DNA from: Cobetia sp. L2A1
GTDB taxonomy: Bacteria > Pseudomonadota > Gammaproteobacteria > Pseudomonadales > Halomonadaceae
Reading direction: 5' to 3'
Assembly (NCBI RefSeq): GCF_009796845.1
Contig: NZ_CP047025.1
Location: forward strand, 1,240,001 to 1,304,000
Length of the DNA stretch: 64,000 nucleotides
Shown piece after piece: positions 1 to 64,000 of the stretch (position 1 is the first letter of the stretch; each line of letters opens with the position of its first letter). A program made the translations under genes and the position numbers. The notes under the pieces were generated by a model that saw only the letters and a program-made list of their open reading frames with translations, did no database searches and was not told where the DNA came from.

Positions 1-105
1 CTGCGCATGCCGGTTCAGCTGCCGATACAGGCCATCAGCCTGTATAGCGATGACAGCCGCGACCTCCGTTCACAGCCGCCAGCAGCACGTGGTCACAAGG
101 CCTGA
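1..105 (+). CDS. 3' end of an unidentified gene upstream of suf (partial)
   Basis: Frame 1 stays open from the window edge to a TGA at 103-105 and encodes 34 residues ending in a basic tail. Only the C-terminus is visible, so no domain can be named. In related bacteria an Rrf2-type (IscR/SufR-like) regulator often precedes sufB; that is context only, and the tail itself proves nothing. Codon use looks normal for the window. Confidence 0.4.
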   Translation: MRMPVQLPIQAISLYSDDSRDLRSQPPAARGHKA

Positions 106-184
106 TTGAGCATCACGCGATCAGACAGAAAAATATGAGAGGCTTCGCTGCCATTCGGGCGAAGTGACCAAGAATATGCACAGA

Positions 185-201
185 CCCGGAGTCACTCCGG
201 G
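185..201. promoter_or_regulatory. 17-nt dyad directly before the sufB ribosome binding site
   Basis: CCCGGAGT and ACTCCGGG flank a single C, giving a perfect 8-bp inverted repeat. It abuts the sufB Shine-Dalgarno GAGAGGAG (201-208). It could be an operator or an mRNA hairpin that affects access to the start. Its function is unknown. Confidence 0.4.
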
Positions 202-214
202 AGAGGAGATCAGC

Positions 215-1657
215 ATGGCGAGCCAGGAGATGGAGCAGCTTGTACAGCGCGAGTACAAGCAGGGCTTCGTGACCGATATCGAAAGCGACACCATTCCGCC
301 AGGACTGGACGAGAGTGTGATCCGCTTTATCTCGGCCAAGAAGGGTGAGCCCGAGTGGATGCTTGAGTGGCGTCTGGATGCCTATCAGCAGTGGCTAAAG
401 ATGAAGGCTCCGTCCTGGGCGCATCTGAACTATCCAGATATCGACTATCAGGCGATTTCCTATTTCAGCGCGCCGAAGCGGCCAGAAGATCGTCCGCAGA
501 GCCTCGATGAAGTCGACCCCAAGCTGCTCGAGACCTACGAGAAGCTTGGCATTCCCCTGCATGAGCGTGCTGCACTGGCGGGTGTGGCGGTGGATGCGGT
601 GTTCGATTCCGTTTCCGTCACCACCACCTTCAAGAAAGAACTCTCTGAAGCGGGCGTGATCTTCTGCTCCATCTCAGATGCCATCAAGGACTATCCGGAC
701 CTGATCAAGCAGTATCTTGGTACCGTGGTGCCCAAGGCAGATAATTACTTCACTGCGCTCAATGCTGCCGTCTTTACTGATGGCTCTTTTGTGTTCGTGC
801 CGGAAGGTGTGACCTGCCCGATGGAGCTGTCCACCTATTTCCGCATCAATGCCGCCAACACCGGCCAGTTCGAGCGCACGCTGATCATCTGTGAAAAGCA
901 GGCGCAGGTGTCGTATCTGGAAGGCTGCACAGCTCCTCAGCGTGACGAGAACCAGTTGCATGCAGCGGTGGTTGAATTGATCGCGCTGGAAGATGCCTAC
1001 ATCAAGTACTCCACCGTCCAGAACTGGTATCCGGGCGATGAAGACGGCAAGGGTGGTATCTATAACTTCGTCACCAAGCGTGCCGATTGTCGCGGTGATC
1101 GCTCCAAGGTGTCCTGGACGCAGGTCGAGACTGGCTCTGCCATTACCTGGAAGTATCCGTCCTGCATCCTGCGCGGCAAGGATAGCGTCGGTGAGTTCTA
1201 CTCCGTCGCCGTGACCAATGGCCGTCAGCAGGCGGATACCGGCACCAAGATGATCCATATCGGCGAGGGCACCAAGTCCACCATCGTCTCCAAGGGTATC
1301 TCCGCCGGTAATTCTGAGCAGTCCTATCGTGGCTTGGTCAAGATAGGCCCGCGGGCCAAGGGTGCGCGCAACTTTACCCAGTGTGATTCGCTATTGATCG
1401 GCGACCGCTGTGGTGCACACACCTTCCCGTATCAAGAAATCGGCAATGCCAGTGCTACGGTCGAACACGAGGCAACGACCTCCAAGATCGGCGAAGATCA
1501 GCTGTTCTATTGCCGTCAGCGTGGTATCAGCGAAGAGGATGCGGTCAATATGATCGTCAACGGCTTCTGCAAGGATGTCTTCCAGGAGTTGCCGATGGAG
1601 TTCGCCGTCGAGGCTGAAGCCCTGCTTAACGTCACCCTTGAAGGGGCGGTCGGCTAG
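215..1657 (+). CDS. sufB: Fe-S cluster assembly protein SufB
   Basis: SufB is the scaffold subunit of the cytosolic SufBC2D complex, on which iron-sulfur clusters are built. At 480 aa the length is normal for the family. The conserved Cys of YLEGCTAP is about residue 238 and the Cys of GDRCGAH about residue 399; the Cys-rich central beta-helix core is typical. I chose ATG 215 (MASQEMEQ) over the in-frame ATG 164 because GAGAGGAG lies 6 nt before it. It is the first gene of sufBCDST, with a 77-nt gap before sufC. Identification is confident; sufA and sufE are not in the window. Confidence 0.97.
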
Positions 1658-1734
1658 CGCTCGCGTTGCTCACTACAACGTCATCCCATTCTTGAGGGTC
1701 GCTCGCGGGCGGCCTGTCAGCAAAAGGTATCAAC

Positions 1735-2484
1735 ATGCTCGTAGTCAAAGATCTGCACGTTTCGGTTGAAGGCAAGGAAATCCTCAAGGGACTGGACCTG
1801 ACCATCAACAAGGGTGAAGTTCACGCCATCATGGGTCCTAACGGCGCGGGAAAGTCCACGCTGTCTTCCGTGATCGCGGGTAAGGACGGCTATGAAGTGA
1901 CCTCCGGCACCATCACCTATGAAGGCGAAGATGTGCTGGAAATGGCAGTTGAGGAGCGTGCGCGTGCCGGTCTCCTGCTGGGCTTTCAGTACCCGGTCGA
2001 GATTCCTGGGGTCAAGAACGTCTACCTGCTGAAAGCGGCGCTGAACGCCAAGCGTGAAGCTGAAGGTCTGGGCGATATTCCGGCACCGGAATTCATGAAA
2101 CTGATCCGCGAGAAGCTGGCCTTCATGCAGATGGATGCCAGCTTCCTGCAGCGCGCCGTCAATGAAGGTTTCTCCGGTGGTGAGAAGAAGCGCAACGAGA
2201 TTCTGCAGATGCTGATACTGGAGCCGAAGCTTGCGATGCTCGACGAGATCGACTCTGGTCTTGATATCGATGCGCTGAAAGTGGTGGCCAAGGGTGTCAA
2301 CTCACTGCGCAGCGCAGATCGCGCCGTATTGATGGTGACTCACTACCAGCGCCTGCTTGAGCACATCGTGCCGGACCACATCCATGTGCTGATAGATGGA
2401 CGTATCGTCAAGTCTGGTGACAAGTCGTTGGCGCTTGAACTTGAAGCTCATGGTTATGACTGGCTGCAAGAGGAAACCGCGTAA
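1735..2484 (+). CDS. sufC: Fe-S cluster assembly ATPase SufC
   Basis: SufC is the ABC-type ATPase of the SufBCD scaffold and works in the cytosol without a membrane partner. The 249 residues show Walker A GPNGAGKS at 34-41, the signature FSGGEKKRNE, and Walker B with LAMLDEID. The SGGEKKR signature is typical of SufC rather than of transport ATPases. AAGGT before ATG 1735 serves as the ribosome binding site. Its stop overlaps the start of sufD (TAATG), indicating translational coupling. Confidence 0.97.
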   Translation: MLVVKDLHVSVEGKEILKGLDLTINKGEVHAIMGPNGAGKSTLSSVIAGKDGYEVTSGTITYEGEDVLEMAVEERARAGLLLGFQYPVEIPGVKNVYLLKAALNAKREAEGLGDIPAPEFMKLIREKLAFMQMDASFLQRAVNEGFSGGEKKRNEILQMLILEPKLAMLDEIDSGLDIDALKVVAKGVNSLRSADRAVLMVTHYQRLLEHIVPDHIHVLIDGRIVKSGDKSLALELEAHGYDWLQEETA

Positions 2485-3896
2485 TGACAGCACTTGCTAC
2501 CGCGTCCGTTCCCGGCAGCGAAGTTTTCGCAAGCGAATTCGCTGCCCGTAAATCGCGCTTTTCCGCTGATCCGAGCTGGATGGCTGCGCGCCGCCAGGCC
2601 GGCATCGCGCGCTTCGAGGCTCTCGGCCTGCCGACGCGCAAGGTTGAAGCCTGGAAGTACACTGATACCCAGGCGCTGGGTCGTGAAGCCTATCAGTTGG
2701 CTGACGATGCAACGCTCGCTGCATCCGTGATGCAGGCATTGGCACTTGATATTGATGCCTATCGCCTGGTGTTCGTCGATGGACTCTATAACGCTGAACT
2801 GTCTGATGTTGCGGGTCTGCCAGACACGGTACGTGTCGTGCCGCTGTCTCACGCCATCGTCAATCAGCCAGAAGTGGTCGGTGGTTCTCTGAATCGGCTG
2901 ACCGGTATCGACTTTACGCCGTTTGTGGCGCTGAACTCTGCCTTTACCGAAGAAGGTGCGGTGATTCAGGTCGGCCCGCGGACGGTGCTTGATAAGCCGG
3001 TATACGCACTGTTCATCTCGCGTGCCGCCGTCGAAGGTCAGCCGCTGACCATGAGTCACCCGCGCTTGCTAGTGCAGATGGGAAGCCGGGCCGAGGCCAG
3101 TGTGATCGAGCACCACATCGGCGAGGTTGGTGCGACCAACTTCACCAACTTGGTCGCCGAAGTGATGCTGGAACGCGGCGCCGTGCTCAATCACTACAAG
3201 TTGGGGGAAGCGGCCACAGGCGAGACACATATCGCCTCGGTGCAGGTTGATCAGCCGCGCGACAGCCAATATCGCTCCGTCAGTCTCAATACCGGCGGTG
3301 GCCTGGTGCGCAACGATATCGTCTGCGATCTCAATGGCAACAACGCCCATGCGCGTCTGGATGGTCTGTTCTTTGGTCGTGATCGCCAGCACGTGGATAC
3401 CCACACGCTGGTCAATCACAACGAAGCACTGACGTTCTCCGACGAGAACTACAAGGGTATTCTCGCGGACCGTGCGCGTGGCGTGTTCAATGGCCGCGTG
3501 CTGGTCAAGCGCGATAGCCAGAAGATCGAGGCGCATCAGAACAACGCCAATCTGCTGCTTTCAGACCGCGCAGAGATCAACACCAAGCCGGAGCTTGAGA
3601 TCTACGCCGATGACGTCAAGTGCTCTCATGGCACCACGACGGGACAGCTCGACGAAGGCGCTGTCTTTGCCCTGCGTGCTCGCGGTATCGACGAACAGAC
3701 AGCACGCGGACTGCTGACGCTGGCCTTCGCCAATGAAGTCATGAGTGGTCTTGGTATCGACGCTATCGCTGAACGCATCGAACGCAGTGTTGCGGGCCGT
3801 TTGCCGTCGCGTTTCCACCTCGATGAGCTGGTTGATCTGAGCGTCGAGCTGGCTGGTGGTGCGGTGGCTGTGGCGCGTGATGAGGACTTCGCATGA
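2484..3896 (+). CDS. sufD: Fe-S cluster assembly protein SufD
   Basis: SufD is the SufB paralogue that completes the SufBC2D scaffold and is needed for iron acquisition during cluster assembly. The protein has 470 aa, slightly longer than the roughly 420 aa of the E. coli protein. Its C-terminal half has the SufB/SufD beta-helix core, with EINTKPELEIYADDVKCSHG and a following GATTG-like segment that are diagnostic of the family. It starts by 1-nt overlap with sufC and its stop overlaps sufS by ATGA, so the operon is tightly coupled. Confidence 0.96.
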   Translation: MTALATASVPGSEVFASEFAARKSRFSADPSWMAARRQAGIARFEALGLPTRKVEAWKYTDTQALGREAYQLADDATLAASVMQALALDIDAYRLVFVDGLYNAELSDVAGLPDTVRVVPLSHAIVNQPEVVGGSLNRLTGIDFTPFVALNSAFTEEGAVIQVGPRTVLDKPVYALFISRAAVEGQPLTMSHPRLLVQMGSRAEASVIEHHIGEVGATNFTNLVAEVMLERGAVLNHYKLGEAATGETHIASVQVDQPRDSQYRSVSLNTGGGLVRNDIVCDLNGNNAHARLDGLFFGRDRQHVDTHTLVNHNEALTFSDENYKGILADRARGVFNGRVLVKRDSQKIEAHQNNANLLLSDRAEINTKPELEIYADDVKCSHGTTTGQLDEGAVFALRARGIDEQTARGLLTLAFANEVMSGLGIDAIAERIERSVAGRLPSRFHLDELVDLSVELAGGAVAVARDEDFA

Positions 3897-5137
3897 GCGC
3901 GCTCGATAATCTGATGCTGGATGTGGTGCGCGTGCGCGACGACTTCCCGATTCTCGAGCGCCGTGTTCATGGTGATGTGCCGCTGATCTATCTGGATAGT
4001 GCTGCGACCAGTCAGACGCCCATCGCGGTGATTGATGCGATGAGCGATTATTATCGCACCATGAATTCCAACATCCACCGTGGGCTGCACAGCTTGGCAG
4101 ATGAAGCGACAGCGGCGTATGAAGGCTCGCGTGAGAAGGTACGCAACTTCATCAATGCACGCCTGACGCGTGAGGTGATCTTTACGCGCGGCACCACTGA
4201 GGCGATCAATCTGGTCGCCAATAGTTGGGGCGCCAACTGGCTGCATGCCGGTGATGAAGTATTGATATCGGTCATGGAGCATCACGCCAATATCGTGCCG
4301 TGGCAGCTACTGGCTGAGCGCCTCGATATCACGCTCAAGGTCATTCCTTGTGATGACGATGGCGTGTTGGACATGAATGCCTACCGTGACTTGCTGGGCA
4401 AGAAGACGCGGCTTGTATGTGTCAATCACGTCTCCAATGCGCTGGGTAGCATCAATCCAGTCACGGAGATGGCACGCCTGGCACATGAGCATGACGCGTT
4501 GATTCTGGTCGATGGCGCTCAAGCAGTGCCGCATCAACAAGTCGACGTACGCGCGATCGATGCCGACTTCTATGTTTTTTCTGGCCACAAGATGTACGGC
4601 CCGACGGGAGTCGGCGTGCTCTATGGCAAGGAAGCGTTGCTTGAGGCCATGCCGCCTTGGCAGGGTGGTGGGGAGATGATCCGTACGGTGTCGTTTGAGA
4701 ACGGCACATTGTTTGCTGATCTGCCACACAAGTTCGAAGCAGGTACGCCGGCCATCGCGGAAGTCATCGGGTTGGGCAAGGCCATTGATTGGTTGGACTG
4801 CACCCATATGGGGCTGATCACGCGCTGGGAACAGCATCTGATCACGCATGCCACTGAGCGCATGCTGCAGGTGGATGGCCTGCGTATCATCGGTAACTCG
4901 CCGAACAAGGCGGGAGCGATTTCCTTCGTGGTCGATGGTGCGCATGCGCAGGATATCGGTCTGTTGATCGATCAGCTGGGGGTGGCCATTCGTACTGGTC
5001 ACCATTGTGCTCAGCCGGTGCTGCGTCGCTTCGGTGTCGATGCGACTTGTCGTGCCTCGTTCGCGGCCTACAACACGCCGGAAGAAATCGATCTGTTTGT
5101 CGATGCGCTTGAGCGTGTGCTGACGATGGTGCGATGA
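3893..5137 (+). CDS. sufS: Cysteine desulfurase SufS (class II)
   Basis: SufS is a PLP enzyme that removes sulfur from cysteine as an enzyme-bound persulfide and supplies it to SufBCD. At 414 aa the length is normal. The PLP lysine lies in FSGHKMYGPTG (about K233) and the persulfide cysteine in RTGHHCAQP (about C372), the class II (SufS/CsdA) arrangement. It overlaps sufD by 4 nt. SufS normally needs a sulfur acceptor such as SufE or SufU; none is encoded in the window, so the partner must lie elsewhere. Confidence 0.97.
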   Translation: MSALDNLMLDVVRVRDDFPILERRVHGDVPLIYLDSAATSQTPIAVIDAMSDYYRTMNSNIHRGLHSLADEATAAYEGSREKVRNFINARLTREVIFTRGTTEAINLVANSWGANWLHAGDEVLISVMEHHANIVPWQLLAERLDITLKVIPCDDDGVLDMNAYRDLLGKKTRLVCVNHVSNALGSINPVTEMARLAHEHDALILVDGAQAVPHQQVDVRAIDADFYVFSGHKMYGPTGVGVLYGKEALLEAMPPWQGGGEMIRTVSFENGTLFADLPHKFEAGTPAIAEVIGLGKAIDWLDCTHMGLITRWEQHLITHATERMLQVDGLRIIGNSPNKAGAISFVVDGAHAQDIGLLIDQLGVAIRTGHHCAQPVLRRFGVDATCRASFAAYNTPEEIDLFVDALERVLTMVR

Positions 5138-5329
5138 CATCTACGCGCTGACATTCATGCGCTGATACCGACATGACAATCTGTCGAAACACGTGAATGA
5201 GGCTCGCATCTGGCGGGCCTCATTCACAGCGCAGTGAGCCATCACCACTGGCGTCTCGGCGGCGTGTTTCGCGAATGGAGTTTTAGCAGGAGTCGCAAGG
5301 CTCTCGCAGTACCCGCGCAAGGAGAGGGC

Positions 5330-5905
5330 ATGAGCCACATTGAAGATCAGCTGGCTAGCCTCGGCAAAGGCCAGAAGATGCCGTTGCAGCGAGATGTGGA
5401 AGGCATATCGGTACCGTTTGGCCAGTCCGTGACGCTGCATGAAGATGCGGTGGTTGAGGTCATGCAAGCCAAGGGGGGGACGGTCAGTGTGGCCTTTGAG
5501 GGTCGCATGTATCTCATCGAGAGTTTTAGCCTTGATGCGCTAGGGCTTGATGCAGTACCTCGTCCGAACTTGCCTGCCGGCCAGTCCGATGCTGATATTG
5601 AAGCATTCGTCTGGGCACAGTTACGCACCTGTTTTGATCCGGAGATCCCGGTCGATATCGTCGAGCTGGGACTGGTATACGGCTGCCGGATTGATACCCT
5701 GATCAGCGGCGAGAAGATGGTCAATCTCAAGATGACGCTGACTGCGCCAGGGTGTGGCATGGGCAACGTGATTGCTGAAGATGCCAAGCGCAAGATTCTG
5801 GGCGCTGATGATGTTTCCAAGGTGCATGTCGAAATCGTCTTCGCGCCGGCCTGGTCACGCGAGATGATGAGTGAAGACGCCCGTCTCGAACTGGGTATGT
5901 TCTGA
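5330..5905 (+). CDS. sufT: SufT family Fe-S assembly protein (MIP18/DUF59)
   Basis: This 191-aa protein carries the MIP18/DUF59 domain in its second half: FDPEIPVDIVELGLVY followed by LTAPGCGMG, whose cysteine is the conserved one. SufT proteins help mature or repair Fe-S enzymes and commonly end suf operons. I chose ATG 5330 (MSHIEDQL) because GGAGAG lies just before it; an upstream in-frame ATG at 5234 would add 32 unlikely residues. The gap from sufS is 192 nt with no strong terminator, so it probably belongs to the operon. Confidence 0.9.
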   Translation: MSHIEDQLASLGKGQKMPLQRDVEGISVPFGQSVTLHEDAVVEVMQAKGGTVSVAFEGRMYLIESFSLDALGLDAVPRPNLPAGQSDADIEAFVWAQLRTCFDPEIPVDIVELGLVYGCRIDTLISGEKMVNLKMTLTAPGCGMGNVIAEDAKRKILGADDVSKVHVEIVFAPAWSREMMSEDARLELGMF

Positions 5906-6162
5906 GTGTCTGGAGCTGGCATTACGCTTCAAGCGCGTAGAGCCAAGTATCTAGAGGATATACAGTATCGGCGGGAGACCGATAACGTCGATACTGCGTT
6001 CCGTCAATGAAGGTCAGGGTTGTCGAATCATCGGGAACCTCCTGACCATTGTGTTTTCCAAGTCGTGCTGACGACCGCCTGGCCATGACGTTGCCGTAGG
6101 TGCGTATTGTCGCGCGTGCATGACTGTTTCCCGTCCCACCTGCCTGCAAGGAAGACCCACTG

Positions 6163-6768
6163 ATGCGATTCCAGACCGCGCTACGCTATCTGACCGCCAC
6201 CCTGATCATGAGTACTGCTGTCAGTGCTCAGGCTTCATGGAAGCTGGACGGTGATGCCTCTCAGCTTACCTTCCAGACCACCAAGATGGCCAAGACTGGT
6301 GCCAGCACTGTCGAGACTCATGCATTCGACTCCTGGCGTGCTCGCGTCAATGACAAGGGGCAGCTCTCGGTTGAGATCGATCTGGATTCTGCCAAGACCG
6401 GTATCGAGATTCGTGACCAGCGCGTCAGCGAAAAGCTCTTTGAGGCAGGCACCTATCCACTGGCCGTGATGACCGCCACACTCGACATGCCGACCCTGGA
6501 TGTCATGGAGCCGGGTGATACTCAGGAAATGGAGGTTGATGGTCAATTGACGCTGCACGACAGCACTCAGTCATTGCCACTGAGTCTGCAGGTGACGCGC
6601 CTGAGAGGCGATCAGTGGTTAGTACAGACCGTCAAGCCAGTGATGGTTGATGCCGATAAGTTCTCGTTGGTGGGCGGAATTCGTACTCTGCGTGATCTCG
6701 CAGGTTTGGGTGATATTGCCACTCAGGTACCTGTGGCGGTGAAGGCTGTGATGGTCAAGGAAGAGTAA
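6163..6768 (+). CDS. YceI family periplasmic protein
   Basis: A 201-aa secreted protein with an N-terminal signal peptide (basic start, hydrophobic core, cleavage near AQA-SW). The rest is a YceI-like lipocalin-type beta barrel: WKLDGDASQLTFQTTK at the start, a central SVEIDLDSAKTGIEIRDQR block and a late LTLHDSTQSLPL block. YceI proteins bind polyisoprenoid-like lipids and are often induced by base or osmotic stress. AAGGAAG precedes the ATG. It appears monocistronic; the 257 nt before it contain no convincing gene. Confidence 0.88.
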   Translation: MRFQTALRYLTATLIMSTAVSAQASWKLDGDASQLTFQTTKMAKTGASTVETHAFDSWRARVNDKGQLSVEIDLDSAKTGIEIRDQRVSEKLFEAGTYPLAVMTATLDMPTLDVMEPGDTQEMEVDGQLTLHDSTQSLPLSLQVTRLRGDQWLVQTVKPVMVDADKFSLVGGIRTLRDLAGLGDIATQVPVAVKAVMVKEE

Positions 6769-6929
6769 TATCAAAACGTACTTGCCTACGCTTCGCACTG
6801 CTGGTCGGTATAGTGCTGGTGATGCAGTGCTAGCGATGGGCCAGTCGCTTGGGTAGGCTGGGCGCTCATGCCTGCGTGACGTGACAGGTAACGGCGAGAA
6901 GGGTTGGCAGGGATGGGCGTGGGGAACAG

Positions 6930-7853
6930 ATGCAGCGAGTGATAAAACGGGCCGCTCTGGTGATTATCGCCTTGCTGGTGGCTGGCGTGTTGGTATTGGT
7001 CGGGCTCAACTTGTGGGTTGTGATGGCAACCCGCGATCGTATTGCTGCGTCTCCACTCACCTGCGAGAGTCGTGAGGTTGGTATCGTGTTTGGCACCTCT
7101 CATGGATTGGTGGGGGGAGGAAGTAACCCTCACTATCAAGCCCGCCTCGACACGGCTGCTCAGCTTTACCGATTACATCGCGTCTCCAATCTATTGTTGT
7201 CGGGCGACAATCGTACTCGTTACTACAATGAGCCAATGACCATGTGGCGGGACTTGCGGGCACGCAATGTCCCACAGCAGTTCATGACACTGGATTACGC
7301 GGGTTTCTCCACTTTCGACACGCTGGTGCGCGCGAAAAAAGTGTTTGGTGTCAGTGAGGCGATACTGGTGACGCAACCGTGGCATCTGCCCCGAGCACTG
7401 TTCATTGCAGATGCCATCGGGCTTGACGCCAGCGGCTGCCCTGCCATATCCGAAAGTCAGACATCGAATATCAAACTGACGTTGCGTGAGTGGTTGGCGC
7501 GTGCCGCCACCGTAGGCGATTTGTATCTTTGGGGACGCACACCACGTTTTCTCGGTCCGCAGGAAAGGTTGCCCACTCCGGTGTTATCACCATCGCTATC
7601 GGTGAAAGCGTCGGTGGAAATTTCGCAGCTGGATATGAAGGCACCTGTGTTGCTCGCATGGCCCTTGCAGAGGTCTCATGATGTATCGCCTACGTCTGTG
7701 CTCTTGAAGCCACAGCCGTTAGCACGGGTGCCGCTGAAGGTGGTGCGGAGTGAGGAGAAGGGCGTGCTGCTAGTCATGAAGAAGTTGTTGCCGAACGTCA
7801 GACAGAGCCTTGCAATATTGCTGAATCACGAAGCAGCTCCCATGAAAGATTGA
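6930..7853 (+). CDS. SanA/ElyC/YdcF-type (DUF218) envelope protein
   Basis: This 307-aa protein starts with one transmembrane segment (about residues 8-30), followed by a DUF218 domain: GIVFGTSHGLVGGGSNPHY, then LLLSGDNR, and WHLPRALFIA, with GLDASGC closing the fold. It most resembles SanA, an inner membrane protein with its domain in the periplasm that affects envelope permeability and vancomycin resistance. SanA is about 240 aa; here about 90 extra C-terminal residues follow that I cannot assign. GGGGAACAG precedes the ATG. A strong terminator follows at once. Confidence 0.85.
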   Translation: MQRVIKRAALVIIALLVAGVLVLVGLNLWVVMATRDRIAASPLTCESREVGIVFGTSHGLVGGGSNPHYQARLDTAAQLYRLHRVSNLLLSGDNRTRYYNEPMTMWRDLRARNVPQQFMTLDYAGFSTFDTLVRAKKVFGVSEAILVTQPWHLPRALFIADAIGLDASGCPAISESQTSNIKLTLREWLARAATVGDLYLWGRTPRFLGPQERLPTPVLSPSLSVKASVEISQLDMKAPVLLAWPLQRSHDVSPTSVLLKPQPLARVPLKVVRSEEKGVLLVMKKLLPNVRQSLAILLNHEAAPMKD

Positions 7854-7860
7854 AGGCCGC

Positions 7861-7915
7861 GACATAAAAAACGCCCCATCCCTCATGTTATGAGGGATGG
7901 GGCGTTTTTTATGTC
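7861..7915. terminator. Bidirectional rho-independent terminator
   Basis: A perfect 26-bp inverted repeat with a 3-nt loop (GTT at 7887-7889). A GC-rich core ATCCC/GGGAT is flanked by A6 and T6, so it can end transcription from the SanA-like gene on the plus strand and from the opposite direction. It sits between two convergent genes. Confidence 0.93.
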
Positions 7916-7967
7916 AGAACTGGAGAGCACTGATGGCAACGTATGTCAGGTCATATTCGGCAGGACA

Positions 7968-8426
7968 TCATCCTGCGCGTCGCCGCGCGGCCTGGCCTGT
8001 CTGACGACGATAGAGCTCGCGGATCAGACTGCGGCAATTGCTAAAGCATCCTTCGAGCACTTTCTCGATGCTATCAGGCAAAGGGTGAGTGAAAGCCGTC
8101 GAACAGGCTTGCATCAGTACACGCTCTTGCTCTAGCAATTCGTTGATCAGCACCTGATTGTCGTTGCTGACGATACTTTTCAGGCGACTCCATAGCCACA
8201 TGTAGTCATCGCGCTCGACGTCAGCGTCACGCGGCATCAGACTGAGATGCTTGCGCGTCTCGGTTTCAAGTGCCTGCTTGAGCTCTACACGGCGGGCGTA
8301 GAACGGCTCAAATGCCTTCAATAGCCCGGGATGCAGCCGCTCGGCGTTATCCTCGAAATAATCAAGACTGTCTGCCAGGGCTTCCTGGACGCTATCCATC
8401 GCCACTTGGCGATTGTCGAGAAACAT
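7968..8426 (-). CDS. Predicted four-helix-bundle protein (DUF2383-like)
   Basis: A 152-aa, charged, all-alpha protein without signal peptide or membrane segment. The arrangement (a first helix with a hydroxyl/acidic face, an Arg-Glu-Leu second helix FYARRVELKQAL, then WLWSRLKSIV and a final ELLEQERVLMQA) resembles the ferritin-like PA2169/DUF2383 bundle. This is a fold-level impression and the match is not strong. A very good Shine-Dalgarno (AGGAGGTGA) lies before ATG 8426. It is convergent with the SanA-like gene. Confidence 0.65.
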   Translation of the reverse strand: MFLDNRQVAMDSVQEALADSLDYFEDNAERLHPGLLKAFEPFYARRVELKQALETETRKHLSLMPRDADVERDDYMWLWSRLKSIVSNDNQVLINELLEQERVLMQACSTAFTHPLPDSIEKVLEGCFSNCRSLIRELYRRQTGQAARRRAG

Positions 8427-8601
8427 GTGCGGTCACCTCCTCCGTCAGGAGAGATTGTGCGGGCGAAAACAGTGTTTTTCTACCCCTGGGGTGCAGAAAG
8501 TCCTGATATTTATTTATTCGCTACCATTTTGCCTAGTTTACGACAGTTGCGTGGCATTCATGTGACGCACATCAATAGCAATAAGTTATGTGCAAGACCC
8601 A

Positions 8602-8640
8602 CAAGAATGGGTGCGCCGTTAGCGGACGCACCCATTCTTG
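8602..8640. terminator. Hairpin between rimK and the upstream gene
   Basis: CAAGAATGGGTGCG (8602-8615) pairs perfectly with 8627-8640; an inner CCG/CGG can extend the stem. It lies 39 nt past the rimK stop codon. The flanking T-tracts are short, so it is a weak terminator or a 3'-end stabilising hairpin. Confidence 0.6.
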
Positions 8641-8678
8641 TCTTTCAAAGCAGGGCAAGCCATATGTTGCCCCAGACG

Positions 8679-9587
8679 TCAGCCCTTGGGCTTGGGTGGG
8701 ATCTTCTTGGTAGGGGCAGCGCACTTGGTAATGTGGTCGATAATCAAGCCGGCAATGTCCTTTCCGGTAGACGTCTCTATGCCTTGCAAGCCAGGCGAAG
8801 AGTTCACTTCCATGATCACCGGGCCGTGGTTGGCACGTAGCAGGTCGACGCCAGCGACTGATAGGCCCATCGCCTTGGCTGCGCGGATAGCCGTGGAGCG
8901 CTCCTCCGGCGTGATGCGAATCTCGCTGGCGGTACCGCCACGGTGCAGATTGGAGCGGAACTCGCCCTCAGCCGCCTGACGCTTCATGGAAGCAACGACC
9001 TTGTCACCCACTACCAGGCAGCGGATGTCGGCACCACGCGCTTCCTTGATGTACTCCTGCACCATGATATTGGCTTTCATGCCCATGAAGGCTTGAATGA
9101 CGCTCTCAGCTGCCTGATTGGTCTCGGCCAGTACTACGCCAATGCCCTGAGTGCCTTCCAGCAGCTTGATGACCAACGGTGCGCCCTTGACCATCTTGAT
9201 CAAATCAGGGATGTCATCCGGAGAATGGGCGAATCCGGTGACCGGCAGTCCGAGGCCCTTGCGTGATAGCAGCTGAAGCGAACGCAGCTTGTCACGTGAG
9301 CGCGCGATGGCCACAGAGTCATTGACGACATAGGTGCCCATCATTTCGAATTGGCGTAGTACCGCGCAGCCGTAGAAAGTGACTGATGAACCGATCCGCG
9401 GAATCACGGCATCAAAATGCTCGATTTCAGCGCCCTTGTAATGGATAGAGGGACGATGCGACGCGATATTCATGTAACAGCGAAGTGTGTCGACCACGCG
9501 TGCGGTATGGCCACGGGCCTCCGCTGCCTCGATCAGACGACGGGTGGAGTAAAGGCGTGAATTACGCGACAGGATACCGATATGCAT
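8679..9587 (-). CDS. rimK: Ribosomal protein S6 glutamate ligase RimK
   Basis: RimK is an ATP-grasp ligase that adds glutamate residues to the C-terminus of ribosomal protein S6 and so changes the translated proteome. The 302-aa length is normal. ATP-grasp features are visible: [17 protein letters not shown] (phosphate loop), [27 protein letters not shown] and [14 protein letters not shown] (metal ligands). GGAGGATTTC before the ATG is a good ribosome binding site. The next gene upstream on the same strand is a RimB-like protease, the usual RimK partner. Confidence 0.95.
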
Positions 9588-9797
9588 GAAATCCTCCGGA
9601 GCCGGGATGGGCAGGCAGGGGGTAAGAACGAATACAAGAGAAGGGCTGACGTGACGCTTGTCAGGAAGCTTTGTTGCTGAGTGACGCGCCAGTCAGAGTC
9701 GCTGGGCTGGCATCTCCATATTGCTAACGACCGTTTCTTGGTGGCCGTATCTTCAAAGGTGGCGCTTTATTGGTTGAGCCTATGTGGCTACGGGGTA

Positions 9798-10307
9798 TCA
9801 GGGCTCGCCATGCAAGTAGGCAGCGCCCGGAGCGACCAGCAACCGGCGTAGGGCGCGACGCCCTAGCAGTATCGGGTGACGCATCTGTGAGCGGTCCACC
9901 AGTGTCATGTCAATATCGTAGTCGAGTCCAGCCAGGCGCATGCGTGAGCGAATCACATAACGCCACTGCGCCTGACCATTGGATGACCTCACCCGGCGTC
10001 GATCATGTACATGCGTTTCTACCGTGTGCGCAGGCGAATCGCTGCCACCAGTACGCGTGATGAAGCGCACGCGCAGCTCGTCATCCTGCTCGAAAACTTC
10101 AATGTTCTCGGCGTGTAGCGCGCTTGAATGAGCGCCGGTATCGACCTTGGCATTGAGGTGCAAATGTAGCTCGGGCAACTCGATCAGTTCGCGTCTTCCG
10201 ACGACGGCACGTGGCCGAAACCCTAGTAGATCATGGCTCAGCGTTTTGACATCAAGCATCTGAGGTTTGTCGGCGTGATGGCGCGAAGCAGGCTTTTGAT
10301 GCGGCAT
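9798..10307 (-). CDS. rimB: RimB-like retropepsin-fold protease (ATP-dependent zinc protease family)
   Basis: This 169-aa cytosolic protein contains the aspartic-protease-like motif AKVDTGAHSSALHA and the family's closing segment RHPILLGRRALR. These proteins (PF05618) are annotated as ATP-dependent zinc proteases; in Pseudomonas the RimB member trims the glutamate tails that RimK adds to S6. Lying 210 nt upstream of rimK on the same strand supports that role. The first 30 residues are variable and basic. The symbol is assigned from context and family. Confidence 0.85.
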   Translation of the reverse strand: MPHQKPASRHHADKPQMLDVKTLSHDLLGFRPRAVVGRRELIELPELHLHLNAKVDTGAHSSALHAENIEVFEQDDELRVRFITRTGGSDSPAHTVETHVHDRRRVRSSNGQAQWRYVIRSRMRLAGLDYDIDMTLVDRSQMRHPILLGRRALRRLLVAPGAAYLHGEP

Positions 10308-10722
10308 GTTTCATCCTGAATCAGAGGGCGTGATCGAGTGTAAGCATCGGCTCACGGCATGAAAGGCGTTGAGCGGCTAGCAGCACCGATCAGAAAACCA
10401 AGAAGACGATGGGCGCCCGCACCACTGAGTGTTCCAGTCAGGCGGGCGCGCAGCATAGTCACTTAGCGAACTGACAGCAATCCTTGCTGATACATCTTTA
10501 TTCGAGTGCTCGTGGACTGGTGCGATAGCGTCACACAAGGCGTGGTATTGCGGTGCCGTTTGCATCGTATTGATGCGTCAGTACTGATGACCCTGTACCA
10601 AGTGTCGTGGGTTATTCGCATGATCTCAAGGACTGTTCCATTTGCTCACTGGCTCCCTGTGAGTAAGCCATCGGTGATGCTACGCCAGTCGTGCGTCAGG
10701 GAGTGAGTGCCTCACCAAGGTA
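10308..10722. other. Intergenic region, no gene seen
   Basis: About 415 nt between two genes on the minus strand. The only structure noted is an 8-bp inverted repeat GCGCCCGC (10413-10420) with GCGGGCGC (10442-10449), which could end transcription from the DUF3549 gene. No open frame here looks coding. Confidence 0.5.
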
Positions 10723-11847
10723 TCAGTGCCGTTTCATGGTGTTCTCAACGGATGCTTGTTGCATCAACGCGCCCAAGGCTTTCCCCAGCGCACTGTCAGG
10801 GCTGGCATTGCGCAATGTCATCAATACTGGCAAACGTAGACGAGGTATCAATGCCAGATCGCGCGCCAGGGCGCCAAAGCTTGCGTGTGGGCAGCTTGCC
10901 AGGCGTGTAAGGAAAACGGGCAGGCGTTCCGCATCTTCAAGGTGAGCGTATCCACGCGCGGCAATCGCCACCAACACATCGACACTTGAGGCATCATCAT
11001 CTTCTAACAGCGCATCAATCCATTGTGCTGCTGCAAGCAATGGGCTAGCCGACGCCGCCCGCAGACAAGCACAAAGCGTCTCCAGGTCGCCTTGCTCACG
11101 TGCATCCTGGCCGCGCTGGATGAGCGCTTCCAGCAGCGCCGCTTCCTGGACTTCCCCCAATGTGCCGGTGAGTTGGGCATGAGCCGGCGGCGCCTGTTCG
11201 AGGCATAGCGAGACGGCACGCAGTGGTGTGGCAGGCAGCACTGCGATACGTGCGGGCAGGGCTTCGGCAAGTGATGGTTCCAGCGTGCCACGACGCGTCA
11301 GCACATCGGCAATGCCTTGCAGGCCGAGAGAAGGCCAGTCTTCCAGTGGCAATCTCGCCCCTAGATATTGTTTTGCCAGCTCATGATGCTGACTGGTCGG
11401 TCGCTCACAATCCTGGCTGGCGCGCGCATGGAGCATGGCACGCAGCGTATCGTCTGGCGTAAACGCGAGTGGGTTATCCTGCATCAAGTTATCGATCTGG
11501 GCAGTTTCAACCCTCTGAAGGTTATCTCGCCCCACGCTGAGTGCTGTCTGGCCCAGTGTCGTGAGCAGGCGTTCAAGGAAGGCGTCACGCTGAGCGGGTG
11601 ATAGACGTCCTTCTTCATCCAGTGGTAGCGCCAGAAACCAGACTAGCGGGTCTTCGACGCCGGTCGGGCGGAAGACACAGGCCAGACGCGCCTGGCCCTT
11701 GAAGGGCTGTTCCCAAGGCTGCTGTGCTGTCTCGAAAGCCTCGAGTTGCTCAAGGCTTAGCGGGGCAAGGGTGCGTCCCAGATGATAGAGGTGCAGCTCG
11801 GCACCCGTGCGAGTGAAGAAATTGCTCAGGGAGGAGAGAGGGGTCAT
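10723..11847 (-). CDS. DUF3549 family protein
   Basis: This 374-aa cytosolic protein matches the DUF3549 family of gammaproteobacteria by its N-terminal LSNFFTRTGAELHLYHLGR and RPTGVEDPLVWFLALPLDEEG segments. The second half is helical with HEAT-like alternation. No function is known. I chose ATG 11847 (MTPLSSL) rather than 11883 because GGTGAG lies 5 nt before it. It appears monocistronic. Codon use is ordinary. Confidence 0.85.
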   Translation of the reverse strand: MTPLSSLSNFFTRTGAELHLYHLGRTLAPLSLEQLEAFETAQQPWEQPFKGQARLACVFRPTGVEDPLVWFLALPLDEEGRLSPAQRDAFLERLLTTLGQTALSVGRDNLQRVETAQIDNLMQDNPLAFTPDDTLRAMLHARASQDCERPTSQHHELAKQYLGARLPLEDWPSLGLQGIADVLTRRGTLEPSLAEALPARIAVLPATPLRAVSLCLEQAPPAHAQLTGTLGEVQEAALLEALIQRGQDAREQGDLETLCACLRAASASPLLAAAQWIDALLEDDDASSVDVLVAIAARGYAHLEDAERLPVFLTRLASCPHASFGALARDLALIPRLRLPVLMTLRNASPDSALGKALGALMQQASVENTMKRH

Positions 11848-12667
11848 GAAGCTCACCGCTACTGTTGAGTTCGACAGGTGCAATACGTATCGAGGTTACT
11901 GAAGATAAGTTGTCGAAGAGACATTATCGAAGAGAAGGGCGCAGTCCACTGAAAGAGGTACGCCACGAATGGCAGCGACTTTAGCGATTCATTTGTCTGC
12001 ATGCCACCCGCGCCATCGACAAGGGCCGCATATCCTTCCCAAGAAGGCTATATCTCTTGCGTTAGCGGCCTTTCGACAGCTCCCACATGGCTTGTTGATC
12101 TGTTTGATGAATGGCAAGGCGGTCGGTACAACATGAGATCCGACAGCTATCCCGCCACGCCTGATACCCAATGTTCAGGCCGATTCAGGGGAGTGAGCGC
12201 TGCGACTATTCTTGTTTTCGTGAATTGCAGCAGGGGTGATGATTTTTTGATCAATTCTCGCAATGGCAGTAACGGCGCGGCTTTCAGCGCGACCACTGAA
12301 GGTTATCCACAGTGTCGTCCACGGTAGACGTGAATAACTGTCATGAGGCTGTCGTCACGATGACATCTTTATGTTGCGCTGGCCGCAGCAGCATGCAGTT
12401 AGTCTGTATGAACAGGCATGCTAGAATCGCGTGCACTGCTACGGAGCGTGGCGTTATGCCTTTTTGTTATTTCCATAAGGAATGAAATGATTGGGAATGT
12501 GCGGCCACCCCGTTATTCTATACAACTAAATCACATATAAACGCTTGTGGTTATGCCTATTCCGGCTATCTCATTGAGTTGTGCAGTCGCAGTACTGTGG
12601 ATGCGCGGCCCGAAATTACCGGAAGTGATCTTTTTACGCCTAACCTTGCGATTATCGAGGAATCCCC
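11848..12667. other. Long intergenic region upstream of the amino acid ABC operon
   Basis: About 820 nt without a convincing gene, with short frames of no recognisable product. Towards the right end (12470-12560) it turns AT-rich, consistent with a promoter for the downstream importer. One perfect DnaA-box sequence TTATCCACA occurs at 12303-12311, alone. No clear operator was identified. Confidence 0.5.
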
Positions 12668-13462
12668 ATGAGCTATTCACGTCCGTTTGCAGCCGTTTTT
12701 TCTCCCTCTGTGCTCAAGGGTGCCGTGATGGCTGCCGCCTTGGGTGTGACTTCCATGAGCGCTCTGAGCGCCCAGGCCGACACTCTGAAGGTAGGTATGT
12801 CGGGCGGCTACTTCCCGTTCACCTTCGTCAAGCAGGACAAGCTGCAGGGCTTTGAGGTTGATGTTCTCAATGCTGTCGGCGAGATCACCGGTGATGACGT
12901 CGAATTCGTCACGATGAGCTTCTCGGGTCTGATCGGTGCACTGGAAGCGGGGCGTATCGACACCGTGGCCAATCAGATCACCATTACCGATGCGCGCAAG
13001 GAGAAATTCGCCTTCACTCAGCCATATGTCTACGACGGTGCGCAGGTCGTCAAGCGTCGTGGTAATGATGAGATTACCGGTGTCGAGTCTCTCAAGGGCC
13101 ACAGTGTGGCTGTGAATCTGGGCTCCAACTACGAGTCGCTGCTCAATGCGCTACCGTATGCTGACGAAATCACCATCAAGACATACGAGTCCAATCTCGA
13201 GCAAGACACTGCTCTGGGCCGTGTCGATGCCTTCGTGATGGACCGTGTGAGTGCCAGCCAGGTGATCCAGAAGACACCACTACCGCTTGAGCTTGCTGGC
13301 CAGCCGTTCTCCAAGATTGAAAATGCGCTGCCATTTCTCAATAACGCAGCAGGCAAGGCAAGCCGTGACAAGGTCGATGCTGCGCTGACCGAACTGAAAG
13401 ACAATGGTCGTCTGAGCGAGATCTCCAAGAAGTGGTTCGGTAGCGACATCACCACTCCCTGA
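12668..13462 (+). CDS. Amino acid ABC transporter substrate-binding protein (cystine-type)
   Basis: A 264-aa periplasmic protein with a long signal peptide ending near SALSAQA-DT. The mature part is a polar amino acid binding domain (SBP_bac_3): GGYFPFTF, KLQGFEVDVLNAVGEI, and NQITITDARKEKFAFTQPY. The ending KKWFGSDIT closely resembles E. coli FliY/TcyJ, the cystine binding protein, so cystine or a similar amino acid is the likely substrate. AGGAA precedes the ATG. Permease and ATPase genes follow in order. Confidence 0.9.
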   Translation: MSYSRPFAAVFSPSVLKGAVMAAALGVTSMSALSAQADTLKVGMSGGYFPFTFVKQDKLQGFEVDVLNAVGEITGDDVEFVTMSFSGLIGALEAGRIDTVANQITITDARKEKFAFTQPYVYDGAQVVKRRGNDEITGVESLKGHSVAVNLGSNYESLLNALPYADEITIKTYESNLEQDTALGRVDAFVMDRVSASQVIQKTPLPLELAGQPFSKIENALPFLNNAAGKASRDKVDAALTELKDNGRLSEISKKWFGSDITTP

Positions 13463-13540
13463 GTCGACAGCAGCATAGCCGGCTACCCGTAGTGTAGTGG
13501 CCAAGTCAGGGCGTTGTGGCAGGAGGCGGTGAGGTAAGGG

Positions 13541-13573
13541 CAACGGGGTGACGGCGCTATCGTCACCCCGTTG
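13541..13573. terminator. GC-rich hairpin between binding-protein and permease genes
   Basis: CAACGGGGTGACG (13541-13553) and its exact complement (13561-13573) form a 13-bp stem with a 7-nt loop. No T-tract follows, so it more likely stabilises the binding-protein mRNA or causes partial termination, giving more binding protein than permease. Confidence 0.65.
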
Positions 13574-13720
13574 TCGTCATGCATTGCTTTGATGATACCT
13601 CGCCCTCATGCATGGCCCTGATGCTTCGTCATCGGGTGCTACTGCCCTTGATGCATACCCCTTTGTTACGCCGAGGCCCTGGTGTCTCTCCTTCATATCC
13701 CCAGCCAGTTCGGATAACGA

Positions 13721-14395
13721 ATGGATACTCTCAATATTGATTACATGCTCGGTCTGCTGCCGATCATGCTCAAGTACCTGCCCCTGACGCTCAAGATGGC
13801 GAGCATCGGCATGGTTGCCGCGCTGATTCTTGCCTCCTTGCTGGCGGTGATACGGGTACTCAAGGTGCCGGTACTCAATGCGTTGACCATCGTGTTCATT
13901 TCCTTTTTCCGTGGTACGCCGCTGCTGGTGCAGTTATTCCTGTTTTATTACGGTCTGCCGCAGGTCATGTCATTCCTGGCACAGATTGATGGCGTCACCG
14001 CGACGATTCTTGGCCTGACGCTGCATTTCTCCGCGTACATGGCCGAGTCGATTCGCGCCGCTATCGTCGGGGTTGATCGCAGTCAGACCGAAGCAGCATT
14101 GTCGATCGGCATGACCAATCTGCAGTTGATGCGCCGTATCGTGCTGCCGCAGGCCGCGCGCGTGGCAGCCCCGACGTTGATGAACTACTTCGTGGACATG
14201 ATCAAATCCACGTCGCTGGCATTCACGCTCGGCGTCACGGAGCTAATGGGTGCGACCCAGAAAGAAGCGGCCAGTAGCTTCCTGTACTTTGAATCCTTCA
14301 TCATGGTGGCCATCGTCTACTGGGTGATGGTAGAGGGGCTGTCATTTGTGCAGCGCTGGATGGAGAAACGTCTCAACAAGGCCTATCAGCGATGA
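13721..14395 (+). CDS. Amino acid ABC transporter permease (cystine-type)
   Basis: A 224-aa inner membrane protein of the HisM/TcyL type with about five transmembrane segments. [19 protein letters not shown] and the EAA loop [24 protein letters not shown] contact the ATPase. It is 258 nt downstream of the binding protein and overlaps the ATPase gene by ATGA. It provides the channel for the importer. Confidence 0.93.
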
Positions 14396-15156
14396 TTGCA
14401 GTCAGAAAGCTGGTCAAGAAGTTTGGCGGTACCGCAGTCCTCGACGGCATTACCCTTGAGGTGGCGCAGGGCGAGATCATCGTCGTCATTGGTCCGTCCG
14501 GTACCGGAAAATCCACGTTGCTGCGCTGTATCAACTTCCTCGAGCAGCCCGATGGTGGTGAGATCCAGATTGGTGACGTGAAGGTTGATGCTACGCGCGC
14601 GACGCGCGCCGAGATTCTCGCGCTGCGTCGCAATAGTGCCTTCGTCTTCCAGAACTATGCGTTGTTTGCCAACAAGACGGCGCTTGAGAATATTTCTGAA
14701 GGTCTGATCGTCGTCAATGGTTGGTCGAAGGCCAAGGCGCATCAGCGGGCGCGTGAGATTCTTGAGCGTATTGGCATGAGCGAGAAGGCTGATGCCTATC
14801 CTGCGGCGTTATCAGGGGGCCAGCAGCAACGTATCGGCATCGGTCGCGCCATGGCAGCGCAGGCGGAGGTGATTCTGTTTGATGAGCCGACATCAGCACT
14901 GGACCCGGAATGGGTCGATGAAGTGCTGGAGTTGATGAAGCAATTGGCCGTTGAGCGACAGACCATGATTGTCGTCACCCATGAAATGCAGTTTGCGCGA
15001 GAAGTGGCAGATCGCGTCATCTTCATGGAAGGTGGGCGTATCGTTGAGCAGGGGCCGCCCAGTCAGCTATTTGGCGCGCCGAAGGATGACCGTACGCGTG
15101 CCTTCCTGCGCAAGGTGCTTAATGAAGTGCCGCCGCAGTGCGCTGAGGGTATCTAA
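14392..15156 (+). CDS. Amino acid ABC transporter ATP-binding protein (cystine-type)
   Basis: A 254-aa cytosolic ATPase of the GlnQ/TcyN type. Walker A is GPSGTGKS (about 33-40), the Q-loop lies in [18 protein letters not shown], the signature is LSGGQQQR and Walker B is [13 protein letters not shown], with the switch His in VVTHEMQFA. It overlaps the permease gene by 4 nt and closes the operon; a terminator follows. Confidence 0.95.
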
Positions 15157-15195
15157 CCTCGCGCCTGGACGAGGACGCAGTGCCTCACCCACCTC

Positions 15196-15228
15196 AATCG
15201 CCGCCCGGTGTTCACCAGGGCGGCGATT
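15196..15228 (+). terminator. Rho-independent terminator of the amino acid ABC operon
   Basis: AATCGCCGCCC (15196-15206) pairs with GGGCGGCGATT (15218-15228), with a GGTG/CACC inner pairing, followed by TCGTTTTC. It lies 40 nt past the ATPase stop codon. Confidence 0.85.
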
Positions 15229-15279
15229 TCGTTTTCATGAAAGATCATGTCGCGGCGTCACTCGATGCCTCGCCGGCTG

Positions 15280-15588
15280 CTAGCTGCGACGAGGCATTGA
15301 GTGCACCCTGGTAAAGGCATCCTCGAGGGCCAGCGTGACACGTTCTTCCAGCAACTCCTGCTCGGCAGGTGACATGTAGAAGACCATGTCGACATCGTGG
15401 CGGATATAGCGCGGCGCCAGCTGGTTGAGCGCAATGCAGGCCACATCCTCACGGCCATCACCATCCATGCCGATAGCCCCGGGGTGTAGTCGGAGCTGAT
15501 CAAGCACGAGCTGCTCCATGTAGTTGTGAACGCCTGCCGTGTGCATGCGCCCCGAGGGCTCTTGGCGAGTTGCGTGCTGTGCGTGCAT
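15280..15588 (-). CDS. ComFB-like late competence family protein
   Basis: A 102-aa protein. The core, from NYMEQLVLDQL through EDVACIALNQLAPRYI to VDMVFY, matches the ComFB domain (PF10719), whose role outside Bacillus competence is unknown; some members bind cyclic dinucleotides. The metal-binding cysteines found in many members before the DVxxxALN motif are absent here (GMDGDGREDV). I chose ATG 15588 because AAGGGG lies 7 nt before it; the open frame extends further upstream but looks non-coding there. Confidence 0.75.
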   Translation of the reverse strand: MHAQHATRQEPSGRMHTAGVHNYMEQLVLDQLRLHPGAIGMDGDGREDVACIALNQLAPRYIRHDVDMVFYMSPAEQELLEERVTLALEDAFTRVHSMPRRS

Positions 15589-15670
15589 CAGCAATCCCCT
15601 TGTGTCATGACCACCTGTTGAGTGCCCTGTTGTTGGCGGTCTCTTGCAGCGTAGGCTTTGACCAGAGACC

Positions 15671-17659
15671 TTAGCCAGACAGCAGGCGCGCTTCCGCCTC
15701 TTCAATATGATCAGCCAGACCGGATAATACCAGCGTGTCACCACACGCCAGCGATAAGGCACCGGTGGGCTCCTCGATGCATTCGCCATTGGCCCGTACT
15801 ACGCGCGAGACAAGAATGCCGCAGTGCTCAGGCAGGATGATTTCATCGAGCCGACGCTCACAGGCCCAGGCATTGGCGGTCAGGGTCAGCGGATGGCGTC
15901 TCAGGAGAGGGTTGCCACGCTTGTCGGTCAACTGTGACTGCTGACCGTGAAAGTAACCGTGCAGCATGCTATAGCGCGCCTCGCGAGCATTCTGGATCGA
16001 GCGGGCGACGCGCCGGAAGGGCACCTCGAGGTTGACCAGTACATGTGACACCAGCATCAGCGAGCCTTCCAATACTTCGGGAATGACCTCGGTTGCGCCG
16101 GCTGCCTTGTAGGTTTCCAGGTCAGCATCATCCTGCGTACGCACCAGTACCTTGAGATTCTCAAGCTCAAGGGGTTGAATGGCGCGCAAGATGGCCAGTG
16201 CATGCGAGAGCTGGTTGACAGTAATCACCACCTGACGCGCGCGTTCGATACCGAGTGCCCGCAGAATATCCAGACGCTGTGCATCGCCGAAGACGACGGG
16301 CTCGCCTGCGCTGGCGGCTTCGTGTACCCGGATGGGATCTGCGTCGATGGCGATCCACTCAAGCTTCTCCTGCGTCAGGAAGCGTCCGACGGTCTGTCCG
16401 ACTCTCCCGAAGCCACATACGATGACGTGGCCGCTCAGTGGGGCCGTGGCGGCGCTCAATTCCGCGGTGGTATGCGGGTTTTCCTGCGTCGGAGTGCGTG
16501 AATGGCACAGGTGATGCGTCAGGTGCTTGTTATGGCGAATCAGTGAGGGAGTGACCACCAGCGAGCCAATGATGATCGCTACCACTAGCCCTACGGTATC
16601 GGTGTCCATCAGGCGTTGTTGGCTGGCGAGGGCCAGCAGCGCGAAGCCAAATTCACCGCCCTGTGATAGTACGAGTCCGGTACGCAGAGAAGAATCCAGT
16701 GGCCGTCCGGAAAGCCTTGCAAGGCCCGTGATCAGCAATGCCTTGGTTGCCAGTAGACAGATGACACCGCTGACCACCCAGTACCACTGAGCCAGCAGCA
16801 CCTGCGGGTCTAGCAGCATGCCGACCGAGACGAAAAAGAGTCCCAGTAGAATATCCCGGAAGGGCCGAATGTCGGCCTCGATCTGATGGCGGAAGTGGCT
16901 CTCGCCGAGCATCATGCCCGCCAGAAAAGCCCCCAGTGCCATCGACAGATGCAGGCTATGGGTCAGCCAGGCTGAAAATAGCGCGACTAGTAGTGCGGTG
17001 AGGACGAATAGCTCCTCGGAGCGCGAACGCGATATCTCTTGAAATATCAGTGGTAGCACCCACTTGCCAATGGCCAGCATCACGATGACCAGCCCGATCC
17101 CCTTGATGAGCATGATGCCGAGATCGCTGAGGAGATGGCTGCCATCACCGGCCATGGCCGGAATCAGAATCAGGAATAGCAGTGCGGCGAGGTCCTGAAA
17201 CAGCAATACGCCTACGGCAGCATGGCCATGCGGGCTATCCAGCTCATTCCAGCGCGCCAGTTCACGCGTCACGATGGCGGTGGAGGAAAGCCCCAGCGCC
17301 CCTGCGGCGACCAATGCTGCCGCGGGGGAAAGTCCTAGCGCCCAGCCCAGCGCCCAGAATAGGCCGCTGCACACGACAACCTGACAGGCCCCGAGCCCGA
17401 ATACGGTAGTTTTGAGTGCACGCATGCGCGGCACGGAGAATTCTAGCCCCAGTGAGAATAGCAGGAAGACCAGGCCGAACTCCGACAGAAAGGCGAGTTC
17501 TTCGGGGCGACTTATCAAACCTGCCAGATGTGGCCCGACCAGAAAGCCGACGGTGAGATAGGCCAGGACTGGCGGCAAGCTCAGTCTGCGAAACAGCGCT
17601 GCTGCTACGACAGAGGCACCGAGCAGAATCATCACATCATTGAATAAGGTATCTGCCAT
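15671..17659 (-). CDS. CPA2 family cation/proton antiporter with RCK domains (KefB/YbaL-like)
   Basis: A 662-aa inner membrane protein. Residues up to about 385 form a Na+/H+ exchanger domain of about 12 transmembrane segments (GLVFLLFSLGLEFSVPRM, ALGLSSTAIVTREL, LSQGGEFGFAL). An RCK/TrkA-N nucleotide-binding domain follows (HVIVCGFGRVGQTV, about 435) and then a TrkA-C domain at the end. Such proteins exchange K+ or Na+ for H+ under cytosolic control. I chose ATG 17659 (MADTLFND) because CAGGAGGG lies 5 nt before it. The gene is divergent from yqcC. Confidence 0.9.
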   Translation of the reverse strand: MADTLFNDVMILLGASVVAAALFRRLSLPPVLAYLTVGFLVGPHLAGLISRPEELAFLSEFGLVFLLFSLGLEFSVPRMRALKTTVFGLGACQVVVCSGLFWALGWALGLSPAAALVAAGALGLSSTAIVTRELARWNELDSPHGHAAVGVLLFQDLAALLFLILIPAMAGDGSHLLSDLGIMLIKGIGLVIVMLAIGKWVLPLIFQEISRSRSEELFVLTALLVALFSAWLTHSLHLSMALGAFLAGMMLGESHFRHQIEADIRPFRDILLGLFFVSVGMLLDPQVLLAQWYWVVSGVICLLATKALLITGLARLSGRPLDSSLRTGLVLSQGGEFGFALLALASQQRLMDTDTVGLVVAIIIGSLVVTPSLIRHNKHLTHHLCHSRTPTQENPHTTAELSAATAPLSGHVIVCGFGRVGQTVGRFLTQEKLEWIAIDADPIRVHEAASAGEPVVFGDAQRLDILRALGIERARQVVITVNQLSHALAILRAIQPLELENLKVLVRTQDDADLETYKAAGATEVIPEVLEGSLMLVSHVLVNLEVPFRRVARSIQNAREARYSMLHGYFHGQQSQLTDKRGNPLLRRHPLTLTANAWACERRLDEIILPEHCGILVSRVVRANGECIEEPTGALSLACGDTLVLSGLADHIEEAEARLLSG

Positions 17660-17735
17660 ACGGCCCTCCTGGCCTTCCATAAGTATCAACGAGATAATAA
17701 CGTGAACGCACCCTGCACGAATTGACGGAGATCGC

Positions 17736-18101
17736 ATGAACCCGATAGAGCAACCGAGAGATGGCGAGATGGCCGGCAATCCTTACGATGAACTACGTGA
17801 GCTTCTCGTGCGTCTGCAAGCGACCATGAAAGCTGCTGACCTGTGGCGCATGGAGACACCATCGCCGGAGGCCTTCATGAGTGTGGAGCCATTTAGTGTC
17901 GATCTCATGGACATGGGGCAGTGGTTGCGTTTCGTGTTTGTGGCACGCTTGGAGGCCTTGTGCGATGCACGTGCCAAGTTTCCTGCAACGTGTGAAGTGG
18001 CGCCTGCCATTGAAGCCTGGCTGAAGGATGCGCGGCCTGAACGTCGCGTCGCCGTCACTGAAGTGATTCGTGAGATTGATACGCTGATTACTCATCACTG
18101 A
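17736..18101 (+). CDS. yqcC: YqcC family protein
   Basis: A 121-aa cytosolic helical protein of the YqcC (DUF446) family. Typical segments are LWRMETPSPEAFMSVEPFSVDLM, then QWLRFVFVARLEAL and the REIDTLI end. Function is not established; in enterobacteria the gene is often next to truC, which is not the case here. GGAGATCGC before the ATG supports the start. It shares an intergenic region of 76 nt with the antiporter. Confidence 0.88.
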   Translation: MNPIEQPRDGEMAGNPYDELRELLVRLQATMKAADLWRMETPSPEAFMSVEPFSVDLMDMGQWLRFVFVARLEALCDARAKFPATCEVAPAIEAWLKDARPERRVAVTEVIREIDTLITHH

Positions 18102-18188
18102 TGACTCATGGCCAAGCACTGAAGTGATAATGCCAGTCATGAATGACGCGTTAGCAGTGCTGTTGAGTGCATGTCATCAGAGGTATTT

Positions 18189-18227
18189 CACTATAGGTAC
18201 GGCAGAGGGAATGCCGTACCTATAGTG
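18189..18227. promoter_or_regulatory. 16-bp perfect inverted repeat before the cyclotransferase-like gene
   Basis: CACTATAGGTACGGCA (18189-18204) is followed by a 7-nt loop and its exact complement (18212-18227). No T-tract follows. It ends 20 nt before the ATG at 18248 and just before the TAGGAGA ribosome binding site, so it is either a leader hairpin or an operator. Confidence 0.6.
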
Positions 18228-18247
18228 TCTCACTAGGAGAAATCTAC

Positions 18248-18748
18248 ATGGCGTATTACTTCGCCTACGGCAGCAACATGAATGCGGCGCGGGTGGTGGC
18301 ACGTATCGGAGAGACTCGGCGAGCGCTGCTGGGATGGCTTGAGGGTCACCGACTGGCGTTTGACAAGGCATCACGGGTGGCCGGTATCGCGCATGCCAAC
18401 GTGCAGCCTGCCAGCGGTTCGCAGGTTGAAGGCGTGCTCTATGAGCTCGCGACGCCAGAGCAGATCGAGTTGATGGACCCGTTCGAGGGTCGTCCGCATG
18501 AATATGAGCGCCACCTGCACGCTATTGATACCCACGAAGGCGTGATTGAGGCATGGGTCTATGTGGCGTTGCCGGAGCGCACGGCAGAAGGCCTGAAGCC
18601 TGCGCGTGAATATCTTGATCATCTGTTGGGTGGGGAGAGCTTGCTGTCCAAGGCATATTTCACACGCCTCGCGGCGGTAGAGGCCGAGCACTCCTTGGAT
18701 GATGCAACATTGGCTCAGCTAGGACTGTCGCGTACCTCTCCACGCTAG
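18248..18748 (+). CDS. Gamma-glutamylcyclotransferase-like family protein
   Basis: A 166-aa cytosolic protein with the AIG2/GGCT fold: YYFAYGSNMN at the start (the substrate loop), VEGVLYELATPEQIELMDPFEG with the acidic residue of this family, and AWVYVAL. Members release 5-oxoproline from gamma-glutamyl amines or amino acids; the substrate here cannot be told. TAGGAGAAATCTAC before the ATG supports the start. It is a single gene ended by a bidirectional terminator. Confidence 0.85.
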   Translation: MAYYFAYGSNMNAARVVARIGETRRALLGWLEGHRLAFDKASRVAGIAHANVQPASGSQVEGVLYELATPEQIELMDPFEGRPHEYERHLHAIDTHEGVIEAWVYVALPERTAEGLKPAREYLDHLLGGESLLSKAYFTRLAAVEAEHSLDDATLAQLGLSRTSPR

Positions 18749-18783
18749 CCTGCCTGCTTTATCGTGACATCATTGGCGCCATC

Positions 18784-18820
18784 AAAAAGCCCGCTTCTCG
18801 TGATGAGAGGCGGGCTTTTT
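18784..18820. terminator. Bidirectional rho-independent terminator
   Basis: AAAAAGCCCGCTTCTC (18784-18799) pairs with GAGAGGCGGGCTTTTT (18805-18820) with one G-U pair and a 5-nt loop. T6 on plus and A-run on minus let it serve the cyclotransferase-like gene and brnQ, which converge here. Confidence 0.93.
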
Positions 18821-18864
18821 TACGCGAGTGCCGTGAAAAGGCTAGAGCCGCTGTCAGTCGAGCA

Positions 18865-20202
18865 TCAGTTGCTTATGAGTTCTGGGTCGAGATTCGACTG
18901 CGCGCGACGACTTGTCAGTAGGCCAATGATCAGACCCACCAGCGCAGGAGCCACCCAGCCAAGATTCATTGAGGCCAGTGGCAGCATCGGCTCAAGCTTG
19001 TGCGAGATGGCCATCAGGGAATCGATGCCACTGGCTTCGAATCCATCCAGAAGACTGACCAGCAGTGTCAGGCCAATGCTCCAGCTAAATACGCGCGGCG
19101 CATCATGCAGATGTGGACGCAGGTAGGAAAGCAAGGTCAGCACGAGCACCAGTGGGTAGAGCGTGAACAGTACCGGGATAGAGACACTGATCAACGTGGC
19201 CAGTCCCAGGTTGGCGATCAGTGCCGACGCGATCGCCATGATGATGACCAGTGCGCGATACGGCACGCTGGGCAGCAGACGATGGAAGAACTCGCCACAG
19301 GAAGTCAAAAGGCCCACTGCGGTCGTCAGGCAGGCCAGCGTGATGACCAGCGCGAGAATCAGCTTGCCGGTGCTTCCGAACAGCGCCTCGACATACACCG
19401 GAATCAGTTCGCCCTTGGCGGCTTCCGTCACCAGTGCGTGGCTGGTGGCCCCCATATAGACCAGTGGCAAGTAGACGGCAGCCAGACAGACAGCCGCGAT
19501 GCCACCTGCCCATAGTGTGTAGCGAGTCACATCCGCGGTCGCGGTGATACCACGCGCCTTGATGGCCGAGACGATCAGAATACCGAACACCATCGACGCC
19601 AGCGCGTCCATCGTCTGATATCCCTGCTGGAAGCCTGTCATGAAGGGCGCTTCGGCCCATTCGGGGCTGACCGGCCCTGGCGGCCCTTGAGGATCGATAA
19701 TCGTGAAAGCGGCAATCAGAGCCAGCAGGGCGATCAACAGCGGCGTTAGCCACTTGCCGACGACATCCATCAGCTTGCCTGGGCTCAGTGCAATCAGCGT
19801 TGCCACTCCGAAGAATAGCACCGAGTGTAATGCCAGACCGCTTTCCGGCGTCATGTCGATGAAGGGGCGCATGCCCATCTCAAAGGCCACCGTACCGGTA
19901 CGCGGGATGGCAAACATCGGCCCGATGGACAGATAGATGGCGACTCCGAAGGCGGCGGCAGCCCACTTGGGCAAGGGAGAGGTGATTTTATCGAGTCCAC
20001 CGCCAATCACGGCAACGGCGACGATCCCTGCCAGTGGCATGCCAACGCCAGTCGTGAGAAAGCCGAGCGCAGCTGGCCAGAATTCAGCACCAGCACCTTG
20101 ACCGACTTGCGGTGGAAAGATGATGTTGCCCGCACCAAGAAAGAGGGCAAAGGTCATGAAGCCCAGCGCTACGATGTCGAGGCTGGAAAGTCGTGTTTTC
20201 AA
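18865..20202 (-). CDS. brnQ: Branched-chain amino acid carrier BrnQ
   Basis: A 445-aa inner membrane carrier (LIVCS family, about 12 transmembrane segments) that imports leucine, isoleucine and valine with Na+ or H+. The N-terminus DIVALGFMTFALFLGAGNII and the following FPPQVGQ are characteristic. The start is a TTG codon at 20202, placed 7 nt after AGGA, and no better ATG exists near the conserved N-terminus. It is monocistronic and convergent with the cyclotransferase-like gene. Confidence 0.94.
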   Translation of the reverse strand: MKTRLSSLDIVALGFMTFALFLGAGNIIFPPQVGQGAGAEFWPAALGFLTTGVGMPLAGIVAVAVIGGGLDKITSPLPKWAAAAFGVAIYLSIGPMFAIPRTGTVAFEMGMRPFIDMTPESGLALHSVLFFGVATLIALSPGKLMDVVGKWLTPLLIALLALIAAFTIIDPQGPPGPVSPEWAEAPFMTGFQQGYQTMDALASMVFGILIVSAIKARGITATADVTRYTLWAGGIAAVCLAAVYLPLVYMGATSHALVTEAAKGELIPVYVEALFGSTGKLILALVITLACLTTAVGLLTSCGEFFHRLLPSVPYRALVIIMAIASALIANLGLATLISVSIPVLFTLYPLVLVLTLLSYLRPHLHDAPRVFSWSIGLTLLVSLLDGFEASGIDSLMAISHKLEPMLPLASMNLGWVAPALVGLIIGLLTSRRAQSNLDPELISN

Positions 20203-20522
20203 AATGAAGTCCTACGGATTCAGCGGATGCGTTGCGGCATACAAGGGAGTGTGAACCGACAATATGTCGGTAAATCAACAGTATGCCGAGAAGCCGTTGG
20301 CCAGCGACAGGATGGGGTCGCCAGCAAACCCGAGAGCAACGGGGTAGTGTTGCGCGCGGGTCATATGGCGAGATCATGCGGCAACGGATGTCGAGGCCGT
20401 GATCAGACGAGGCGTATTATCGTTGATTTCACACAGCAAGACAAAGTGCGTCCCGCTAGCGGTAGTGTTGCCTTGAGGGGAGATGCCAGCAGTAGAACGT
20501 GATTGAGCTCAGCAGGGCGCGA
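20203..20522. other. Intergenic region upstream of brnQ
   Basis: About 320 nt holding the brnQ promoter region and the 3' flank of the DUF1853 gene. No specific operator, hairpin terminator or small gene could be supported. Confidence 0.4.
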
Positions 20523-21761
20523 TCATTCCTTCGGTGCAGGCGGCAGCGGTATATAGTCTGGCCAGTCGTCCGGTACGACAAATACACGCCACTGGTAATG
20601 AGTCGGCGGAGTGGTGGGGGCAGTGATGCCGATGGAAGTAGTAGAGGAGATAAGCTCAAGCCAAAGTTGGCGCGGGTGCGGTGGACGCGAGCTCTGAGAG
20701 TTCGTGGCGAAAAAGTGCTTGTGCAGCCAAGCATCCAGTTCTCGCCAAGAGACAAGAGAGGCTATCGGAGGCGCTGCTAGCCAAGCCGGTTTCTCTCTTA
20801 CTATCCCCTTTACCTGTGCCTGCTCAAGAGAAGAGCGGGGGGTGTCCAGCTCGCTCAGTACGAGACAGAATGCCGAAAAGTCACTCACGCGGACCCACCA
20901 CCCTGCCTGTAATGCAGTCTCGGGATGGCACCCTGTCGGTGGCGGTAGGCAGTCTGCCAGCGATTTTTCAGGCTGCCAGGGGCGAAATAGGCAGCCGGGT
21001 AGCGCCAGTTGCTGCCGAATACGTTCTCCGTCAGGTAAACCGTCCTGCTCTCCGTCGATGGCCTCAAGCGCAGACGTGATGGCGTCTCGCCCTTGTGGGG
21101 TGTGCGCTAGCGGCAATTGATGGCGCAGGCTGCGTTGATACTTGATCGCCAGGCTGTCAGCCCCTCCCGGCCCTATCCAGCGGCTGGGACTATCGATGGC
21201 TCCAGGCCCATCTGGGAGTCCCAGATAGAACTTGATCGCGACTTCCAGATGCGTCGGCGCATGGTGGTGTTCAGTTTGATAGATCAGATCCAGCTCGCCC
21301 AGCGTTATCCTCTCCTCCTCGATCTTCAGGTTACTGACCAGGAGTTGGCTACTCGGAGCGTGCCTAAGTACGAATTGCCAGAGCAACTCGTGATAGCGAC
21401 CCAGTCGATAGTGACAGCACTCATCAACGGTGGCTTCTAGTGTCTGTGGATGTTGTTCCAGTTGGGTTAACCACTGATGGCGCACGCCGTCATCTTCCAG
21501 TCCGAGTGTCTGCAGTGTGGGGCGAGGGTAGCCAGGTGTCAGCATCAGATCTGGTGAACCCAGTAGCCAGGCGATATCTCTGACCAGTGGATGGCAATAG
21601 GGTGCGCTCGGCGCTCGTAAGTCTGGCGTTGCCGCACAAGTTGAAGCTACCCACTGAGGAGTAGGGGCAGCGCTAGAGAGAGGAGAGCAGTGATGAGCAG
21701 TGCAGTGATGAGCATAGCTCTCAAGTGCTCCCTCTGGAGGCTTTGGAGGCAGAATAGGCAT
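20523..21761 (-). CDS. DUF1853 family protein
   Basis: A 412-aa protein. The DUF1853 core starts near HPLVRDIAWLLGSPDLM and contains the nuclease-like acidic patterns TLGELDLIYQ and HLEVAIKFYLGL followed by WIGPGGADSLAIKYQRSL. Together E/D...E-x-K recalls a PD-(D/E)XK fold, but activity is unproven. The first 50 residues are Ala/His/Pro-rich and unlike homologues, and the ribosome binding site at 21761 is weak, so the true start may lie further in. Confidence 0.8.
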   Translation of the reverse strand: MPILPPKPPEGALESYAHHCTAHHCSPLSSAAPTPQWVASTCAATPDLRAPSAPYCHPLVRDIAWLLGSPDLMLTPGYPRPTLQTLGLEDDGVRHQWLTQLEQHPQTLEATVDECCHYRLGRYHELLWQFVLRHAPSSQLLVSNLKIEEERITLGELDLIYQTEHHHAPTHLEVAIKFYLGLPDGPGAIDSPSRWIGPGGADSLAIKYQRSLRHQLPLAHTPQGRDAITSALEAIDGEQDGLPDGERIRQQLALPGCLFRPWQPEKSLADCLPPPTGCHPETALQAGWWVRVSDFSAFCLVLSELDTPRSSLEQAQVKGIVREKPAWLAAPPIASLVSWRELDAWLHKHFFATNSQSSRPPHPRQLWLELISSTTSIGITAPTTPPTHYQWRVFVVPDDWPDYIPLPPAPKE

Positions 21762-22423
21762 GCCACTCAGTGTATCCCAAGGCGCCTGACAAGGAATATG
21801 GCATCAAAAGAGTCAAGGACATTTGCGGATATCGACCGGAGATGGGCTGTAGTCGCGAGATGACAATGATCTCTATCAAATCCCCTATTGAAACATTGGA
21901 CTTACTGCGTAGCGTATTTGGCGGGCAGTATTCTGGCGCCATATGGTGATCTAGCGTTGTTTCTTTTATGGAACCTATGCGGTTTCTGTATTGAGGTATT
22001 TCTATCGGCCAGTGACGTTCAGGGTACGCTTCCTGCGAATTGCAGTGAATGCACCTCACTCGCAAGCCAAGGAAAAGGTAAATCAAGATCATCTGTGCAA
22101 GATGTTGTCAATTCCGCCATTTTCAGTGCTGATGAGAGAATGTCATGTTCTGGTAAGGCTGAGGGGCGTAAAACATCATCGCATCGGCAGGAGTGGTCGT
22201 ATGAATTATGACGGATGTACACGGCTTTTTACGGAAAAGCGCATGAAAGCTAGGCTGTAACAAGGTTTCCAAGGGAAAAATGCATTTTTTCCATTTCCTT
22301 GCATCCAGTTGTGACGATGCGACGTATTACTCATCAGAACATGAAGACACACGCTGCAGTACGCATAATGTTCGACCAAGGTGGTGAGTGAGGTGCAGTG
22401 ATTTACGCCGAAAGTCGATAGCT
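21762..22423. other. Region left of the first small secreted gene
   Basis: About 660 nt without a supported gene. From about 22,000 to 22,260 a plus frame and an antisense frame are both open, and both are also open in the copy at 25,300-25,600. Most differences between the copies change the encoded residues, so protein coding is not favoured. From about 22,310 the sequence becomes almost identical to copy B. Confidence 0.5.
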
Positions 22424-22451
22424 TGAGGAGCGGATGCTGACGGGTATATAG
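22424..22451 (+). promoter_or_regulatory. Candidate promoter of tandem block copy A
   Basis: TTGAGG (22424-22429), 16 nt, TATATA (22446-22451). The same arrangement is kept in copy B. It would give a 5' leader of about 340 nt. The call is weak because the spacer is short and no start site is known. Confidence 0.4.
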
Positions 22452-22593
22452 GAGTATCCACTAGCAAGAGGCAGGGGTCTTCTCACCCCCCATGGTTGTA
22501 CAAGAGTTGTCTTCAAGTGTTATTCAAGTTGTTCGGTATGCCAGATGGCATTACCAGGAAGACACAGAGCAGGCGCAGTACGGTTAGCAGGTG

Positions 22594-22612
22594 TGTTTCC
22601 CTATGGGAAACA
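22594..22612 (+). promoter_or_regulatory. Conserved leader hairpin, copy A
   Basis: TGTTTCCC and GGGAAACA with loop TAT. Copy B has the same stem with loop TCA, so the stem is kept while the loop has changed, as expected for a functional RNA hairpin. Confidence 0.6.
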
Positions 22613-22760
22613 GTGAGCTTCCAGCAGAATGACTGGTTAGAAAGCGGGTTAAAGATTAGTCTGTTAATAATTTAAGCACAGCAAGACCGCCAGAGCCTGA
22701 ATGATTCGACCCGGACAGGGGTTGGCAGCATCCAATCTTCACGCTAGGCACTCAACATCA

Positions 22761-22775
22761 GCGGAACATATCCGC
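22761..22775 (+). promoter_or_regulatory. Hairpin before the ribosome binding site, copy A
   Basis: GCGGA and TCCGC with loop ACATA, 9 nt before GGACCAGGAG. The stem is conserved in copy B (loop ATATA). It could modulate translation of the first small gene. Confidence 0.5.
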
Positions 22776-22797
22776 ATAAAGGACCAGGAGTCTTACC

Positions 22798-23139
22798 ATG
22801 AAAAATATGTCCCTCAACGCATTGATCGCCGCCGTCGTTCTCGCTGCTGCCAGCACTTCAGCGTTCGCGGCCGATGACAGCCCTGCAGCACAACGCGTGC
22901 AAGAGGCGCTGAGCAGTCAGCAGATCATCGGCCAGTCCCAGTCTGCTAGTACCCACCAGCAGACCTTTTCCGAAACAGGTATGAGTGTTGCCGCCGGACG
23001 TGTTGGGCAGTCTCTCAACATGCAGAGCATCAATGGCGATAGCACCGTGTCACTGACTACCACTCACTCGGCAGTCAATGATCAAGGTAAAAGCGTCGCT
23101 GCAACCCGTGTTCAGCAGGGCATCAGCGATAACGCGTGA
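22798..23139 (+). CDS. Small secreted repeat protein, paralogue 1A
   Basis: A 113-aa protein of no family I recognise. A clear signal peptide (MKNMSLNALIAAVVLAAAST...AFA) is followed by about 90 residues rich in Gln, Ser, Ala and Asn without cysteine. The motif (S)xAAxRVxxxL occurs three times, at SPAAQRVQEAL, SVAAGRVGQSL and SVAATRVQQGI, spaced about 35-36 residues. CCAGGAG precedes the ATG. It is the first gene of copy A; a second paralogue follows after 83 nt. The paralogue in copy B (26100) has the same length and nearly the same sequence. Confidence 0.85.
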   Translation: MKNMSLNALIAAVVLAAASTSAFAADDSPAAQRVQEALSSQQIIGQSQSASTHQQTFSETGMSVAAGRVGQSLNMQSINGDSTVSLTTTHSAVNDQGKSVAATRVQQGISDNA

Positions 23140-23222
23140 TTCGTGAGGGCGTGATCGTTTGCGCCAGATGAATCCAATGATGTGTCTGTTTGCTCACCTT
23201 TATCCAGTTTCGGAGAATGACC

Positions 23223-23552
23223 ATGAAAACGCTGAATACTCTGATTGCTGCCGCTGCCCTTTCTATCGCGGTTACCGGTGTTGCCTCTGCCGATAGCGTT
23301 GCCGACACCCAGGTGCGTGCGGCATTGAGTGAGCAAGCTATCCAAGGTCAGGCGCAGCCTGTCAGCACCCAGCAGATCGTTGTGGAAAGTGGCAAGAGTA
23401 TTGCTGCCAACCGTGTTGAGCAGTCTTTGCACGCTGACATGGTCAAGGGCGAGCGTCATCAGCGAGTGTCTCATGCTCAGAGCTTTGCTAATGATGCCGG
23501 GAAGAGTGTCTCTGCCACCCGCGTACAACATGCACTCGAGACAAGTGTTTAA
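23223..23552 (+). CDS. Small secreted repeat protein, paralogue 2A
   Basis: A 109-aa protein with a signal peptide ending near VASA-DSV and three copies of the family motif: SVADTQVRAAL, SIAANRVEQSL and SVSATRVQHAL. I chose ATG 23223 because GGAG lies 7 nt before it; the ATG at 23217 is too close. Its N-terminal two thirds match paralogue 2B (26525), but from EQSLHADMVKGE onward it matches paralogue 3 (26908). It therefore looks like a 2-3 fusion formed by recombination. Function unknown. Confidence 0.85.
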   Translation: MKTLNTLIAAAALSIAVTGVASADSVADTQVRAALSEQAIQGQAQPVSTQQIVVESGKSIAANRVEQSLHADMVKGERHQRVSHAQSFANDAGKSVSATRVQHALETSV

Positions 23553-23853
23553 TTGGCAGTGTCGGAATTTTCTGATGAGCTAATGTAAATAAATATCATA
23601 CAGTGCGATGAAGAATATTATCTAATGGTGAATGTCGGGTTTCCTTTGGGACCGATATCGCCAATGGATAAGCGGGTGAGTGGTAATGTCTGAGTAGATA
23701 GATTTTAATGTATTTTTATGGCGATAAAATATCACCTTGTCCTAGTAAGTTATTGATGTAGATGGCATTATGGTTCACGTAGTTTAAACGAAAGCTACAT
23801 GCTGATATTTCGCATGTAATACTATGAGCCAAGTCCAAACTGGAACTTCTGTA

Positions 23854-24624
23854 ATGCCAATCTTGAAATCATTGAAGACGTTGACGTGTTCATTAGTTAT
23901 CGCCGCAAGTCTTGTTTCTGGTCATGCCATGGCCAGCAACTCTCCTGATAAGCCCAAAGTGCTTATCTTTGATGTTAACGAAACGCTGCTTGATCTGACG
24001 TCCATGCGTAGCTCCGTGGGTGATGCATTGGGTGGCAGAGAAGATCTGCTCCCGTTGTGGTTCTCCACCATGTTGCATTATTCCCTGGTCGATACCGTGA
24101 CCAAGGATTATCACGATTTTGGTCAGATTGGTGTCGCTGCATTGCTCATTGTCGCCCAAAACAACGACATCGAACTCACGAGCGAGCAGGCCAAGAAGGC
24201 CATCATTACGCCATTGCTGACGCTACCGCCTCATGGTGATGTCAAGGAAGGCTTGGCGAAACTGAAGGCGCAGGGTTACAAGATCGTCAGTCTGACCAAC
24301 TCTTCTAACAAGGCTGTCAAAGCCCAGTTCGAAAGTGCTGGCTTGTTGTCATATTTTGATGAGCGTTACAGCATTGAAGACATCAAGATATATAAGCCTG
24401 ACCTGCGTTCTTATGAGTGGGTGCTTGAAAAGCTCAATGTAAAGCCTGAAGAAGCAATGATGGTAGCGGCACACGGTTGGGATGTCGCGGGTGCCAAAGA
24501 GGCTGGTTTGCAAACGACCTTCATTGCTCGTCCTGGCAAGGCGCTTTATCCGCTGGCCAAGCAGCCGGATCATGTCGTGAAAGATGTAAATGAATTGGCT
24601 GATATATTGGGCAAGAGCGAATGA
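23854..24624 (+). CDS. Secreted haloacid-dehalogenase-type (HAD) hydrolase
   Basis: A type II haloacid dehalogenase-like protein: catalytic Asp in IFDVNETLLDL, Ser/Thr motif SLTNSSNK, Lys in IYKPDLRSYEW and acidic motif AAHGWDVAGAKEAG. The start is unusual because a signal peptide (MPILKSLKTLT...GHAMA) precedes the domain, so it probably works in the periplasm, whereas most relatives are cytosolic. ATG 23854 gives a tidy signal peptide; ATG 23824 would add 10 residues. Codon use is more AT-rich than in most of the window. It lies between the small secreted genes and the block A terminator. Confidence 0.85.
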   Translation: MPILKSLKTLTCSLVIAASLVSGHAMASNSPDKPKVLIFDVNETLLDLTSMRSSVGDALGGREDLLPLWFSTMLHYSLVDTVTKDYHDFGQIGVAALLIVAQNNDIELTSEQAKKAIITPLLTLPPHGDVKEGLAKLKAQGYKIVSLTNSSNKAVKAQFESAGLLSYFDERYSIEDIKIYKPDLRSYEWVLEKLNVKPEEAMMVAAHGWDVAGAKEAGLQTTFIARPGKALYPLAKQPDHVVKDVNELADILGKSE

Positions 24625-25270
24625 TCGCCGCTTACAATAGGGTTGTATTCGGTCATTGATCAAGACATATCAACAAGTGAGATGTCAGTCTCTGCATGGT
24701 GATGTGTCGCTGCCCTCGGGTGTCTTGAGAGTCAGGCGGCCGGGGGCAGTGAGGGTTGGCTTCGCTTTTGCAGTAGTCGTGTGAACATTGAGTGGTAGGT
24801 ACGTGACGTAGCATGAGCGCGAAGCAGCGCATGGAGGAAAGATACCTTCCTGCCTGCAATCTTCATGAAGGCTTGCGGTGTTTGATCCTTTCCCTCGTCA
24901 GTAGGATATTCACGCAAGGGCGTTGTACTCATGATGTTTCATGCGAGTCCGATATACCGGCCTCTTTCTTGAGTGTTTTCCTGTCCTGGATGTCACTGTC
25001 CCGACATTCATTGCCCGCCACTGGCGGGTTTTTTTATGCCTGCCAATCCAGTGTTATCAAGCAAGTCTGCTGTCACCCATCGATGATCAGCACTGCTGAA
25101 GACTTGAACATTCGCCGTATCTAGCGTGCCGTTGGTGGCATTTTGATGTGGAAAAAGCGTGTTTAATTTGATCCATGTCATTTAACTCATTGAAAAGCAT
25201 TGAGTTTAGTATGCGCAAGGATGGTCGATAAAGCTAAATTAGCATTAATTTATATATCATTGATTCATGG
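24625..25270. other. Spacer with the end of tandem block copy A
   Basis: No gene is supported. It contains the 46-nt repeat with terminator (24977-25035). The remainder shows no recognised structure and becomes AT-rich towards copy B. Confidence 0.45.
24977..25035 (+). terminator. Rho-independent terminator within a 46-nt repeat, copy A
   Basis: The 46 nt at 24977-25022 recur exactly at 27814-27859. The repeat ends in the first arm of a terminator, CCCGCC-ACT-GGCGGG (25014-25028), followed by T7. It closes copy A after the HAD gene. Confidence 0.88.
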
Positions 25271-25725
25271 TTGGAACCAATACTGTTCCTGTTTGGGGAT
25301 GTTTCTACCGGACGGTGACATTCACAATACACTCCCTATGGATTGCAGTGAATGCACTTCACTCACCCGCAAGGAATGCAGTGAATCGTAAACATCTGTG
25401 CAATACGTTGTCAATGCCGACATTTTCAGTGTTGGCGAGAGAATGTCATGTTCTGGTGTGGCTGAGGGGCATGAAACATCATCGCATCGGCAGGAATGGT
25501 TGTATGAATCATGACGGATATTCACAATTTTTTGCTGTAAGGCGCATGGATGTTGGGATGAAAATAGGTTTCAAGGAAAAATACGCATTTTTTCGATTTC
25601 ATGGCATCCAGTTGTGACAATGCGGCGTATTACTCATCAGAACATGAAGACACACGCTGCAGGCCGCATCATGTTCGACCAAGGTGGTGAGTGAGGTACA
25701 GTGATTTACGCCGAAAGTCGATAGC
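25271..25725. other. Left part of tandem block copy B
   Basis: The counterpart of 21,970-22,423. A 116-codon plus frame starting at 25267 and a 67-codon antisense frame are open here; they correspond to open frames in copy A but with mostly non-synonymous differences. I do not call them genes. The stretch 25,610-25,725 is nearly identical to copy A. Confidence 0.45.
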
Positions 25726-25753
25726 TTGAGGAGCGGATGCTACCTGGCATATA
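25726..25753 (+). promoter_or_regulatory. Candidate promoter of tandem block copy B
   Basis: TTGAGG (25726-25731), 16 nt, CATATA (25748-25753), at the same place as in copy A. Weak on its own; conservation is the main support. Confidence 0.35.
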
Positions 25754-25895
25754 GGAGTATCCACTCGCAAGAGGCAGGGATCTTCTCACTCACAATGTTG
25801 TACAAGAGTTGTCTGTAAGTGTCCTTTAAGTTGTCATGCATGCCGGGTGGCATTGCCAAGAAGACGTAGAGCAGGCACAGCACGGCTTGCAGTTT

Positions 25896-25914
25896 TGTTT
25901 CCCTCAGGGAAACA
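25896..25914 (+). promoter_or_regulatory. Conserved leader hairpin, copy B
   Basis: TGTTTCCC and GGGAAACA with loop TCA; the stem is identical to copy A and the loop differs. Confidence 0.6.
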
Positions 25915-26062
25915 GTGAGCTTCCAGCAGGATGGCTAGTTAGAAAGCGGATTAAAGATTAGTCTGTTAACAATCGAAGTGCAGCAAGACCGCTAGAGCCT
26001 GAATGATTAGACCCGGACAGGGGTTGGCAGCATCCGATCTTCACTCTAGGCACTCAATATCA

Positions 26063-26077
26063 GCGGAATATATCCGC
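26063..26077 (+). promoter_or_regulatory. Hairpin before the ribosome binding site, copy B
   Basis: GCGGA and TCCGC with loop ATATA, in the same position relative to the ATG as in copy A. Confidence 0.5.
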
Positions 26078-26099
26078 ATAAAGGACCAGGAGTCTTACC

Positions 26100-26441
26100 A
26101 TGAAAAATATGTCCCTCAACGCATTGATCGCCACCGTTGTTCTCGCTGCTGCCAGTACTTCAGCATTCGCGGCCGATGACAGCCCTGCGGCACAACGCGT
26201 GCAAGAGGCACTGAGCAGTCAGCAGATCATCGGCCAGTCCCAGCCTGCGACTACCCACCAGCAGTCCTTTTCCGAAACAGGTATGAGTGTTGCCGCCGGA
26301 CGTGTTGAGCAGTCTCTCAACATGCAGAGCATCAATGGCGATAGCACCGTGTCACTGACTGCCACTCACTCGGCAGTCAATGATCAAGGTAAAAGCGTTG
26401 CTGCAACCCGTGTTCAGCAGGGCATCAGCGATAACGCGTGA
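26100..26441 (+). CDS. Small secreted repeat protein, paralogue 1B
   Basis: A 113-aa near-duplicate of the protein at 22798, with about seven substitutions, most in the stretch between the first and second motif. Signal peptide, three SxAAxRVxxxL motifs and ribosome binding site are unchanged. Motif 2 reads SVAAGRVEQSL, which fits the family better than the SVAAGRVGQSL of 1A. The even spread of silent and mild changes suggests both copies are under selection. Function unknown. Confidence 0.85.
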   Translation: MKNMSLNALIATVVLAAASTSAFAADDSPAAQRVQEALSSQQIIGQSQPATTHQQSFSETGMSVAAGRVEQSLNMQSINGDSTVSLTATHSAVNDQGKSVAATRVQQGISDNA

Positions 26442-26524
26442 TTCGTGAGGGCGTGATCATTTGCGTCAGATGAATCCAATGATGTGTCTGTTTACCTACT
26501 TTTATCCAGTTTCGGAGAATGACC

Positions 26525-26854
26525 ATGAAAACCCTGAATACCTTGATTGCTGCCACTGCCCTTTCTATCGCCGTTACCGGTGTTGCCTCTGCCGATAGCG
26601 TTGCCGACACCCAGGTGCGTGCAGCATTGAGCGAGCAAGCTATCCAAGGTCAGGCACAGCCTGCCAGCACCCAGCAGATCGTTGTGGAAAGTGGCAAGAG
26701 TATTGCTGCCAATCGTGTTGAGAGGTCTTTGAACGCTGACATGGTCAAGGGCGAGCATATGAATACCGACTCCACTTCCCAGGCCTTGGCTAACGACAAG
26801 GGCAAGAGTGTTGCAGCAACTCGCTTTGAAGCTGCGCTCAACGACAACGCCTGA
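26525..26854 (+). CDS. Small secreted repeat protein, paralogue 2B
   Basis: A 109-aa protein with signal peptide (cleavage near VASA-DSV) and motifs SVADTQVRAAL, SIAANRVERSL and SVAATRFEAAL. It begins 83 nt after paralogue 1B, as in copy A. The first two thirds match 2A almost exactly; the C-terminal third (HMNTDSTSQALANDKGKSVAA) is its own. ATG 26525 is chosen over 26519 because of the GGAG spacing. Function unknown. Confidence 0.85.
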   Translation: MKTLNTLIAATALSIAVTGVASADSVADTQVRAALSEQAIQGQAQPASTQQIVVESGKSIAANRVERSLNADMVKGEHMNTDSTSQALANDKGKSVAATRFEAALNDNA

Positions 26855-26907
26855 TACCAGTCGACATGATTGAACAATGCAAGATCCTGATTCCTTGGAG
26901 ATACCTC

Positions 26908-27240
26908 ATGAAACTTATCAATACCCTGATTGCTACCGCTGCTCTTTCCATCGCTGCCACTGGCATTGCTTCTGCCGATAGCGTGGCAGATCAGCAAGTT
27001 CGCGCCAATATCAGCGAAAGCATGATTCAGGGCCAGGCCCAGTCTGCGGCTTCATACCAGCAGACTCCCAGCGAGTCAGGCAAGAGTGTCGCGGCAAGCC
27101 GTGTCGAGCAGTCATTGCATGCCGACATGATCAAGGGTGAGAGCCGTCAACTGGCGTCTGATTCTCAAGACTTCGACAATGACGCTGGCAAGAGTGTGTC
27201 TGCAACACGCATCCAGCACGCCCTGAGCGAAAGCGTCTGA
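26908..27240 (+). CDS. Small secreted repeat protein, paralogue 3
   Basis: A 110-aa paralogue 53 nt after 2B. The signal peptide ends near IASA-DSV and the motifs are SVADQQVRANI, SVAASRVEQSL and SVSATRIQHAL. TTGGAGATACCTC before ATG 26908 decides the start; the longer frame from 26866 lacks one. Its C-terminal third is the one also found in 2A. It completes a three-gene set (1B-2B-3) that probably is one operon, since no terminator lies between them. Confidence 0.85.
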   Translation: MKLINTLIATAALSIAATGIASADSVADQQVRANISESMIQGQAQSAASYQQTPSESGKSVAASRVEQSLHADMIKGESRQLASDSQDFDNDAGKSVSATRIQHALSESV

Positions 27241-27813
27241 AGCAAGTCTGGCTGAAGAGGGCATCGACTTGAAGAGTGCGCAGAGTTTCCGTTGAGCGTC
27301 TGATAGTCCGTGATCCCGGTGCTCGTGACTTCAAGTGCAAGAGTCAGTGCGAAGTAGTCGATACAAGAAAGTAGTTACCGCCTCAAGAGCCTTACCAGTT
27401 GACACAGAAAAGGAAGCTGCCCGATGTGCAAGCCCGGAATCCTGTCAGTCGTAAGTCGCTTGATTTGACCACCGTATCGTTCTCGGTGGTCACTCTAGAG
27501 ATCCCTGTTCGCTGCTGCTTCAGCCGCCAACGTCATCCCCAGTGCTCCTCCATCATTTCTGCTTCAATGGCTGATTCTCCCAAACCCCATCTTTGAATGG
27601 CGTTGTCTCGCCAATATCCCGCTATCACACAACCAAACAATGTCAGCGTTGCTGGCCCACAATGCACATGACGCGAGTGATATGACATCAGTGGCTTCAA
27701 TCGCGACAAGGTCGCAACAGGATATCTGTTTGGAATGGGTAGAACGTTTCAGAAAGTCATTTTTTTTGCATTACCAAGCTGTGGTGAATGCGAAAGACGC
27801 TTTTCTGAAACGC
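27241..27813. other. Spacer with no supported gene, end of tandem block B
   Basis: About 570 nt. An 11-bp inverted repeat, CGTTTCAGAAA (27745-27755) with TTTCTGAAACG (27802-27812), lies just before the 46-nt repeat. Short open frames here have no recognisable product. Confidence 0.45.
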
Positions 27814-27876
27814 TTTCCTGTCCTGGATGTCACTGTCCCGACATTCATTGCCCGCCACTTGTTGGTGGGTTTTTTT
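27814..27876 (+). terminator. Rho-independent terminator within a 46-nt repeat, copy B
   Basis: The 46 nt 27814-27859 are identical to 24977-25022. The hairpin CCCGCCA (27851-27857) with TGGTGGG (27863-27869), loop CTTGT, is followed by T7. It ends the 1B-2B-3 unit. The loop differs from copy A. Confidence 0.88.
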
Positions 27877-27961
27877 ATTTCAATTTGGTAAGCGGGTGGC
27901 ATCCGTCAGCGTCAGTGATACGCTTGGCAGCGAAAATAATCACCTTCGGCAGGAGTTTATG

Positions 27962-28645
27962 ATGAGCGACGCTTCACAGCAGCACGACCACCGCGCGCCT
28001 CAGGTCATCGAGCCGCAAGGGCAGGCCGATGCCTGCGTTATCTGGCTGCATGGTCTGGGTGCTGATGGCAGTGACTTCGTGCCCGTCGTGCCTGCACTCG
28101 GATTGCCTGCCAATCACGGCGTGCGCTTTGTCTTCCCGCATGCTCGTGAGTTGGCCGTTACCGTCAACGGCGGAATGCGCATGCCGGCCTGGTACGACAT
28201 TCTCGAGATGAATCTTGGGCGTCGTGTCGATGAATCACAGCTGCGTGAGTCTTCGGCTTACGTGCACGCACTGATTGACGCGCAAATTGCTCAGGGTATC
28301 GATAGTCGTCGCATCATTCTGGCTGGTTTTTCTCAGGGCGGCGCAGTCGTCTATGAGGCGGCCTTGAGTTATGAGCAGCCACTGGGTGGCCTGTTGGCAC
28401 TTTCTACCTACTTTGCCACCAGTGCCACGATTACGCCTGCAGCGGCCAATCAAGGGCTCGCCATCAGCGTGCACCATGGTACTCAGGATGACATCGTGCC
28501 GCTCGCGCTGGGCGAGGCAGGCGCCGAGAGTGCTCGTGCGCTGGGTCATCCTCTGGAATGGCAGACCTGGCCGATGGCTCATGCCGTCTGCCTGGAAGAG
28601 ATCGAAGCAATCGGTGAGTGGTTCACGCGCCGTCTGCAAGACTGA
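27962..28645 (+). CDS. Carboxylesterase / phospholipase family alpha-beta hydrolase
   Basis: A 227-aa cytosolic serine hydrolase of the carboxylesterase/acyl-protein thioesterase family. The oxyanion region IWLHGLGADGSDFVPV, the nucleophile elbow GFSQGG, the acid in HHGTQDDIVP and the base His in MAHAVCLEEI are all present. It resembles Pseudomonas EstB, which hydrolyses short acyl esters. AGGAG 6 nt before ATG 27962 sets the start. It is monocistronic with terminators on both sides. Confidence 0.92.
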   Translation: MSDASQQHDHRAPQVIEPQGQADACVIWLHGLGADGSDFVPVVPALGLPANHGVRFVFPHARELAVTVNGGMRMPAWYDILEMNLGRRVDESQLRESSAYVHALIDAQIAQGIDSRRIILAGFSQGGAVVYEAALSYEQPLGGLLALSTYFATSATITPAAANQGLAISVHHGTQDDIVPLALGEAGAESARALGHPLEWQTWPMAHAVCLEEIEAIGEWFTRRLQD

Positions 28646-28681
28646 TTACCGCGCGAGCATTGCCCTGCATGCCATCTTGCA

Positions 28682-28721
28682 AAAGAGCCCACTGACGGAG
28701 TGATTCGTCAGTGGGCTCTTT
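28682..28721. terminator. Bidirectional rho-independent terminator
   Basis: AAAGAGCCCACTGACG (28682-28697), loop of 8 nt, and its exact complement (28706-28721). It separates the esterase from the convergent gene at 28740. Confidence 0.92.
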
Positions 28722-28739
28722 GCTGCCATGGGCGGGTAC

Positions 28740-29273
28740 TCAGCAGCGATAATGATAAGTGAGTGATTCATCCTTGCGCGGACCTGTGATGCGCCATTTC
28801 AAGATGAAGCCCGTGGCATTGCCTTCAGTATCACGCTCGATCATCAGTGTCGCGGCATACAGATCATCAATGCACAGGTGGGCTTTGCGGCTGATGAAGT
28901 GATCCGGCCCTTTTGCGTCATCCTTGATCAGGTCGAACAGGAAGACGGCAGCATCACGGCCTCGTCGTTCATGGCTGAGCTTCAGCGCATCGCCGGCAGG
29001 AGAGAGCTGCCAACGATAGCGATTGTGGAAGGTGACACTGCTGGGTTGCCCCGCCAGCGTAAACTGGCCCTGTTCGAGGAACACCAGCTCGTCCGCGCCA
29101 TGGTTGGCGGGTTCTGATTGCACTTCTACCGTCCCGATGCCGCGCCCCGACCAGGCATTGCGCGAGTCAGGGCCCGAGTGCGACGAAAAATCCAGCTGAC
29201 GGATCTGCGCAAGCAGTGAATAGAGAGGTACAATATCAGTCAACTTTTCCTGACTACCGGGTTTACTCGTCAT
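28740..29273 (-). CDS. DUF6314-like protein
   Basis: A 177-aa cytosolic beta-rich protein. The order of a Gly/Val strand with GIGTVEVQ, ELVFLEQGQF, a YRWQLSP strand, then HLCIDDLYAATLMI and KWRITGPRKDESLTYHYR resembles the lipocalin-like DUF6314 family. Function is unknown and the family match is moderate. AGGTAGGA precedes ATG 29273. This ATG overlaps the divergent ATG of the next gene within one CATG. Confidence 0.65.
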   Translation of the reverse strand: MTSKPGSQEKLTDIVPLYSLLAQIRQLDFSSHSGPDSRNAWSGRGIGTVEVQSEPANHGADELVFLEQGQFTLAGQPSSVTFHNRYRWQLSPAGDALKLSHERRGRDAAVFLFDLIKDDAKGPDHFISRKAHLCIDDLYAATLMIERDTEGNATGFILKWRITGPRKDESLTYHYRC

Positions 29274-30153
29274 GTCCTACCTGATTGGTGTCACGGCCCT
29301 GTGGGCCTTCTCGTTTTCCCTGATTGGCGTCTATCTGTCCGGTCAGGTCGATAGTTATCTGGCGGTACTGATACGTATTCTGCTGGCCAGTCTCATCTTT
29401 GCCCCTTTCCTGCGGCCACGTGCCATTCCAGCTCGCCTTCGCTGGCAGTTGATGGCAATTGGCGCTATCCAGCTTGGCCTGATGTATATCTTCTTCTATC
29501 GCTCCTTCCTGCTGTTGCCAGTGCCGGAAGTGCTGTTGTTCACGATCTTCACGCCGATCTATATCACGCTGCTGGATGACCTGATGCAAAAGCGATTGTC
29601 GCCATTCTACCTGCTGACTGCCGCCATTGCGGTGATTGGCGCCGCGATCATCCGCTATGACGGCATCAGTGACGGTTTCTGGTTGGGGTTTGCCGTCGTG
29701 CAGGGCGCCAATCTGTGTTTTGCCATCGGTCAGGTCGCCTATCGTCACGTGGTGCCACAGCTACCCGAGGATATCGCTCATCGACATGTGTTCGGTTGGT
29801 TCTATCTCGGGGCCTTGGCGCTGGTGGTGGTGATGTTCCTGCTCTTTGGCAGTACCGACAAGCTACCTTCGCAGCCGGTTCACTTCGTGGTGCTTGGTTG
29901 GCTGGGCATCATCGCGTCTGGCCTGGGGTACTTCCTGTGGAACAAGGGTGCCACTCGCGTGGACGCCGGCACGCTGGCCATCATGAACAACGCGCTGGTG
30001 CCGGCAGGACTGTTGGTCAATCTGCTCATCTGGAACCGTGAGGCTGACCTCGCACGGTTGGCATTGGGCGGCACGATCATCGTGGCGGCGCTTGCAATCA
30101 ATCGGCTGTGGGCGCGTCAACGCGAACAGAAGTCACGCCAGTCCGTGGCGTAG
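29272..30153 (+). CDS. EamA family (DMT) transporter
   Basis: A 293-aa inner membrane protein with ten predicted transmembrane segments arranged as two EamA repeats. Signs are LIRILLASLIFAP, VPEVLLFTIFTPIYITLL and, in the second half, GTLAIMNNALVPAGLLVNLL. Relatives export amino acids or other metabolites; the substrate is unknown. The start codon shares CATG with the divergent gene, and no clear ribosome binding site precedes it, yet the conserved N-terminus begins here. Confidence 0.88.
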   Translation: MSYLIGVTALWAFSFSLIGVYLSGQVDSYLAVLIRILLASLIFAPFLRPRAIPARLRWQLMAIGAIQLGLMYIFFYRSFLLLPVPEVLLFTIFTPIYITLLDDLMQKRLSPFYLLTAAIAVIGAAIIRYDGISDGFWLGFAVVQGANLCFAIGQVAYRHVVPQLPEDIAHRHVFGWFYLGALALVVVMFLLFGSTDKLPSQPVHFVVLGWLGIIASGLGYFLWNKGATRVDAGTLAIMNNALVPAGLLVNLLIWNREADLARLALGGTIIVAALAINRLWARQREQKSRQSVA

Positions 30154-30248
30154 TCTTTCCCTGACGATATCGTCAAAGGGTGAGTTCTTCGGGACTTGCC
30201 CTTTACCATGATGAACACTGCTTCATGGACCGCTTAGAGGACGATGAA

Positions 30249-31901
30249 TCAGGCAGAGTCTTGCTGAGAAAGCGCCTGTTTCAAGTGGGTCGTCAGGCGT
30301 TCGAGCGTGTTGTCTTTTTTCTCGTCTTCACCGACACCGTATGGGGTGCCATTGAGCTGACTGTCATCCAGTTGCGCGGCATTGAGACGTAATCCGATGC
30401 TACTGGCATTGAACAGGCTGCCGGGCAGTGTGGCGATACCCGCTGCCAGCAAGGTTTGATAGAGCTGTTCCAGCTGCTGGGCATTCAGGTTTGGCAGCCC
30501 GCACCATTGCAGGTAGCCACCACTCGCGGGTGGCAGCCAGACTTGATCGCCCAGCTCATTGCGAAGGTGCGTGCGCAATGACGCGAGGCGCCGAGCATAG
30601 CAGCGCCGCATGCGGTGGATATGGCGGCCGTAATCGCCACTGGTAATCAGCTCACTCAGAGCTGCATGCATCCACGGCATGTCCCCCATGCCGCTCGCCC
30701 AGCGTGCACGAATCATGCCTTGCATGCCCAGTGGTGATGGGGCGTCCCTCTCCGATAGCCACAGCCATCCGCAACGAGTACGGGGATCAAGCGTCTTTGA
30801 GAGCGAACAGAGGGTAATCAGCTCCGGCATGGCTTCGCCGCCCGCTATGGACTGTAGCTGTTTGAGGTCTGCCAGCCACGGGCGTCGAGTCTCGAAGCTC
30901 AACTCGGCAAAGGTCGCGTTCTCGATCACCATGATGTCGTGACGTGCGGCCAATGACAGCAAGCGCCGGCGATCTGCCAGGTCAAGTTGTCCGCCCAGTG
31001 GGTTATGACAATCCGGTGTGACTATCAGTGCATCCAGTGTCAGTCGAGTGACCACATGATCAGGCGTTGGCACTGCTGATGCGTCCCCTGCCAGCATGAG
31101 CGCAAGCGCTTCGACATCCAATGCAGTGTGCGCATGAGTTGGCAGCGCAATGGCCTGATGGCCATTGGCTTCAATCGCGGCAAGCACGCCGAAGTAGCCC
31201 GGCGCTTCCACACCGATACGACAGCTGCCATGTCGCGCACGCAGCTGGCCCAGGATAAGTGACATGCCTTGTTGCGCGCCCTGGCAGATCAACAGTGCTT
31301 CACTGTCGCAGGGGTGGCCGCCATTGGTCAGATGCGTGGCAATGGCTTCCCGCAAGACACTTGAACCGGGGGGCAGGGCGTACGCACTGGGATGTTCAGC
31401 GTGATGAGTGATGTGATGGCGGACGAGGCGATAGAGCCGTCGCACCGCCGGAGCATCCAGCTCCGGGTGTGCGGCACCCAGAGGAGCCAGCGCTGGATCA
31501 CTGGCGTGTGCCATTACTTGCCATGCCGGATCACTGATCGTCAGTGTCGATGCCGTGCATGGGCCAAGCGCGTGGGTTTGACGCGGTGTCTGTCGCTGCT
31601 GAAGGGGGCTCGGTGAATTGTGCTCTGCGTCAGGGGATCGGCCTGACAAGGCATGCTCATCCAGTGGCGCGACACGATACCCGGCACGCGGATACGCGGT
31701 GATGAGGCCGGCAGCTTCCAGTTCTCCATAGGCGCGAATGACACTGTTGAGCCCAAGTCCTGATTGCGCGGCTTGCTGGCGCAGAGAGGGGAGTTGCTGG
31801 CCTGCTATCACGCTACCGCGATGAATCTGGTGTCTGAGATCCTCTGCCAGCTGCTGGTAGCGTGGCAGCGGGCGGGGGTGGGCGTTGTCACTCATTGTCA
31901 T
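30249..31901 (-). CDS. MocR-type regulator (GntR HTH fused to aminotransferase fold)
   Basis: A 550-aa protein with an N-terminal GntR winged helix (LPRYQQLAEDLRHQIHRG, SLRQQAAQSGLGLNSVIRAYGELE; about residues 12-80) joined to a fold-type I aminotransferase domain. The PLP lysine is in LCSLSKTLDPRTR. Such MocR proteins sense PLP or amino compounds and control a nearby transporter or enzyme. Here a DMT exporter is transcribed divergently from the adjacent promoter region, so that gene is the likely target. The start could also be the ATG two codons in. Confidence 0.92.
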   Translation of the reverse strand: MTMSDNAHPRPLPRYQQLAEDLRHQIHRGSVIAGQQLPSLRQQAAQSGLGLNSVIRAYGELEAAGLITAYPRAGYRVAPLDEHALSGRSPDAEHNSPSPLQQRQTPRQTHALGPCTASTLTISDPAWQVMAHASDPALAPLGAAHPELDAPAVRRLYRLVRHHITHHAEHPSAYALPPGSSVLREAIATHLTNGGHPCDSEALLICQGAQQGMSLILGQLRARHGSCRIGVEAPGYFGVLAAIEANGHQAIALPTHAHTALDVEALALMLAGDASAVPTPDHVVTRLTLDALIVTPDCHNPLGGQLDLADRRRLLSLAARHDIMVIENATFAELSFETRRPWLADLKQLQSIAGGEAMPELITLCSLSKTLDPRTRCGWLWLSERDAPSPLGMQGMIRARWASGMGDMPWMHAALSELITSGDYGRHIHRMRRCYARRLASLRTHLRNELGDQVWLPPASGGYLQWCGLPNLNAQQLEQLYQTLLAAGIATLPGSLFNASSIGLRLNAAQLDDSQLNGTPYGVGEDEKKDNTLERLTTHLKQALSQQDSA

Positions 31902-32038
31902 CTGTACCCATTGAATAACCTGTTATCTGTATCTTGTATCCCCCATGAGGTTCGCTGCAAGCTGTTGTCACTGAGCTGTCATCAGCCACGGGTCACCTGT
32001 CGGTGGTTCGCCATCGCCTGCCCAAGAGAGTCTGTGTC

Positions 32039-32941
32039 ATGTGGATGCCATTATCGTTCGTGTTTCTCTTTGCTACCGGCTTCATCGCGGCGCGTTTTGG
32101 TACCCTGGATGCTGAACCCTTCACTTTGCTTCTCGTGCGCAGTCTGTTGGTATTGCCAGTCCTGGGGGTGATTCTGCTGCTGCGTCGCCAGCCGCGTCAG
32201 TGGGGACGGCGCAAGGATCGCCTGTCTCAGATGGGGATCGGCATGCTGCTGCATGGTGCCTATCTCGGAGGCGTGTTTGCCGCGGTCAAGGCGGGCCTGC
32301 CTGCCGGTCTGACAGCACTATTGGTGAGCCTGCATCCATTGATCACGGCAGCGCTGTCGCTTCCTCTATTTGGCGTGCGCCTTGGGGCAAAGCAGTGGGC
32401 AGGACTTGCCTGTGGCGCCATTGGAGTCTGTCTGGTGCTGGGCGCTGGCTTGCTGGAAGACACCGGTGCTCAGGCGCTCGACTGGCCATTGATCGGTCTC
32501 GTCTGGTGCCTGATCGCGCTGATTGGCGTCTCCAGCTCTACGCTGTGGCAGAAGCGTGTCAGCGGCAAGATGGGGTTGGTCGAAGGACTGATCTTTCAGT
32601 ATCTCGGTGCAGGCGGTGTCTTTGTGGTCGCCGCGAGCAGCGTCGGCAGCTTTGCCTTTGATCCGACGCCGCGTCTGTTGCTGACGATCGCCTGGCTGGT
32701 CATTGCCATCTCGGTAGGGGCCATCTGGCTGTTGATGCTGATGCTGGAGCGCGGAGAGGCGCATCAGGTGGCACGTACCTTCTTCCTGGTACCGCCGTGT
32801 GCCGCCTTGATGGCATGGTGGCTCTTCGATGAGCAGTGGACACCACTGATGGTGGCGGGTGCGGCATTGGTGGTCGCAGGGCTGGCGTTGGATCGCCCGC
32901 GATTGGCCAAGCCAGTCGTGCCCGCGGCTTCAGCTCGCTAG
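32039..32941 (+). CDS. EamA family (DMT) transporter, divergent from MocR regulator
   Basis: A 300-aa inner membrane exporter with ten predicted transmembrane segments and two EamA repeats (FIAARFGTLDAEPFTLLLVRS at the start; GLPAGLTALLVSLHPLITA in the first repeat). ATG 32039 is chosen because AGAGAG lies 8 nt before it. Head-to-head arrangement with the MocR regulator across 137 nt suggests that the regulator controls it. The substrate may be an amino acid or amine, by inference only. Confidence 0.9.
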   Translation: MWMPLSFVFLFATGFIAARFGTLDAEPFTLLLVRSLLVLPVLGVILLLRRQPRQWGRRKDRLSQMGIGMLLHGAYLGGVFAAVKAGLPAGLTALLVSLHPLITAALSLPLFGVRLGAKQWAGLACGAIGVCLVLGAGLLEDTGAQALDWPLIGLVWCLIALIGVSSSTLWQKRVSGKMGLVEGLIFQYLGAGGVFVVAASSVGSFAFDPTPRLLLTIAWLVIAISVGAIWLLMLMLERGEAHQVARTFFLVPPCAALMAWWLFDEQWTPLMVAGAALVVAGLALDRPRLAKPVVPAASAR

Positions 32942-33010
32942 AGGTTGCAAGGCTGAGCACTGAGAATGCAGGGCTTCATCCAGTGCTCTGCGTGAATGAC
33001 ACCCATGACA

Positions 33011-33050
33011 AGACGCCCCGTTGGCCTTTTTCGAGGCTGACGGGGCGTCT
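33011..33050 (+). terminator. Hairpin terminator after the exporter gene
   Basis: AGACGCCCCG (33011-33020) pairs with CGGGGCGTCT (33041-33050), with a GCC/GGC inner pairing. The following T-tract is short, so this is a moderate call. Confidence 0.75.
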
Positions 33051-33124
33051 TCACTTCCATGCTCAATACGTTGATATGGGCCGCTCGGCTGTCAGCGAAG
33101 AGGTCCCTGTCGATGCCAACGCGA

Positions 33125-33841
33125 TCAGAAGCGGTAGCTGATGCCTGCCATGGTCACGATGGGATCAATCTCGACCTTGTCATGAATGCTGCCCGCGACC
33201 GTGACATCGGAATCGATATCCAGGTACCAGACGGCGACGTTGGCTGCCCAGTGGTCGTTGATCACCAGATCTGCGCCAATCTGTGCGGCGCCTCCCCAGC
33301 TGTCATCCATCTCAAGACTGGTGCCATCATCCAGCGTCTCATCGGAGAAGTGGGTGTAGTTGATGCCAGCACCGATGTAAGGCTGGATACGTGAATCACG
33401 CCCGCCCAATGGATAGTACTGAAGGGTCAGCGTCGGCGGCAGGTGATCGACGGAACCCGCTTTTTCGCCATTCAGCGAGATGTCGTGATCAAAATCCTGG
33501 GCGGCCAGCAGCTCGATACCGAGGGTGTCAGTGAAGCGATAGCCCAGGGTGAAGGCAAAGGCACTGTCATCACCGACGTCGACATCTGCGCCGATGGCGT
33601 CGATGCTACCGTTGTCGCTTTTCGGGGAAACCTTGGCAATCCCCGCGCGTGTCCAGAATTGACCGGCACCGTAGTTCAGTGAATCGGTGCGATGACCATC
33701 AGCGACTGCTGGAACGGCAGCCAGTGAGGTCATGCCCGCCATGGCGGCAATGAGCACCAGGCGTGTCACGCGGGAAGCGTGGTTGGCACGTAGGTCAATG
33801 AGATTGGCGTGGGCCAGATGGAGAGGGGTGCTGACTGACAT
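33125..33841 (-). CDS. ompW: OmpW family outer membrane protein, copy 1
   Basis: A 238-aa, eight-stranded outer membrane barrel. A long N-terminal extension precedes the signal sequence core (VTRLVLIAAMAGMTSL...AVA). The OmpW hallmarks are FWTRAGIAKVSP, LQYYPLGG with IQPYIGAGINYTHFSDE, and the last strand ending in YRF. OmpW forms a hydrophobic channel for small molecules and responds to oxygen and salt. Two FNR-like boxes lie upstream. It is convergent with the DMT gene. Confidence 0.92.
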   Translation of the reverse strand: MSVSTPLHLAHANLIDLRANHASRVTRLVLIAAMAGMTSLAAVPAVADGHRTDSLNYGAGQFWTRAGIAKVSPKSDNGSIDAIGADVDVGDDSAFAFTLGYRFTDTLGIELLAAQDFDHDISLNGEKAGSVDHLPPTLTLQYYPLGGRDSRIQPYIGAGINYTHFSDETLDDGTSLEMDDSWGGAAQIGADLVINDHWAANVAVWYLDIDSDVTVAGSIHDKVEIDPIVTMAGISYRF

Positions 33842-33909
33842 GATTCGCTCCCGAACGACGGACGAGTATAAGAAGAGTCGTCAGTCTAGAAGCTAAGAGA
33901 TACAAAAAA

Positions 33910-33923
33910 TTGATCTAGAGCAA
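33910..33923. promoter_or_regulatory. FNR/Anr-like box near the ompW copy 1 promoter
   Basis: TTGATCTAGAGCAA has one mismatch from TTGATNNNNATCAA. It is centred about 75 nt upstream of the ATG, which would fit an activator site at -41.5 if transcription starts near 33875. Confidence 0.55.
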
Positions 33924-33959
33924 TGGTTTACGCGTGTCTACGGCAAGACCGGCATGCGT

Positions 33960-33973
33960 TTGATGCAGATCAA
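33960..33973. promoter_or_regulatory. Perfect FNR/Anr consensus box upstream of ompW copy 1
   Basis: TTGATGCAGATCAA matches TTGATNNNNATCAA at all ten defined positions, about 125 nt upstream of the start codon. OmpW expression is known to depend on FNR in enterobacteria. Confidence 0.7.
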
Positions 33974-34046
33974 TTTTCGTATGCTATGCCATGATGCAGG
34001 CGAAAAGTCTCGTCTGCTTGCCAAAACCGTCGATACGCACATGCGA

Positions 34047-34079
34047 AAACGCCGCAGACCTGTAAGGTCTGCGGCGTTT
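34047..34079. terminator. Bidirectional rho-independent terminator
   Basis: A perfect 15-bp stem (34047-34061 with 34065-34079), loop GTA, core GCCGCAGACCT. It ends ompW copy 2, whose stop codon lies 80 nt away. Confidence 0.9.
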
Positions 34080-34159
34080 CTACGAGAGCTAAATAGGATT
34101 TGACGGATCAACCGTCTAGCGTATTTCCCTCTCGCGGCTCCAGGTACGTGAAGATGTAC

Positions 34160-34753
34160 TTAGAAGCGGTAGGTCACACCAGCACCAACAGTGACCGGAT
34201 CCAGCTCGGTGTCATTGACATCCTGGCCGTTGATCTTGGTGTCAGCCTTGACGTCGGCATAACGAGCGAAGCCGTTGACTGCCCAAGACTCGTTGACGTT
34301 CAGGTCAACACCCAGCTCGGCAGCAGCACCGTAGCTGTCGTCGATGTCCATGCTCTGGCCGTAGGCAGATTCGCTGGAGAAGTGGGTGTAGTTCAAGCCA
34401 GCACCAGCGTACGGCTGGACGCGGGCATCAGTACCGCCCAGCGGGTAGTACTGAAGCATCAGGTTGATCGGCATCTGGCTGAAGTTGCCGGCGCCATCTT
34501 CGAATTCAGTGCTGAATTCTTCAGTGGACTGCAGGGCGACTGCCAGCTTGTCGTGGAACATGTAACCCACGGAGCCAGCGAAACCAGATTCGTCCTTGGC
34601 AACAAGGCCGTTGCCGTTGTTGGACTTGCCGTCAACCTTGGCAACGCCGCCGCGCAGGAAGATGTCACCCTTGCCGTAGGCCATTGCAGATTGTGCGCCT
34701 GCCATCATGGTGCCGGCGATAACAGTAGCGGTCAGGATCTTGATAGCGTTCAT
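34160..34753 (-). CDS. OmpW family outer membrane protein, copy 2
   Basis: A 197-aa OmpW barrel with a standard signal peptide (MNAIKILTATVIAG...AMA). It shares DIFLRGGVAKVDGKS, LQYYPLGGTDARVQPYAGAG, NYTHFS and the final TYRF with copy 1 but is shorter and more acidic, as expected for a halophile surface protein. ATG 34753 is set by AGGAGA 7 nt before it. A well-spaced sigma-70 promoter lies upstream. The two ompW genes share strand and family but have different control regions. Confidence 0.93.
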   Translation of the reverse strand: MNAIKILTATVIAGTMMAGAQSAMAYGKGDIFLRGGVAKVDGKSNNGNGLVAKDESGFAGSVGYMFHDKLAVALQSTEEFSTEFEDGAGNFSQMPINLMLQYYPLGGTDARVQPYAGAGLNYTHFSSESAYGQSMDIDDSYGAAAELGVDLNVNESWAVNGFARYADVKADTKINGQDVNDTELDPVTVGAGVTYRF

Positions 34754-34866
34754 GTGTAATTCTCCTAGAAGCATGAGCCTCGTGGGCTTCCTGTCAGCAG
34801 AGCCTCGCTACCGTATGGCCTTGGCCGGGTACTCTGCGTGGCTGCGTCGATCAGGGGACGAGACGA

Positions 34867-34895
34867 ACTATAAGAAACACTGTTCTGTTTGGCAA
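34867..34895 (-). promoter_or_regulatory. Sigma-70 promoter of ompW copy 2
   Basis: On the minus strand TTGCCA (34895-34890), a 17-nt spacer and TATAGT (34872-34867). The leader to the ATG would be about 105 nt. Confidence 0.7.
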
Positions 34896-34917
34896 GCATT
34901 TTTTTAGAACAATGTTT
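34875..34917. promoter_or_regulatory. Paired AACANTGTT dyads over the ompW copy 2 promoter
   Basis: AACACTGTT (34876-34884) lies inside the promoter spacer and AACAATGTT (34908-34916) just upstream of the -35 element. The centres are 32 bp apart, about three helical turns, and flanking bases (AGAAC) extend the symmetry. It looks like an operator for an unknown repressor. Confidence 0.5.
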
Positions 34918-35118
34918 GAAAACATTTATAGCGTCTTGTTAGCAGACGTTAACAAGTATTTCAGTAAACGTGAATGTCTTTTGTTCGAGACGTCGAGTGG
35001 CGCCATTGGGCGACATTCAGGTTAATGTTACTGACAGGTTTATAAGACCTTGGTCTCAAGGCGTCTGTCGTGTGAGCGCATACTACTCAGTGTGTGCTCA
35101 CATCACCAGTGTGTTGGT

Positions 35119-35949
35119 TCAGCGACGCTTGCGCTGTCCACGTATTTCAAGTTGTGACAGCCAGCGATCAACCTCAGTCGACTTGGGGGAGCTGTCGCAA
35201 TAGATGGCCAGAAATTGACGCCAATCGTCTTGCTGCCAGCAAGTGAGGCGGCGCCACAGCACATAGAGGTCACGCAGACATTCGTGACGGCGCAGCACGA
35301 AGCGCCGCGTTTTCTCAAGATCAATGATGACAGCGTCCATCTGTTGCCGGGCGTCAGTGAAGGTATCCGGGCGGTTGAGGAATAGATGTTTTGGAAACAG
35401 GCAGCCATGCATCATGCCGGCCTGGTGTATCTGGCGGACCAGACGGGCGCTGGCTGTGATGACTTGTCTTCGATACTCATCGTCAAGCTCTGGCCACCGG
35501 ACATGCCATGAGTCGAGATCGTCGCGGTTGGTCAGGTCAAAGGTGATCAGGATGGCGCGCCAGTGCTTGCCCTGTTTGCGCTCGCCGTACCATCCCGCCT
35601 CAACCGAAGGGATTCCCAGGGAGTGATAGCGGCGAATGGCGCGCCATTCACGCGAAAAGGTGGGTTCTCCCAGTGGGCGTACTACGCTACGTGCCAAGTG
35701 GTTGGTCTGCCGCTTGAGATATAGTCGGTGACGCTGCCCCTTTTCATCCTCCAGTGTCAGTAGCGAGACAGTCGAGACACCGCCACGTTCCCGGTTGGGG
35801 ATATCGACGTTCTCGGCGGCCACTTGCCAGAGATGTTCGAAGCTATTGAGTTCATGGCGCGCCAATAACTTGGCAAGCTCAGATTCACAGTAATCGGCGT
35901 GCCCGCGCGGTGGATTCGCGCTGGGGCTGAGAGCAGGAAGTTGAGTCAT
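35119..35949 (-). CDS. InaA/WaaP-type lipopolysaccharide kinase family protein
   Basis: A 276-aa cytosolic protein with a protein-kinase-like fold: YLKRQTNH gives the ATP-binding lysine, then REWRAIRRYHSLGIPSVEAGW and the catalytic-loop region MMHGCLFPKHLFL followed by VIIDLEKTRR. The loop has HGCLxxxH instead of the HxDL of active kinases, which is common in InaA members. InaA responds to acid and to weak-acid stress; phosphorylation of LPS core is possible but unproven. Confidence 0.87.
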   Translation of the reverse strand: MTQLPALSPSANPPRGHADYCESELAKLLARHELNSFEHLWQVAAENVDIPNRERGGVSTVSLLTLEDEKGQRHRLYLKRQTNHLARSVVRPLGEPTFSREWRAIRRYHSLGIPSVEAGWYGERKQGKHWRAILITFDLTNRDDLDSWHVRWPELDDEYRRQVITASARLVRQIHQAGMMHGCLFPKHLFLNRPDTFTDARQQMDAVIIDLEKTRRFVLRRHECLRDLYVLWRRLTCWQQDDWRQFLAIYCDSSPKSTEVDRWLSQLEIRGQRKRR

Positions 35950-36410
35950 GGGTAGTATTCACAAGCCAGGAAGACAATGTGTTGGAGGGGTAGCATTCCC
36001 TGCGCTCCTCCAACAATGAAGCGCCATCATAGTTAGCCTGCTGGAGAAGGGGTAGTCAGCGCCAGGGCAAAGTTGAGTTGCTGGGCAGGTAAAACCTGCA
36101 AGTGAGTGTGGTCGATGGTCGCAGTAGTGACGTATATGCGCATGTATGCATGTGATATTCATGACGATAATGATCAGCTGTCATGCGACGTATGGCGTAG
36201 TGGGGCTGACGAGGGGGGGCATGTGCACATCACACTGCGACAACCTGCCATCTGGAGCACAGCGTGGGAGTGTTGAAAATAGCGCCCAAGGTTCTAGCAC
36301 CTGTGTGCTTGCCGGCGAGAGACGGGCCTGATGTGACTTTCCCGTCTGCGGTGGCAAGTGCATGTAGTGACGGCAGTTTGACCGTCCGCCTTATCGCAAA
36401 GGGGTAAGAC
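35950..36410. other. Intergenic region upstream of the cyd operon
   Basis: About 460 nt between divergent genes, holding the cydA leader and the InaA promoter. I searched for an FNR-type palindrome and saw none. No terminator or small gene was supported. Confidence 0.4.
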
Positions 36411-38012
36411 ATGATCTCCGATACTGTTGTGGAGCTGTCGCGGTTCCAGTTTGGCATGACCGTGCTCTATCACTTCCTGTTCGTACCACTGACCATCGGC
36501 ATGGCCTTCCTTCTGGCCATCATGGAATCCCTGTATGTCATGACCGGCAAGCAGGTCTACCAGGACATGACCAAGTTCTGGGGCAAGCTGTTCGGCATCA
36601 ACTTTGCTCTTGGCGTGGCCACGGGTCTGACGATGGAATTCCAGTTCGGAACCAACTGGGCCTATTACTCGCATTATGTGGGTGACATCTTCGGTGCGCC
36701 GCTGGCGATCGAGGGGCTGGTCGCCTTCTTCCTGGAATCCACCTTCGTTGGCCTGTTCTTCTTCGGGTGGGACCGACTGACCAAGCATCAGCACCTGATG
36801 GTGACCTGGTTGGTGGCCTTTGGCTCCAACTTCTCTGCGTTGTGGATCTTGATTGCCAACGGCTGGATGCAGAATCCGGTCGGTGCGGAATTCAATTTCG
36901 AAACCATGCGTATGGAGCTGACCAGCTTTTCTGAGGTGGTTTTCAATCCGGTCGCACAGGCCAAGTTCGTGCACACCGTATCAGCGGGCTATGTGACTGG
37001 CGCCATGTTCGTGCTCGGCATCAGTGCTTTCTATCTGCTGAAAGGGCGTGATCTCGGCTTTGCCAAGCGCAGCTTCGCCATCGCCGCCGCCTTTGGTCTC
37101 TTCTCGGTCGCATCCGTCATCGTGCTGGGGGATGAGTCCGGTTACGAGGTCGGTGATGTCCAGAAGGCCAAGATGGCGGCCATCGAAGCGATGTGGGAGA
37201 CCGAGCCTGCGCCAGCTTCCTTCACGCTGATTGGTCTGCCCAATGAGGAGACTCAGCACACGGACTACGGCATTCATATCCCGTACTTGATGGGATTGAT
37301 TGGCACACGCTCACTGGATACTGAAATTCCGGGCATCAAGGAGCTCAAGGCCGAGCACCGTGTGCGTATCGTCAATGGCATGAAAGCCTACGATCTACTC
37401 GATCAGCTGCGTGGTGGTCAGGATGATATCGTGACCCGCAAGGCCTTCGATGCCGTCAAGGATGATCTGGGTTACGGCATGTTGCTCAAGCGTTACGTCG
37501 AGACACCATCTGATGCGACACCTGAGATGATTGACAAGGCAACTGATGACTCCATTCCGTCTGTCGCCCCGATGTTCTTCTCGTTCCGCATCATGGTGGC
37601 GTGTGGCATGGCCATGCTGTTGATCTTCATCGGCGCCGTCTGGATGACTGCCAAGCAACGCTTTGACGTGCGGCCGTTCCTGTGGATCTGCCTGCTGTCC
37701 ATTCCGTTGCCGTTCATTGCCGTGGAAACTGGCTGGTTCGTGGCAGAGTTTGGTCGTCAGCCGTGGGCGGTCGGGGAAATCCTGCCCACCTTCATGGCGG
37801 CCTCCAGTCTGGAAGAGTCTGACCTGTGGTGGTCCATTGGTGGCTTCATCGTCTTCTATAGCGTGTTCTTCGTGATCGAGATGTGGCTGATGTTCCACTT
37901 CGCACGCAAGGGACCCTCTTCACTGCATACCGGCCGCTATCACTTCGAGCGCGATGCCGTTGCTGCTGATGATGGCATGTCGCTCAATCCGTCGCTGTCA
38001 TTCAAGGAGTAA
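36411..38012 (+). CDS. cydA: Cytochrome bd ubiquinol oxidase subunit I
   Basis: A 533-aa inner membrane subunit that carries hemes b558, b595 and d and oxidises quinol at low oxygen. The N-terminus [21 protein letters not shown] with the axial His, the long Q-loop (about 250-380, E. coli type), [12 protein letters not shown] with a further His, and [13 protein letters not shown] are all diagnostic. AAAGGGG precedes the ATG. cydB follows after 6 nt; cydX and ybgE complete the operon. Confidence 0.97.
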
Positions 38013-38018
38013 GGAACC

Positions 38019-39152
38019 ATGTGGGATTATGAAATCCTCAAGCTGTTCTGGTGGGTGGCGGTTGGCCTGTTGTTGATCGGCTTTGTCATCACCGATGGCA
38101 TGGACATGGGCGCGGCGATGATGATGCCGTTGGTCAGCCGCAGTGACAGCGAACGTCGTGTGGTTATCAATACCCTCGCACCGCACTGGGACGGCAATCA
38201 GGTCTGGTTGGTGACAGCCATCGGGGCGGTGTTTGCCGTCTGGCCGGTGGTGTATGGCGCCGTGTTCTCCAGCTTCTACTTCGCGATGCTGACCATTCTG
38301 TTCTCACTGTTCTTCCGCCCGCTGGGCTTTGATTATCGCTCCAAACTCGAGAACACCCAGTGGCGTGCCTGGTGGGACCGCGGCATTGTCGCCGGGAGTC
38401 TGATTCCGACTGCGTTCTTCGGGCTTATCTTCGGTAACTTGCTGCAGGGTATTCCGCTGGAAGTCGATCAGTACATGCGCGCCAGCTATGCCGGAAGTTA
38501 TCTGGGCCTGTTCAATCCATTCGCCTTGCTGTGTGCTGCGCTGTCGATATGCATGGTAATGCTGCATGGTGGTACCTGGCTGGTGGCACGCGCCGATGAT
38601 GTCATCGCGGCACGTAGTGCGCGTCTGGTGCAGCCGTTGGGACTGTTGACTCTGGGCCTGTTCGGGTTGGGCGGTTTGTGGGTGTGGTTGTCAGGCATGG
38701 GCTACGGTATCGAGCAGATGGGCGATACCGGTAGCGCACTCCAGTTGCTCGACAAGCAGGTCGGGCCGGGTAGCTGGCTGGACGTTTACAGCAAAGAGCC
38801 GCTGACACTACTGGCACCCGCCAGTGCCGTCGTGGGCGTACTGGCAGCGATGCTGCTGGCAGCCAAGCGCAAGGGGGGCGCCGCCTTCACGGCAAGCTCT
38901 CTGGGCACCGGTGGCGTCGTAGCCACTGCAGGCATCAGCATGTTCCCGTTCATCGTGCCGTCCTCGCGCATGGGAGAGGCCAGCCTTACGCTGTGGGATG
39001 CTGTCTCCAGCGAGCTGACGCTCTCCATCGTCACCGTGGCTGGGGTGGTGATGGTACCGACCATCATTCTCTATACCACCTGGTGTTACGTGAAGATGTG
39101 GCGTCGTGTGACGGTCGGTCATATCGAGGAGAGCGGGCACAGCCTTTATTGA
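38019..39152 (+). CDS. cydB: Cytochrome bd ubiquinol oxidase subunit II
   Basis: A 377-aa membrane subunit that pairs with CydA. The start (YEILKLFWWVAVGLLLIGFV, TDGMDMG) and the NQVWLVTAIGAVFAVWP stretch are characteristic, with about eight transmembrane segments. The acidic TDGxDxG motif belongs to the proton path. AAGGAG precedes the ATG. Confidence 0.97.
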   Translation: MWDYEILKLFWWVAVGLLLIGFVITDGMDMGAAMMMPLVSRSDSERRVVINTLAPHWDGNQVWLVTAIGAVFAVWPVVYGAVFSSFYFAMLTILFSLFFRPLGFDYRSKLENTQWRAWWDRGIVAGSLIPTAFFGLIFGNLLQGIPLEVDQYMRASYAGSYLGLFNPFALLCAALSICMVMLHGGTWLVARADDVIAARSARLVQPLGLLTLGLFGLGGLWVWLSGMGYGIEQMGDTGSALQLLDKQVGPGSWLDVYSKEPLTLLAPASAVVGVLAAMLLAAKRKGGAAFTASSLGTGGVVATAGISMFPFIVPSSRMGEASLTLWDAVSSELTLSIVTVAGVVMVPTIILYTTWCYVKMWRRVTVGHIEESGHSLY

Positions 39153-39281
39153 GCCGTTGTCGCTCGAGTCGAAAACTGAGCCGCGCTCATCTGGCCGTCC
39201 TCAACAGGCGCGCCAGTCGTGAGAAGCAGTATCCTGACAAGTAACAGGCGAGGGCAGTGCCCTCGCCGGGAGACAACGATC

Positions 39282-39383
39282 ATGTGGTATTTCGCCTGGA
39301 TTCTCGGTGTCCTGCTCGCCTGCTTCGCAGGCATCATCAACGCCTTATGGCTTGAGCAGACTCACACCTTTGACGATGATTGA
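39282..39383 (+). CDS. cydX: Cytochrome bd oxidase small subunit CydX
   Basis: A 33-aa single-span membrane protein starting MWYFAWILGVLLACFAGI, followed by the conserved N-A-LW-E stretch and an acidic tail. CydX is needed for stable, active cytochrome bd. It lies 129 nt after cydB, with GGGAGA 9 nt before the ATG. It is short enough to be missed by many gene callers. Confidence 0.94.
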   Translation: MWYFAWILGVLLACFAGIINALWLEQTHTFDDD

Positions 39384-39484
39384 AGAGAGTGTCGTCTGGC
39401 GGCATGCTGGAGAATGAGCATGTCGCCGTCATGCCGAGCATCGTTGTCGCGATGACTCGGCCACAAGACAAGGGAGAGCGTACG

Positions 39485-39787
39485 ATGTCACGACCCTGGT
39501 ATGCTTCACGTCCTCCGGCCTGGAGCCGAACACGGCCTGCACATCTGGCTTCGTTGATACTGGCGTCGCTAGTATCGGTCTGGATGCTGCTGGGGCCTGA
39601 TGCCATTGCATCAATGGCGACCGGGCCGCGCTACGTGATGCTGCTGATCGCCCTATGGGGCCTAGGTGCTGGCTTCACGCATGGTGTTGGACTCGTGCCA
39701 CACCATCCGCGGCGCGCCTGGCTCCTGGGCGCTCCACTGAGCTGGTGTCTGTTGATCATCACGCTGATCGCACTCAGCATGAGTTGA
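39485..39787 (+). CDS. ybgE: YbgE family cyd operon protein
   Basis: A 100-aa inner membrane protein with about three transmembrane segments. The motif GFTHGVGLVPHHPRRAWLLG and the place after cydABX identify YbgE/CydE. Its role in cytochrome bd assembly is unclear. I chose ATG 39485 because GGGAGAG precedes it; the upstream in-frame ATGs lack one. A strong terminator follows. Confidence 0.87.
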   Translation: MSRPWYASRPPAWSRTRPAHLASLILASLVSVWMLLGPDAIASMATGPRYVMLLIALWGLGAGFTHGVGLVPHHPRRAWLLGAPLSWCLLIITLIALSMS

Positions 39788-39922
39788 CGCACACAGGCCG
39801 CATGGTACTGCTGATGCCGCTGCCATATTGGTGAGGTGGACGGGCGTCATGGCTCCGTAGCAACGTCGAGGTAAGTATCGACGTAATGTCACCCACGTAA
39901 TGGCATCGTATTCGTATTACCC

Positions 39923-39959
39923 CACACAAAGGGCCGTCAATATGACGGCCCTTTGTGTG
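39923..39959. terminator. Rho-independent terminator of the cyd operon
   Basis: A perfect 17-bp stem (39923-39939 with 39943-39959), core GGGCCGTCA, loop ATA, flanked by A- and T-rich ends. It lies 135 nt past ybgE. Confidence 0.9.
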
Positions 39960-40569
39960 TCTGGACTCGACAGATAATATCCTGCCGATCGGAGATCATC
40001 TCGCCAGTCTGAATATTGCCAGAGTGCAATAGTGCTTTACTTGACCTTGACTCTCGCCCTATAACGCCAGTGGCTAATACGTCATTGTGGCGCCTGTTCA
40101 TGCAACATTACCGCATGTTTGGCATTGCCATTACGCAGGCTATCCCGCTTTTTGCTATCAGTGTCTTTGTCTGACTGGCCGCAAGTGACCTGTCTAGCCC
40201 CACTATGGCGTACTGTGATTGATGTATTTCTATGGCGTCATCTTTGTCAGCGCTGGTAGTTCATGCGTTCGCACGCCTACTATTACCCTGTTGGAAAGCA
40301 CTGCCTTGAAAAATACTGATCTTGCAAAACGATTGGGTGAAAAGGAGTGGCTGAGGAGAAAGCGAGCGTATGAGAAGCGGACTTTCAACAATGTCTGTAA
40401 ATAGAGACAGATAAAGAGTGACGGTGAACAAATGCTCTGAGATAGTCTGGCGATAGACATCCGTCAATACCTGATTCGTGCCGATAGTGACATATCATCG
40501 GTCATTCACCCTTGTCATGAAGCAGGCCCCTTGCAGGTGATTCGGGTCTTTTTCATGGAGGAGAAAGAT
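39960..40569. other. Intergenic region before the glycosyltransferase cluster
   Basis: About 610 nt, visibly AT-rich in its middle (40,200-40,450). A 61-codon plus frame at 40219 has no recognisable product and no ribosome binding site. It is expected to hold the gtrB promoter, which I could not place with confidence. Confidence 0.4.
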
Positions 40570-41688
40570 ATGCGATCTCCCGCTGATTCACCCCGTGCGC
40601 AGACTGATAATGATCGGGTAGTACCGTCTGCAGCGTACATACCCCGTGACATGACACGTCGCCAGTCAGGGGACTGGATGCTGTCCTTGGTAGTGCCGGT
40701 GATGAACGAAGAAGACACGATCAGCCTGTTTCTTGAGGCAATCGAGAAAACGCTAGGACATCAGGTGCCACACCTGGAAATTCTGTTCGTCGATGATGGT
40801 TCAAGTGATGGCACTCTTGCGTGTCTGGAGGCTGCGGTCGCGAGTGATTCACGGGTGCGCTATCTGAGCCTGACACGTAATTTCGGCAAGGAAGCCGCGA
40901 TGAGTGCGGGTATCGAGCAAGCGCGTGGTGATGCCGTCGTACCGATGGATGTTGATCTGCAAGATCCGCCCGAGGTGATTATCGACTTCATCGCGCAGTG
41001 GCAGGCCGGTTATGACATGGTTTATGGCGTACGAGCTGCCCGCAATGAAGATACTGCTACCAAGCGCCAGACGGCAGGGCTGTTCTATCGCGTCTTCAAT
41101 CGCGTGACCTACACCGAGATTCCGCGTGATGCGGGGGATTTTCGCCTGCTGGATCGCCGAGTCGTGGAAGCGTTGCGCCGCTTGCCAGAGCGTAACCGCT
41201 TCATGAAAGGCCTGTTCTCCTGGCCGGGCTATCGTTCTGTGGGGGTGACTTACCAGCGCCCAGCGCGCGCAGCAGGTATCACCAAGTTCAATTACTGGAA
41301 GCTGTGGAACTTCGCTCTCGATGGCGTGGTGAGCTTTTCCACCTGGCCGCTACGTGTCTGGACGTATCTGGGCGTTGGCGTCGCCGGTCTGGCGTTCCTC
41401 TATATCCTCGTCATTATCAGCAAGACCGTATTCTTTGGTATTGATGCGCCGGGGTATGCCTCCTTGATGATTGCGGTGCTGTTCTTCGGTGGTATGCAAC
41501 TGATCTCCATCGGGGTACTGGGGGAATACCTCGGTCGCCTGTTCATGGAGACCAAGCAGCGGCCTCTGTATCTGATTGATCACGACAGCTTGCATGACAG
41601 CCCGTCATCAGCAAGCTCGGTAGATCGTGGACTCGATAGTGGCTTGAGCACCGCACGCGTTGTACGAGGTGTGCACCGTGAGCGCTGA
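40570..41688 (+). CDS. gtrB: GtrB-like bactoprenol glycosyltransferase (GT2)
   Basis: A 372-aa protein. A cytosolic family 2 glycosyltransferase domain (SLVVPVMNEEDTISLF, EILFVDDGSSDGT, VPMDVDLQDPPEVI with the DxD-type acidic pair) is followed by two C-terminal transmembrane segments (about 275-340). Such enzymes load a sugar from a nucleotide donor onto undecaprenyl phosphate. ATG 40570 is chosen because GGAGGAGAAAGAT precedes it. It overlaps gtrA by 11 nt. Confidence 0.9.
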   Translation: MRSPADSPRAQTDNDRVVPSAAYIPRDMTRRQSGDWMLSLVVPVMNEEDTISLFLEAIEKTLGHQVPHLEILFVDDGSSDGTLACLEAAVASDSRVRYLSLTRNFGKEAAMSAGIEQARGDAVVPMDVDLQDPPEVIIDFIAQWQAGYDMVYGVRAARNEDTATKRQTAGLFYRVFNRVTYTEIPRDAGDFRLLDRRVVEALRRLPERNRFMKGLFSWPGYRSVGVTYQRPARAAGITKFNYWKLWNFALDGVVSFSTWPLRVWTYLGVGVAGLAFLYILVIISKTVFFGIDAPGYASLMIAVLFFGGMQLISIGVLGEYLGRLFMETKQRPLYLIDHDSLHDSPSSASSVDRGLDSGLSTARVVRGVHRER

Positions 41689-42121
41689 ACATGACGCCAA
41701 GTCTGAGGTGACTGACTCGACTCCTCCTGTCAGTCAGCGCGCCAAGCAAGAGGCGGGGACTGCTACGCGCTTCGGGCTGGTGGGGCTGGCGGCGACAGGT
41801 GTCCACCTTGCGGTCGCGGCAGCCATGTTGGCGCTTTGGCCTGGACTGAATGAATTCATCGCCAATATCGTCGCCTTTTGTGTGGCCTTTCAAGTATCAC
41901 TTGTCGGGCATCAGCGCCTGACATTCAAGCGTAAAGGGAGTGCCTGGCGCTTTGCATTGGTCGCGGCGGTGGGCTTTGCACTCAATAACGGCTTGCTGGC
42001 GATCCTGGTGCGCGGTCTTGATATTTCCGGCTTCATGGCCATTGCAATTGCGACGTTATCAGTCCCGATCGTGACCTATTTGGCCTCAAGACTGTGGGCC
42101 TTCAAGGAAGAGCATGCATGA
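41678..42121 (+). CDS. gtrA: GtrA family flippase
   Basis: A 147-aa inner membrane protein with four transmembrane segments of the GtrA family. The typical elements are RFGLVGLAATGVHLAVAAA, VAFCVAFQVSLVGHQRLTF and SRLWAFKE at the C-terminus. GtrA turns undecaprenyl-phosphate-linked sugar to the periplasm. The likely start is GTG 41678, with GAGGTG 6 nt before it. It overlaps gtrB and, by ATGA, the next gene. Confidence 0.88.
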   Translation: MSAEHDAKSEVTDSTPPVSQRAKQEAGTATRFGLVGLAATGVHLAVAAAMLALWPGLNEFIANIVAFCVAFQVSLVGHQRLTFKRKGSAWRFALVAAVGFALNNGLLAILVRGLDISGFMAIAIATLSVPIVTYLASRLWAFKEEHA

Positions 42122-43317
42122 ATGACATTGTGACCGCGGCGGGCAGCGCGACTGTCACCGGCAGATTGGGGCGCTTTTCTGCTCAGACTCCCAGTCCAGA
42201 AGTCGCGTTGGAGAGAGGCAAGGCCGCGCGCATTCCCTGGCTACATATTCTGTTGGCGCTGATCGTCACGCGGGGCGTGTGGCTCGCTATTGCGGTCTAC
42301 GGTGATCAGAGCTACTTGCATGCCATGGCCCAGTTCGACGGCAGCTGGTTCAAGGGCATCACCACGCGTGGCTATGATATTCAGGCACAGGGGCTGAGCG
42401 ATGGTGATGCCGGTAACTGGGCCTTCTTCCCGTTGTATCCTGCGCTGTTATGGTTGGTGACCCTGGGCGGGCAGCTCAATCCCGATCTGATGGGCGTACT
42501 GCTGAGTAATGCGCTGCTGGTCGTGGCGCTAGGACTGGGATGTCGTTATCTGGCAATCACGCGCCCCGGCGCCTCGATGCTGTTGTTTGTGTGGCTGACG
42601 GCCAGCATGCCTTACAGCTTTTACTTCAGTGCTGTCTATTCCGAGACGTTGTTTTGGTTGCTGTGTTTTGCGTCGCTGATCGACTGGCGCTGTCAGCGCA
42701 CCGGTCGCGTGATGCTATGGACGCTTCTGTTGTCGCTGACACGTGCAACAGGGGTGTTCTGGGTGATCGCAATGGGCATCGAGCTGCTGGTGCGTTTGCG
42801 TCTGTCCGCCTTCGGCGAACTGTGGCGTCGTCCGGACTGGCTGCTGATCGGCGTGATGGGGCCATTGGGGCTGTTCCTGTTCATGGCAGTGCTCTATTAC
42901 CAGACCGGCGACGCACTGGCCTTCAGCCACGTGCAGATTTCGTGGGGCCGTGAAATGGGCAATCCCTTTGCGAATCTCGTTGAAGGGCTGAGCTACTGGC
43001 TGACGGCACCGGAGACTTTGCGTCCCGCCTGGCAGGCCAGCATGGCAGCAGTCGGCATTGGGTTGATCGGCTGGTTAGGGGTGCAGCGCCGCTGGCTTGA
43101 GATGGGGCTGGCGGGCTTTACCTTGTTCGTGCCACTGGCAACGGGGCTTGATGCGATACCGCGCTACATGATTGGCATGCCGGTGTTTGTGCTGGCGCTC
43201 CATGATCTGCTGTCACGTGTGCCACGTTTCTGGTCGTGGACGTGTGTGGTGCTGGGTGCGCTCTTCAATCTGTGGCTGGTGGAGAACTGGTATGACGCAG
43301 CATTCTGGCTTGTCTGA
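42118..43317 (+). CDS. PIG-V-like mannosyltransferase family membrane protein
   Basis: A 399-aa membrane protein with about ten transmembrane segments. It has the polyprenol-dependent, GT-C type pattern: FDGSWFKGITTRGYD in the first periplasmic loop, FFPLYPALLWL, and SFYFSAVYSETLFWLL. These are seen in bacterial PIG-V-like mannosyltransferases. With GtrA and GtrB next to it, it probably uses the flipped lipid-linked sugar. Acceptor unknown. AAGGAAGAG precedes ATG 42118. Confidence 0.82.
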   Translation: MNDIVTAAGSATVTGRLGRFSAQTPSPEVALERGKAARIPWLHILLALIVTRGVWLAIAVYGDQSYLHAMAQFDGSWFKGITTRGYDIQAQGLSDGDAGNWAFFPLYPALLWLVTLGGQLNPDLMGVLLSNALLVVALGLGCRYLAITRPGASMLLFVWLTASMPYSFYFSAVYSETLFWLLCFASLIDWRCQRTGRVMLWTLLLSLTRATGVFWVIAMGIELLVRLRLSAFGELWRRPDWLLIGVMGPLGLFLFMAVLYYQTGDALAFSHVQISWGREMGNPFANLVEGLSYWLTAPETLRPAWQASMAAVGIGLIGWLGVQRRWLEMGLAGFTLFVPLATGLDAIPRYMIGMPVFVLALHDLLSRVPRFWSWTCVVLGALFNLWLVENWYDAAFWLV

Positions 43318-44011
43318 TCAGCGCGCTGAGGCGCTCTATGCTGCGCCGCGTGTAACTCACCGGCATCGCCCCTGGCTGCTGTTGGCAACAGCTCTCGTAC
43401 TGGCATTTGAGCTGTCGATGTTGTGGTTGGCACGTGATCCGCAGGTGGATGACCATTATCGGCGCTATTTCATTGATCACGCTACGACCTGTTATCGCCC
43501 CATGGGCGAGGTGCCGGTGCTTGAGATAGGCAAGACCTATCCGGTCCGCAAGGGTGAGGTGCTGGGTAACTGTGCTGTGCTGTGGGCCGGGTTCTACTCA
43601 CCCAAGGAGGATCGCGCGGTCAGCGCTCGACTGTCGGACGTGACACTACGGCTGAAGGTTGAGCCGGGTCTTGCTCAGTCTGTGGTGGTCGGGATGGACC
43701 TTTCGCGCTTCCCGGATGTTGCCAAGGCATTGCTTGTCGAGGTCGTCGTCAAGGACATCCTGCTGGCGCGTTGGCCGGTCGGGGGAAGTGGCGAGCGCTT
43801 CGAGGTCGAGATACCCGAGCGGCTGTTCGCGAGTGATGGCAGTGTCAGTATTACGCTCAAAGGGCCGCCGCCCATCGCACCAAGAGATGTCGGGATCAGC
43901 GGCAACAAGTTCCCGATTGGCCTGCGACTGGATGCTATCGCGCTGCGCACTCGTCTTTCCAGTCCTGCTGCGACGTCGAGAGAGGCCACATCGACACCGG
44001 CCAGCGAATAG
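43292..44011 (+). CDS. Membrane-anchored protein of the glycosyltransferase cluster
   Basis: A 239-aa protein with one N-terminal transmembrane segment (WLLLATALVLAFELSMLWLA) and a soluble, presumably periplasmic domain that I do not recognise. The domain is beta-rich and ends in a Ser/Thr/Ala tail. ATG 43292 overlaps the previous gene by 26 nt and follows GGAG by 7 nt. By its place it may support the transferase; that is inference only. Confidence 0.65.
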   Translation: MTQHSGLSDQRAEALYAAPRVTHRHRPWLLLATALVLAFELSMLWLARDPQVDDHYRRYFIDHATTCYRPMGEVPVLEIGKTYPVRKGEVLGNCAVLWAGFYSPKEDRAVSARLSDVTLRLKVEPGLAQSVVVGMDLSRFPDVAKALLVEVVVKDILLARWPVGGSGERFEVEIPERLFASDGSVSITLKGPPPIAPRDVGISGNKFPIGLRLDAIALRTRLSSPAATSREATSTPASE

Positions 44012-44248
44012 GTATCACTGGCTTGTGGGCAGGTCTGTTCATTCAACACCTGCTCATTCAATACCGGTTTGTGCAAGAGATGGTCAGACTCGCTGCGGTC
44101 GGGTAGATTGTGCGCGTCAATCGCGTCTGCTTTCGCAAGTTAGCGCCTGTTCAGTCAATGCAGTCCTGGGTGACAAGGGCTGCATGGTCATTAAAAAAAG
44201 CGTCCGGCAGGCAGATGCTGCCTGATGAAGGACGCTCAAGGAGTCGTT

Positions 44249-45088
44249 GTGGAACTTTTGAATGCCATTCCCATGGAAACCAATCAGTTGTTCGAATTGG
44301 CATTGCTGTGGGGCGGAACCTTGTTGTCAGCACTGGCAGTGCTGGTGTTTGGTATGTGGGTGGCCAAGCGCCTGACCCAGTGGGTGACATCGCTGCTGCA
44401 GCGTAAAAGCATGGATGAGGCGGCGGCGGGTTTTGTCGGTCAAATCGCCTACGCCATCCTCGTGGTGATGGTGCTGTTGACCGCACTGGATCAGCTCGGG
44501 GTGGATACCACCTCCATGATTGCGGCGCTGGGTGCCGCGGGTCTGGCCATTGGCCTGGCGTTGCAAAGTTCGCTGTCCAATCTGGCCTCCGGTTTCTTGC
44601 TGGTCACGCTGCGTCCGTTCAAGAAGGGCGACTATGTCGAAGCGGCCGGTACCTCCGGCAGTGTCGATCAGATCACCATGTTGCAGACACGGCTGGTGAC
44701 GCCGGACAACCGCAAGGTGACCGTGCCGAACTCCAGCGTGATGTCCAACACCATCACCAACTTCTCCGCCTTGCCGACGCGTCGTCTGGATCTGGTCGTG
44801 GGGGTCAGCTATGACGACGATATTCGCAAGGTCAAGGCTGTGCTCGAAGAACTGGTGGCCGGCGATGAGCGCATCATGAAAGAGCCGTCACACCTGATCG
44901 CCGTGGCAGAATTGGCCGATAGTTCGGTCAATTTCAATTTCCGCATGTGGTGCCAGGCATCTGACTACTGGAAGCTGAAGTGGGACATGAACGAGCGCAT
45001 CAAGCTGACCTTCGATGAGCGCGGTATCAGCATTCCCTATCCGCAACGTGATGTGCATATTCATCACGCGAGCGCTGCTGGCGAGTAA
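44249..45088 (+). CDS. MscS family small-conductance mechanosensitive channel
   Basis: A 279-aa inner membrane channel that opens on hypo-osmotic shock. The pore helix reads GLAIGLALQSSLSNLASGFLL, close to the MscS TM3, followed by the beta domain (FKKGDYVEAAGTSGSVDQI, VTVPNSSVMSNTITNFS) and the alpha-beta C-domain. GTG 44249 with AAGGAG 5 nt before it is a better start than the ATG at 44225, which lacks a ribosome binding site. The gene splits the glycosyltransferase cluster. Confidence 0.9.
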   Translation: MELLNAIPMETNQLFELALLWGGTLLSALAVLVFGMWVAKRLTQWVTSLLQRKSMDEAAAGFVGQIAYAILVVMVLLTALDQLGVDTTSMIAALGAAGLAIGLALQSSLSNLASGFLLVTLRPFKKGDYVEAAGTSGSVDQITMLQTRLVTPDNRKVTVPNSSVMSNTITNFSALPTRRLDLVVGVSYDDDIRKVKAVLEELVAGDERIMKEPSHLIAVAELADSSVNFNFRMWCQASDYWKLKWDMNERIKLTFDERGISIPYPQRDVHIHHASAAGE

Positions 45089-45141
45089 TGTTATTTGTCG
45101 TGTTGTCATCATCGTTTCAGCAGTTCTGGGACGAATGATTG

Positions 45142-45169
45142 AAAAACGCCACCTTTGGGTGGCGTTTTT
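45142..45169 (+). terminator. Rho-independent terminator after mscS
   Basis: AAAAACGCCACC (45142-45153), loop TTTG, GGTGGCGTTTTT (45158-45169), then two further T. Confidence 0.95.
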
Positions 45170-45236
45170 TTGTGCCTCAATTGGTTACTCTCAAGCAAGG
45201 TTCGGTTCATGACCCTCTGATCGGGAGTGTTGTCTC

Positions 45237-46907
45237 TTGCGCGTGATAGCAGAATTCACTCAAAGCGAACGGCGTCAGGCACGTCGCCTATTGTTGGCCA
45301 GCCTTGTGGTGCTGGGGGTTGGGTTGTGGCCGTTATTTAGCAGTCATGTACTGTATCTGGATGATATGGGGCGTGTGCTGGATGGTTATTTCGGTTGGAA
45401 CATCAATGCGCGGCCCGCGGCGGAAGGCGTCATGCGCTTGCTTGGCTTTGGCGATGCGCTGGTCAATATTGCACCGTTGCCACAACTGGTGGCCTGGGCC
45501 ATCGCGGCCGGCATGTCGCTGGCATGGTGGCGTTGGGTGCCGGGGTTGAGGCCGATGGTCTACGTTCTCGGCAACGCGCTGATCTGGCTGACGCCCTTCA
45601 CGCTGCAGAATTTCACTTACGTGTTCGATAGCCTGCCGATGACGGTTGCGCTCGCCAGTGGCGTGCTGGCAAGCCTGCTGCTGCGACAGCCATTGTCGTC
45701 ATACCCGCCTTCATCACTCCCGTCTTTATCTTTCAAGCACCGCTGGCGGCGACTGATGGCCGCGACGGCGTTGCTGCTAGTGGCGTTATGTAGCTATCAA
45801 CCGGCGCTGAATGCCTTCCTGGTACTCAGCTTGTTGGAAGCATTGTTCAGCACCACAGTCCGTCGCAGCTGGCAGCTTCTGTTTCAGCGAGCGGGAGTGG
45901 TGCTCGTGTCGCTGGTGGTGTATCTGCCGCTCTCGAGAGTGCTGGTCGCCGGAGAATACAGTCAGCAGCATGGGCGCATGCTCGATCCTGGCGATGTGAT
46001 GGCATTGCTGGGCGGCGTGCAGAGCAATCTTCAGGCCGCCGCCACGGCATGGCGGGGAGGATTGGATCACGCAAGCCTGGTGTTCAGTCTAGTGTTGTTG
46101 ATGGGACTCGCCATGACATTGGGAGCTGGCCTGTGGAGTCGAAGAGGAGAGGGTGTTGAGCGTTCAGCTACATGGCGGGAGCGAGGGCTGAAGGCTTCCT
46201 TTGAGAGGCTCAGCCGAGGCCTGTGGCTACTGCTGTTGGTGCCCGCGCTATGGGGCCCGATGCTGTTGCTGGCAGAGCCGGTATTTCACTCTCGCACCTT
46301 GGTGGCGTGGGGGCCGTTGCTAGGCGGCGCACTGATGCTGGGGCTGGCAGGGCAGGAGAGCCTGAGACGATCTCAACGCTATCTTGTTCGCATGCTGCTG
46401 ACGCTGGCGGTGCTACTGTTGATACGTCAATGGTTGATCTTCGCCGCATGGAGCAATGCGCTTACCGCCCAGCAGCACTACGAAGCACAGCTGGCACAGC
46501 GAATCGTGATGGATGCCAGTACGCTAGGGCTTCCGCTGCGTTCAGTGCGTGATTCCGTCACCTTTCTGCCGCAGTCGCCATTGCCCGTGTTGGTGCTTGG
46601 CAAGGCCCCCATCGCGCCACTGGCGATAGGCGCTCAGCGACATGTGCCCGCAGTGAAACAGAATCTGATTGCAGCCTTTACACCGAATAATTATTGGGCG
46701 GTGGTGCGGTTACGCGCGGCGGGGGCCAGCGCCGTTACCTTGCTGCGTGATCCGAGTCTGAAAGCGCAGCTGGCGGAACGGAAGACCTGCCCGGCAATAG
46801 TGAGTGCGTCCGTTGTACCGCTGGCACCCTATCAGCTGTGGCAAGCAGACGGAGTATGGGTGATTGATTTCCGGGACAAGGCTCAGCAATGCCCGTCCGA
46901 TAATTGA
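45237..46907 (+). CDS. GtrC-like glucosyltransferase domain membrane protein
   Basis: A 556-aa membrane protein with about 11 transmembrane segments and the Glucos_trans_II pattern (LYLDDMGRVLDGYFGWNINARP in the first external loop, with the DD pair). Members attach glucosyl groups from undecaprenyl-linked donors to O-antigen or other glycans and act with GtrA/GtrB. The start is TTG 45237, with GGGAG 10 nt before it. It is separated from gtrBA by the MscS gene and a terminator, so it has its own promoter. Confidence 0.82.
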   Translation: MRVIAEFTQSERRQARRLLLASLVVLGVGLWPLFSSHVLYLDDMGRVLDGYFGWNINARPAAEGVMRLLGFGDALVNIAPLPQLVAWAIAAGMSLAWWRWVPGLRPMVYVLGNALIWLTPFTLQNFTYVFDSLPMTVALASGVLASLLLRQPLSSYPPSSLPSLSFKHRWRRLMAATALLLVALCSYQPALNAFLVLSLLEALFSTTVRRSWQLLFQRAGVVLVSLVVYLPLSRVLVAGEYSQQHGRMLDPGDVMALLGGVQSNLQAAATAWRGGLDHASLVFSLVLLMGLAMTLGAGLWSRRGEGVERSATWRERGLKASFERLSRGLWLLLLVPALWGPMLLLAEPVFHSRTLVAWGPLLGGALMLGLAGQESLRRSQRYLVRMLLTLAVLLLIRQWLIFAAWSNALTAQQHYEAQLAQRIVMDASTLGLPLRSVRDSVTFLPQSPLPVLVLGKAPIAPLAIGAQRHVPAVKQNLIAAFTPNNYWAVVRLRAAGASAVTLLRDPSLKAQLAERKTCPAIVSASVVPLAPYQLWQADGVWVIDFRDKAQQCPSDN

Positions 46908-46916
46908 TATTCACAA

Positions 46917-46952
46917 ACGCAAAACACCGCCCCTCGGGGCGGTGTTTTGCGT
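46917..46952. terminator. Bidirectional rho-independent terminator
   Basis: A 17-bp perfect arm pair (46917-46933 with 46936-46952) with core ACCGCCCC/GGGGCGGT and A4/T4 flanks. It lies between the GtrC-like gene and convergent putP. Confidence 0.92.
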
Positions 46953-47002
46953 CGTGCCGTATGGCAACTCAGCGGTGAAGGTGTCCACCGGCTAGATCAG
47001 CA

Positions 47003-48484
47003 TCAGGCGTGATTATCGACCTTGTCGAACTCGGCGAGGATATCCTGGCTCGGTTCTTCAGTGGCGATGCTGACCACGTAGATCGCGATGTAGGCGAAGA
47101 TGACGCCCGGCACGATCTCGTAGAGATCGAAGATGCCACCGGTCAGCTGCTTCCAGACCACCACGGTCACACCACCGACAATGATGCCGGCCAGTGCGCC
47201 GAAGCGGTTCATGCGACGCCAGTACAGCGACAGGATAAGCGCCGGACCGAAGGCGGCACCGAAGCCGGCCCATGCGTAGGAGACCAGCCCCAGCACGCTT
47301 GAGTTCGGATCAAGTGCCAGTATCCACGCGATGATGGCGATACCGACGACTGCGAAGCGACCGACCCAGACCAGCTCAGTCTGACTTGCGTTCTTCTTGA
47401 ACAGCGCCTTGTAGAAGTCATCCGCCAGTGCAGAGGAGGAGACCAGCAACTGGGAATCAGCGGTGGACATCACCGCGGCCAGGATGGCGGCCAGCAACAC
47501 GCCGGCAACGGCCGGATGGAAGATGAAGTTCACCATGACCATGAAGATCTTCTCGCTATCGGCCAGATCTTTCGGCACGTAGACGAGACCCAGCAGACCG
47601 ATGCAGATGGCCGCGAACAGACCGATGGCAGACCACACCACGGCGATGGTGCGTGCTGCCGGAATGTCCTTCTCGCTGCGGATGGCAGCAAAACGCGCCA
47701 GGATGTGCGGCTGGCCGAAGTAGCCCAGGCCCCACGCCAGCGAGGAGATGATGCCGACCAGTGTCAGGGCTTCACCGGTAGAGGCGTCACGGAACCACTC
47801 AAGTAGCAGCGGGTTCTCGGCAGTGATGCGTGACGTCGCTTCTGCCACGCCGCCCATGTCGGTGAGAGCAACCACCGGGACCACGACCAGCGCGACGGCC
47901 ATCATCAGTCCCTGGATAAGGTCAGTCCACGATACCGCGAGGAAGCCACCAAAGAAGGTGTAGGACACGATGGCGATGGTGCCAAGCGTCACGGCGACGG
48001 TGTAGTCGAGCCCGAAGACCGTCTCGAAGAGCTTGCCGCCAGCCACCAGGCCAGAGCTGGTATAGAAGAGGAAGAACAACAGGATGAAGACGGCTGAAAT
48101 GACGCGCAACATCTTGGAGTTATCGCGGAAACGCTTTTCGAAGTAATCCGGGAGCGTCAGGGAGTCGCTGGCGATGAAGCTGTAGATACGCATACGACGT
48201 GCCACGATCAGCCAGTTGAGCCAGGTGCCTGCCAACAGGCCGATGCCGATCCATGCAGCGGACAGTCCGCTCAGATAGGCAGCGCCCGGTAGGCCCAGCA
48301 ACAGCCAGCCGGACATGTCAGAGGCGCCGGCAGAAATGGCAGAAGTCCAGGGACCGAGTGAGCGGCCACCCAAAATGTAGTCCGACATGTTGGCGGTGCG
48401 CTTGTAGGCCAGCAGGCCAATGCCAAGCATCACTGCCAGATAGACGGCAAATGTGATGAGTATCGTGGGGCTATTTTCGACCAT
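47003..48484 (-). CDS. putP: Sodium/proline symporter PutP
   Basis: A 493-aa inner membrane symporter (SSS family, about 13 transmembrane segments). GGRSLGPWTSAISAGASDMSGWLLLGLPGAAY carries the Na+ and proline-site residues; AWGLGYFGQPHILARF and STADSQLLVSSSA are further hallmarks. AAAGGA precedes the ATG. It lies downstream of putA on the same strand, but 440 nt away, so it probably has its own promoter. Confidence 0.96.
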   Translation of the reverse strand: MVENSPTILITFAVYLAVMLGIGLLAYKRTANMSDYILGGRSLGPWTSAISAGASDMSGWLLLGLPGAAYLSGLSAAWIGIGLLAGTWLNWLIVARRMRIYSFIASDSLTLPDYFEKRFRDNSKMLRVISAVFILLFFLFYTSSGLVAGGKLFETVFGLDYTVAVTLGTIAIVSYTFFGGFLAVSWTDLIQGLMMAVALVVVPVVALTDMGGVAEATSRITAENPLLLEWFRDASTGEALTLVGIISSLAWGLGYFGQPHILARFAAIRSEKDIPAARTIAVVWSAIGLFAAICIGLLGLVYVPKDLADSEKIFMVMVNFIFHPAVAGVLLAAILAAVMSTADSQLLVSSSALADDFYKALFKKNASQTELVWVGRFAVVGIAIIAWILALDPNSSVLGLVSYAWAGFGAAFGPALILSLYWRRMNRFGALAGIIVGGVTVVVWKQLTGGIFDLYEIVPGVIFAYIAIYVVSIATEEPSQDILAEFDKVDNHA

Positions 48485-48924
48485 CGTGGAGTAAATCCTT
48501 TGCGATTATTGTTGTCAGACACCGAACGTTTCATGATCCCTTGGGGACGGCGCCACTCGTGTACACATCAGCATTACAGGTATGTCAGTCATTGTCGTAC
48601 CGCCTGCAGACTGACCGAATGTCAGGCTTAACGACTGGAGCCGACTGCATTCTGATTATGTTCAGACTAGCGCATAACAGGATCTTCTGACGTTCATGTG
48701 TCCCCGCATGTTGCGTGACGTAGCAAGCGGTCAGATGTGCCGCATGCCCACCGATCCTTTAATAGATGGGCATGTGGCACATATCACGAGCCAGTGAAGC
48801 GCCCGCAGGTATAGGGGCACTGATCTGCCCCCTATATTGCCTGGCGACTGTTACGCATCTGCGTCATGCAGTCCTCTGCCAGGCATAACCTGAACTGCCC
48901 GCCCAAGGGGCGGACAGTTCAGGT
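48485..48924. other. putA-putP intergenic region
   Basis: About 440 nt with the putP promoter region and a hairpin (48887-48925) directly at the putA stop codon. The hairpin pairs AACCTGAACTG with CAGTTCAGGTT and CCGCCC with GGGCGG, with one mismatch. There is no T-tract, so termination is uncertain. No gene is supported. Confidence 0.55.
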
Positions 48925-51900
48925 TCATTCTTCGCCCATGGCCAGAAGAGACGCGTTGCCACCGAGTGCCGTGGTATTGACGGTACGGGTTTTCTCGGTA
49001 GCGAAACGGTGCAGGTAGTGCGGGCCGCCGGCTTTCGGGCCGGTGCCAGAGAAGCCCTGACCGCCGAACGGCTGGACCCCGACTACTGCGCCGATGATAT
49101 TCCTGTTGATGTAGACATTACCAACACGAATTTTCTGTGCAACCTTATAAGCAAAACTTTCGTTTCGGGAATGTACACCGAAGGTCAGTCCGTAGCCGAG
49201 GCCATTGATGGTGTCGATGACCTTGTCCACTTCTCCGCCTTTCCAGGTGGCGATGTGCAGGATAGGACCGAACTGCTCGCTTTCGAGGCTGTCGATGCCA
49301 TCGATACGCAGCGCGACCGGTGCCACGAAGGTGCCGTGCTCGGTCTGACGTGGGTCCATGGTGGACTCGGCAATCACACGGCCTTGCTCACGGTAGGTCT
49401 CGATATGCTTGAGAAGACCGGCGCGGGCTTCTTCGTCAATGACTGGGCCCACATCGGTGCCCAGGTCGCGCGGATCACCGATGTTCAGCTCATCCATTGC
49501 GCCCTTGAGCAGCTCAATGACGCGCTCAGCGACATCTTCCTGCACATAGAGGACGCGCAGGGCTGAGCAGCGCTGACCAGCACTCTGGAAAGCAGACTGC
49601 ACCACGTCGTTGACGACTTGTTCCGGCAGTGCCGTGGAATCGACGATCATGGCGTTCAGGCCGCCAGTCTCGGCAATCAGTGACGGCAGCGGGGCATTTT
49701 CACGTGCCGCCAGTGAGCGATTGATGATCTGAGCCGTCTGGGTGGAGCCAGTGAAGCAAACGCCAGTGATACGTGGGTCGCTGGACAGTACGCTACCGAC
49801 GGTCGGGCCATCGCCCGGCAGCAGTTGGACGACATCACGTGGCATGCCGGCTTCACGCAGCAGTTCGACCACGCGGTGCGCGACCAGAGAGGTTTGCTCC
49901 GCCGGCTTGGCGACAACGGTATTGCCGGTGACGGCAGCGGCAACCATCTGGCCGCAGAAGATCGCGACCGGGAAGTTCCATGGGCTGATGCAGGCAAACA
50001 CGCCCTTGCCGCCGAGGAGAATCTGGTTGTGCTCGCCTGTCGGGCCTTGCAGCTCGGTCGGCATGGCGAAGTCGGCAATGGCACGCTTGGCGTAGTAGCG
50101 GCAGAAGTCGACGGCTTCACGAATCTCGGCGATGCCATCGGTCAATAGCTTGCCACCCTCGCGGGAGCACAGCGTCATCAGTTCGGCGGTGTGGGTTTCC
50201 ATCAGATCACCGAAGCGCTCGAGAATCGCGGCGCGTTCTTCGACCGGCGTCTGCTCCCAGCGCGGGTAGGCAGCCCAGGCAGCATCCACTGCACGTGAGG
50301 CTTCTTCTGCACTGGTCCACTGTACGTGGCCGATCGTGACACGGCGGTCGAACGGGCAGGTGACAGTCTGGCGGCGTGTCGGATCAGCAGCAACATCGAA
50401 AGCCAGCAGCGGACGCACGTCGTAGACGGTGTCCATATGGGTGCTCATTTCAGCGATCAGCGGCTGGAACTGGCTATTGATGTTCAGATTGATACCGCGT
50501 GAGTTGCGGCGACCTTCGCTATAGATGTGCGGCGGCAGCGGAATACGCGGGTTGTGATAGGTAGCGTACTGATTCAGGGTCGCGACCGGATGAGTACACA
50601 GGCTCTCGACCGGCACACGTGGGTCGACCAGCTGGTGGACGAACGATGAGTTGGCACCGTTTTCCAGCAGGCGACGCACGAGGTAGGGAAGCAGGTCCTT
50701 GTGGGCTCCGACCGGTGCATAGATGCGGCACCAGGTCGCTTTGGGCGCACGCTTCAGCGCGGCTTCATACAACGCTTCGCCCATGCCGTGCAGACGCTGG
50801 AATTCGAATTGACGTGTCTGTACGGCATTGGCGACATCCAGGATGGCGCTGATGGTATGGGCGTTGTGCGTCGCGAACTGCGGATAGATACGGCCACGCG
50901 TATTTTCGGACAGCAGGAAACGCACGCAGACCAGATAGCTGATATCAGTGGAGGCCTTGCGGGTGAACACCGGATAGCCTTCAACACCCAGCTCCTGAGA
51001 TTCCTTGATCTCGCTGTCCCAATAAGCCCCCTTGACCAGGCGCAGCGGGATTTCATCACCCTGCATATCCGCGACACGGTTCAGGTACTGCAGTGTTGGC
51101 AGTGCACGTGTGGAGTACGCCTGCACCACCAGACCGAACTTGCCCCAACCACGGCAGGTATCGCTTTCATAGACGGCGCGGAAGACTTCCAGAGAAATTT
51201 CGAGACGATCGACTTCCTCGGCATCGATGGTCAGCGCGACATCCAGCTCACGCGCGATGGTCGCGAGTTCACGTACGCTGGCGACCAGCTCTTCCAACAC
51301 CTGAGTGCGCCGGCCAAACTCATAGCGCGGGTGCAGGGCGGACAGCTTGATGGAGACGGACGGAGACGGTGTGCCCGACTTCAGTTTACGCGATGTCTCA
51401 CCGACGGTGCGGATGGCACGTGCGTAGTCGTCGAAGTAACCCTTGGCATCGGCGCGGGTACAGGCCGCTTCACCCAGCATGTCGTAGGAGTAGGTGTAAC
51501 CCTTGTCGAACTGCGGCTGGGAGCGCTTGAGTGCTTCCTTGATGTCACGGCCGAGCACGAACTGCTTGCCCATGATCTTCATCGCCTGATACATGGCGCG
51601 ACGGATGACCGGCTCGCCCAGGCGGTTGACCATGCGGTTGATGAAGGTCGCCGGCTTACCGTCTTCCTTGGGCAGATCCATCTTGATGACGTTGCCGGTC
51701 ATCAACAGGCCCCAGGTAGAGGCATTGACGAACCAGGATTCGCTTTGACCCAGATGTGATTTCCAGTCGGCCACGCCCAGCTTGTCTTCGATCAATGCAT
51801 CCGCAGTGTCCTTGTCCGGAATACGCAGCAGCGCTTCGGCCAGGCACATCAGCAACACGCCCTCCTGAGTGTTCAGACTGTATTGCTGGAGCAGCTCGTC

Positions 51901-52209
51901 GATGGAGTCGACCGCGGTGTCCATGGTGCGAATTTCGCGTACCAGCTCGGCCGTCTGGTCACCAATGCGCTTGGTATCAGTCGCATCGGCTCTCAGTAAT
52001 GCGACCAGCTCTGTAACGTAGGCATCTTCATCGACCAGGTAATGATCGCTGACCCGAGCGAACAGCGCTTCCGGCGTCTGTTGCCAAGTGGCCGGCGCAA
52101 GCATTTCATTGGCACGCAGAACGCTGGCGGGCAACGCATCTTTGGCGATAGCGGACTGATTGCTCTGAGTCGCGGCAATAGGCTGATCGGTGGAAGTGGC
52201 GGTAGTCAT
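48925..52209 (-). CDS. putA: Bifunctional proline dehydrogenase / glutamate-semialdehyde dehydrogenase PutA
   Basis: A 1,094-aa two-domain enzyme that oxidises proline to glutamate. The FAD-dependent PRODH part spans about residues 150-470 (VSIKLSALHPRYEF, RLVKGAYWDSEIK). The NAD-dependent ALDH part runs from about 600 to the end (SPWNFPVAIF, catalytic Glu in IAETGGLNAMIVD, catalytic Cys in SAGQRCSALRV). The DNA-binding ribbon-helix-helix of the long, self-repressing E. coli PutA is absent, so this is a short-type PutA. ATG 52209 follows AAGGGG by 8 nt. Confidence 0.96.
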   Translation of the reverse strand: MTTATSTDQPIAATQSNQSAIAKDALPASVLRANEMLAPATWQQTPEALFARVSDHYLVDEDAYVTELVALLRADATDTKRIGDQTAELVREIRTMDTAVDSIDELLQQYSLNTQEGVLLMCLAEALLRIPDKDTADALIEDKLGVADWKSHLGQSESWFVNASTWGLLMTGNVIKMDLPKEDGKPATFINRMVNRLGEPVIRRAMYQAMKIMGKQFVLGRDIKEALKRSQPQFDKGYTYSYDMLGEAACTRADAKGYFDDYARAIRTVGETSRKLKSGTPSPSVSIKLSALHPRYEFGRRTQVLEELVASVRELATIARELDVALTIDAEEVDRLEISLEVFRAVYESDTCRGWGKFGLVVQAYSTRALPTLQYLNRVADMQGDEIPLRLVKGAYWDSEIKESQELGVEGYPVFTRKASTDISYLVCVRFLLSENTRGRIYPQFATHNAHTISAILDVANAVQTRQFEFQRLHGMGEALYEAALKRAPKATWCRIYAPVGAHKDLLPYLVRRLLENGANSSFVHQLVDPRVPVESLCTHPVATLNQYATYHNPRIPLPPHIYSEGRRNSRGINLNINSQFQPLIAEMSTHMDTVYDVRPLLAFDVAADPTRRQTVTCPFDRRVTIGHVQWTSAEEASRAVDAAWAAYPRWEQTPVEERAAILERFGDLMETHTAELMTLCSREGGKLLTDGIAEIREAVDFCRYYAKRAIADFAMPTELQGPTGEHNQILLGGKGVFACISPWNFPVAIFCGQMVAAAVTGNTVVAKPAEQTSLVAHRVVELLREAGMPRDVVQLLPGDGPTVGSVLSSDPRITGVCFTGSTQTAQIINRSLAARENAPLPSLIAETGGLNAMIVDSTALPEQVVNDVVQSAFQSAGQRCSALRVLYVQEDVAERVIELLKGAMDELNIGDPRDLGTDVGPVIDEEARAGLLKHIETYREQGRVIAESTMDPRQTEHGTFVAPVALRIDGIDSLESEQFGPILHIATWKGGEVDKVIDTINGLGYGLTFGVHSRNESFAYKVAQKIRVGNVYINRNIIGAVVGVQPFGGQGFSGTGPKAGGPHYLHRFATEKTRTVNTTALGGNASLLAMGEE

Positions 52210-52504
52210 GGAGCAAACCCCTTGCTGCTGGGTGGCGGTACGCCGAAAAGGAGTGCCGGGTCGAGGCGCCGTGGATGCTGTCGTCAGCATCAGAGGTGCG
52301 AGACATCGGCCTGTCTGGATGTATACCTGTGAATGTAGAGTGGCGCAGGGGGGCGGGTCTTTCCAATTTCACGGGTACGCATGCCAAATTCGCGGACATG
52401 TCGCTGAACTGGCACGCTTCTCCGACCTTTGTCGAAGTCCATGAAGAGATATGCGGCGATCGTGTGCGACTAACGTCGTGGTGCTGGGCGTGTGATGAGC
52501 GGTG

Positions 52505-53263
52505 TCAGGCTTTTCGCAGGACGGACGGCGGGAAGCCTAGATGTTTACGGAAGGCGTGCGAGAGCGCGCTCTGGTTGGCGAAGCCGCAGCGGTCGGCAAT
52601 CTGCGATAGCGACAGTTCTGTCGTGCCCAATAGGCTGCGTGACTGCTCCAGTCGCCGGCGCAGCAAATATTGATAGGGCGATAGCCCCGTCAATACTCTG
52701 AAGCGTTCGCTGAAATGCTGCTCAGACAGATGGGACTGACGCGCCAGGTCGGCCACGGTCAGCCGCTGATTCAGGTTGGCATCGATATAGCGGTTCAGTG
52801 CAACGAGATCCAGCTGACGTCCGGTGCCGCCCAGCGCGCTCATCGGCTCGGCAAGGCGGGTATTGAGGCATGCAAGGAAGGTCGCAGCCAACAGGTCGCC
52901 GGGTGCCTGCTGATAGTCATTGACCTCCGCGAGCATGAATTCGAGATAGCCACGCAGACGCGTATCCAGCGTGAAGAAACGCGGGCGCTCGAACAGGCGC
53001 TTCAGCTCACGATGAGCACCGGTCAGATAGGGCGCATCATCGGGCAGGTCAAGTATCAGCTGGCGGTTTTCGCCGATGCCAGCGTAGTAGTGCACATGGT
53101 CTGCTGGCACGATACAGCCGGTCAATGGGCGAATCTCTCCGCCCTGGCCTTCTATCTCGAACTCGGCCAGGCCATCCAGCCCGATGACAAGCTGATGATA
53201 GCTGTGATCATGATGCTCTCGCAGATTGGAGAGCGGGATCAGGCGCATCTCACTGGCGGCCAT
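52505..53263 (-). CDS. AraC family regulator, likely of proline use (PruR-like)
   Basis: A 252-aa regulator with an N-terminal cupin (HHDHSYHQLVIGLDGLAEFEI, GCIVPADHVHYYAGIGE) and two C-terminal helix-turn-helix units (LTVADLARQSHLSEQHFSER and LSQIADRCGFANQSALSHAF). It lies directly upstream of putA. Pseudomonas uses the AraC-type PruR to activate putAP, and this protein resembles it in order and layout. The symbol is left blank because identity is inferred. It starts by TGATG overlap with the preceding membrane protein gene. Confidence 0.9.
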   Translation of the reverse strand: MAASEMRLIPLSNLREHHDHSYHQLVIGLDGLAEFEIEGQGGEIRPLTGCIVPADHVHYYAGIGENRQLILDLPDDAPYLTGAHRELKRLFERPRFFTLDTRLRGYLEFMLAEVNDYQQAPGDLLAATFLACLNTRLAEPMSALGGTGRQLDLVALNRYIDANLNQRLTVADLARQSHLSEQHFSERFRVLTGLSPYQYLLRRRLEQSRSLLGTTELSLSQIADRCGFANQSALSHAFRKHLGFPPSVLRKA

Positions 53264-53628
53264 CAGGCGCGAGTCTCCGCTACGCCAGTGCGTGCGCGCA
53301 GGTGTCCCAGCAGAATGCTGAGTTCTTCACGGCCCTCGCGCGAGAACAGTGCGCCGCCTTGTGCCACCTGCCACGGTCGTGCGTGATTATCAAAGATGCC
53401 CTGACAACGACGACGCAAGCTCTCCAGATACTCGTCATGGCGAATCGGGTAGCCAATCACGGTGTGCCATTCGTTCTCGCTGATCTCGCCACTGGATGCC
53501 TGGTCCAGTACGCGGGCAATGTCGCTGAAGTCAGTGCGAAAACGCGGGGTACGCGCCAACATCAGCATGCCGACCGTCGCGAGGCAGACAATCAGGCAGA
53601 CCACGAAAGTGATGATGAAAATTGACAT
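53263..53628 (-). CDS. Small membrane-anchored protein coupled to the AraC regulator
   Basis: A 121-aa protein with one N-terminal transmembrane helix (FIITFVVCLIVCLATVGMLML) and a soluble helical domain of about 95 residues (SGEISENEWHTVIGYPIRHDEYL, then FDNHARPW). I do not recognise a family. Its stop codon overlaps the AraC ATG (TGATG), so both are translated together. Whether it senses something for the regulator is unknown. Confidence 0.7.
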   Translation of the reverse strand: MSIFIITFVVCLIVCLATVGMLMLARTPRFRTDFSDIARVLDQASSGEISENEWHTVIGYPIRHDEYLESLRRRCQGIFDNHARPWQVAQGGALFSREGREELSILLGHLRARTGVAETRA

Positions 53629-53862
53629 GGGCGAACCTTGTGAAAGCAGAGACGGGAAGTGATGACCAATAGCCGTATTCTACCATGGCGAAGGTGCTGC
53701 ATCGTCAGCAGAGAACGATTGGCATATTCTGTCTGTCAGAACGATATGGCATGATTCCAGCACGCTATGGTGGATTACACTGTTACCGTGGCCTCTATCA
53801 TTCTCAGCGAGAATCCGGCGGTGTCACCGCTCATCTTCTTTCCCCTGCAGGAGCACCTGATC

Positions 53863-54534
53863 ATGGCGAGCCAACGTGTTGAAGCCGTCGAGCGTGCCCT
53901 GACGCTGCTGGAAGCGTTTACGCCGGCTGCGCCGCGTCTCACGCTCAATGAGTTGGCGCAGGCCAGCGGCTTTTACAAGAGTACGATTCTGCGCCTGATG
54001 GGTTCGCTTGAGTACTTCGGCTATGTCGAACGCGACAGTCACGGTATCTATTCCATCGGCGTGGCCCTAGGACGGTTTGCACAACTGGCGCCGGCGCTTT
54101 CGGTGCGTGAGGCACAGCGGCGTGAATGGTTGGCAGCATTGAATGTTGCCAGTGGTGAGACGGCGAGTCTGGTGTTGGTTGAGCACGGCAGCTTGCCGGA
54201 TGCCAGGCCTGCTGAGGGCATGACACGGCCACGGCAGGCGATGTGTCAGTTCGTGCAGCTCAGTCCAGCCCCGCTGCGGCATCAGTTGGAGGAAGGTGAG
54301 GTGCTGGATGCGGCACTGACCGCATTGCTGCAGCACTGCGTAGATAGTGGCGGGATTGAAGTGGGTGAGGCAGAAGGGCTGACCGTTGCCGCGTTGGCGG
54401 TAAGTGTGGCGCAGCAGGATGATGACGCCTTGGCGCCTGCCGAGGTCATCGTGATAAGTGGTCCAGCGGCACGCCTGACACCGCATCAGGCCCATCGGCT
54501 ATTGGGGGCGTGGCAGCAGAATGCGTTGCTTTAG
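53863..54534 (+). CDS. IclR family transcriptional regulator
   Basis: A 223-aa regulator with an N-terminal winged helix (VERALTLLEAF, LTLNELAQASGFYKSTILRLMGSLEYFGYVERD) and a C-terminal effector domain. The effector domain is about 30 residues shorter than usual for IclR proteins. ATG 53863 follows AGGAG by 9 nt; the open frame reaches back to 53767 but that part is not family-like. It is convergent with the tctCBA operon, which is a plausible target but not a proven one. Confidence 0.88.
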   Translation: MASQRVEAVERALTLLEAFTPAAPRLTLNELAQASGFYKSTILRLMGSLEYFGYVERDSHGIYSIGVALGRFAQLAPALSVREAQRREWLAALNVASGETASLVLVEHGSLPDARPAEGMTRPRQAMCQFVQLSPAPLRHQLEEGEVLDAALTALLQHCVDSGGIEVGEAEGLTVAALAVSVAQQDDDALAPAEVIVISGPAARLTPHQAHRLLGAWQQNALL

Positions 54535-54567
54535 TTTGCCCACGGCCCATTGAGAGTGCGCCCATGA

Positions 54568-54601
54568 AAAAGCCCCCACACGGCAACGTGTGGGGGCTTT
54601 T
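54568..54601. terminator. Bidirectional rho-independent terminator
   Basis: AAAAGCCCCCACACG (54568-54582), loop GCAA (GNRA tetraloop), and its exact complement (54587-54601). It divides the IclR gene from tctA. Confidence 0.95.
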
Positions 54602-54639
54602 GTGTACAGGTGCTTATCGTGCGATCTAGCAGGTGTGCA

Positions 54640-56160
54640 TCACACCCCAGTGGTGGACTTGGCGGCACCCATGCGGCGGCGCAGGATAGGCCCGACGATC
54701 ACCGGCAGTACCAGCCCAGCGAGTGCGATGCACCACAGGGTGATGGACAGCGGGCTACCGATCAGAATTGTCCAGTCACCATCGGACAGCTGCATGGCAT
54801 GACGAAGATTCTTCTCCATCTCCGGCCCGATCAGCATGCCGAGGATGACCGGTACCAGCGGTATCTCCAACTTGCGCAATACGTAACCAGCAGCCCCGAA
54901 GGCGACCATGAAGTACAGGTCAAACACGGAGTGGCTGATGGAGTAGATGCCAACGAAGGCAACCATCGTCACGACCGGCAGCAGGAACTTCGGCGGCACT
55001 GACAGCAGCTTGACGAAGATACCGACCATCGGAATGTTCATCAGCAGTAGCAGTACGTTGCCGATCAACAGTGCCGCGATCACGCCCCACACGATGTCGC
55101 CGTGCTGCGTGAACATCAACGGGCCTGGAGTGATGTTCAGAGAGATCAGCATCGCCAACAGGACGGCAGTGGTACCGGAACCCGGCACACCCAGTGTCAG
55201 CATCGGCACCAGTGCACCAGAGGCGGCACCGTTGTTGCCGGCTTCCGGTGCGGCCACGCCACGTGGATCGCCATTACCGAAGTCGCCTTTCTTGCCGATG
55301 ATCTTCTTCTCGACCGTGTAGCTGATGAAGCTACCCAGCGAAGCACCTGCACCTGGCAGCACGCCTGCGATGAAGCCCATCACACCACCGCGGAAGGCGG
55401 TTGGCAGGATGGCGACGATGTCTTTCATCTTCAGCTTCATCTTGTTCATCGCGATCATCGGCTTGCCTTCACCGGCATTCTCTTCGATGAAGAACAACAG
55501 CTCTGAGATGGCGAACAGACCGACGATGGCAATGATGAAGTCGATGCCTTCGTACAGCTCGAGAATATCGAAGGTGTAACGCTGAGTGCCGGTGGAAGCA
55601 TCGATGCCGACGGTGGCGATGATCAGGCCGATCGCCGCTGCCATGATGGTCTTGACCGGATTCTTGCCGGTGATACCACCAAGCGTTGCGAACGCCAGCA
55701 CGAACAGCGCGAAGTATTCTGCCGGGCCGAAGGTCAGCGCGAAGCTGGCCAGCCATGGGGCCATGATGATCAGGCCGATGGTGGCAATCAGGCTACCCAC
55801 GAAGGAGGCAATCGCCGAGATGGCCATCGCTTCCGCCGCCTTGCCCTGCTGCGCCATCGGGTAGCCATCCAGACAGGTCATCATCGCCGGCTCATCGCCC
55901 GGGATGTTGAGCAGAATGGAGGAAATTCGGCCGCCGTACATGGCACCGGCATACACCGATGTCAGCAGAATCAGTGATGTTTCCGGGCTCAGGCCCAGCG
56001 TGAAGGCCAACGGGATCAGGATCGCCACGCCATTGGCTGGGCCAAGGCCCGGCAGTGCGCCGATCAGGGTGCCGAGGAAGGCGCCCAGAATGGCAAACAT
56101 CAGGTTTTCAGGTTGCAGGGCGATACCGAAGCCCTGCATCAAAAAGCCAATACTTTCCAT
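54640..56160 (-). CDS. tctA: Tripartite tricarboxylate transporter permease TctA
   Basis: A 506-aa inner membrane protein with about 12 transmembrane segments of the TctA family. GTLIGALPGLGPANGVAIL and its internal repeat (GVMGFIAGVLPGAGASLGSF) are the twin family motifs. It forms the large channel for carboxylates delivered by TctC. It is the last gene of tctCBA, coupled to tctB by TAATG. Confidence 0.95.
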   Translation of the reverse strand: MESIGFLMQGFGIALQPENLMFAILGAFLGTLIGALPGLGPANGVAILIPLAFTLGLSPETSLILLTSVYAGAMYGGRISSILLNIPGDEPAMMTCLDGYPMAQQGKAAEAMAISAIASFVGSLIATIGLIIMAPWLASFALTFGPAEYFALFVLAFATLGGITGKNPVKTIMAAAIGLIIATVGIDASTGTQRYTFDILELYEGIDFIIAIVGLFAISELLFFIEENAGEGKPMIAMNKMKLKMKDIVAILPTAFRGGVMGFIAGVLPGAGASLGSFISYTVEKKIIGKKGDFGNGDPRGVAAPEAGNNGAASGALVPMLTLGVPGSGTTAVLLAMLISLNITPGPLMFTQHGDIVWGVIAALLIGNVLLLLMNIPMVGIFVKLLSVPPKFLLPVVTMVAFVGIYSISHSVFDLYFMVAFGAAGYVLRKLEIPLVPVILGMLIGPEMEKNLRHAMQLSDGDWTILIGSPLSITLWCIALAGLVLPVIVGPILRRRMGAAKSTTGV

Positions 56161-56597
56161 TATGCCATCTCCAGAATGCCCAGCGGCAATGGCAGCTCAA
56201 GCACGAAGTTGAACAGGGCAAAGACAACAATGCCGCCAATCAGCCCGGTTGTGTAAGCCTTGAGGGGTGTCGCGCCCATGCGCCAGCACAGCGTGCCGAC
56301 CGCGAAGGTGGTGGTCACGATAAAGCCCAGCGGTTCAAGCAGCGCGGTGTACAGGCATAGCACGACGATGGCGACTACCATCTCGATCCCTGTACGATTC
56401 CAGGGCCAGCCATTACTGGGGTCTGGACGCACCATCAGGTACAGGCTGCTCAGACCCAACACGATAGACAATACCGTCGGGAAGGTTTCGGGGCCGATGG
56501 ACTCAGCCCCACCGAAGGGTTCCGGGAACTGTTGAGCACCCCAGCCGTACGCGACGGCCAAGGTGAGCATCAACAGACCAAAGATGCGGTCATTCAT
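56160..56597 (-). CDS. tctB: Tripartite tricarboxylate transporter small subunit TctB
   Basis: A 145-aa inner membrane protein with four transmembrane segments, the small permease subunit. It is recognised by size, by FGLLMLTLAVAYGWGAQQF with SIGPETFPTVLSIVLGLSSL, and by place between tctC and tctA. It overlaps tctC by TGATG and tctA by TAATG. Confidence 0.92.
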   Translation of the reverse strand: MNDRIFGLLMLTLAVAYGWGAQQFPEPFGGAESIGPETFPTVLSIVLGLSSLYLMVRPDPSNGWPWNRTGIEMVVAIVVLCLYTALLEPLGFIVTTTFAVGTLCWRMGATPLKAYTTGLIGGIVVFALFNFVLELPLPLGILEMA

Positions 56598-57583
56598 CAG
56601 CGAATCAGCCCAATGTCCTTGGAAAGCGTCTGGATGTCCTGAATCTGTGCCTTCACGAAGGCATCAAAATCGGCACCCGATTTGTGGAACGGCATCAGGC
56701 CACTCCGGGTCATCACGTCCTGCCATTCATCGCTGGTGTAGACGTTATCCAGCGTGGTGGTCCAGTACTGCTCGGCGTCATCGCTGATGCCTGCCGGGGT
56801 GTAGAAGCCGCGCCAGTTGGGAGCGACAGCATCGATCCCCTGTTCACGCGCAGTCGGAACGTCAGCCAGCTTGCCCGGAAGACGCTCGTCGGAGAGCACG
56901 GCTAGCACCTTCAAGTCACCGGATTCCATGAAGCCCTGAATCTCGGAGATATCGCCTGTGAACGCCTGTACGTGGCCACCGACAACTTGCGTGATGGCTT
57001 CGCCGCCATTGTTGTAGGAGAGGTAGGAGATCTTGGGCAGATTATCGACGCCCGCCGCCTTGGCAGCGATCAGTACCTTGAGGTGATCCCAGCCACCGGC
57101 TGCGCTACCGCCGGCGAACTTGACCGATTTCGGGTCTTTCTTCAGCGCATCCATCACGTCAGTCAGGCTGTTGTAAGGTGAGTCCTTGCCAACGGCAATG
57201 GCGCCGTAATCCGCACCCAGTGCACCGATCCAGTTGACTTGATCCTGGTTCATGCCCGGGAACTGGCCTTGTGCCAGTCGAGTCGTGGTCGCGGTAGACG
57301 CTGCGATCAGCACCTGCTCATCGCCAGCACGCTTGGAGACAGTGTGTGCGAATGCCACACCACCGCCTGCGCCTGCCATGTTGATGGTTTGCACGTTGCC
57401 CGGCACATAGTGCAGGTCAGACAGGATCTTGCCGACGCTGCGGCAGGTGAAATCCCAGCCGCCGCCCGGATCAGCCGGCGCGATACAATCAACCTTGCCT
57501 TTCGGTTCAAAGGCGAATGCCTGCGCGGACATGGCGGTGACCACCGCAGCTGTCAGGAGTTTGAGTGTCAGATGACGTGTCAT
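56597..57583 (-). CDS. tctC: Tripartite tricarboxylate transporter substrate-binding protein TctC
   Basis: A 328-aa periplasmic binding protein with a signal peptide (LTAAVVTAMSAQAFA). The TctC core has CIAPADPGGGWDFTCRSVGK for carboxylate binding and GVAFAHTVSKRAG; NWRGFYTPAG is the late family motif. Carboxylates such as citrate are typical substrates; the true one is unknown. It is the first gene of the operon. A near paralogue is encoded at 59587. Confidence 0.95.
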   Translation of the reverse strand: MTRHLTLKLLTAAVVTAMSAQAFAFEPKGKVDCIAPADPGGGWDFTCRSVGKILSDLHYVPGNVQTINMAGAGGGVAFAHTVSKRAGDEQVLIAASTATTTRLAQGQFPGMNQDQVNWIGALGADYGAIAVGKDSPYNSLTDVMDALKKDPKSVKFAGGSAAGGWDHLKVLIAAKAAGVDNLPKISYLSYNNGGEAITQVVGGHVQAFTGDISEIQGFMESGDLKVLAVLSDERLPGKLADVPTAREQGIDAVAPNWRGFYTPAGISDDAEQYWTTTLDNVYTSDEWQDVMTRSGLMPFHKSGADFDAFVKAQIQDIQTLSKDIGLIR

Positions 57584-58036
57584 GGCGACCTCGATGATGT
57601 TCGATTTATTGTGGGAGCTTCCAGCAGTCGTCAGGCCTTGATGGAGCAGGGACGCTTGAACCTGACACTAACCTTACAGTTCTGTAAGGCGAAACTTAAT
57701 TCTGTATGGTGAAATTAGCGCTCAGATCATTCCCTCGCAAGATACCCATTCGTCGCACCGACCTTGGTCGAAAGTCCATTTTGCGCACTTTGTTGGTGCG
57801 TTTTTGTGTTCACGCCTTCGAAAGGAAAAGGGCACAGACACGCATCAATCCATATATGAATGCCTCGAATGGGAGGCTAGGCTCGCGCCCGGATATGTCG
57901 GAAGAGAAAGCTTGGGTCTATTTCATGCGTTGTCGCAAATAAACCCCGATATGGCGTTGCAGTAAAAGCAGGATTACCCCCTTCGTATTAGCGTGTGAAG
58001 CTCATTGGAGTAGCGCAACGCGACAAGGGAAATATC
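57584..58036. other. tctC-MFS divergent intergenic region
   Basis: About 450 nt with promoters for both directions. Apart from the palindrome and direct repeats at 57672-57717, nothing specific was found. Confidence 0.5.
57672..57717. promoter_or_regulatory. Operator-like palindrome and direct repeat upstream of tctC
   Basis: CCTTACAG-TT-CTGTAAGG (57672-57689) is a perfect 8-bp dyad. Its right half starts a pattern TTCTGTAAGGCGAAACTTA (from 57680) that recurs as TTCTGTATGGTGAAATTA (57700-57717), about 20 bp apart. The position about 90-135 nt before tctC suits an operator; an IclR-type protein is a candidate binder. Confidence 0.6.
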
Positions 58037-59395
58037 ATGAACAACGTGTTGTCAGGGGTCTGGGCGCTGTTGCTTGGCATCGTGCTGATCATGCTCGGCA
58101 ATGGGATGCATTTCACACTGATTGGCCTGCGGGGCGGAATCGAGGGGTTTTCCTCGACCGAACTGGCTATCGTCACCTCCGGCTATTTCATGGGTTTCCT
58201 GTCTGGTGCGCGTTACACACCGTTGTTGATCCAGCGGGTCGGGCATGTGCGTGTCTTTGCTGCGCTGGGAAGTTTCATGTCAGCAGCGCTGATTGCCTTG
58301 CCGTTACTGGCCGAGCCCTGGGCCTGGACGCTGCTGCGCGTGCTGGTGGGCTTTTGCATGTCTGGCATCTATGTCACTTCTGAGAGTTGGCTGAATGCGG
58401 CGGCCACCAATGAGACTCGTGGCAAGGTGCTCTCGGCCTACATGATGGCTCAGACACTCGGCATCATCGGGGCGCAAGGATTGTTGACGTTGGGCGATGC
58501 CGGCACCTCGGTACTATTCATTTGTGCCTCAATACTCGTGTCCATCTCATTTGCACCCATTCTCTTGTCGGCCGCCGCCGCGCCCGTCGTTTCGGTGGCG
58601 CGTCCCATGTCATTGAGCAATCTGTTCAACGTCTCGCCGTTGGGTGCCATCGGTATCTTTCTTCTGGGCGGTGTCTACGCCATACAATCGGGGATGGGTG
58701 CCGTATTTGGCACCCAGATCGGACTGTCGAGCACGCATATCGCGCTGTTTGTCGCCATGCTGTTTGCGGGGGCACTGGTGATGCAGACTCCGATTGGCTG
58801 GCTATCTGACCGGATGGACAGGCGCATACTCATCTGCGGGCTGTCCGTCATGGGGGCAGGGTCTAGCATGATGGGGTGGATGGCGGGGGACGCGCTTTGG
58901 CCGTTAATTGCTGCTGCCTTCTTTGCGGGAGGGGTGACAACGCCGCTTTATGCCTTGCTCCTCGCCTACACGAACGATGCCTTGTCTGCAGAGGATATGC
59001 CCGGTGCGTCAGGTGGCTTGGTGTTTGCTTTCGGGCTTGGGGCGATCCTTGGGCCGCTCGCGGCGGGCGGGATGATGGAGGGGGTTGATCCTTACGCTTT
59101 CTGGCTGGTCATTGCGGTAACCTTCGTGGCTATCGCGCTGTATGCGCTCTATCAGATGACGCAACAGGCGATGGTGCCGGTCAGTGAAACCGACAGCTAC
59201 CTGAATATCCTGCCGACGGCGTCACCCTTGGTGGTGGAGGTCGCGGGTGAGTGGGCCCATGAGCATGCCGAGGATGAGCACGAGGCCCGTGAGCGTGAAG
59301 CGGAATACGAAGGCGAGTCAGCTCTTGAGGCAGAGCGTGAACCAACTCTCGAACCAGAACTTCCTGGCGCGGAGCTGCCTGCTACGCGCCAGTAA
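58037..59395 (+). CDS. MFS transporter (YcaD-like) with acidic C-terminal tail
   Basis: A 452-aa inner membrane transporter with 12 predicted segments. MHFTLIGLRGGIEGFSSTELAI, SGARYTPLLIQRVGHVRVFAA and SESWLNAAATNETRGKVLSAYM resemble the YcaD group. The last 45 residues are a Glu/Ala-rich cytosolic tail (EHAEDEHEAREREAE) not found in most relatives. ATG 58037 follows AAGGGA by 7-8 nt; the upstream in-frame ATG at 57995 lacks a ribosome binding site. Substrate unknown. Confidence 0.9.
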   Translation: MNNVLSGVWALLLGIVLIMLGNGMHFTLIGLRGGIEGFSSTELAIVTSGYFMGFLSGARYTPLLIQRVGHVRVFAALGSFMSAALIALPLLAEPWAWTLLRVLVGFCMSGIYVTSESWLNAAATNETRGKVLSAYMMAQTLGIIGAQGLLTLGDAGTSVLFICASILVSISFAPILLSAAAAPVVSVARPMSLSNLFNVSPLGAIGIFLLGGVYAIQSGMGAVFGTQIGLSSTHIALFVAMLFAGALVMQTPIGWLSDRMDRRILICGLSVMGAGSSMMGWMAGDALWPLIAAAFFAGGVTTPLYALLLAYTNDALSAEDMPGASGGLVFAFGLGAILGPLAAGGMMEGVDPYAFWLVIAVTFVAIALYALYQMTQQAMVPVSETDSYLNILPTASPLVVEVAGEWAHEHAEDEHEAREREAEYEGESALEAEREPTLEPELPGAELPATRQ

Positions 59396-59447
59396 ATGAA
59401 GAGCCAAGGCTGAAGCAACGCTCCGAAAGGCAGTAGGTATGAGCTGA

Positions 59448-59493
59448 AACGAAAAAACGCCATCCCATGACATCGAGATGGCGTTTTTTCGTT
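59448..59493. terminator. Bidirectional rho-independent terminator
   Basis: A 17-bp perfect stem (59448-59464 with 59477-59493) with core GCCATC/GATGGC and A6/T6 runs, 12-nt loop. It serves the MFS gene and convergent tctC paralogue. Confidence 0.93.
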
Positions 59494-59586
59494 AGTGGGG
59501 CTCGTCACATGCGGTGCGAAACGGCGCAATGGCAGGTCAGTCGTGAAACGTCACCAACGCGTTGTGATGACTAGGCGCTCAACGAA

Positions 59587-60606
59587 TCACAGCAGACCCA
59601 GATCTGTCGAAAGCTGCTCGACATCGCTGACCTGCTGGGTAATGAAGGTGTCTAGTACCTTGCCTGATTTGTGGAACGGCATCAGGCCGTTGTCCTGCAT
59701 GGTCTTCTGCCATTCAGGGCTATCGGCCACCTTGTTGAGGGCAGTTTCCCACCAATCGAAGGCGGCGTCTGATGCGCCACCCGGCAGATAGAAGCCCCGC
59801 CAGTTGGGGGCGACCACATCAATGCCTTGCTCGCGGGCGGTCGGGATATTGCTGTATTGGCCTGGCAGGCGCTCCTCACTGAAGACGGCAAGCAAGCGCA
59901 GGTTGCCAGACTCGACGAAGCCACGCGCCTCACTCATGTCACCGGTGAACGCTTCCAGATGCCCTCCCATGACCTGGGTGATCGCAACCGAGCCGGAGTC
60001 ATACGCCAGATAGGGAAGGGTGCGCAGAGAGGTAATGCCCGCCGCGCGAGCTGCCATCAGCACCTTGAGGTGATCAAAGCCACCGGCCACATCGCCTCCG
60101 GCAAAGCGTACCGATTTTGGATCTTTCTTCATGGCCTCCAGCAGCTGCGTCAGTGACTGATAGGGCGAGTCGGCAGCGACGGCAATCACGCCATAGTCCG
60201 CGCCGAGGGTGACCAGCCAACGCACGTCATTGACCTTACCGCCCTGATAACGATGCTGGCCGAGCCGTGTGGTAGTCGCGCTGGATGCCGCGACAATCAG
60301 CTTGTTGTCATCGTGACGCTTGGATTTTACATGCGCGAAGGCTACGCCACCGCTGGCACCGGGGACGTTGATGGTCTGCATGCCGGCGGGAATGATGTTC
60401 TGCTCATCCAGCAAGCGCGCGACGCTGCGGCAGGTGAAGTCCCACCCCCCGCCGGGCTTTGCGGGGGCGATACAGTCAGTCTTGCCTTGTGGAGTGAAGT
60501 TTTCCTCGGCGGCGAGAGCGGAGGTATTCAAGCCGACTGCCAGCAGAGCAGTGCTCGCGAGCAAGGTGGCAGTCGAGCGGCATTGGCGGCGTAAATCAAA
60601 GTGCAT
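59587..60606 (-). CDS. Orphan TctC-type tricarboxylate substrate-binding protein
   Basis: A 339-aa periplasmic binding protein, a paralogue of the tctC at 56597: CIAPAKPGGGWDFTCRSVAR, GVAFAHVKSKR, EAFTGDMSEARGFVESG and NWRGFYLPGG are shared. A signal peptide precedes it (TALLAVGLNTSALA). No permease genes adjoin it, so it may feed the TctAB permease 3 kb away or act in sensing. AAAGGA precedes the ATG. Confidence 0.93.
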   Translation of the reverse strand: MHFDLRRQCRSTATLLASTALLAVGLNTSALAAEENFTPQGKTDCIAPAKPGGGWDFTCRSVARLLDEQNIIPAGMQTINVPGASGGVAFAHVKSKRHDDNKLIVAASSATTTRLGQHRYQGGKVNDVRWLVTLGADYGVIAVAADSPYQSLTQLLEAMKKDPKSVRFAGGDVAGGFDHLKVLMAARAAGITSLRTLPYLAYDSGSVAITQVMGGHLEAFTGDMSEARGFVESGNLRLLAVFSEERLPGQYSNIPTAREQGIDVVAPNWRGFYLPGGASDAAFDWWETALNKVADSPEWQKTMQDNGLMPFHKSGKVLDTFITQQVSDVEQLSTDLGLL

Positions 60607-60896
60607 GAGGGTGTGTCCTTTATGATGTGTCAGCGTGAGTCGTTATCGTTGTTGTGGTGAATCTTTTTTTGTAGGAAGCCTTGAGCGCACCGCGATGTCT
60701 CATGCGGCGCCGGCATCAAAAATAGTCTATTCGTAAGCCATGCTGAATACACCAAGGCGAAAGGGGCATGCTGGCCAGATTGCGTTGTTCGCGCATCGTG
60801 GCTCCTCAACATGGCCAACAGGTTGTTAGAATTGGGGTATCAGGCTGCGCACGCATGTCTCGTTCAGCGTAGTCACTTTCCTTCAGGAGACGGGTC

Positions 60897-61937
60897 ATGA
60901 CCCTTACCCCGCGTATGCACGACTTTCTTGCCCGTCTGCCCAAGGTGGAGCTGCACCTGCATATCGAAGGCTCCTTGACACCTGCGCTGATGTTCACGCT
61001 AGCGGCTGAGCAGGGCATTGCCTTGCCGTATGCCACATTGGACGCGGTTGAAGCGGCCTACGATTTCGCGGACTTGCCCGCATTTCTCGCCCTCTACTAT
61101 CAGGGCATGGGCGTGCTGAATGATGAATCGCACTTCTATCGCCTTGGGCAGGATTACTTCCGCCGCGCGAGTGCGGATGGCGTGAAGCACCTGGAGCTGT
61201 TCTTTGATCCGCAGGCACACCTGGCCCGCGATGTGAGTCTCGACGTGCAGTTCGCCGGCTTGGAGCGCGCCTGTCGCGAAGCCGAACGCGAGTTCGATAT
61301 CACCTCGGCCTTGGTGCCGAGTTTCCTGCGCTGTCATTCCGCTGAATCGGCGCGTGAGCTGTTTGACGCCCTGATCCCCTTCGAATCACGCTTCGTAGGT
61401 GTCGGCCTTGATAGTGCCGAGATCGGTAATCCGCCGGAGAAATTTACCGAGGTCTTCCAGCAGGCGGGTGAGCGCGGCTGGCATCGTGTCGCCCACGCGG
61501 GCGAGGAGGGACCGGCGGAGTACATTCGCACCGCGCTTGAGGTGCTGGGCGTGGAGCGTATCGACCATGGCGTGCGTTGCCTGGAAGATGCCGCCCTGGT
61601 CGCGGAGCTGGCCAAACGCCGCATTCCACTGACGGTGTGCCCGCTCTCCAACGTCGCCCTCAAGGTGGTGGATCGCATGCAAGATCATCCACTGCCGGCG
61701 CTGATCGACGCTGGCCTCAACATCACCCTGAATTCGGATGACCCGTCCTACTTCGGGGGTGGCATGCTCGATAACTTCGTTGCCGTGCAAGAGGCGCTCT
61801 CGCTGAGCGAAGCGCAGTGGATCACGCTATGTCGCAATGCCATCGACGCTGCCTTCCCGCAGCGCGCCGCTGGCCTCGGGATGAGTGATGCGCGCCGCAA
61901 CATGCTGTTGGCACAACTCGACACCTGTGCGGCATGA
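60897..61937 (+). CDS. Adenine deaminase (adenosine deaminase family)
   Basis: A 346-aa cytosolic metal hydrolase. Zn ligands lie in VELHLHIEGSL, the HAGEEGP loop and LNSDDPSYFGG, and RIDHG carries a further catalytic residue. The FFDPQAHLARDV and DSAEIGNPPEKF motifs point to the adenine deaminase subgroup (adenine to hypoxanthine; Pseudomonas PA0148 type) rather than true adenosine deaminase, though databases often use the latter name. GGAGACGGGTC precedes the ATG. It is monocistronic. Confidence 0.9.
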   Translation: MTLTPRMHDFLARLPKVELHLHIEGSLTPALMFTLAAEQGIALPYATLDAVEAAYDFADLPAFLALYYQGMGVLNDESHFYRLGQDYFRRASADGVKHLELFFDPQAHLARDVSLDVQFAGLERACREAEREFDITSALVPSFLRCHSAESARELFDALIPFESRFVGVGLDSAEIGNPPEKFTEVFQQAGERGWHRVAHAGEEGPAEYIRTALEVLGVERIDHGVRCLEDAALVAELAKRRIPLTVCPLSNVALKVVDRMQDHPLPALIDAGLNITLNSDDPSYFGGGMLDNFVAVQEALSLSEAQWITLCRNAIDAAFPQRAAGLGMSDARRNMLLAQLDTCAA

Positions 61938-62028
61938 TGTCCCTTGTTTACTTAATGTAATCAAGGGCTTGGGAAGGTATAGAGGCCCACAGGGTACGAG
62001 GCAGGGTAACCGCTCCATCAGATGTTGC

Positions 62029-62056
62029 TTGACCGTGCTAAGTCGTTGAGTACAAT
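62029..62056 (+). promoter_or_regulatory. Promoter of tRNA-Gly
   Basis: TTGACC (62029-62034), 16 nt, TACAAT (62051-62056), 30 nt before the tRNA 5' end. Confidence 0.7.
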
Positions 62057-62086
62057 GCAGTTCTGGCGCACGCAATGCACCGCCCT

Positions 62087-62160
62087 GCGGGTGTAGCTCA
62101 ATGGTAGAGCAGAAGCTTCCCAAGCTTAAGACGAGGGTTCGATTCCCTTCACCCGCTCCA
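62087..62160 (+). tRNA. tRNA-Gly (anticodon CCC)
   Basis: 74 nt with an encoded CCA end. The acceptor GCGGGTG pairs with CACCCGC, the D arm is GCTC...GAGC, the anticodon loop TTCCCAA reads GGG codons and the T arm is GAGGGTTCGATTCCCTT. The first anticodon-stem pair is a G-A mismatch, unlike E. coli glyU. A rho-independent terminator follows immediately. Confidence 0.96.
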
Positions 62161-62168
62161 GATTCTTC

Positions 62169-62198
62169 AAAAAAGCCTCCCATTCGGGAGGCTTTTTT
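62169..62198 (+). terminator. Rho-independent terminator after tRNA-Gly
   Basis: AAAAAAGCCTCCC (62169-62181), loop ATTC, GGGAGGCTTTTTT (62186-62198). Confidence 0.95.
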
Positions 62199-62267
62199 GT
62201 GTTTAATTTTTATCTTTTTATTAATAACTATCAGTCTATCTATATGTTGATGTTATAGTGTTTTTAG

Positions 62268-62477
62268 TCATTTTATAAGGTGATCATTCTTTGTGTTTTT
62301 CGCAGCAATTTGAGTGTAATATAGTTTGTTGTTGATCACCGGAATCTTTGTTATACCTATGACGGGGAATATATTCCTGTCTGATCGTCTTAGTCGATAT
62401 TTTGGCTTTATTCTAAATTCGTCAGTTGATCTAATCCCTGTATATATAAATGAAAAAATAAAGCCATCGTACATCAT
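62268..62477 (-). CDS. AT-rich short ORF following the HNH-like gene (possible frameshifted end)
   Basis: 69 codons, starting ATG inside the stop of the preceding gene (ATGA overlap). It encodes a basic, aromatic-rich product, MMYDGFIFSFIYTGI then RSTDEFRIKPKYRL, without a known domain. It could be a separate gene or the real C-terminus of the upstream protein after a frameshift. Base composition is clearly more AT-rich than in the rest of the window. Confidence 0.45.
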   Translation of the reverse strand: MMYDGFIFSFIYTGIRSTDEFRIKPKYRLRRSDRNIFPVIGITKIPVINNKLYYTQIAAKNTKNDHLIK

Positions 62478-63043
62478 GTAATAATAACGAGTTTCTTTTT
62501 TTCCTCATCGAGCCTTGGTGTGATTACTATCTTTCTAAGTGCGTCGTCAGACAAATGTTCGTATTCGTTATTCACTTTTACGATAGAGATAGAAATTATA
62601 TCTTCAAGGCCATCTCTGTTCCAAATTAACTTATTATTGAATATGCAGTTACGCATTAATTCCAATAATGACTCTCCCATCTTGACTATAGTAAATTGAG
62701 CGTGGTTAGTTATCCCGGCGCGCCATAGAATGCTTATTAGATATAGATAGTATCGTTTGAAGTCTACTGAGAATACAACGAACTCCTTACCTTTTCTTTT
62801 AACGACTTTTCTATTCCTAGTTACATTTGTTCCGTAGCTCTCATATTTGCATAATATCTGCTCGCATTTTCGACAAAGCATAGGTTCGATATAATTGAAG
62901 TTGCTGTTTTCAAATGCTGGTTCTTTGTTTTCATAAATAACTATTGTTTGACCATGAGATTTTATGCGTTTTGCAATTGAATTAGGTAAAATGTGTGATT
63001 CTTGCAGGCAACTTTCTTGATGACATAGCTTGCACATTCCCAT
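62474..63043 (-). CDS. HNH-like zinc-finger protein of unknown function, acquired-looking
   Basis: A 189-aa cytosolic protein with paired CxxC motifs (MCKLCHQESCLQESHILPNS and LCRKCEQILCKYE) around a conserved SHI(L/I)P. This arrangement is seen in a family of small HNH-endonuclease-like proteins of unknown role, often in variable genomic regions. No catalytic proof is possible here. ATG 63043 follows AAAGGA. The gene is AT-rich with codon use unlike its neighbours, next to tRNA-Gly, which suggests horizontal transfer. Confidence 0.65.
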   Translation of the reverse strand: MGMCKLCHQESCLQESHILPNSIAKRIKSHGQTIVIYENKEPAFENSNFNYIEPMLCRKCEQILCKYESYGTNVTRNRKVVKRKGKEFVVFSVDFKRYYLYLISILWRAGITNHAQFTIVKMGESLLELMRNCIFNNKLIWNRDGLEDIISISIVKVNNEYEHLSDDALRKIVITPRLDEEKKKLVIIT

Positions 63044-63205
63044 CGTCGTTCCTTTATCTGTCAAATGCTATCGAAATACTATGCAAATAGTCGCCATTTT
63101 TAATGACTATTATGTTTCGGTTTCTTAATTGGCTCTAGTTTTTATTTGTTAAAAGAGGGGCTTCTCTAGTGCTTGAAGTCGGCAGTATTACTGCGCTGAT
63201 TAGCT

Positions 63206-63661
63206 TTAATCATACCTGCGGATCTTTTCCGTCAGCTCTGCCAACTTCTCATCACTCTCGCGCGGGCCATCCGCGCTGACGACGTAGCCGTCATATTCGG
63301 TCATGTAGTACTTCATCTTCGAGTGTCTGGCCTGCCATTCGCCTGGCTGGGTGCCATGCAGTGGGATGAGCTTGGCGTGCAGGTGGTTGACGCCATAACC
63401 CTCGAAGATGATCGCGGTGCGCTCGTTATCAAAGAAGGCATCGAGCTGGCGGGCGACCTTGCGCGTGAAGCGCATGAGCTCAAGAATCACCTCGTCCTCC
63501 TGCTTATAAACGCAACTGGTGACATGTTGCTTGGGTATCACGACCGTGTTGCCGCGTGTGGAAGGGAAGATGGAGAGGAAGGCGAGGTGGTACTCACTTT
63601 CCGCGACGACATGTGCTGGTACCTGACCTGACACTATCTGACAGAATATGCAGTCAATCAT
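63206..63661 (-). CDS. HIT family (histidine triad) protein
   Basis: A 151-aa cytosolic protein: CIFCQIVSGQVPAHVVAE at the N-terminus (CxxC), the phosphate loop near FPSTRGNTVVIPKQHV, and the active-site segment GVNHLHAKLIPLHG. The triad reads HxHxK rather than HxHxH, as in one HIT subgroup. HIT proteins hydrolyse or transfer nucleotidyl groups; the substrate is unknown. ATG 63661 is preferred because GGGA precedes it. Confidence 0.88.
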   Translation of the reverse strand: MIDCIFCQIVSGQVPAHVVAESEYHLAFLSIFPSTRGNTVVIPKQHVTSCVYKQEDEVILELMRFTRKVARQLDAFFDNERTAIIFEGYGVNHLHAKLIPLHGTQPGEWQARHSKMKYYMTEYDGYVVSADGPRESDEKLAELTEKIRRYD

Positions 63662-63786
63662 GTTGATTCCCATTGGTCGCACAACGACGGATAGAGATGT
63701 GCAGTGATATCCAACACACAGTAGTTATTTTAATTTATCTAATTGAATGGCTGGTGCATAGGCTCCAGATGAATGCTTGGAGTACC

Positions 63787-63816
63787 AAAAAGGCCACCCG
63801 CCTGGGTGGCCTTTTT
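63787..63816. terminator. Bidirectional rho-independent terminator
   Basis: AAAAAGGCCACCC (63787-63799), loop GCCT, GGGTGGCCTTTTT (63804-63816). It also ends the gene running in from the right. Confidence 0.93.
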
Positions 63817-63863
63817 GTCTGTCTGCTCTTTTGTGGCTGACCCCGTGAATGGGCCGCGAAGAC

Positions 63864-64000
63864 TTATTTCTCTGGCCGTGAATCCAGATATTGCTGAAGC
63901 AGCGCGCGATCTTGATGAGAGACCTTCTGCTTCCAGCTGTCCGTGACGTGTTGACTCGCCTTCTCGAAATCCCTCAGCAAGTCAGCAGGAGCGGGGGAGA
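63864..64000 (-). CDS. 3' end of an unidentified gene (partial)
   Basis: The minus strand stays open from the window edge to a TAA at 63866-63864 and encodes 45 residues, helical and charged (LLRDFEKASQHVTDSWKQK, then LLQQYLDSRPEK). The terminator lies 48 nt further on, which supports a true gene end. No family is assigned. Confidence 0.55.
   Translation of the reverse strand, partial: SPAPADLLRDFEKASQHVTDSWKQKVSHQDRALLQQYLDSRPEK

Follow-up and report, generated by a model that had tools for sequence, protein, structure and literature searches.

The small, apparently secreted proteins encoded in this part of the Cobetia sp. L2A1 genome belong to an orphan family represented in each of the six Cobetia genomes that were searched (53 members, 8–10 copies per genome), and no curated family or structure was found here for it. 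Judging from sequence, we tentatively favour, as possible rather than probable, the explanation that the family is a high-dose, multivalent secreted or envelope protein encoded in self-contained array cassettes and restrained by RNA feedback from the 3′ end. According to this model, Sec would export the protein, which in large amounts would form a multivalent, mostly flexible part of the envelope or of the extracellular matrix, with three short helices per chain serving as "stickers". The dose would be set by array expansion and gene conversion, a common promoter-like block would switch on the main arrays together, and RNA freed from the 3′ terminus of every array mRNA would restrain the dose post-transcriptionally; the UCC-rich single-stranded CCUGUCCUG of this RNA would base-pair to GGACA in the array 5′UTRs, at or upstream of the ribosome-binding site.

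The window, the whole 64,000-nucleotide stretch that was analysed, had been described in a preliminary description as carrying five paralogous genes for proteins of 109–113 residues. The listing of open reading frames (ORFs) and the alignments confirmed all five on the plus strand: paralog 1 (113 residues, 22798..23139, the first gene of block 1, with the Shine–Dalgarno (SD) sequence aggag 8–12 nt before the ATG), paralog 2 (109 residues, 23223..23552), paralog 3 (113 residues, 26100..26441, the first gene of block 2), paralog 4 (109 residues, 26525..26854) and paralog 5 (110 residues, 26908..27240), the longest ORF beginning 5′ of the ATG taken as the start in three of the five. As a copy number, five was too low, because the genome holds 10 copies. 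The tandem duplication of a block was largely borne out: the segment 21969..23454 (+), comprising the leader, the whole of gene 1 and the larger part of gene 2, matches 25272..26756 (+) with 89% identity over 1488 nt, but the duplicated unit excludes gene 5 and the hydrolase gene mentioned below. The two first genes, paralogs 1 and 3, are 95% identical. Because the unit stops within the second gene, gene 23223 shares only its N-terminal part with gene 26525 (96% identity for the N-part and 53% for the C-part), and paralog 2 is a chimera of a 26525-type N-part and a last-gene-type C-part. Matching leaders, ascribed earlier to all five copies, precede only the first gene of each block, and the terminator thought to belong to the block is indeed a conserved element, present at 24962–25036 and 27799–27876, but repeated separately from the block. 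Between the blocks lies a gene for a haloacid dehalogenase type II (HAD) hydrolase with a signal-like N terminus (23824..24624, +; TIGR01428, 183.3 bits against a cut-off of 125.4), a neighbour and not a family member, which is assigned to block 1, is absent from block 2 and adjoins an array in other Cobetia genomes as well. A gene for an oligopeptide-type ABC ATPase adjoins the second array.

The proposed dosage dependence finds indirect support in the high copy number in six of six genomes, in the similarity of the blocks and in raised codon adaptation (CAI of 0.60–0.75 for the 10 genome copies, whereas 46 window genes average 0.554). The two window blocks are closer to each other (89% identity) than to the C. 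crustatorum blocks (68–77%), a sign of gene conversion or of a further round of duplication. One Cobetia genome carries four near-identical tandem copies.

Two conserved elements precede the arrays. A distal leader element, to which no strand was assigned, lies before the estB-side array at 22275..22421 and is conserved in six of six Cobetia genomes; sequence comparison located its second copy at 25576..25723. A promoter/operator-like block follows at 22595..22672 (+), with a second copy at 25897..25974 (+); the alignment of 14 rows reveals a 16-nt core, GAAACAGTGAGCTNCC, at 22607–22622 and 25909–25924. All 13 exact matches to this core in the six genomes stand before arrays; no exact copy of it precedes any of the three singletons, the third array or one of the C. 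crustatorum arrays. A consensus scan of the conserved block found no sigma-70 promoter. The promoter-like block before the arrays appears to be newly described here.

The protein features noted earlier were confirmed and extend to the family. Each of the five paralogs starts with MK, a hydrophobic stretch and AxA, a Sec-type signal peptide by inspection. From residue 25 onward, no cysteine occurs in any of the 53 members, and the family is rich in Ala (17.5%), Ser (13.1%) and Gln (10.9%); the chains are mostly acidic. The mature chain is indeed repetitive, consisting of three copies of a 16-residue motif, for which the mean BLOSUM62 sums (20.2, 36.9 and 24.9) exceed the highest values from 500 column permutations each (10.9, 16.9 and 13.2). 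The R1–R2 spacing is 35–36 residues in 39 of the 53 members (34 in six, 39 in eight), and the R2–R3 spacing is 35–36 in 50 of the 53. The three motifs are probably short helices within a flexible chain. Helices coincide with them in the predicted structure, at low confidence (pLDDT 52.8, pTM 0.16), but this model is too uncertain to inform the protein's role.

The earlier view that these proteins have no known domain stands. No family scored above the cut-off in Pfam (five window paralogs and 29 members), NCBIfam (five window paralogs, bacteriocin families included), PHROGs (three paralogs) or PADLOC (five members), and the 29-member profile gave 0 matches in the PDB at E ≤ 1. We rejected three candidates: DUF4148 (PF13663; best E of 0.13, in one of 29 members, paralog 1 scoring 8.3 bits where the gathering score is 27), VirK (PF06903; gathering score 23.7, with 17.4 bits and E = 0.0046 in paralog 1 and two of 29 members at E ≤ 1) and DUF1471/YbiJ (NF007611; 15.6 and 15.4 bits in two of the five paralogs against a cut-off of 110). 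UniRef labels some Cobetia members "DUF4148 domain-containing". Elsewhere in the bacterial family (269 genomes) and in the order (389 further genomes), no credible member was detected. Three weak relatives outside Cobetia (genomes G201, G202 and G272; E = 3.5e-4 to 0.0098) were dropped after all three had been read: they comprise an unrelated frame that contains cysteines, a sequence with nothing but a signal-like start in common and a match inside a frame of 1985 residues. A mobile-element origin was also rejected, since a single-paralog query had no match in plasmids or phages and the 29-member alignment had none in viral contigs. As far as these sequence searches extend, the family is found only in Cobetia. 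A search at the level of titles, which is no proof of absence, for Cobetia hypothetical or secreted proteins, proteome or biofilm and small RNA found no publication on it.

What an exported protein of this kind does in bulk could be otherwise than in our model, for which nothing specific favours the matrix over the periplasm; among 10 neighbour proteins scanned, no csg or fap gene of a functional amyloid of the curli or Fap type was found. The proteins might be periplasmic and protect against stress (salt, oxidation, misfolding), by analogy with the multi-paralog DUF1471/BhsA or DUF4148 proteins of other bacteria, with export, dose and regulation as in the preferred explanation. The signal peptide, the mostly acidic chain and the many paralogs agree with such a role, and three genomes have a singleton close to a catalase gene (identified by Pfam in one and by similarity in two). 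DUF4148 proteins in B. pseudomallei, according to PMC7549894, are likewise small, signal-bearing and multi-paralog. However, neither DUF1471 nor DUF4148 shows homology above the cut-off, and a scan of 10 neighbour proteins gave no hint of a stress operon other than the catalase. We consider this role unlikely, though less so than any of the other alternatives.

The regulatory part of the preferred explanation starts from the 3′ ends of the arrays. An element of about 80 nt, a hairpin plus terminator, was detected 3′ of 16 of 18 clusters (E < 1e-13) with a model built from 15 of the 16 copies, and is absent from two singleton loci. In the window, element 1 (24962..25036, +; fold z −3.81) is separated from the last paralog by about 1.4 kb, with the HAD gene in between, and comprises the single-stranded CCUGUCCUG, a hairpin with the loop ACUGUCCC and an intrinsic terminator; element 2 lies at 27799..27876 (+; fold z −2.81). 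All four copies folded gave z of −2.3 to −3.8. Covariation is modest: two of 15 pairs change on both sides, and 70 of 500 shuffles reached that number. The unpaired CCTGTCCTG is approximately as conserved as the stems. The element of the third array has a loop other than CUGUCCC, and in one C. crustatorum copy the loop differs by one base. At the gathering score, Rfam detected only a tRNA in the whole window, and anti-hemB (RF02837) was rejected as a family for the element (25 bits for element 2, E = 0.0063–0.019, and 15.9 for element 1, against a gathering score of 49.5). A first search outside Cobetia gave nine matches in seven of 23 genomes, eight confined to the terminator hairpin and one, in G031, spanning positions 21–46; a second gave matches in 16 of 32 genomes (E = 0.0019–0.095), more than the nominal E-values predict. 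We take these to be ordinary terminators fitting the model, and treated two off-array matches within Cobetia (G002 548446 and G005 2084695; E = 0.02–0.07) as chance. This common 3′ element after the arrays also seems to be newly described here.

Base pairing of the element with the array 5′UTRs is suggestive only. A 5′UTR hairpin, GACCC-GGACAG-GGGT(T), at 22708..22722 (+) and again at 26010..26024 (+), has a loop complementary to CCUGUCC of the 3′ element. GGACAGG sites occur in eight of eight estB-side arrays (one as GGGCAGG, which is G-U compatible), CAGGACA at −23/−24 in six of six second arrays, and CGGGACAG in the third-array 5′UTR. Among 56 control genes, 1 to 4 equal or beat the sites of the second and third arrays, 8 to 19 those near the SD in the estB-side arrays, and 2 to 3 reach the score of 20–21 of the −85 site. 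Shuffled motifs gave p = 0.05–0.19 in six arrays; against shuffled UTRs, p ranged from 0.013 to 0.82. The arrays represent few independent lineages. For the singleton with a 3′ element (G001), the pairing is not special, 22 of 37 controls being as good. We rejected complementarity as proof of feedback and kept it as a hint.

Control of the arrays could also be read differently: the 3′ element might be a mere terminator and mRNA-stabilising hairpin, with CsrA/RsmA binding to GGA motifs in the 5′UTR controlling the arrays post-transcriptionally. The genome has one CsrA gene, and 15 of the 16 array first genes have two or three GGA motifs in the 35 nt preceding them and the other has one, whereas 37 control genes have a mean of 0.68 (five with two, none with three). 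By sequence, a GGA sits in the 5′UTR hairpin loop in seven of eight estB-side leaders, and in all three that were folded; in the second-array leaders it lies beside the SD, and in the two of these that were folded it is not in a loop. CsrA control leaves unexplained why the unpaired CCTGTCCTG is conserved like a stem and why the 3′ element follows these arrays, and we regard it as a rather doubtful alternative, slightly behind stress protection.

A role as secreted antagonistic peptides or their precursors, bacteriocin-like and expanded by arms-race selection, would fit small, apparently secreted products of recombining arrays with chimeric genes. Selection on the family is, however, purifying overall and not diversifying, as in paralog 1 versus paralog 3 (dN/dS of 0.25) and paralog 4 versus its C. 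crustatorum counterpart (0.11); no bacteriocin family scored above the cut-off, and the scan of 10 neighbour proteins, a part of all neighbours, revealed nothing recognisable as an immunity or processing gene. This role is very improbable. That the frames are untranslated, as chance or antisense ORFs, is practically dismissed by dN/dS of 0.05–0.39, far under 1, in all 15 pairs tested (two with saturated dS above 3), by the SD sites and by the 53 members being alike in length and start; nothing was found in its favour.

Should the 3′ RNA control the arrays in trans, this would be a gene family that amplifies yet stays at a set dose, and would connect tandem duplication with sRNA feedback in a way open to direct test. 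A genus-specific dose control, in which the 3′ end of each main array bears a member of a shared sRNA family repressing all arrays, so that total output stays steady despite added copies, is a speculative extension that we hold with less conviction than the alternatives of stress protection and CsrA control. The abstract of one paper describes C. marina as a model for marine biofouling.

Known systems resemble these arrays in part. The UCC-rich single strand and loop followed by a terminator are shared with anti-hemB/CcsR-type sRNAs, the CcsR-type being characterised by a UCC-rich motif. The DUF1471 proteins (BhsA/McbA/YbiJ), envelope stress proteins of Enterobacteria, are small, exported, multi-paralog and lineage-restricted like the Cobetia family, but the Cobetia proteins match them in the signal peptide region alone (residues 1–32). 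The DUF4148 proteins of Burkholderiales are also alike in having 90–113 residues, a signal peptide and many copies per genome, with 5–11 in three Burkholderia species and eight in B. pseudomallei, one of which is surface-associated, according to passages of PMC7549894; the Cobetia family differs in its tri-repeat architecture, none being described for DUF4148 in those passages. The proposed feedback would resemble that of OppZ and CarZ, which PMC7398697 presents as autoregulatory 3′UTR-derived sRNAs of Vibrio. As in that system, the Cobetia element places a predicted structured RNA with an intrinsic terminator 3′ of the operon, in 16 of 18 clusters (its membership in the array transcript being putative); like OppZ and CarZ it may pair with the operon's own 5′UTR, although 1 to 19 of 56 controls, depending on the array, have sites as good. 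Unlike OppZ and CarZ as presented there, related elements follow several paralogous arrays in Cobetia, so each RNA could act on all arrays.

The five small open reading frames that the preliminary description had reported, starting at 22798, 23223, 26100, 26525 and 26908, were all found at those places in the window's genome, a single contig of 4.12 Mb from the genus Cobetia. The tandem block duplication proposed along with them is also real, with 89% identity over 1488 nt between 21969-23454 and 25272-26756, which is far beyond chance, but the copy stops inside the second gene: the duplicated segment holds a leader of about 830 nt, gene 1 in full and the greater part of gene 2. The HAD gene at 23824-24624 (haloacid dehalogenase type II; TIGR01428, 183.3 bits) has a signal-peptide-like N-terminus, and to our knowledge it seems unusual for a HAD of this type to be exported. 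This gene adjoins the array in other Cobetia genomes too, lying before the RNA-like element 3' of the array (3' element) in genome G001 and after it in genome G002.

Sequence searches reveal a real, clean protein family, unnamed as far as these searches go, that is restricted to the genus Cobetia and has its own conserved cis elements. The window's genome contains ten copies (five in the window, three at 2342246-2343448 and two at 2330707-2331447), and all six Cobetia genomes searched carry the family, with 8-10 copies each and 53 in total. No member was detected at E ≤ 1e-3 in the 32 other relatives' genomes searched, and the plasmids, phages and viral contigs searched gave no match to the family. 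Across the bacterial family (275 genomes, E ≤ 0.01) nine genomes matched, namely the six Cobetia and three others with weak matches, which were dropped after reading. The window's own genome was the sole match among 390 genomes of the order; since no second Cobetia matched, this sample seems to include no other Cobetia. A search of 5.8 billion proteins (E ≤ 0.01), in which 8000 candidates were scored, produced at least 41 matches. Among the matches listed, the named relatives were from Cobetia, one "Halomonas sp. SF2003" and one gammaproteobacterial MAG; the remaining ones were metagenome sequences without a name or the window's own. A few of those listed were fragments, and one (P0039, 201 aa) had another Pfam domain and a coverage of 55%.

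Windows from all 53 members revealed a 16-residue motif, roughly [DG]xS-V-A-[AD]-x-R-V-[QER]-x-[AS]-L-[SN]-[DE]-x, which occurs three times per chain. The spacing is 35-36 residues between the first and second motifs in 39 of 53 members and between the second and third in 50 of 53, and every pair of motifs was more similar than all of 500 column permutations. By inspection, motif 1 begins at the end of the signal peptide and motif 3 nearly closes the chain. The chains are rich in Ala, Ser and Gln and lack Cys after residue 24, and the computed pI is below 6 for eight of the ten copies in the window's genome. An AlphaFold2 model from 40 sequences, of low confidence (pLDDT 52.8, pTM 0.16), places helices at residues 26-37, 60-77 and 96-107, corresponding to the three motifs, and one more in the signal region; it is compatible with, and does not prove, a mature protein of short helices in a flexible chain. 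The motifs are not strongly amphipathic, since their helical hydrophobic moment (0.32-0.35) barely exceeds that of shuffled sequences (0.28-0.29). The dN/dS values of 0.05-0.39 (15 pairs) indicate that the proteins are made and kept, and codon adaptation of the ten copies is moderately high (0.60-0.75, compared with 0.554, sd 0.099, for 46 window genes). Any role of the proteins we can only infer.

C. crustatorum shares the two-block layout, and the other four Cobetia species have just one block in the estB-side array. The window blocks are 89% alike mutually, compared with 75-77% to their same-position counterparts in C. crustatorum (68-77% for all pairings), which fits gene conversion or repeated duplication. 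Gene 23223 is chimeric, its N-terminal part being of the 26525 type (96%) and its C-terminal part nearest to a C. crustatorum copy (87%); C25:100559 in that species is likewise a chimeric gene. In another Cobetia species, four almost identical tandem copies with a period of 406 nt (L031:5785-7413, minus strand) point to very recent amplification or conversion. The second array is flanked by genes for an ADP-ribosylglycohydrolase (L029:17818-19092) and an oligopeptide-type ABC ATPase (L029:13387-15366), and related genes recur there in other Cobetia genomes.

Both main array classes, the estB-side and the second arrays, have a 5' block of about 65-78 nt before the first gene (GGAAACAGTGAGCTkCCAG...GGCTAGT...ATTAGTCTGTTAAT), whose core starts at -189 to -192 on the estB side and at -136 to -140 in the second arrays. 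The exact 16-nt core occurs 13 times in the six Cobetia genomes, always before arrays; a version with two mismatches precedes one C. crustatorum array, and the core is absent before the third array of the window's genome and three singletons. A distal leader stretch (22275-22421 and 25576-25723) is conserved before the estB-side arrays in all six genomes and was seen before these arrays only; it may function for the divergent gene upstream (20523-21761) or provide a second site of control.

The 3' element (about 80 nt) gave 16 strong covariance-model matches in the six genomes, all on the sense strand and 3' of a cluster; 16 of 18 clusters have one, at about 0.2-1.5 kb from the last paralog by coordinate subtraction. 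Fifteen of these copies, retrieved by a plain DNA search that used a single copy as query, served to build model R1; the only one that the model found independently is the sixteenth, which lies behind the third array. Folding was better than in shuffles for all four copies of the element tested (z -2.3 to -3.8). In hairpin 1 all cells pair, in part via G-U changes. The covariation controls are modest: both sides change in two of 15 pairs, a number reached by 70 of 500 shuffles, and on percentage paired and covariation score 18-19 of 500 did as well. Upstream of the element, most copies in alignment A4 have a second conserved and partly self-complementary stretch, AGAACGCTTGAGCAAGTGTTTTG, which might act as an attenuator or belong to a longer RNA.

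Two parts of the 3' element, its unpaired CCUGUCCUG and its CUGUCCC loop, are complementary to GGACA sites in the array 5'UTRs. In the second and third arrays these sites lie at -23/-24, beside the SD, and one to four of 56 control genes were as good; for the near-SD sites on the estB side, 8-19 of 56 were. The estB-side GGACA site lies in a hairpin loop at about -85 and scores 20-21 in seven of eight arrays and 19 in one, with three of 56 controls reaching 20 and two reaching 21. Duplex energies gave p values of 0.013-0.82 against shuffles; against 37 control genes, one to four were as good in 14 of 16 arrays, and 9 and 22 in the other two. For six inner genes in arrays of the window's genome, the best match in this test was only 4-6 nt. 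A LacI-type regulator gene (L029:2579-3694, minus strand) closely follows the 3' element of the third array. Of the 56 control genes, it has the 5' region with the longest stretch complementary to the element's motif (12 nt with G-U), making it a possible trans target.

The main rival to RNA action of the 3' element, itself something we infer, is that CsrA acts on the array leaders instead: GGA is enriched in these same leaders, and a csrA gene is present in the genome. As for sRNA feedback, PMC7398697 describes such regulation from 3'UTRs for OppZ and CarZ, and by analogy the matches between the 3' element and the array 5'UTRs hint at 3'UTR-sRNA feedback of the OppZ/CarZ kind.
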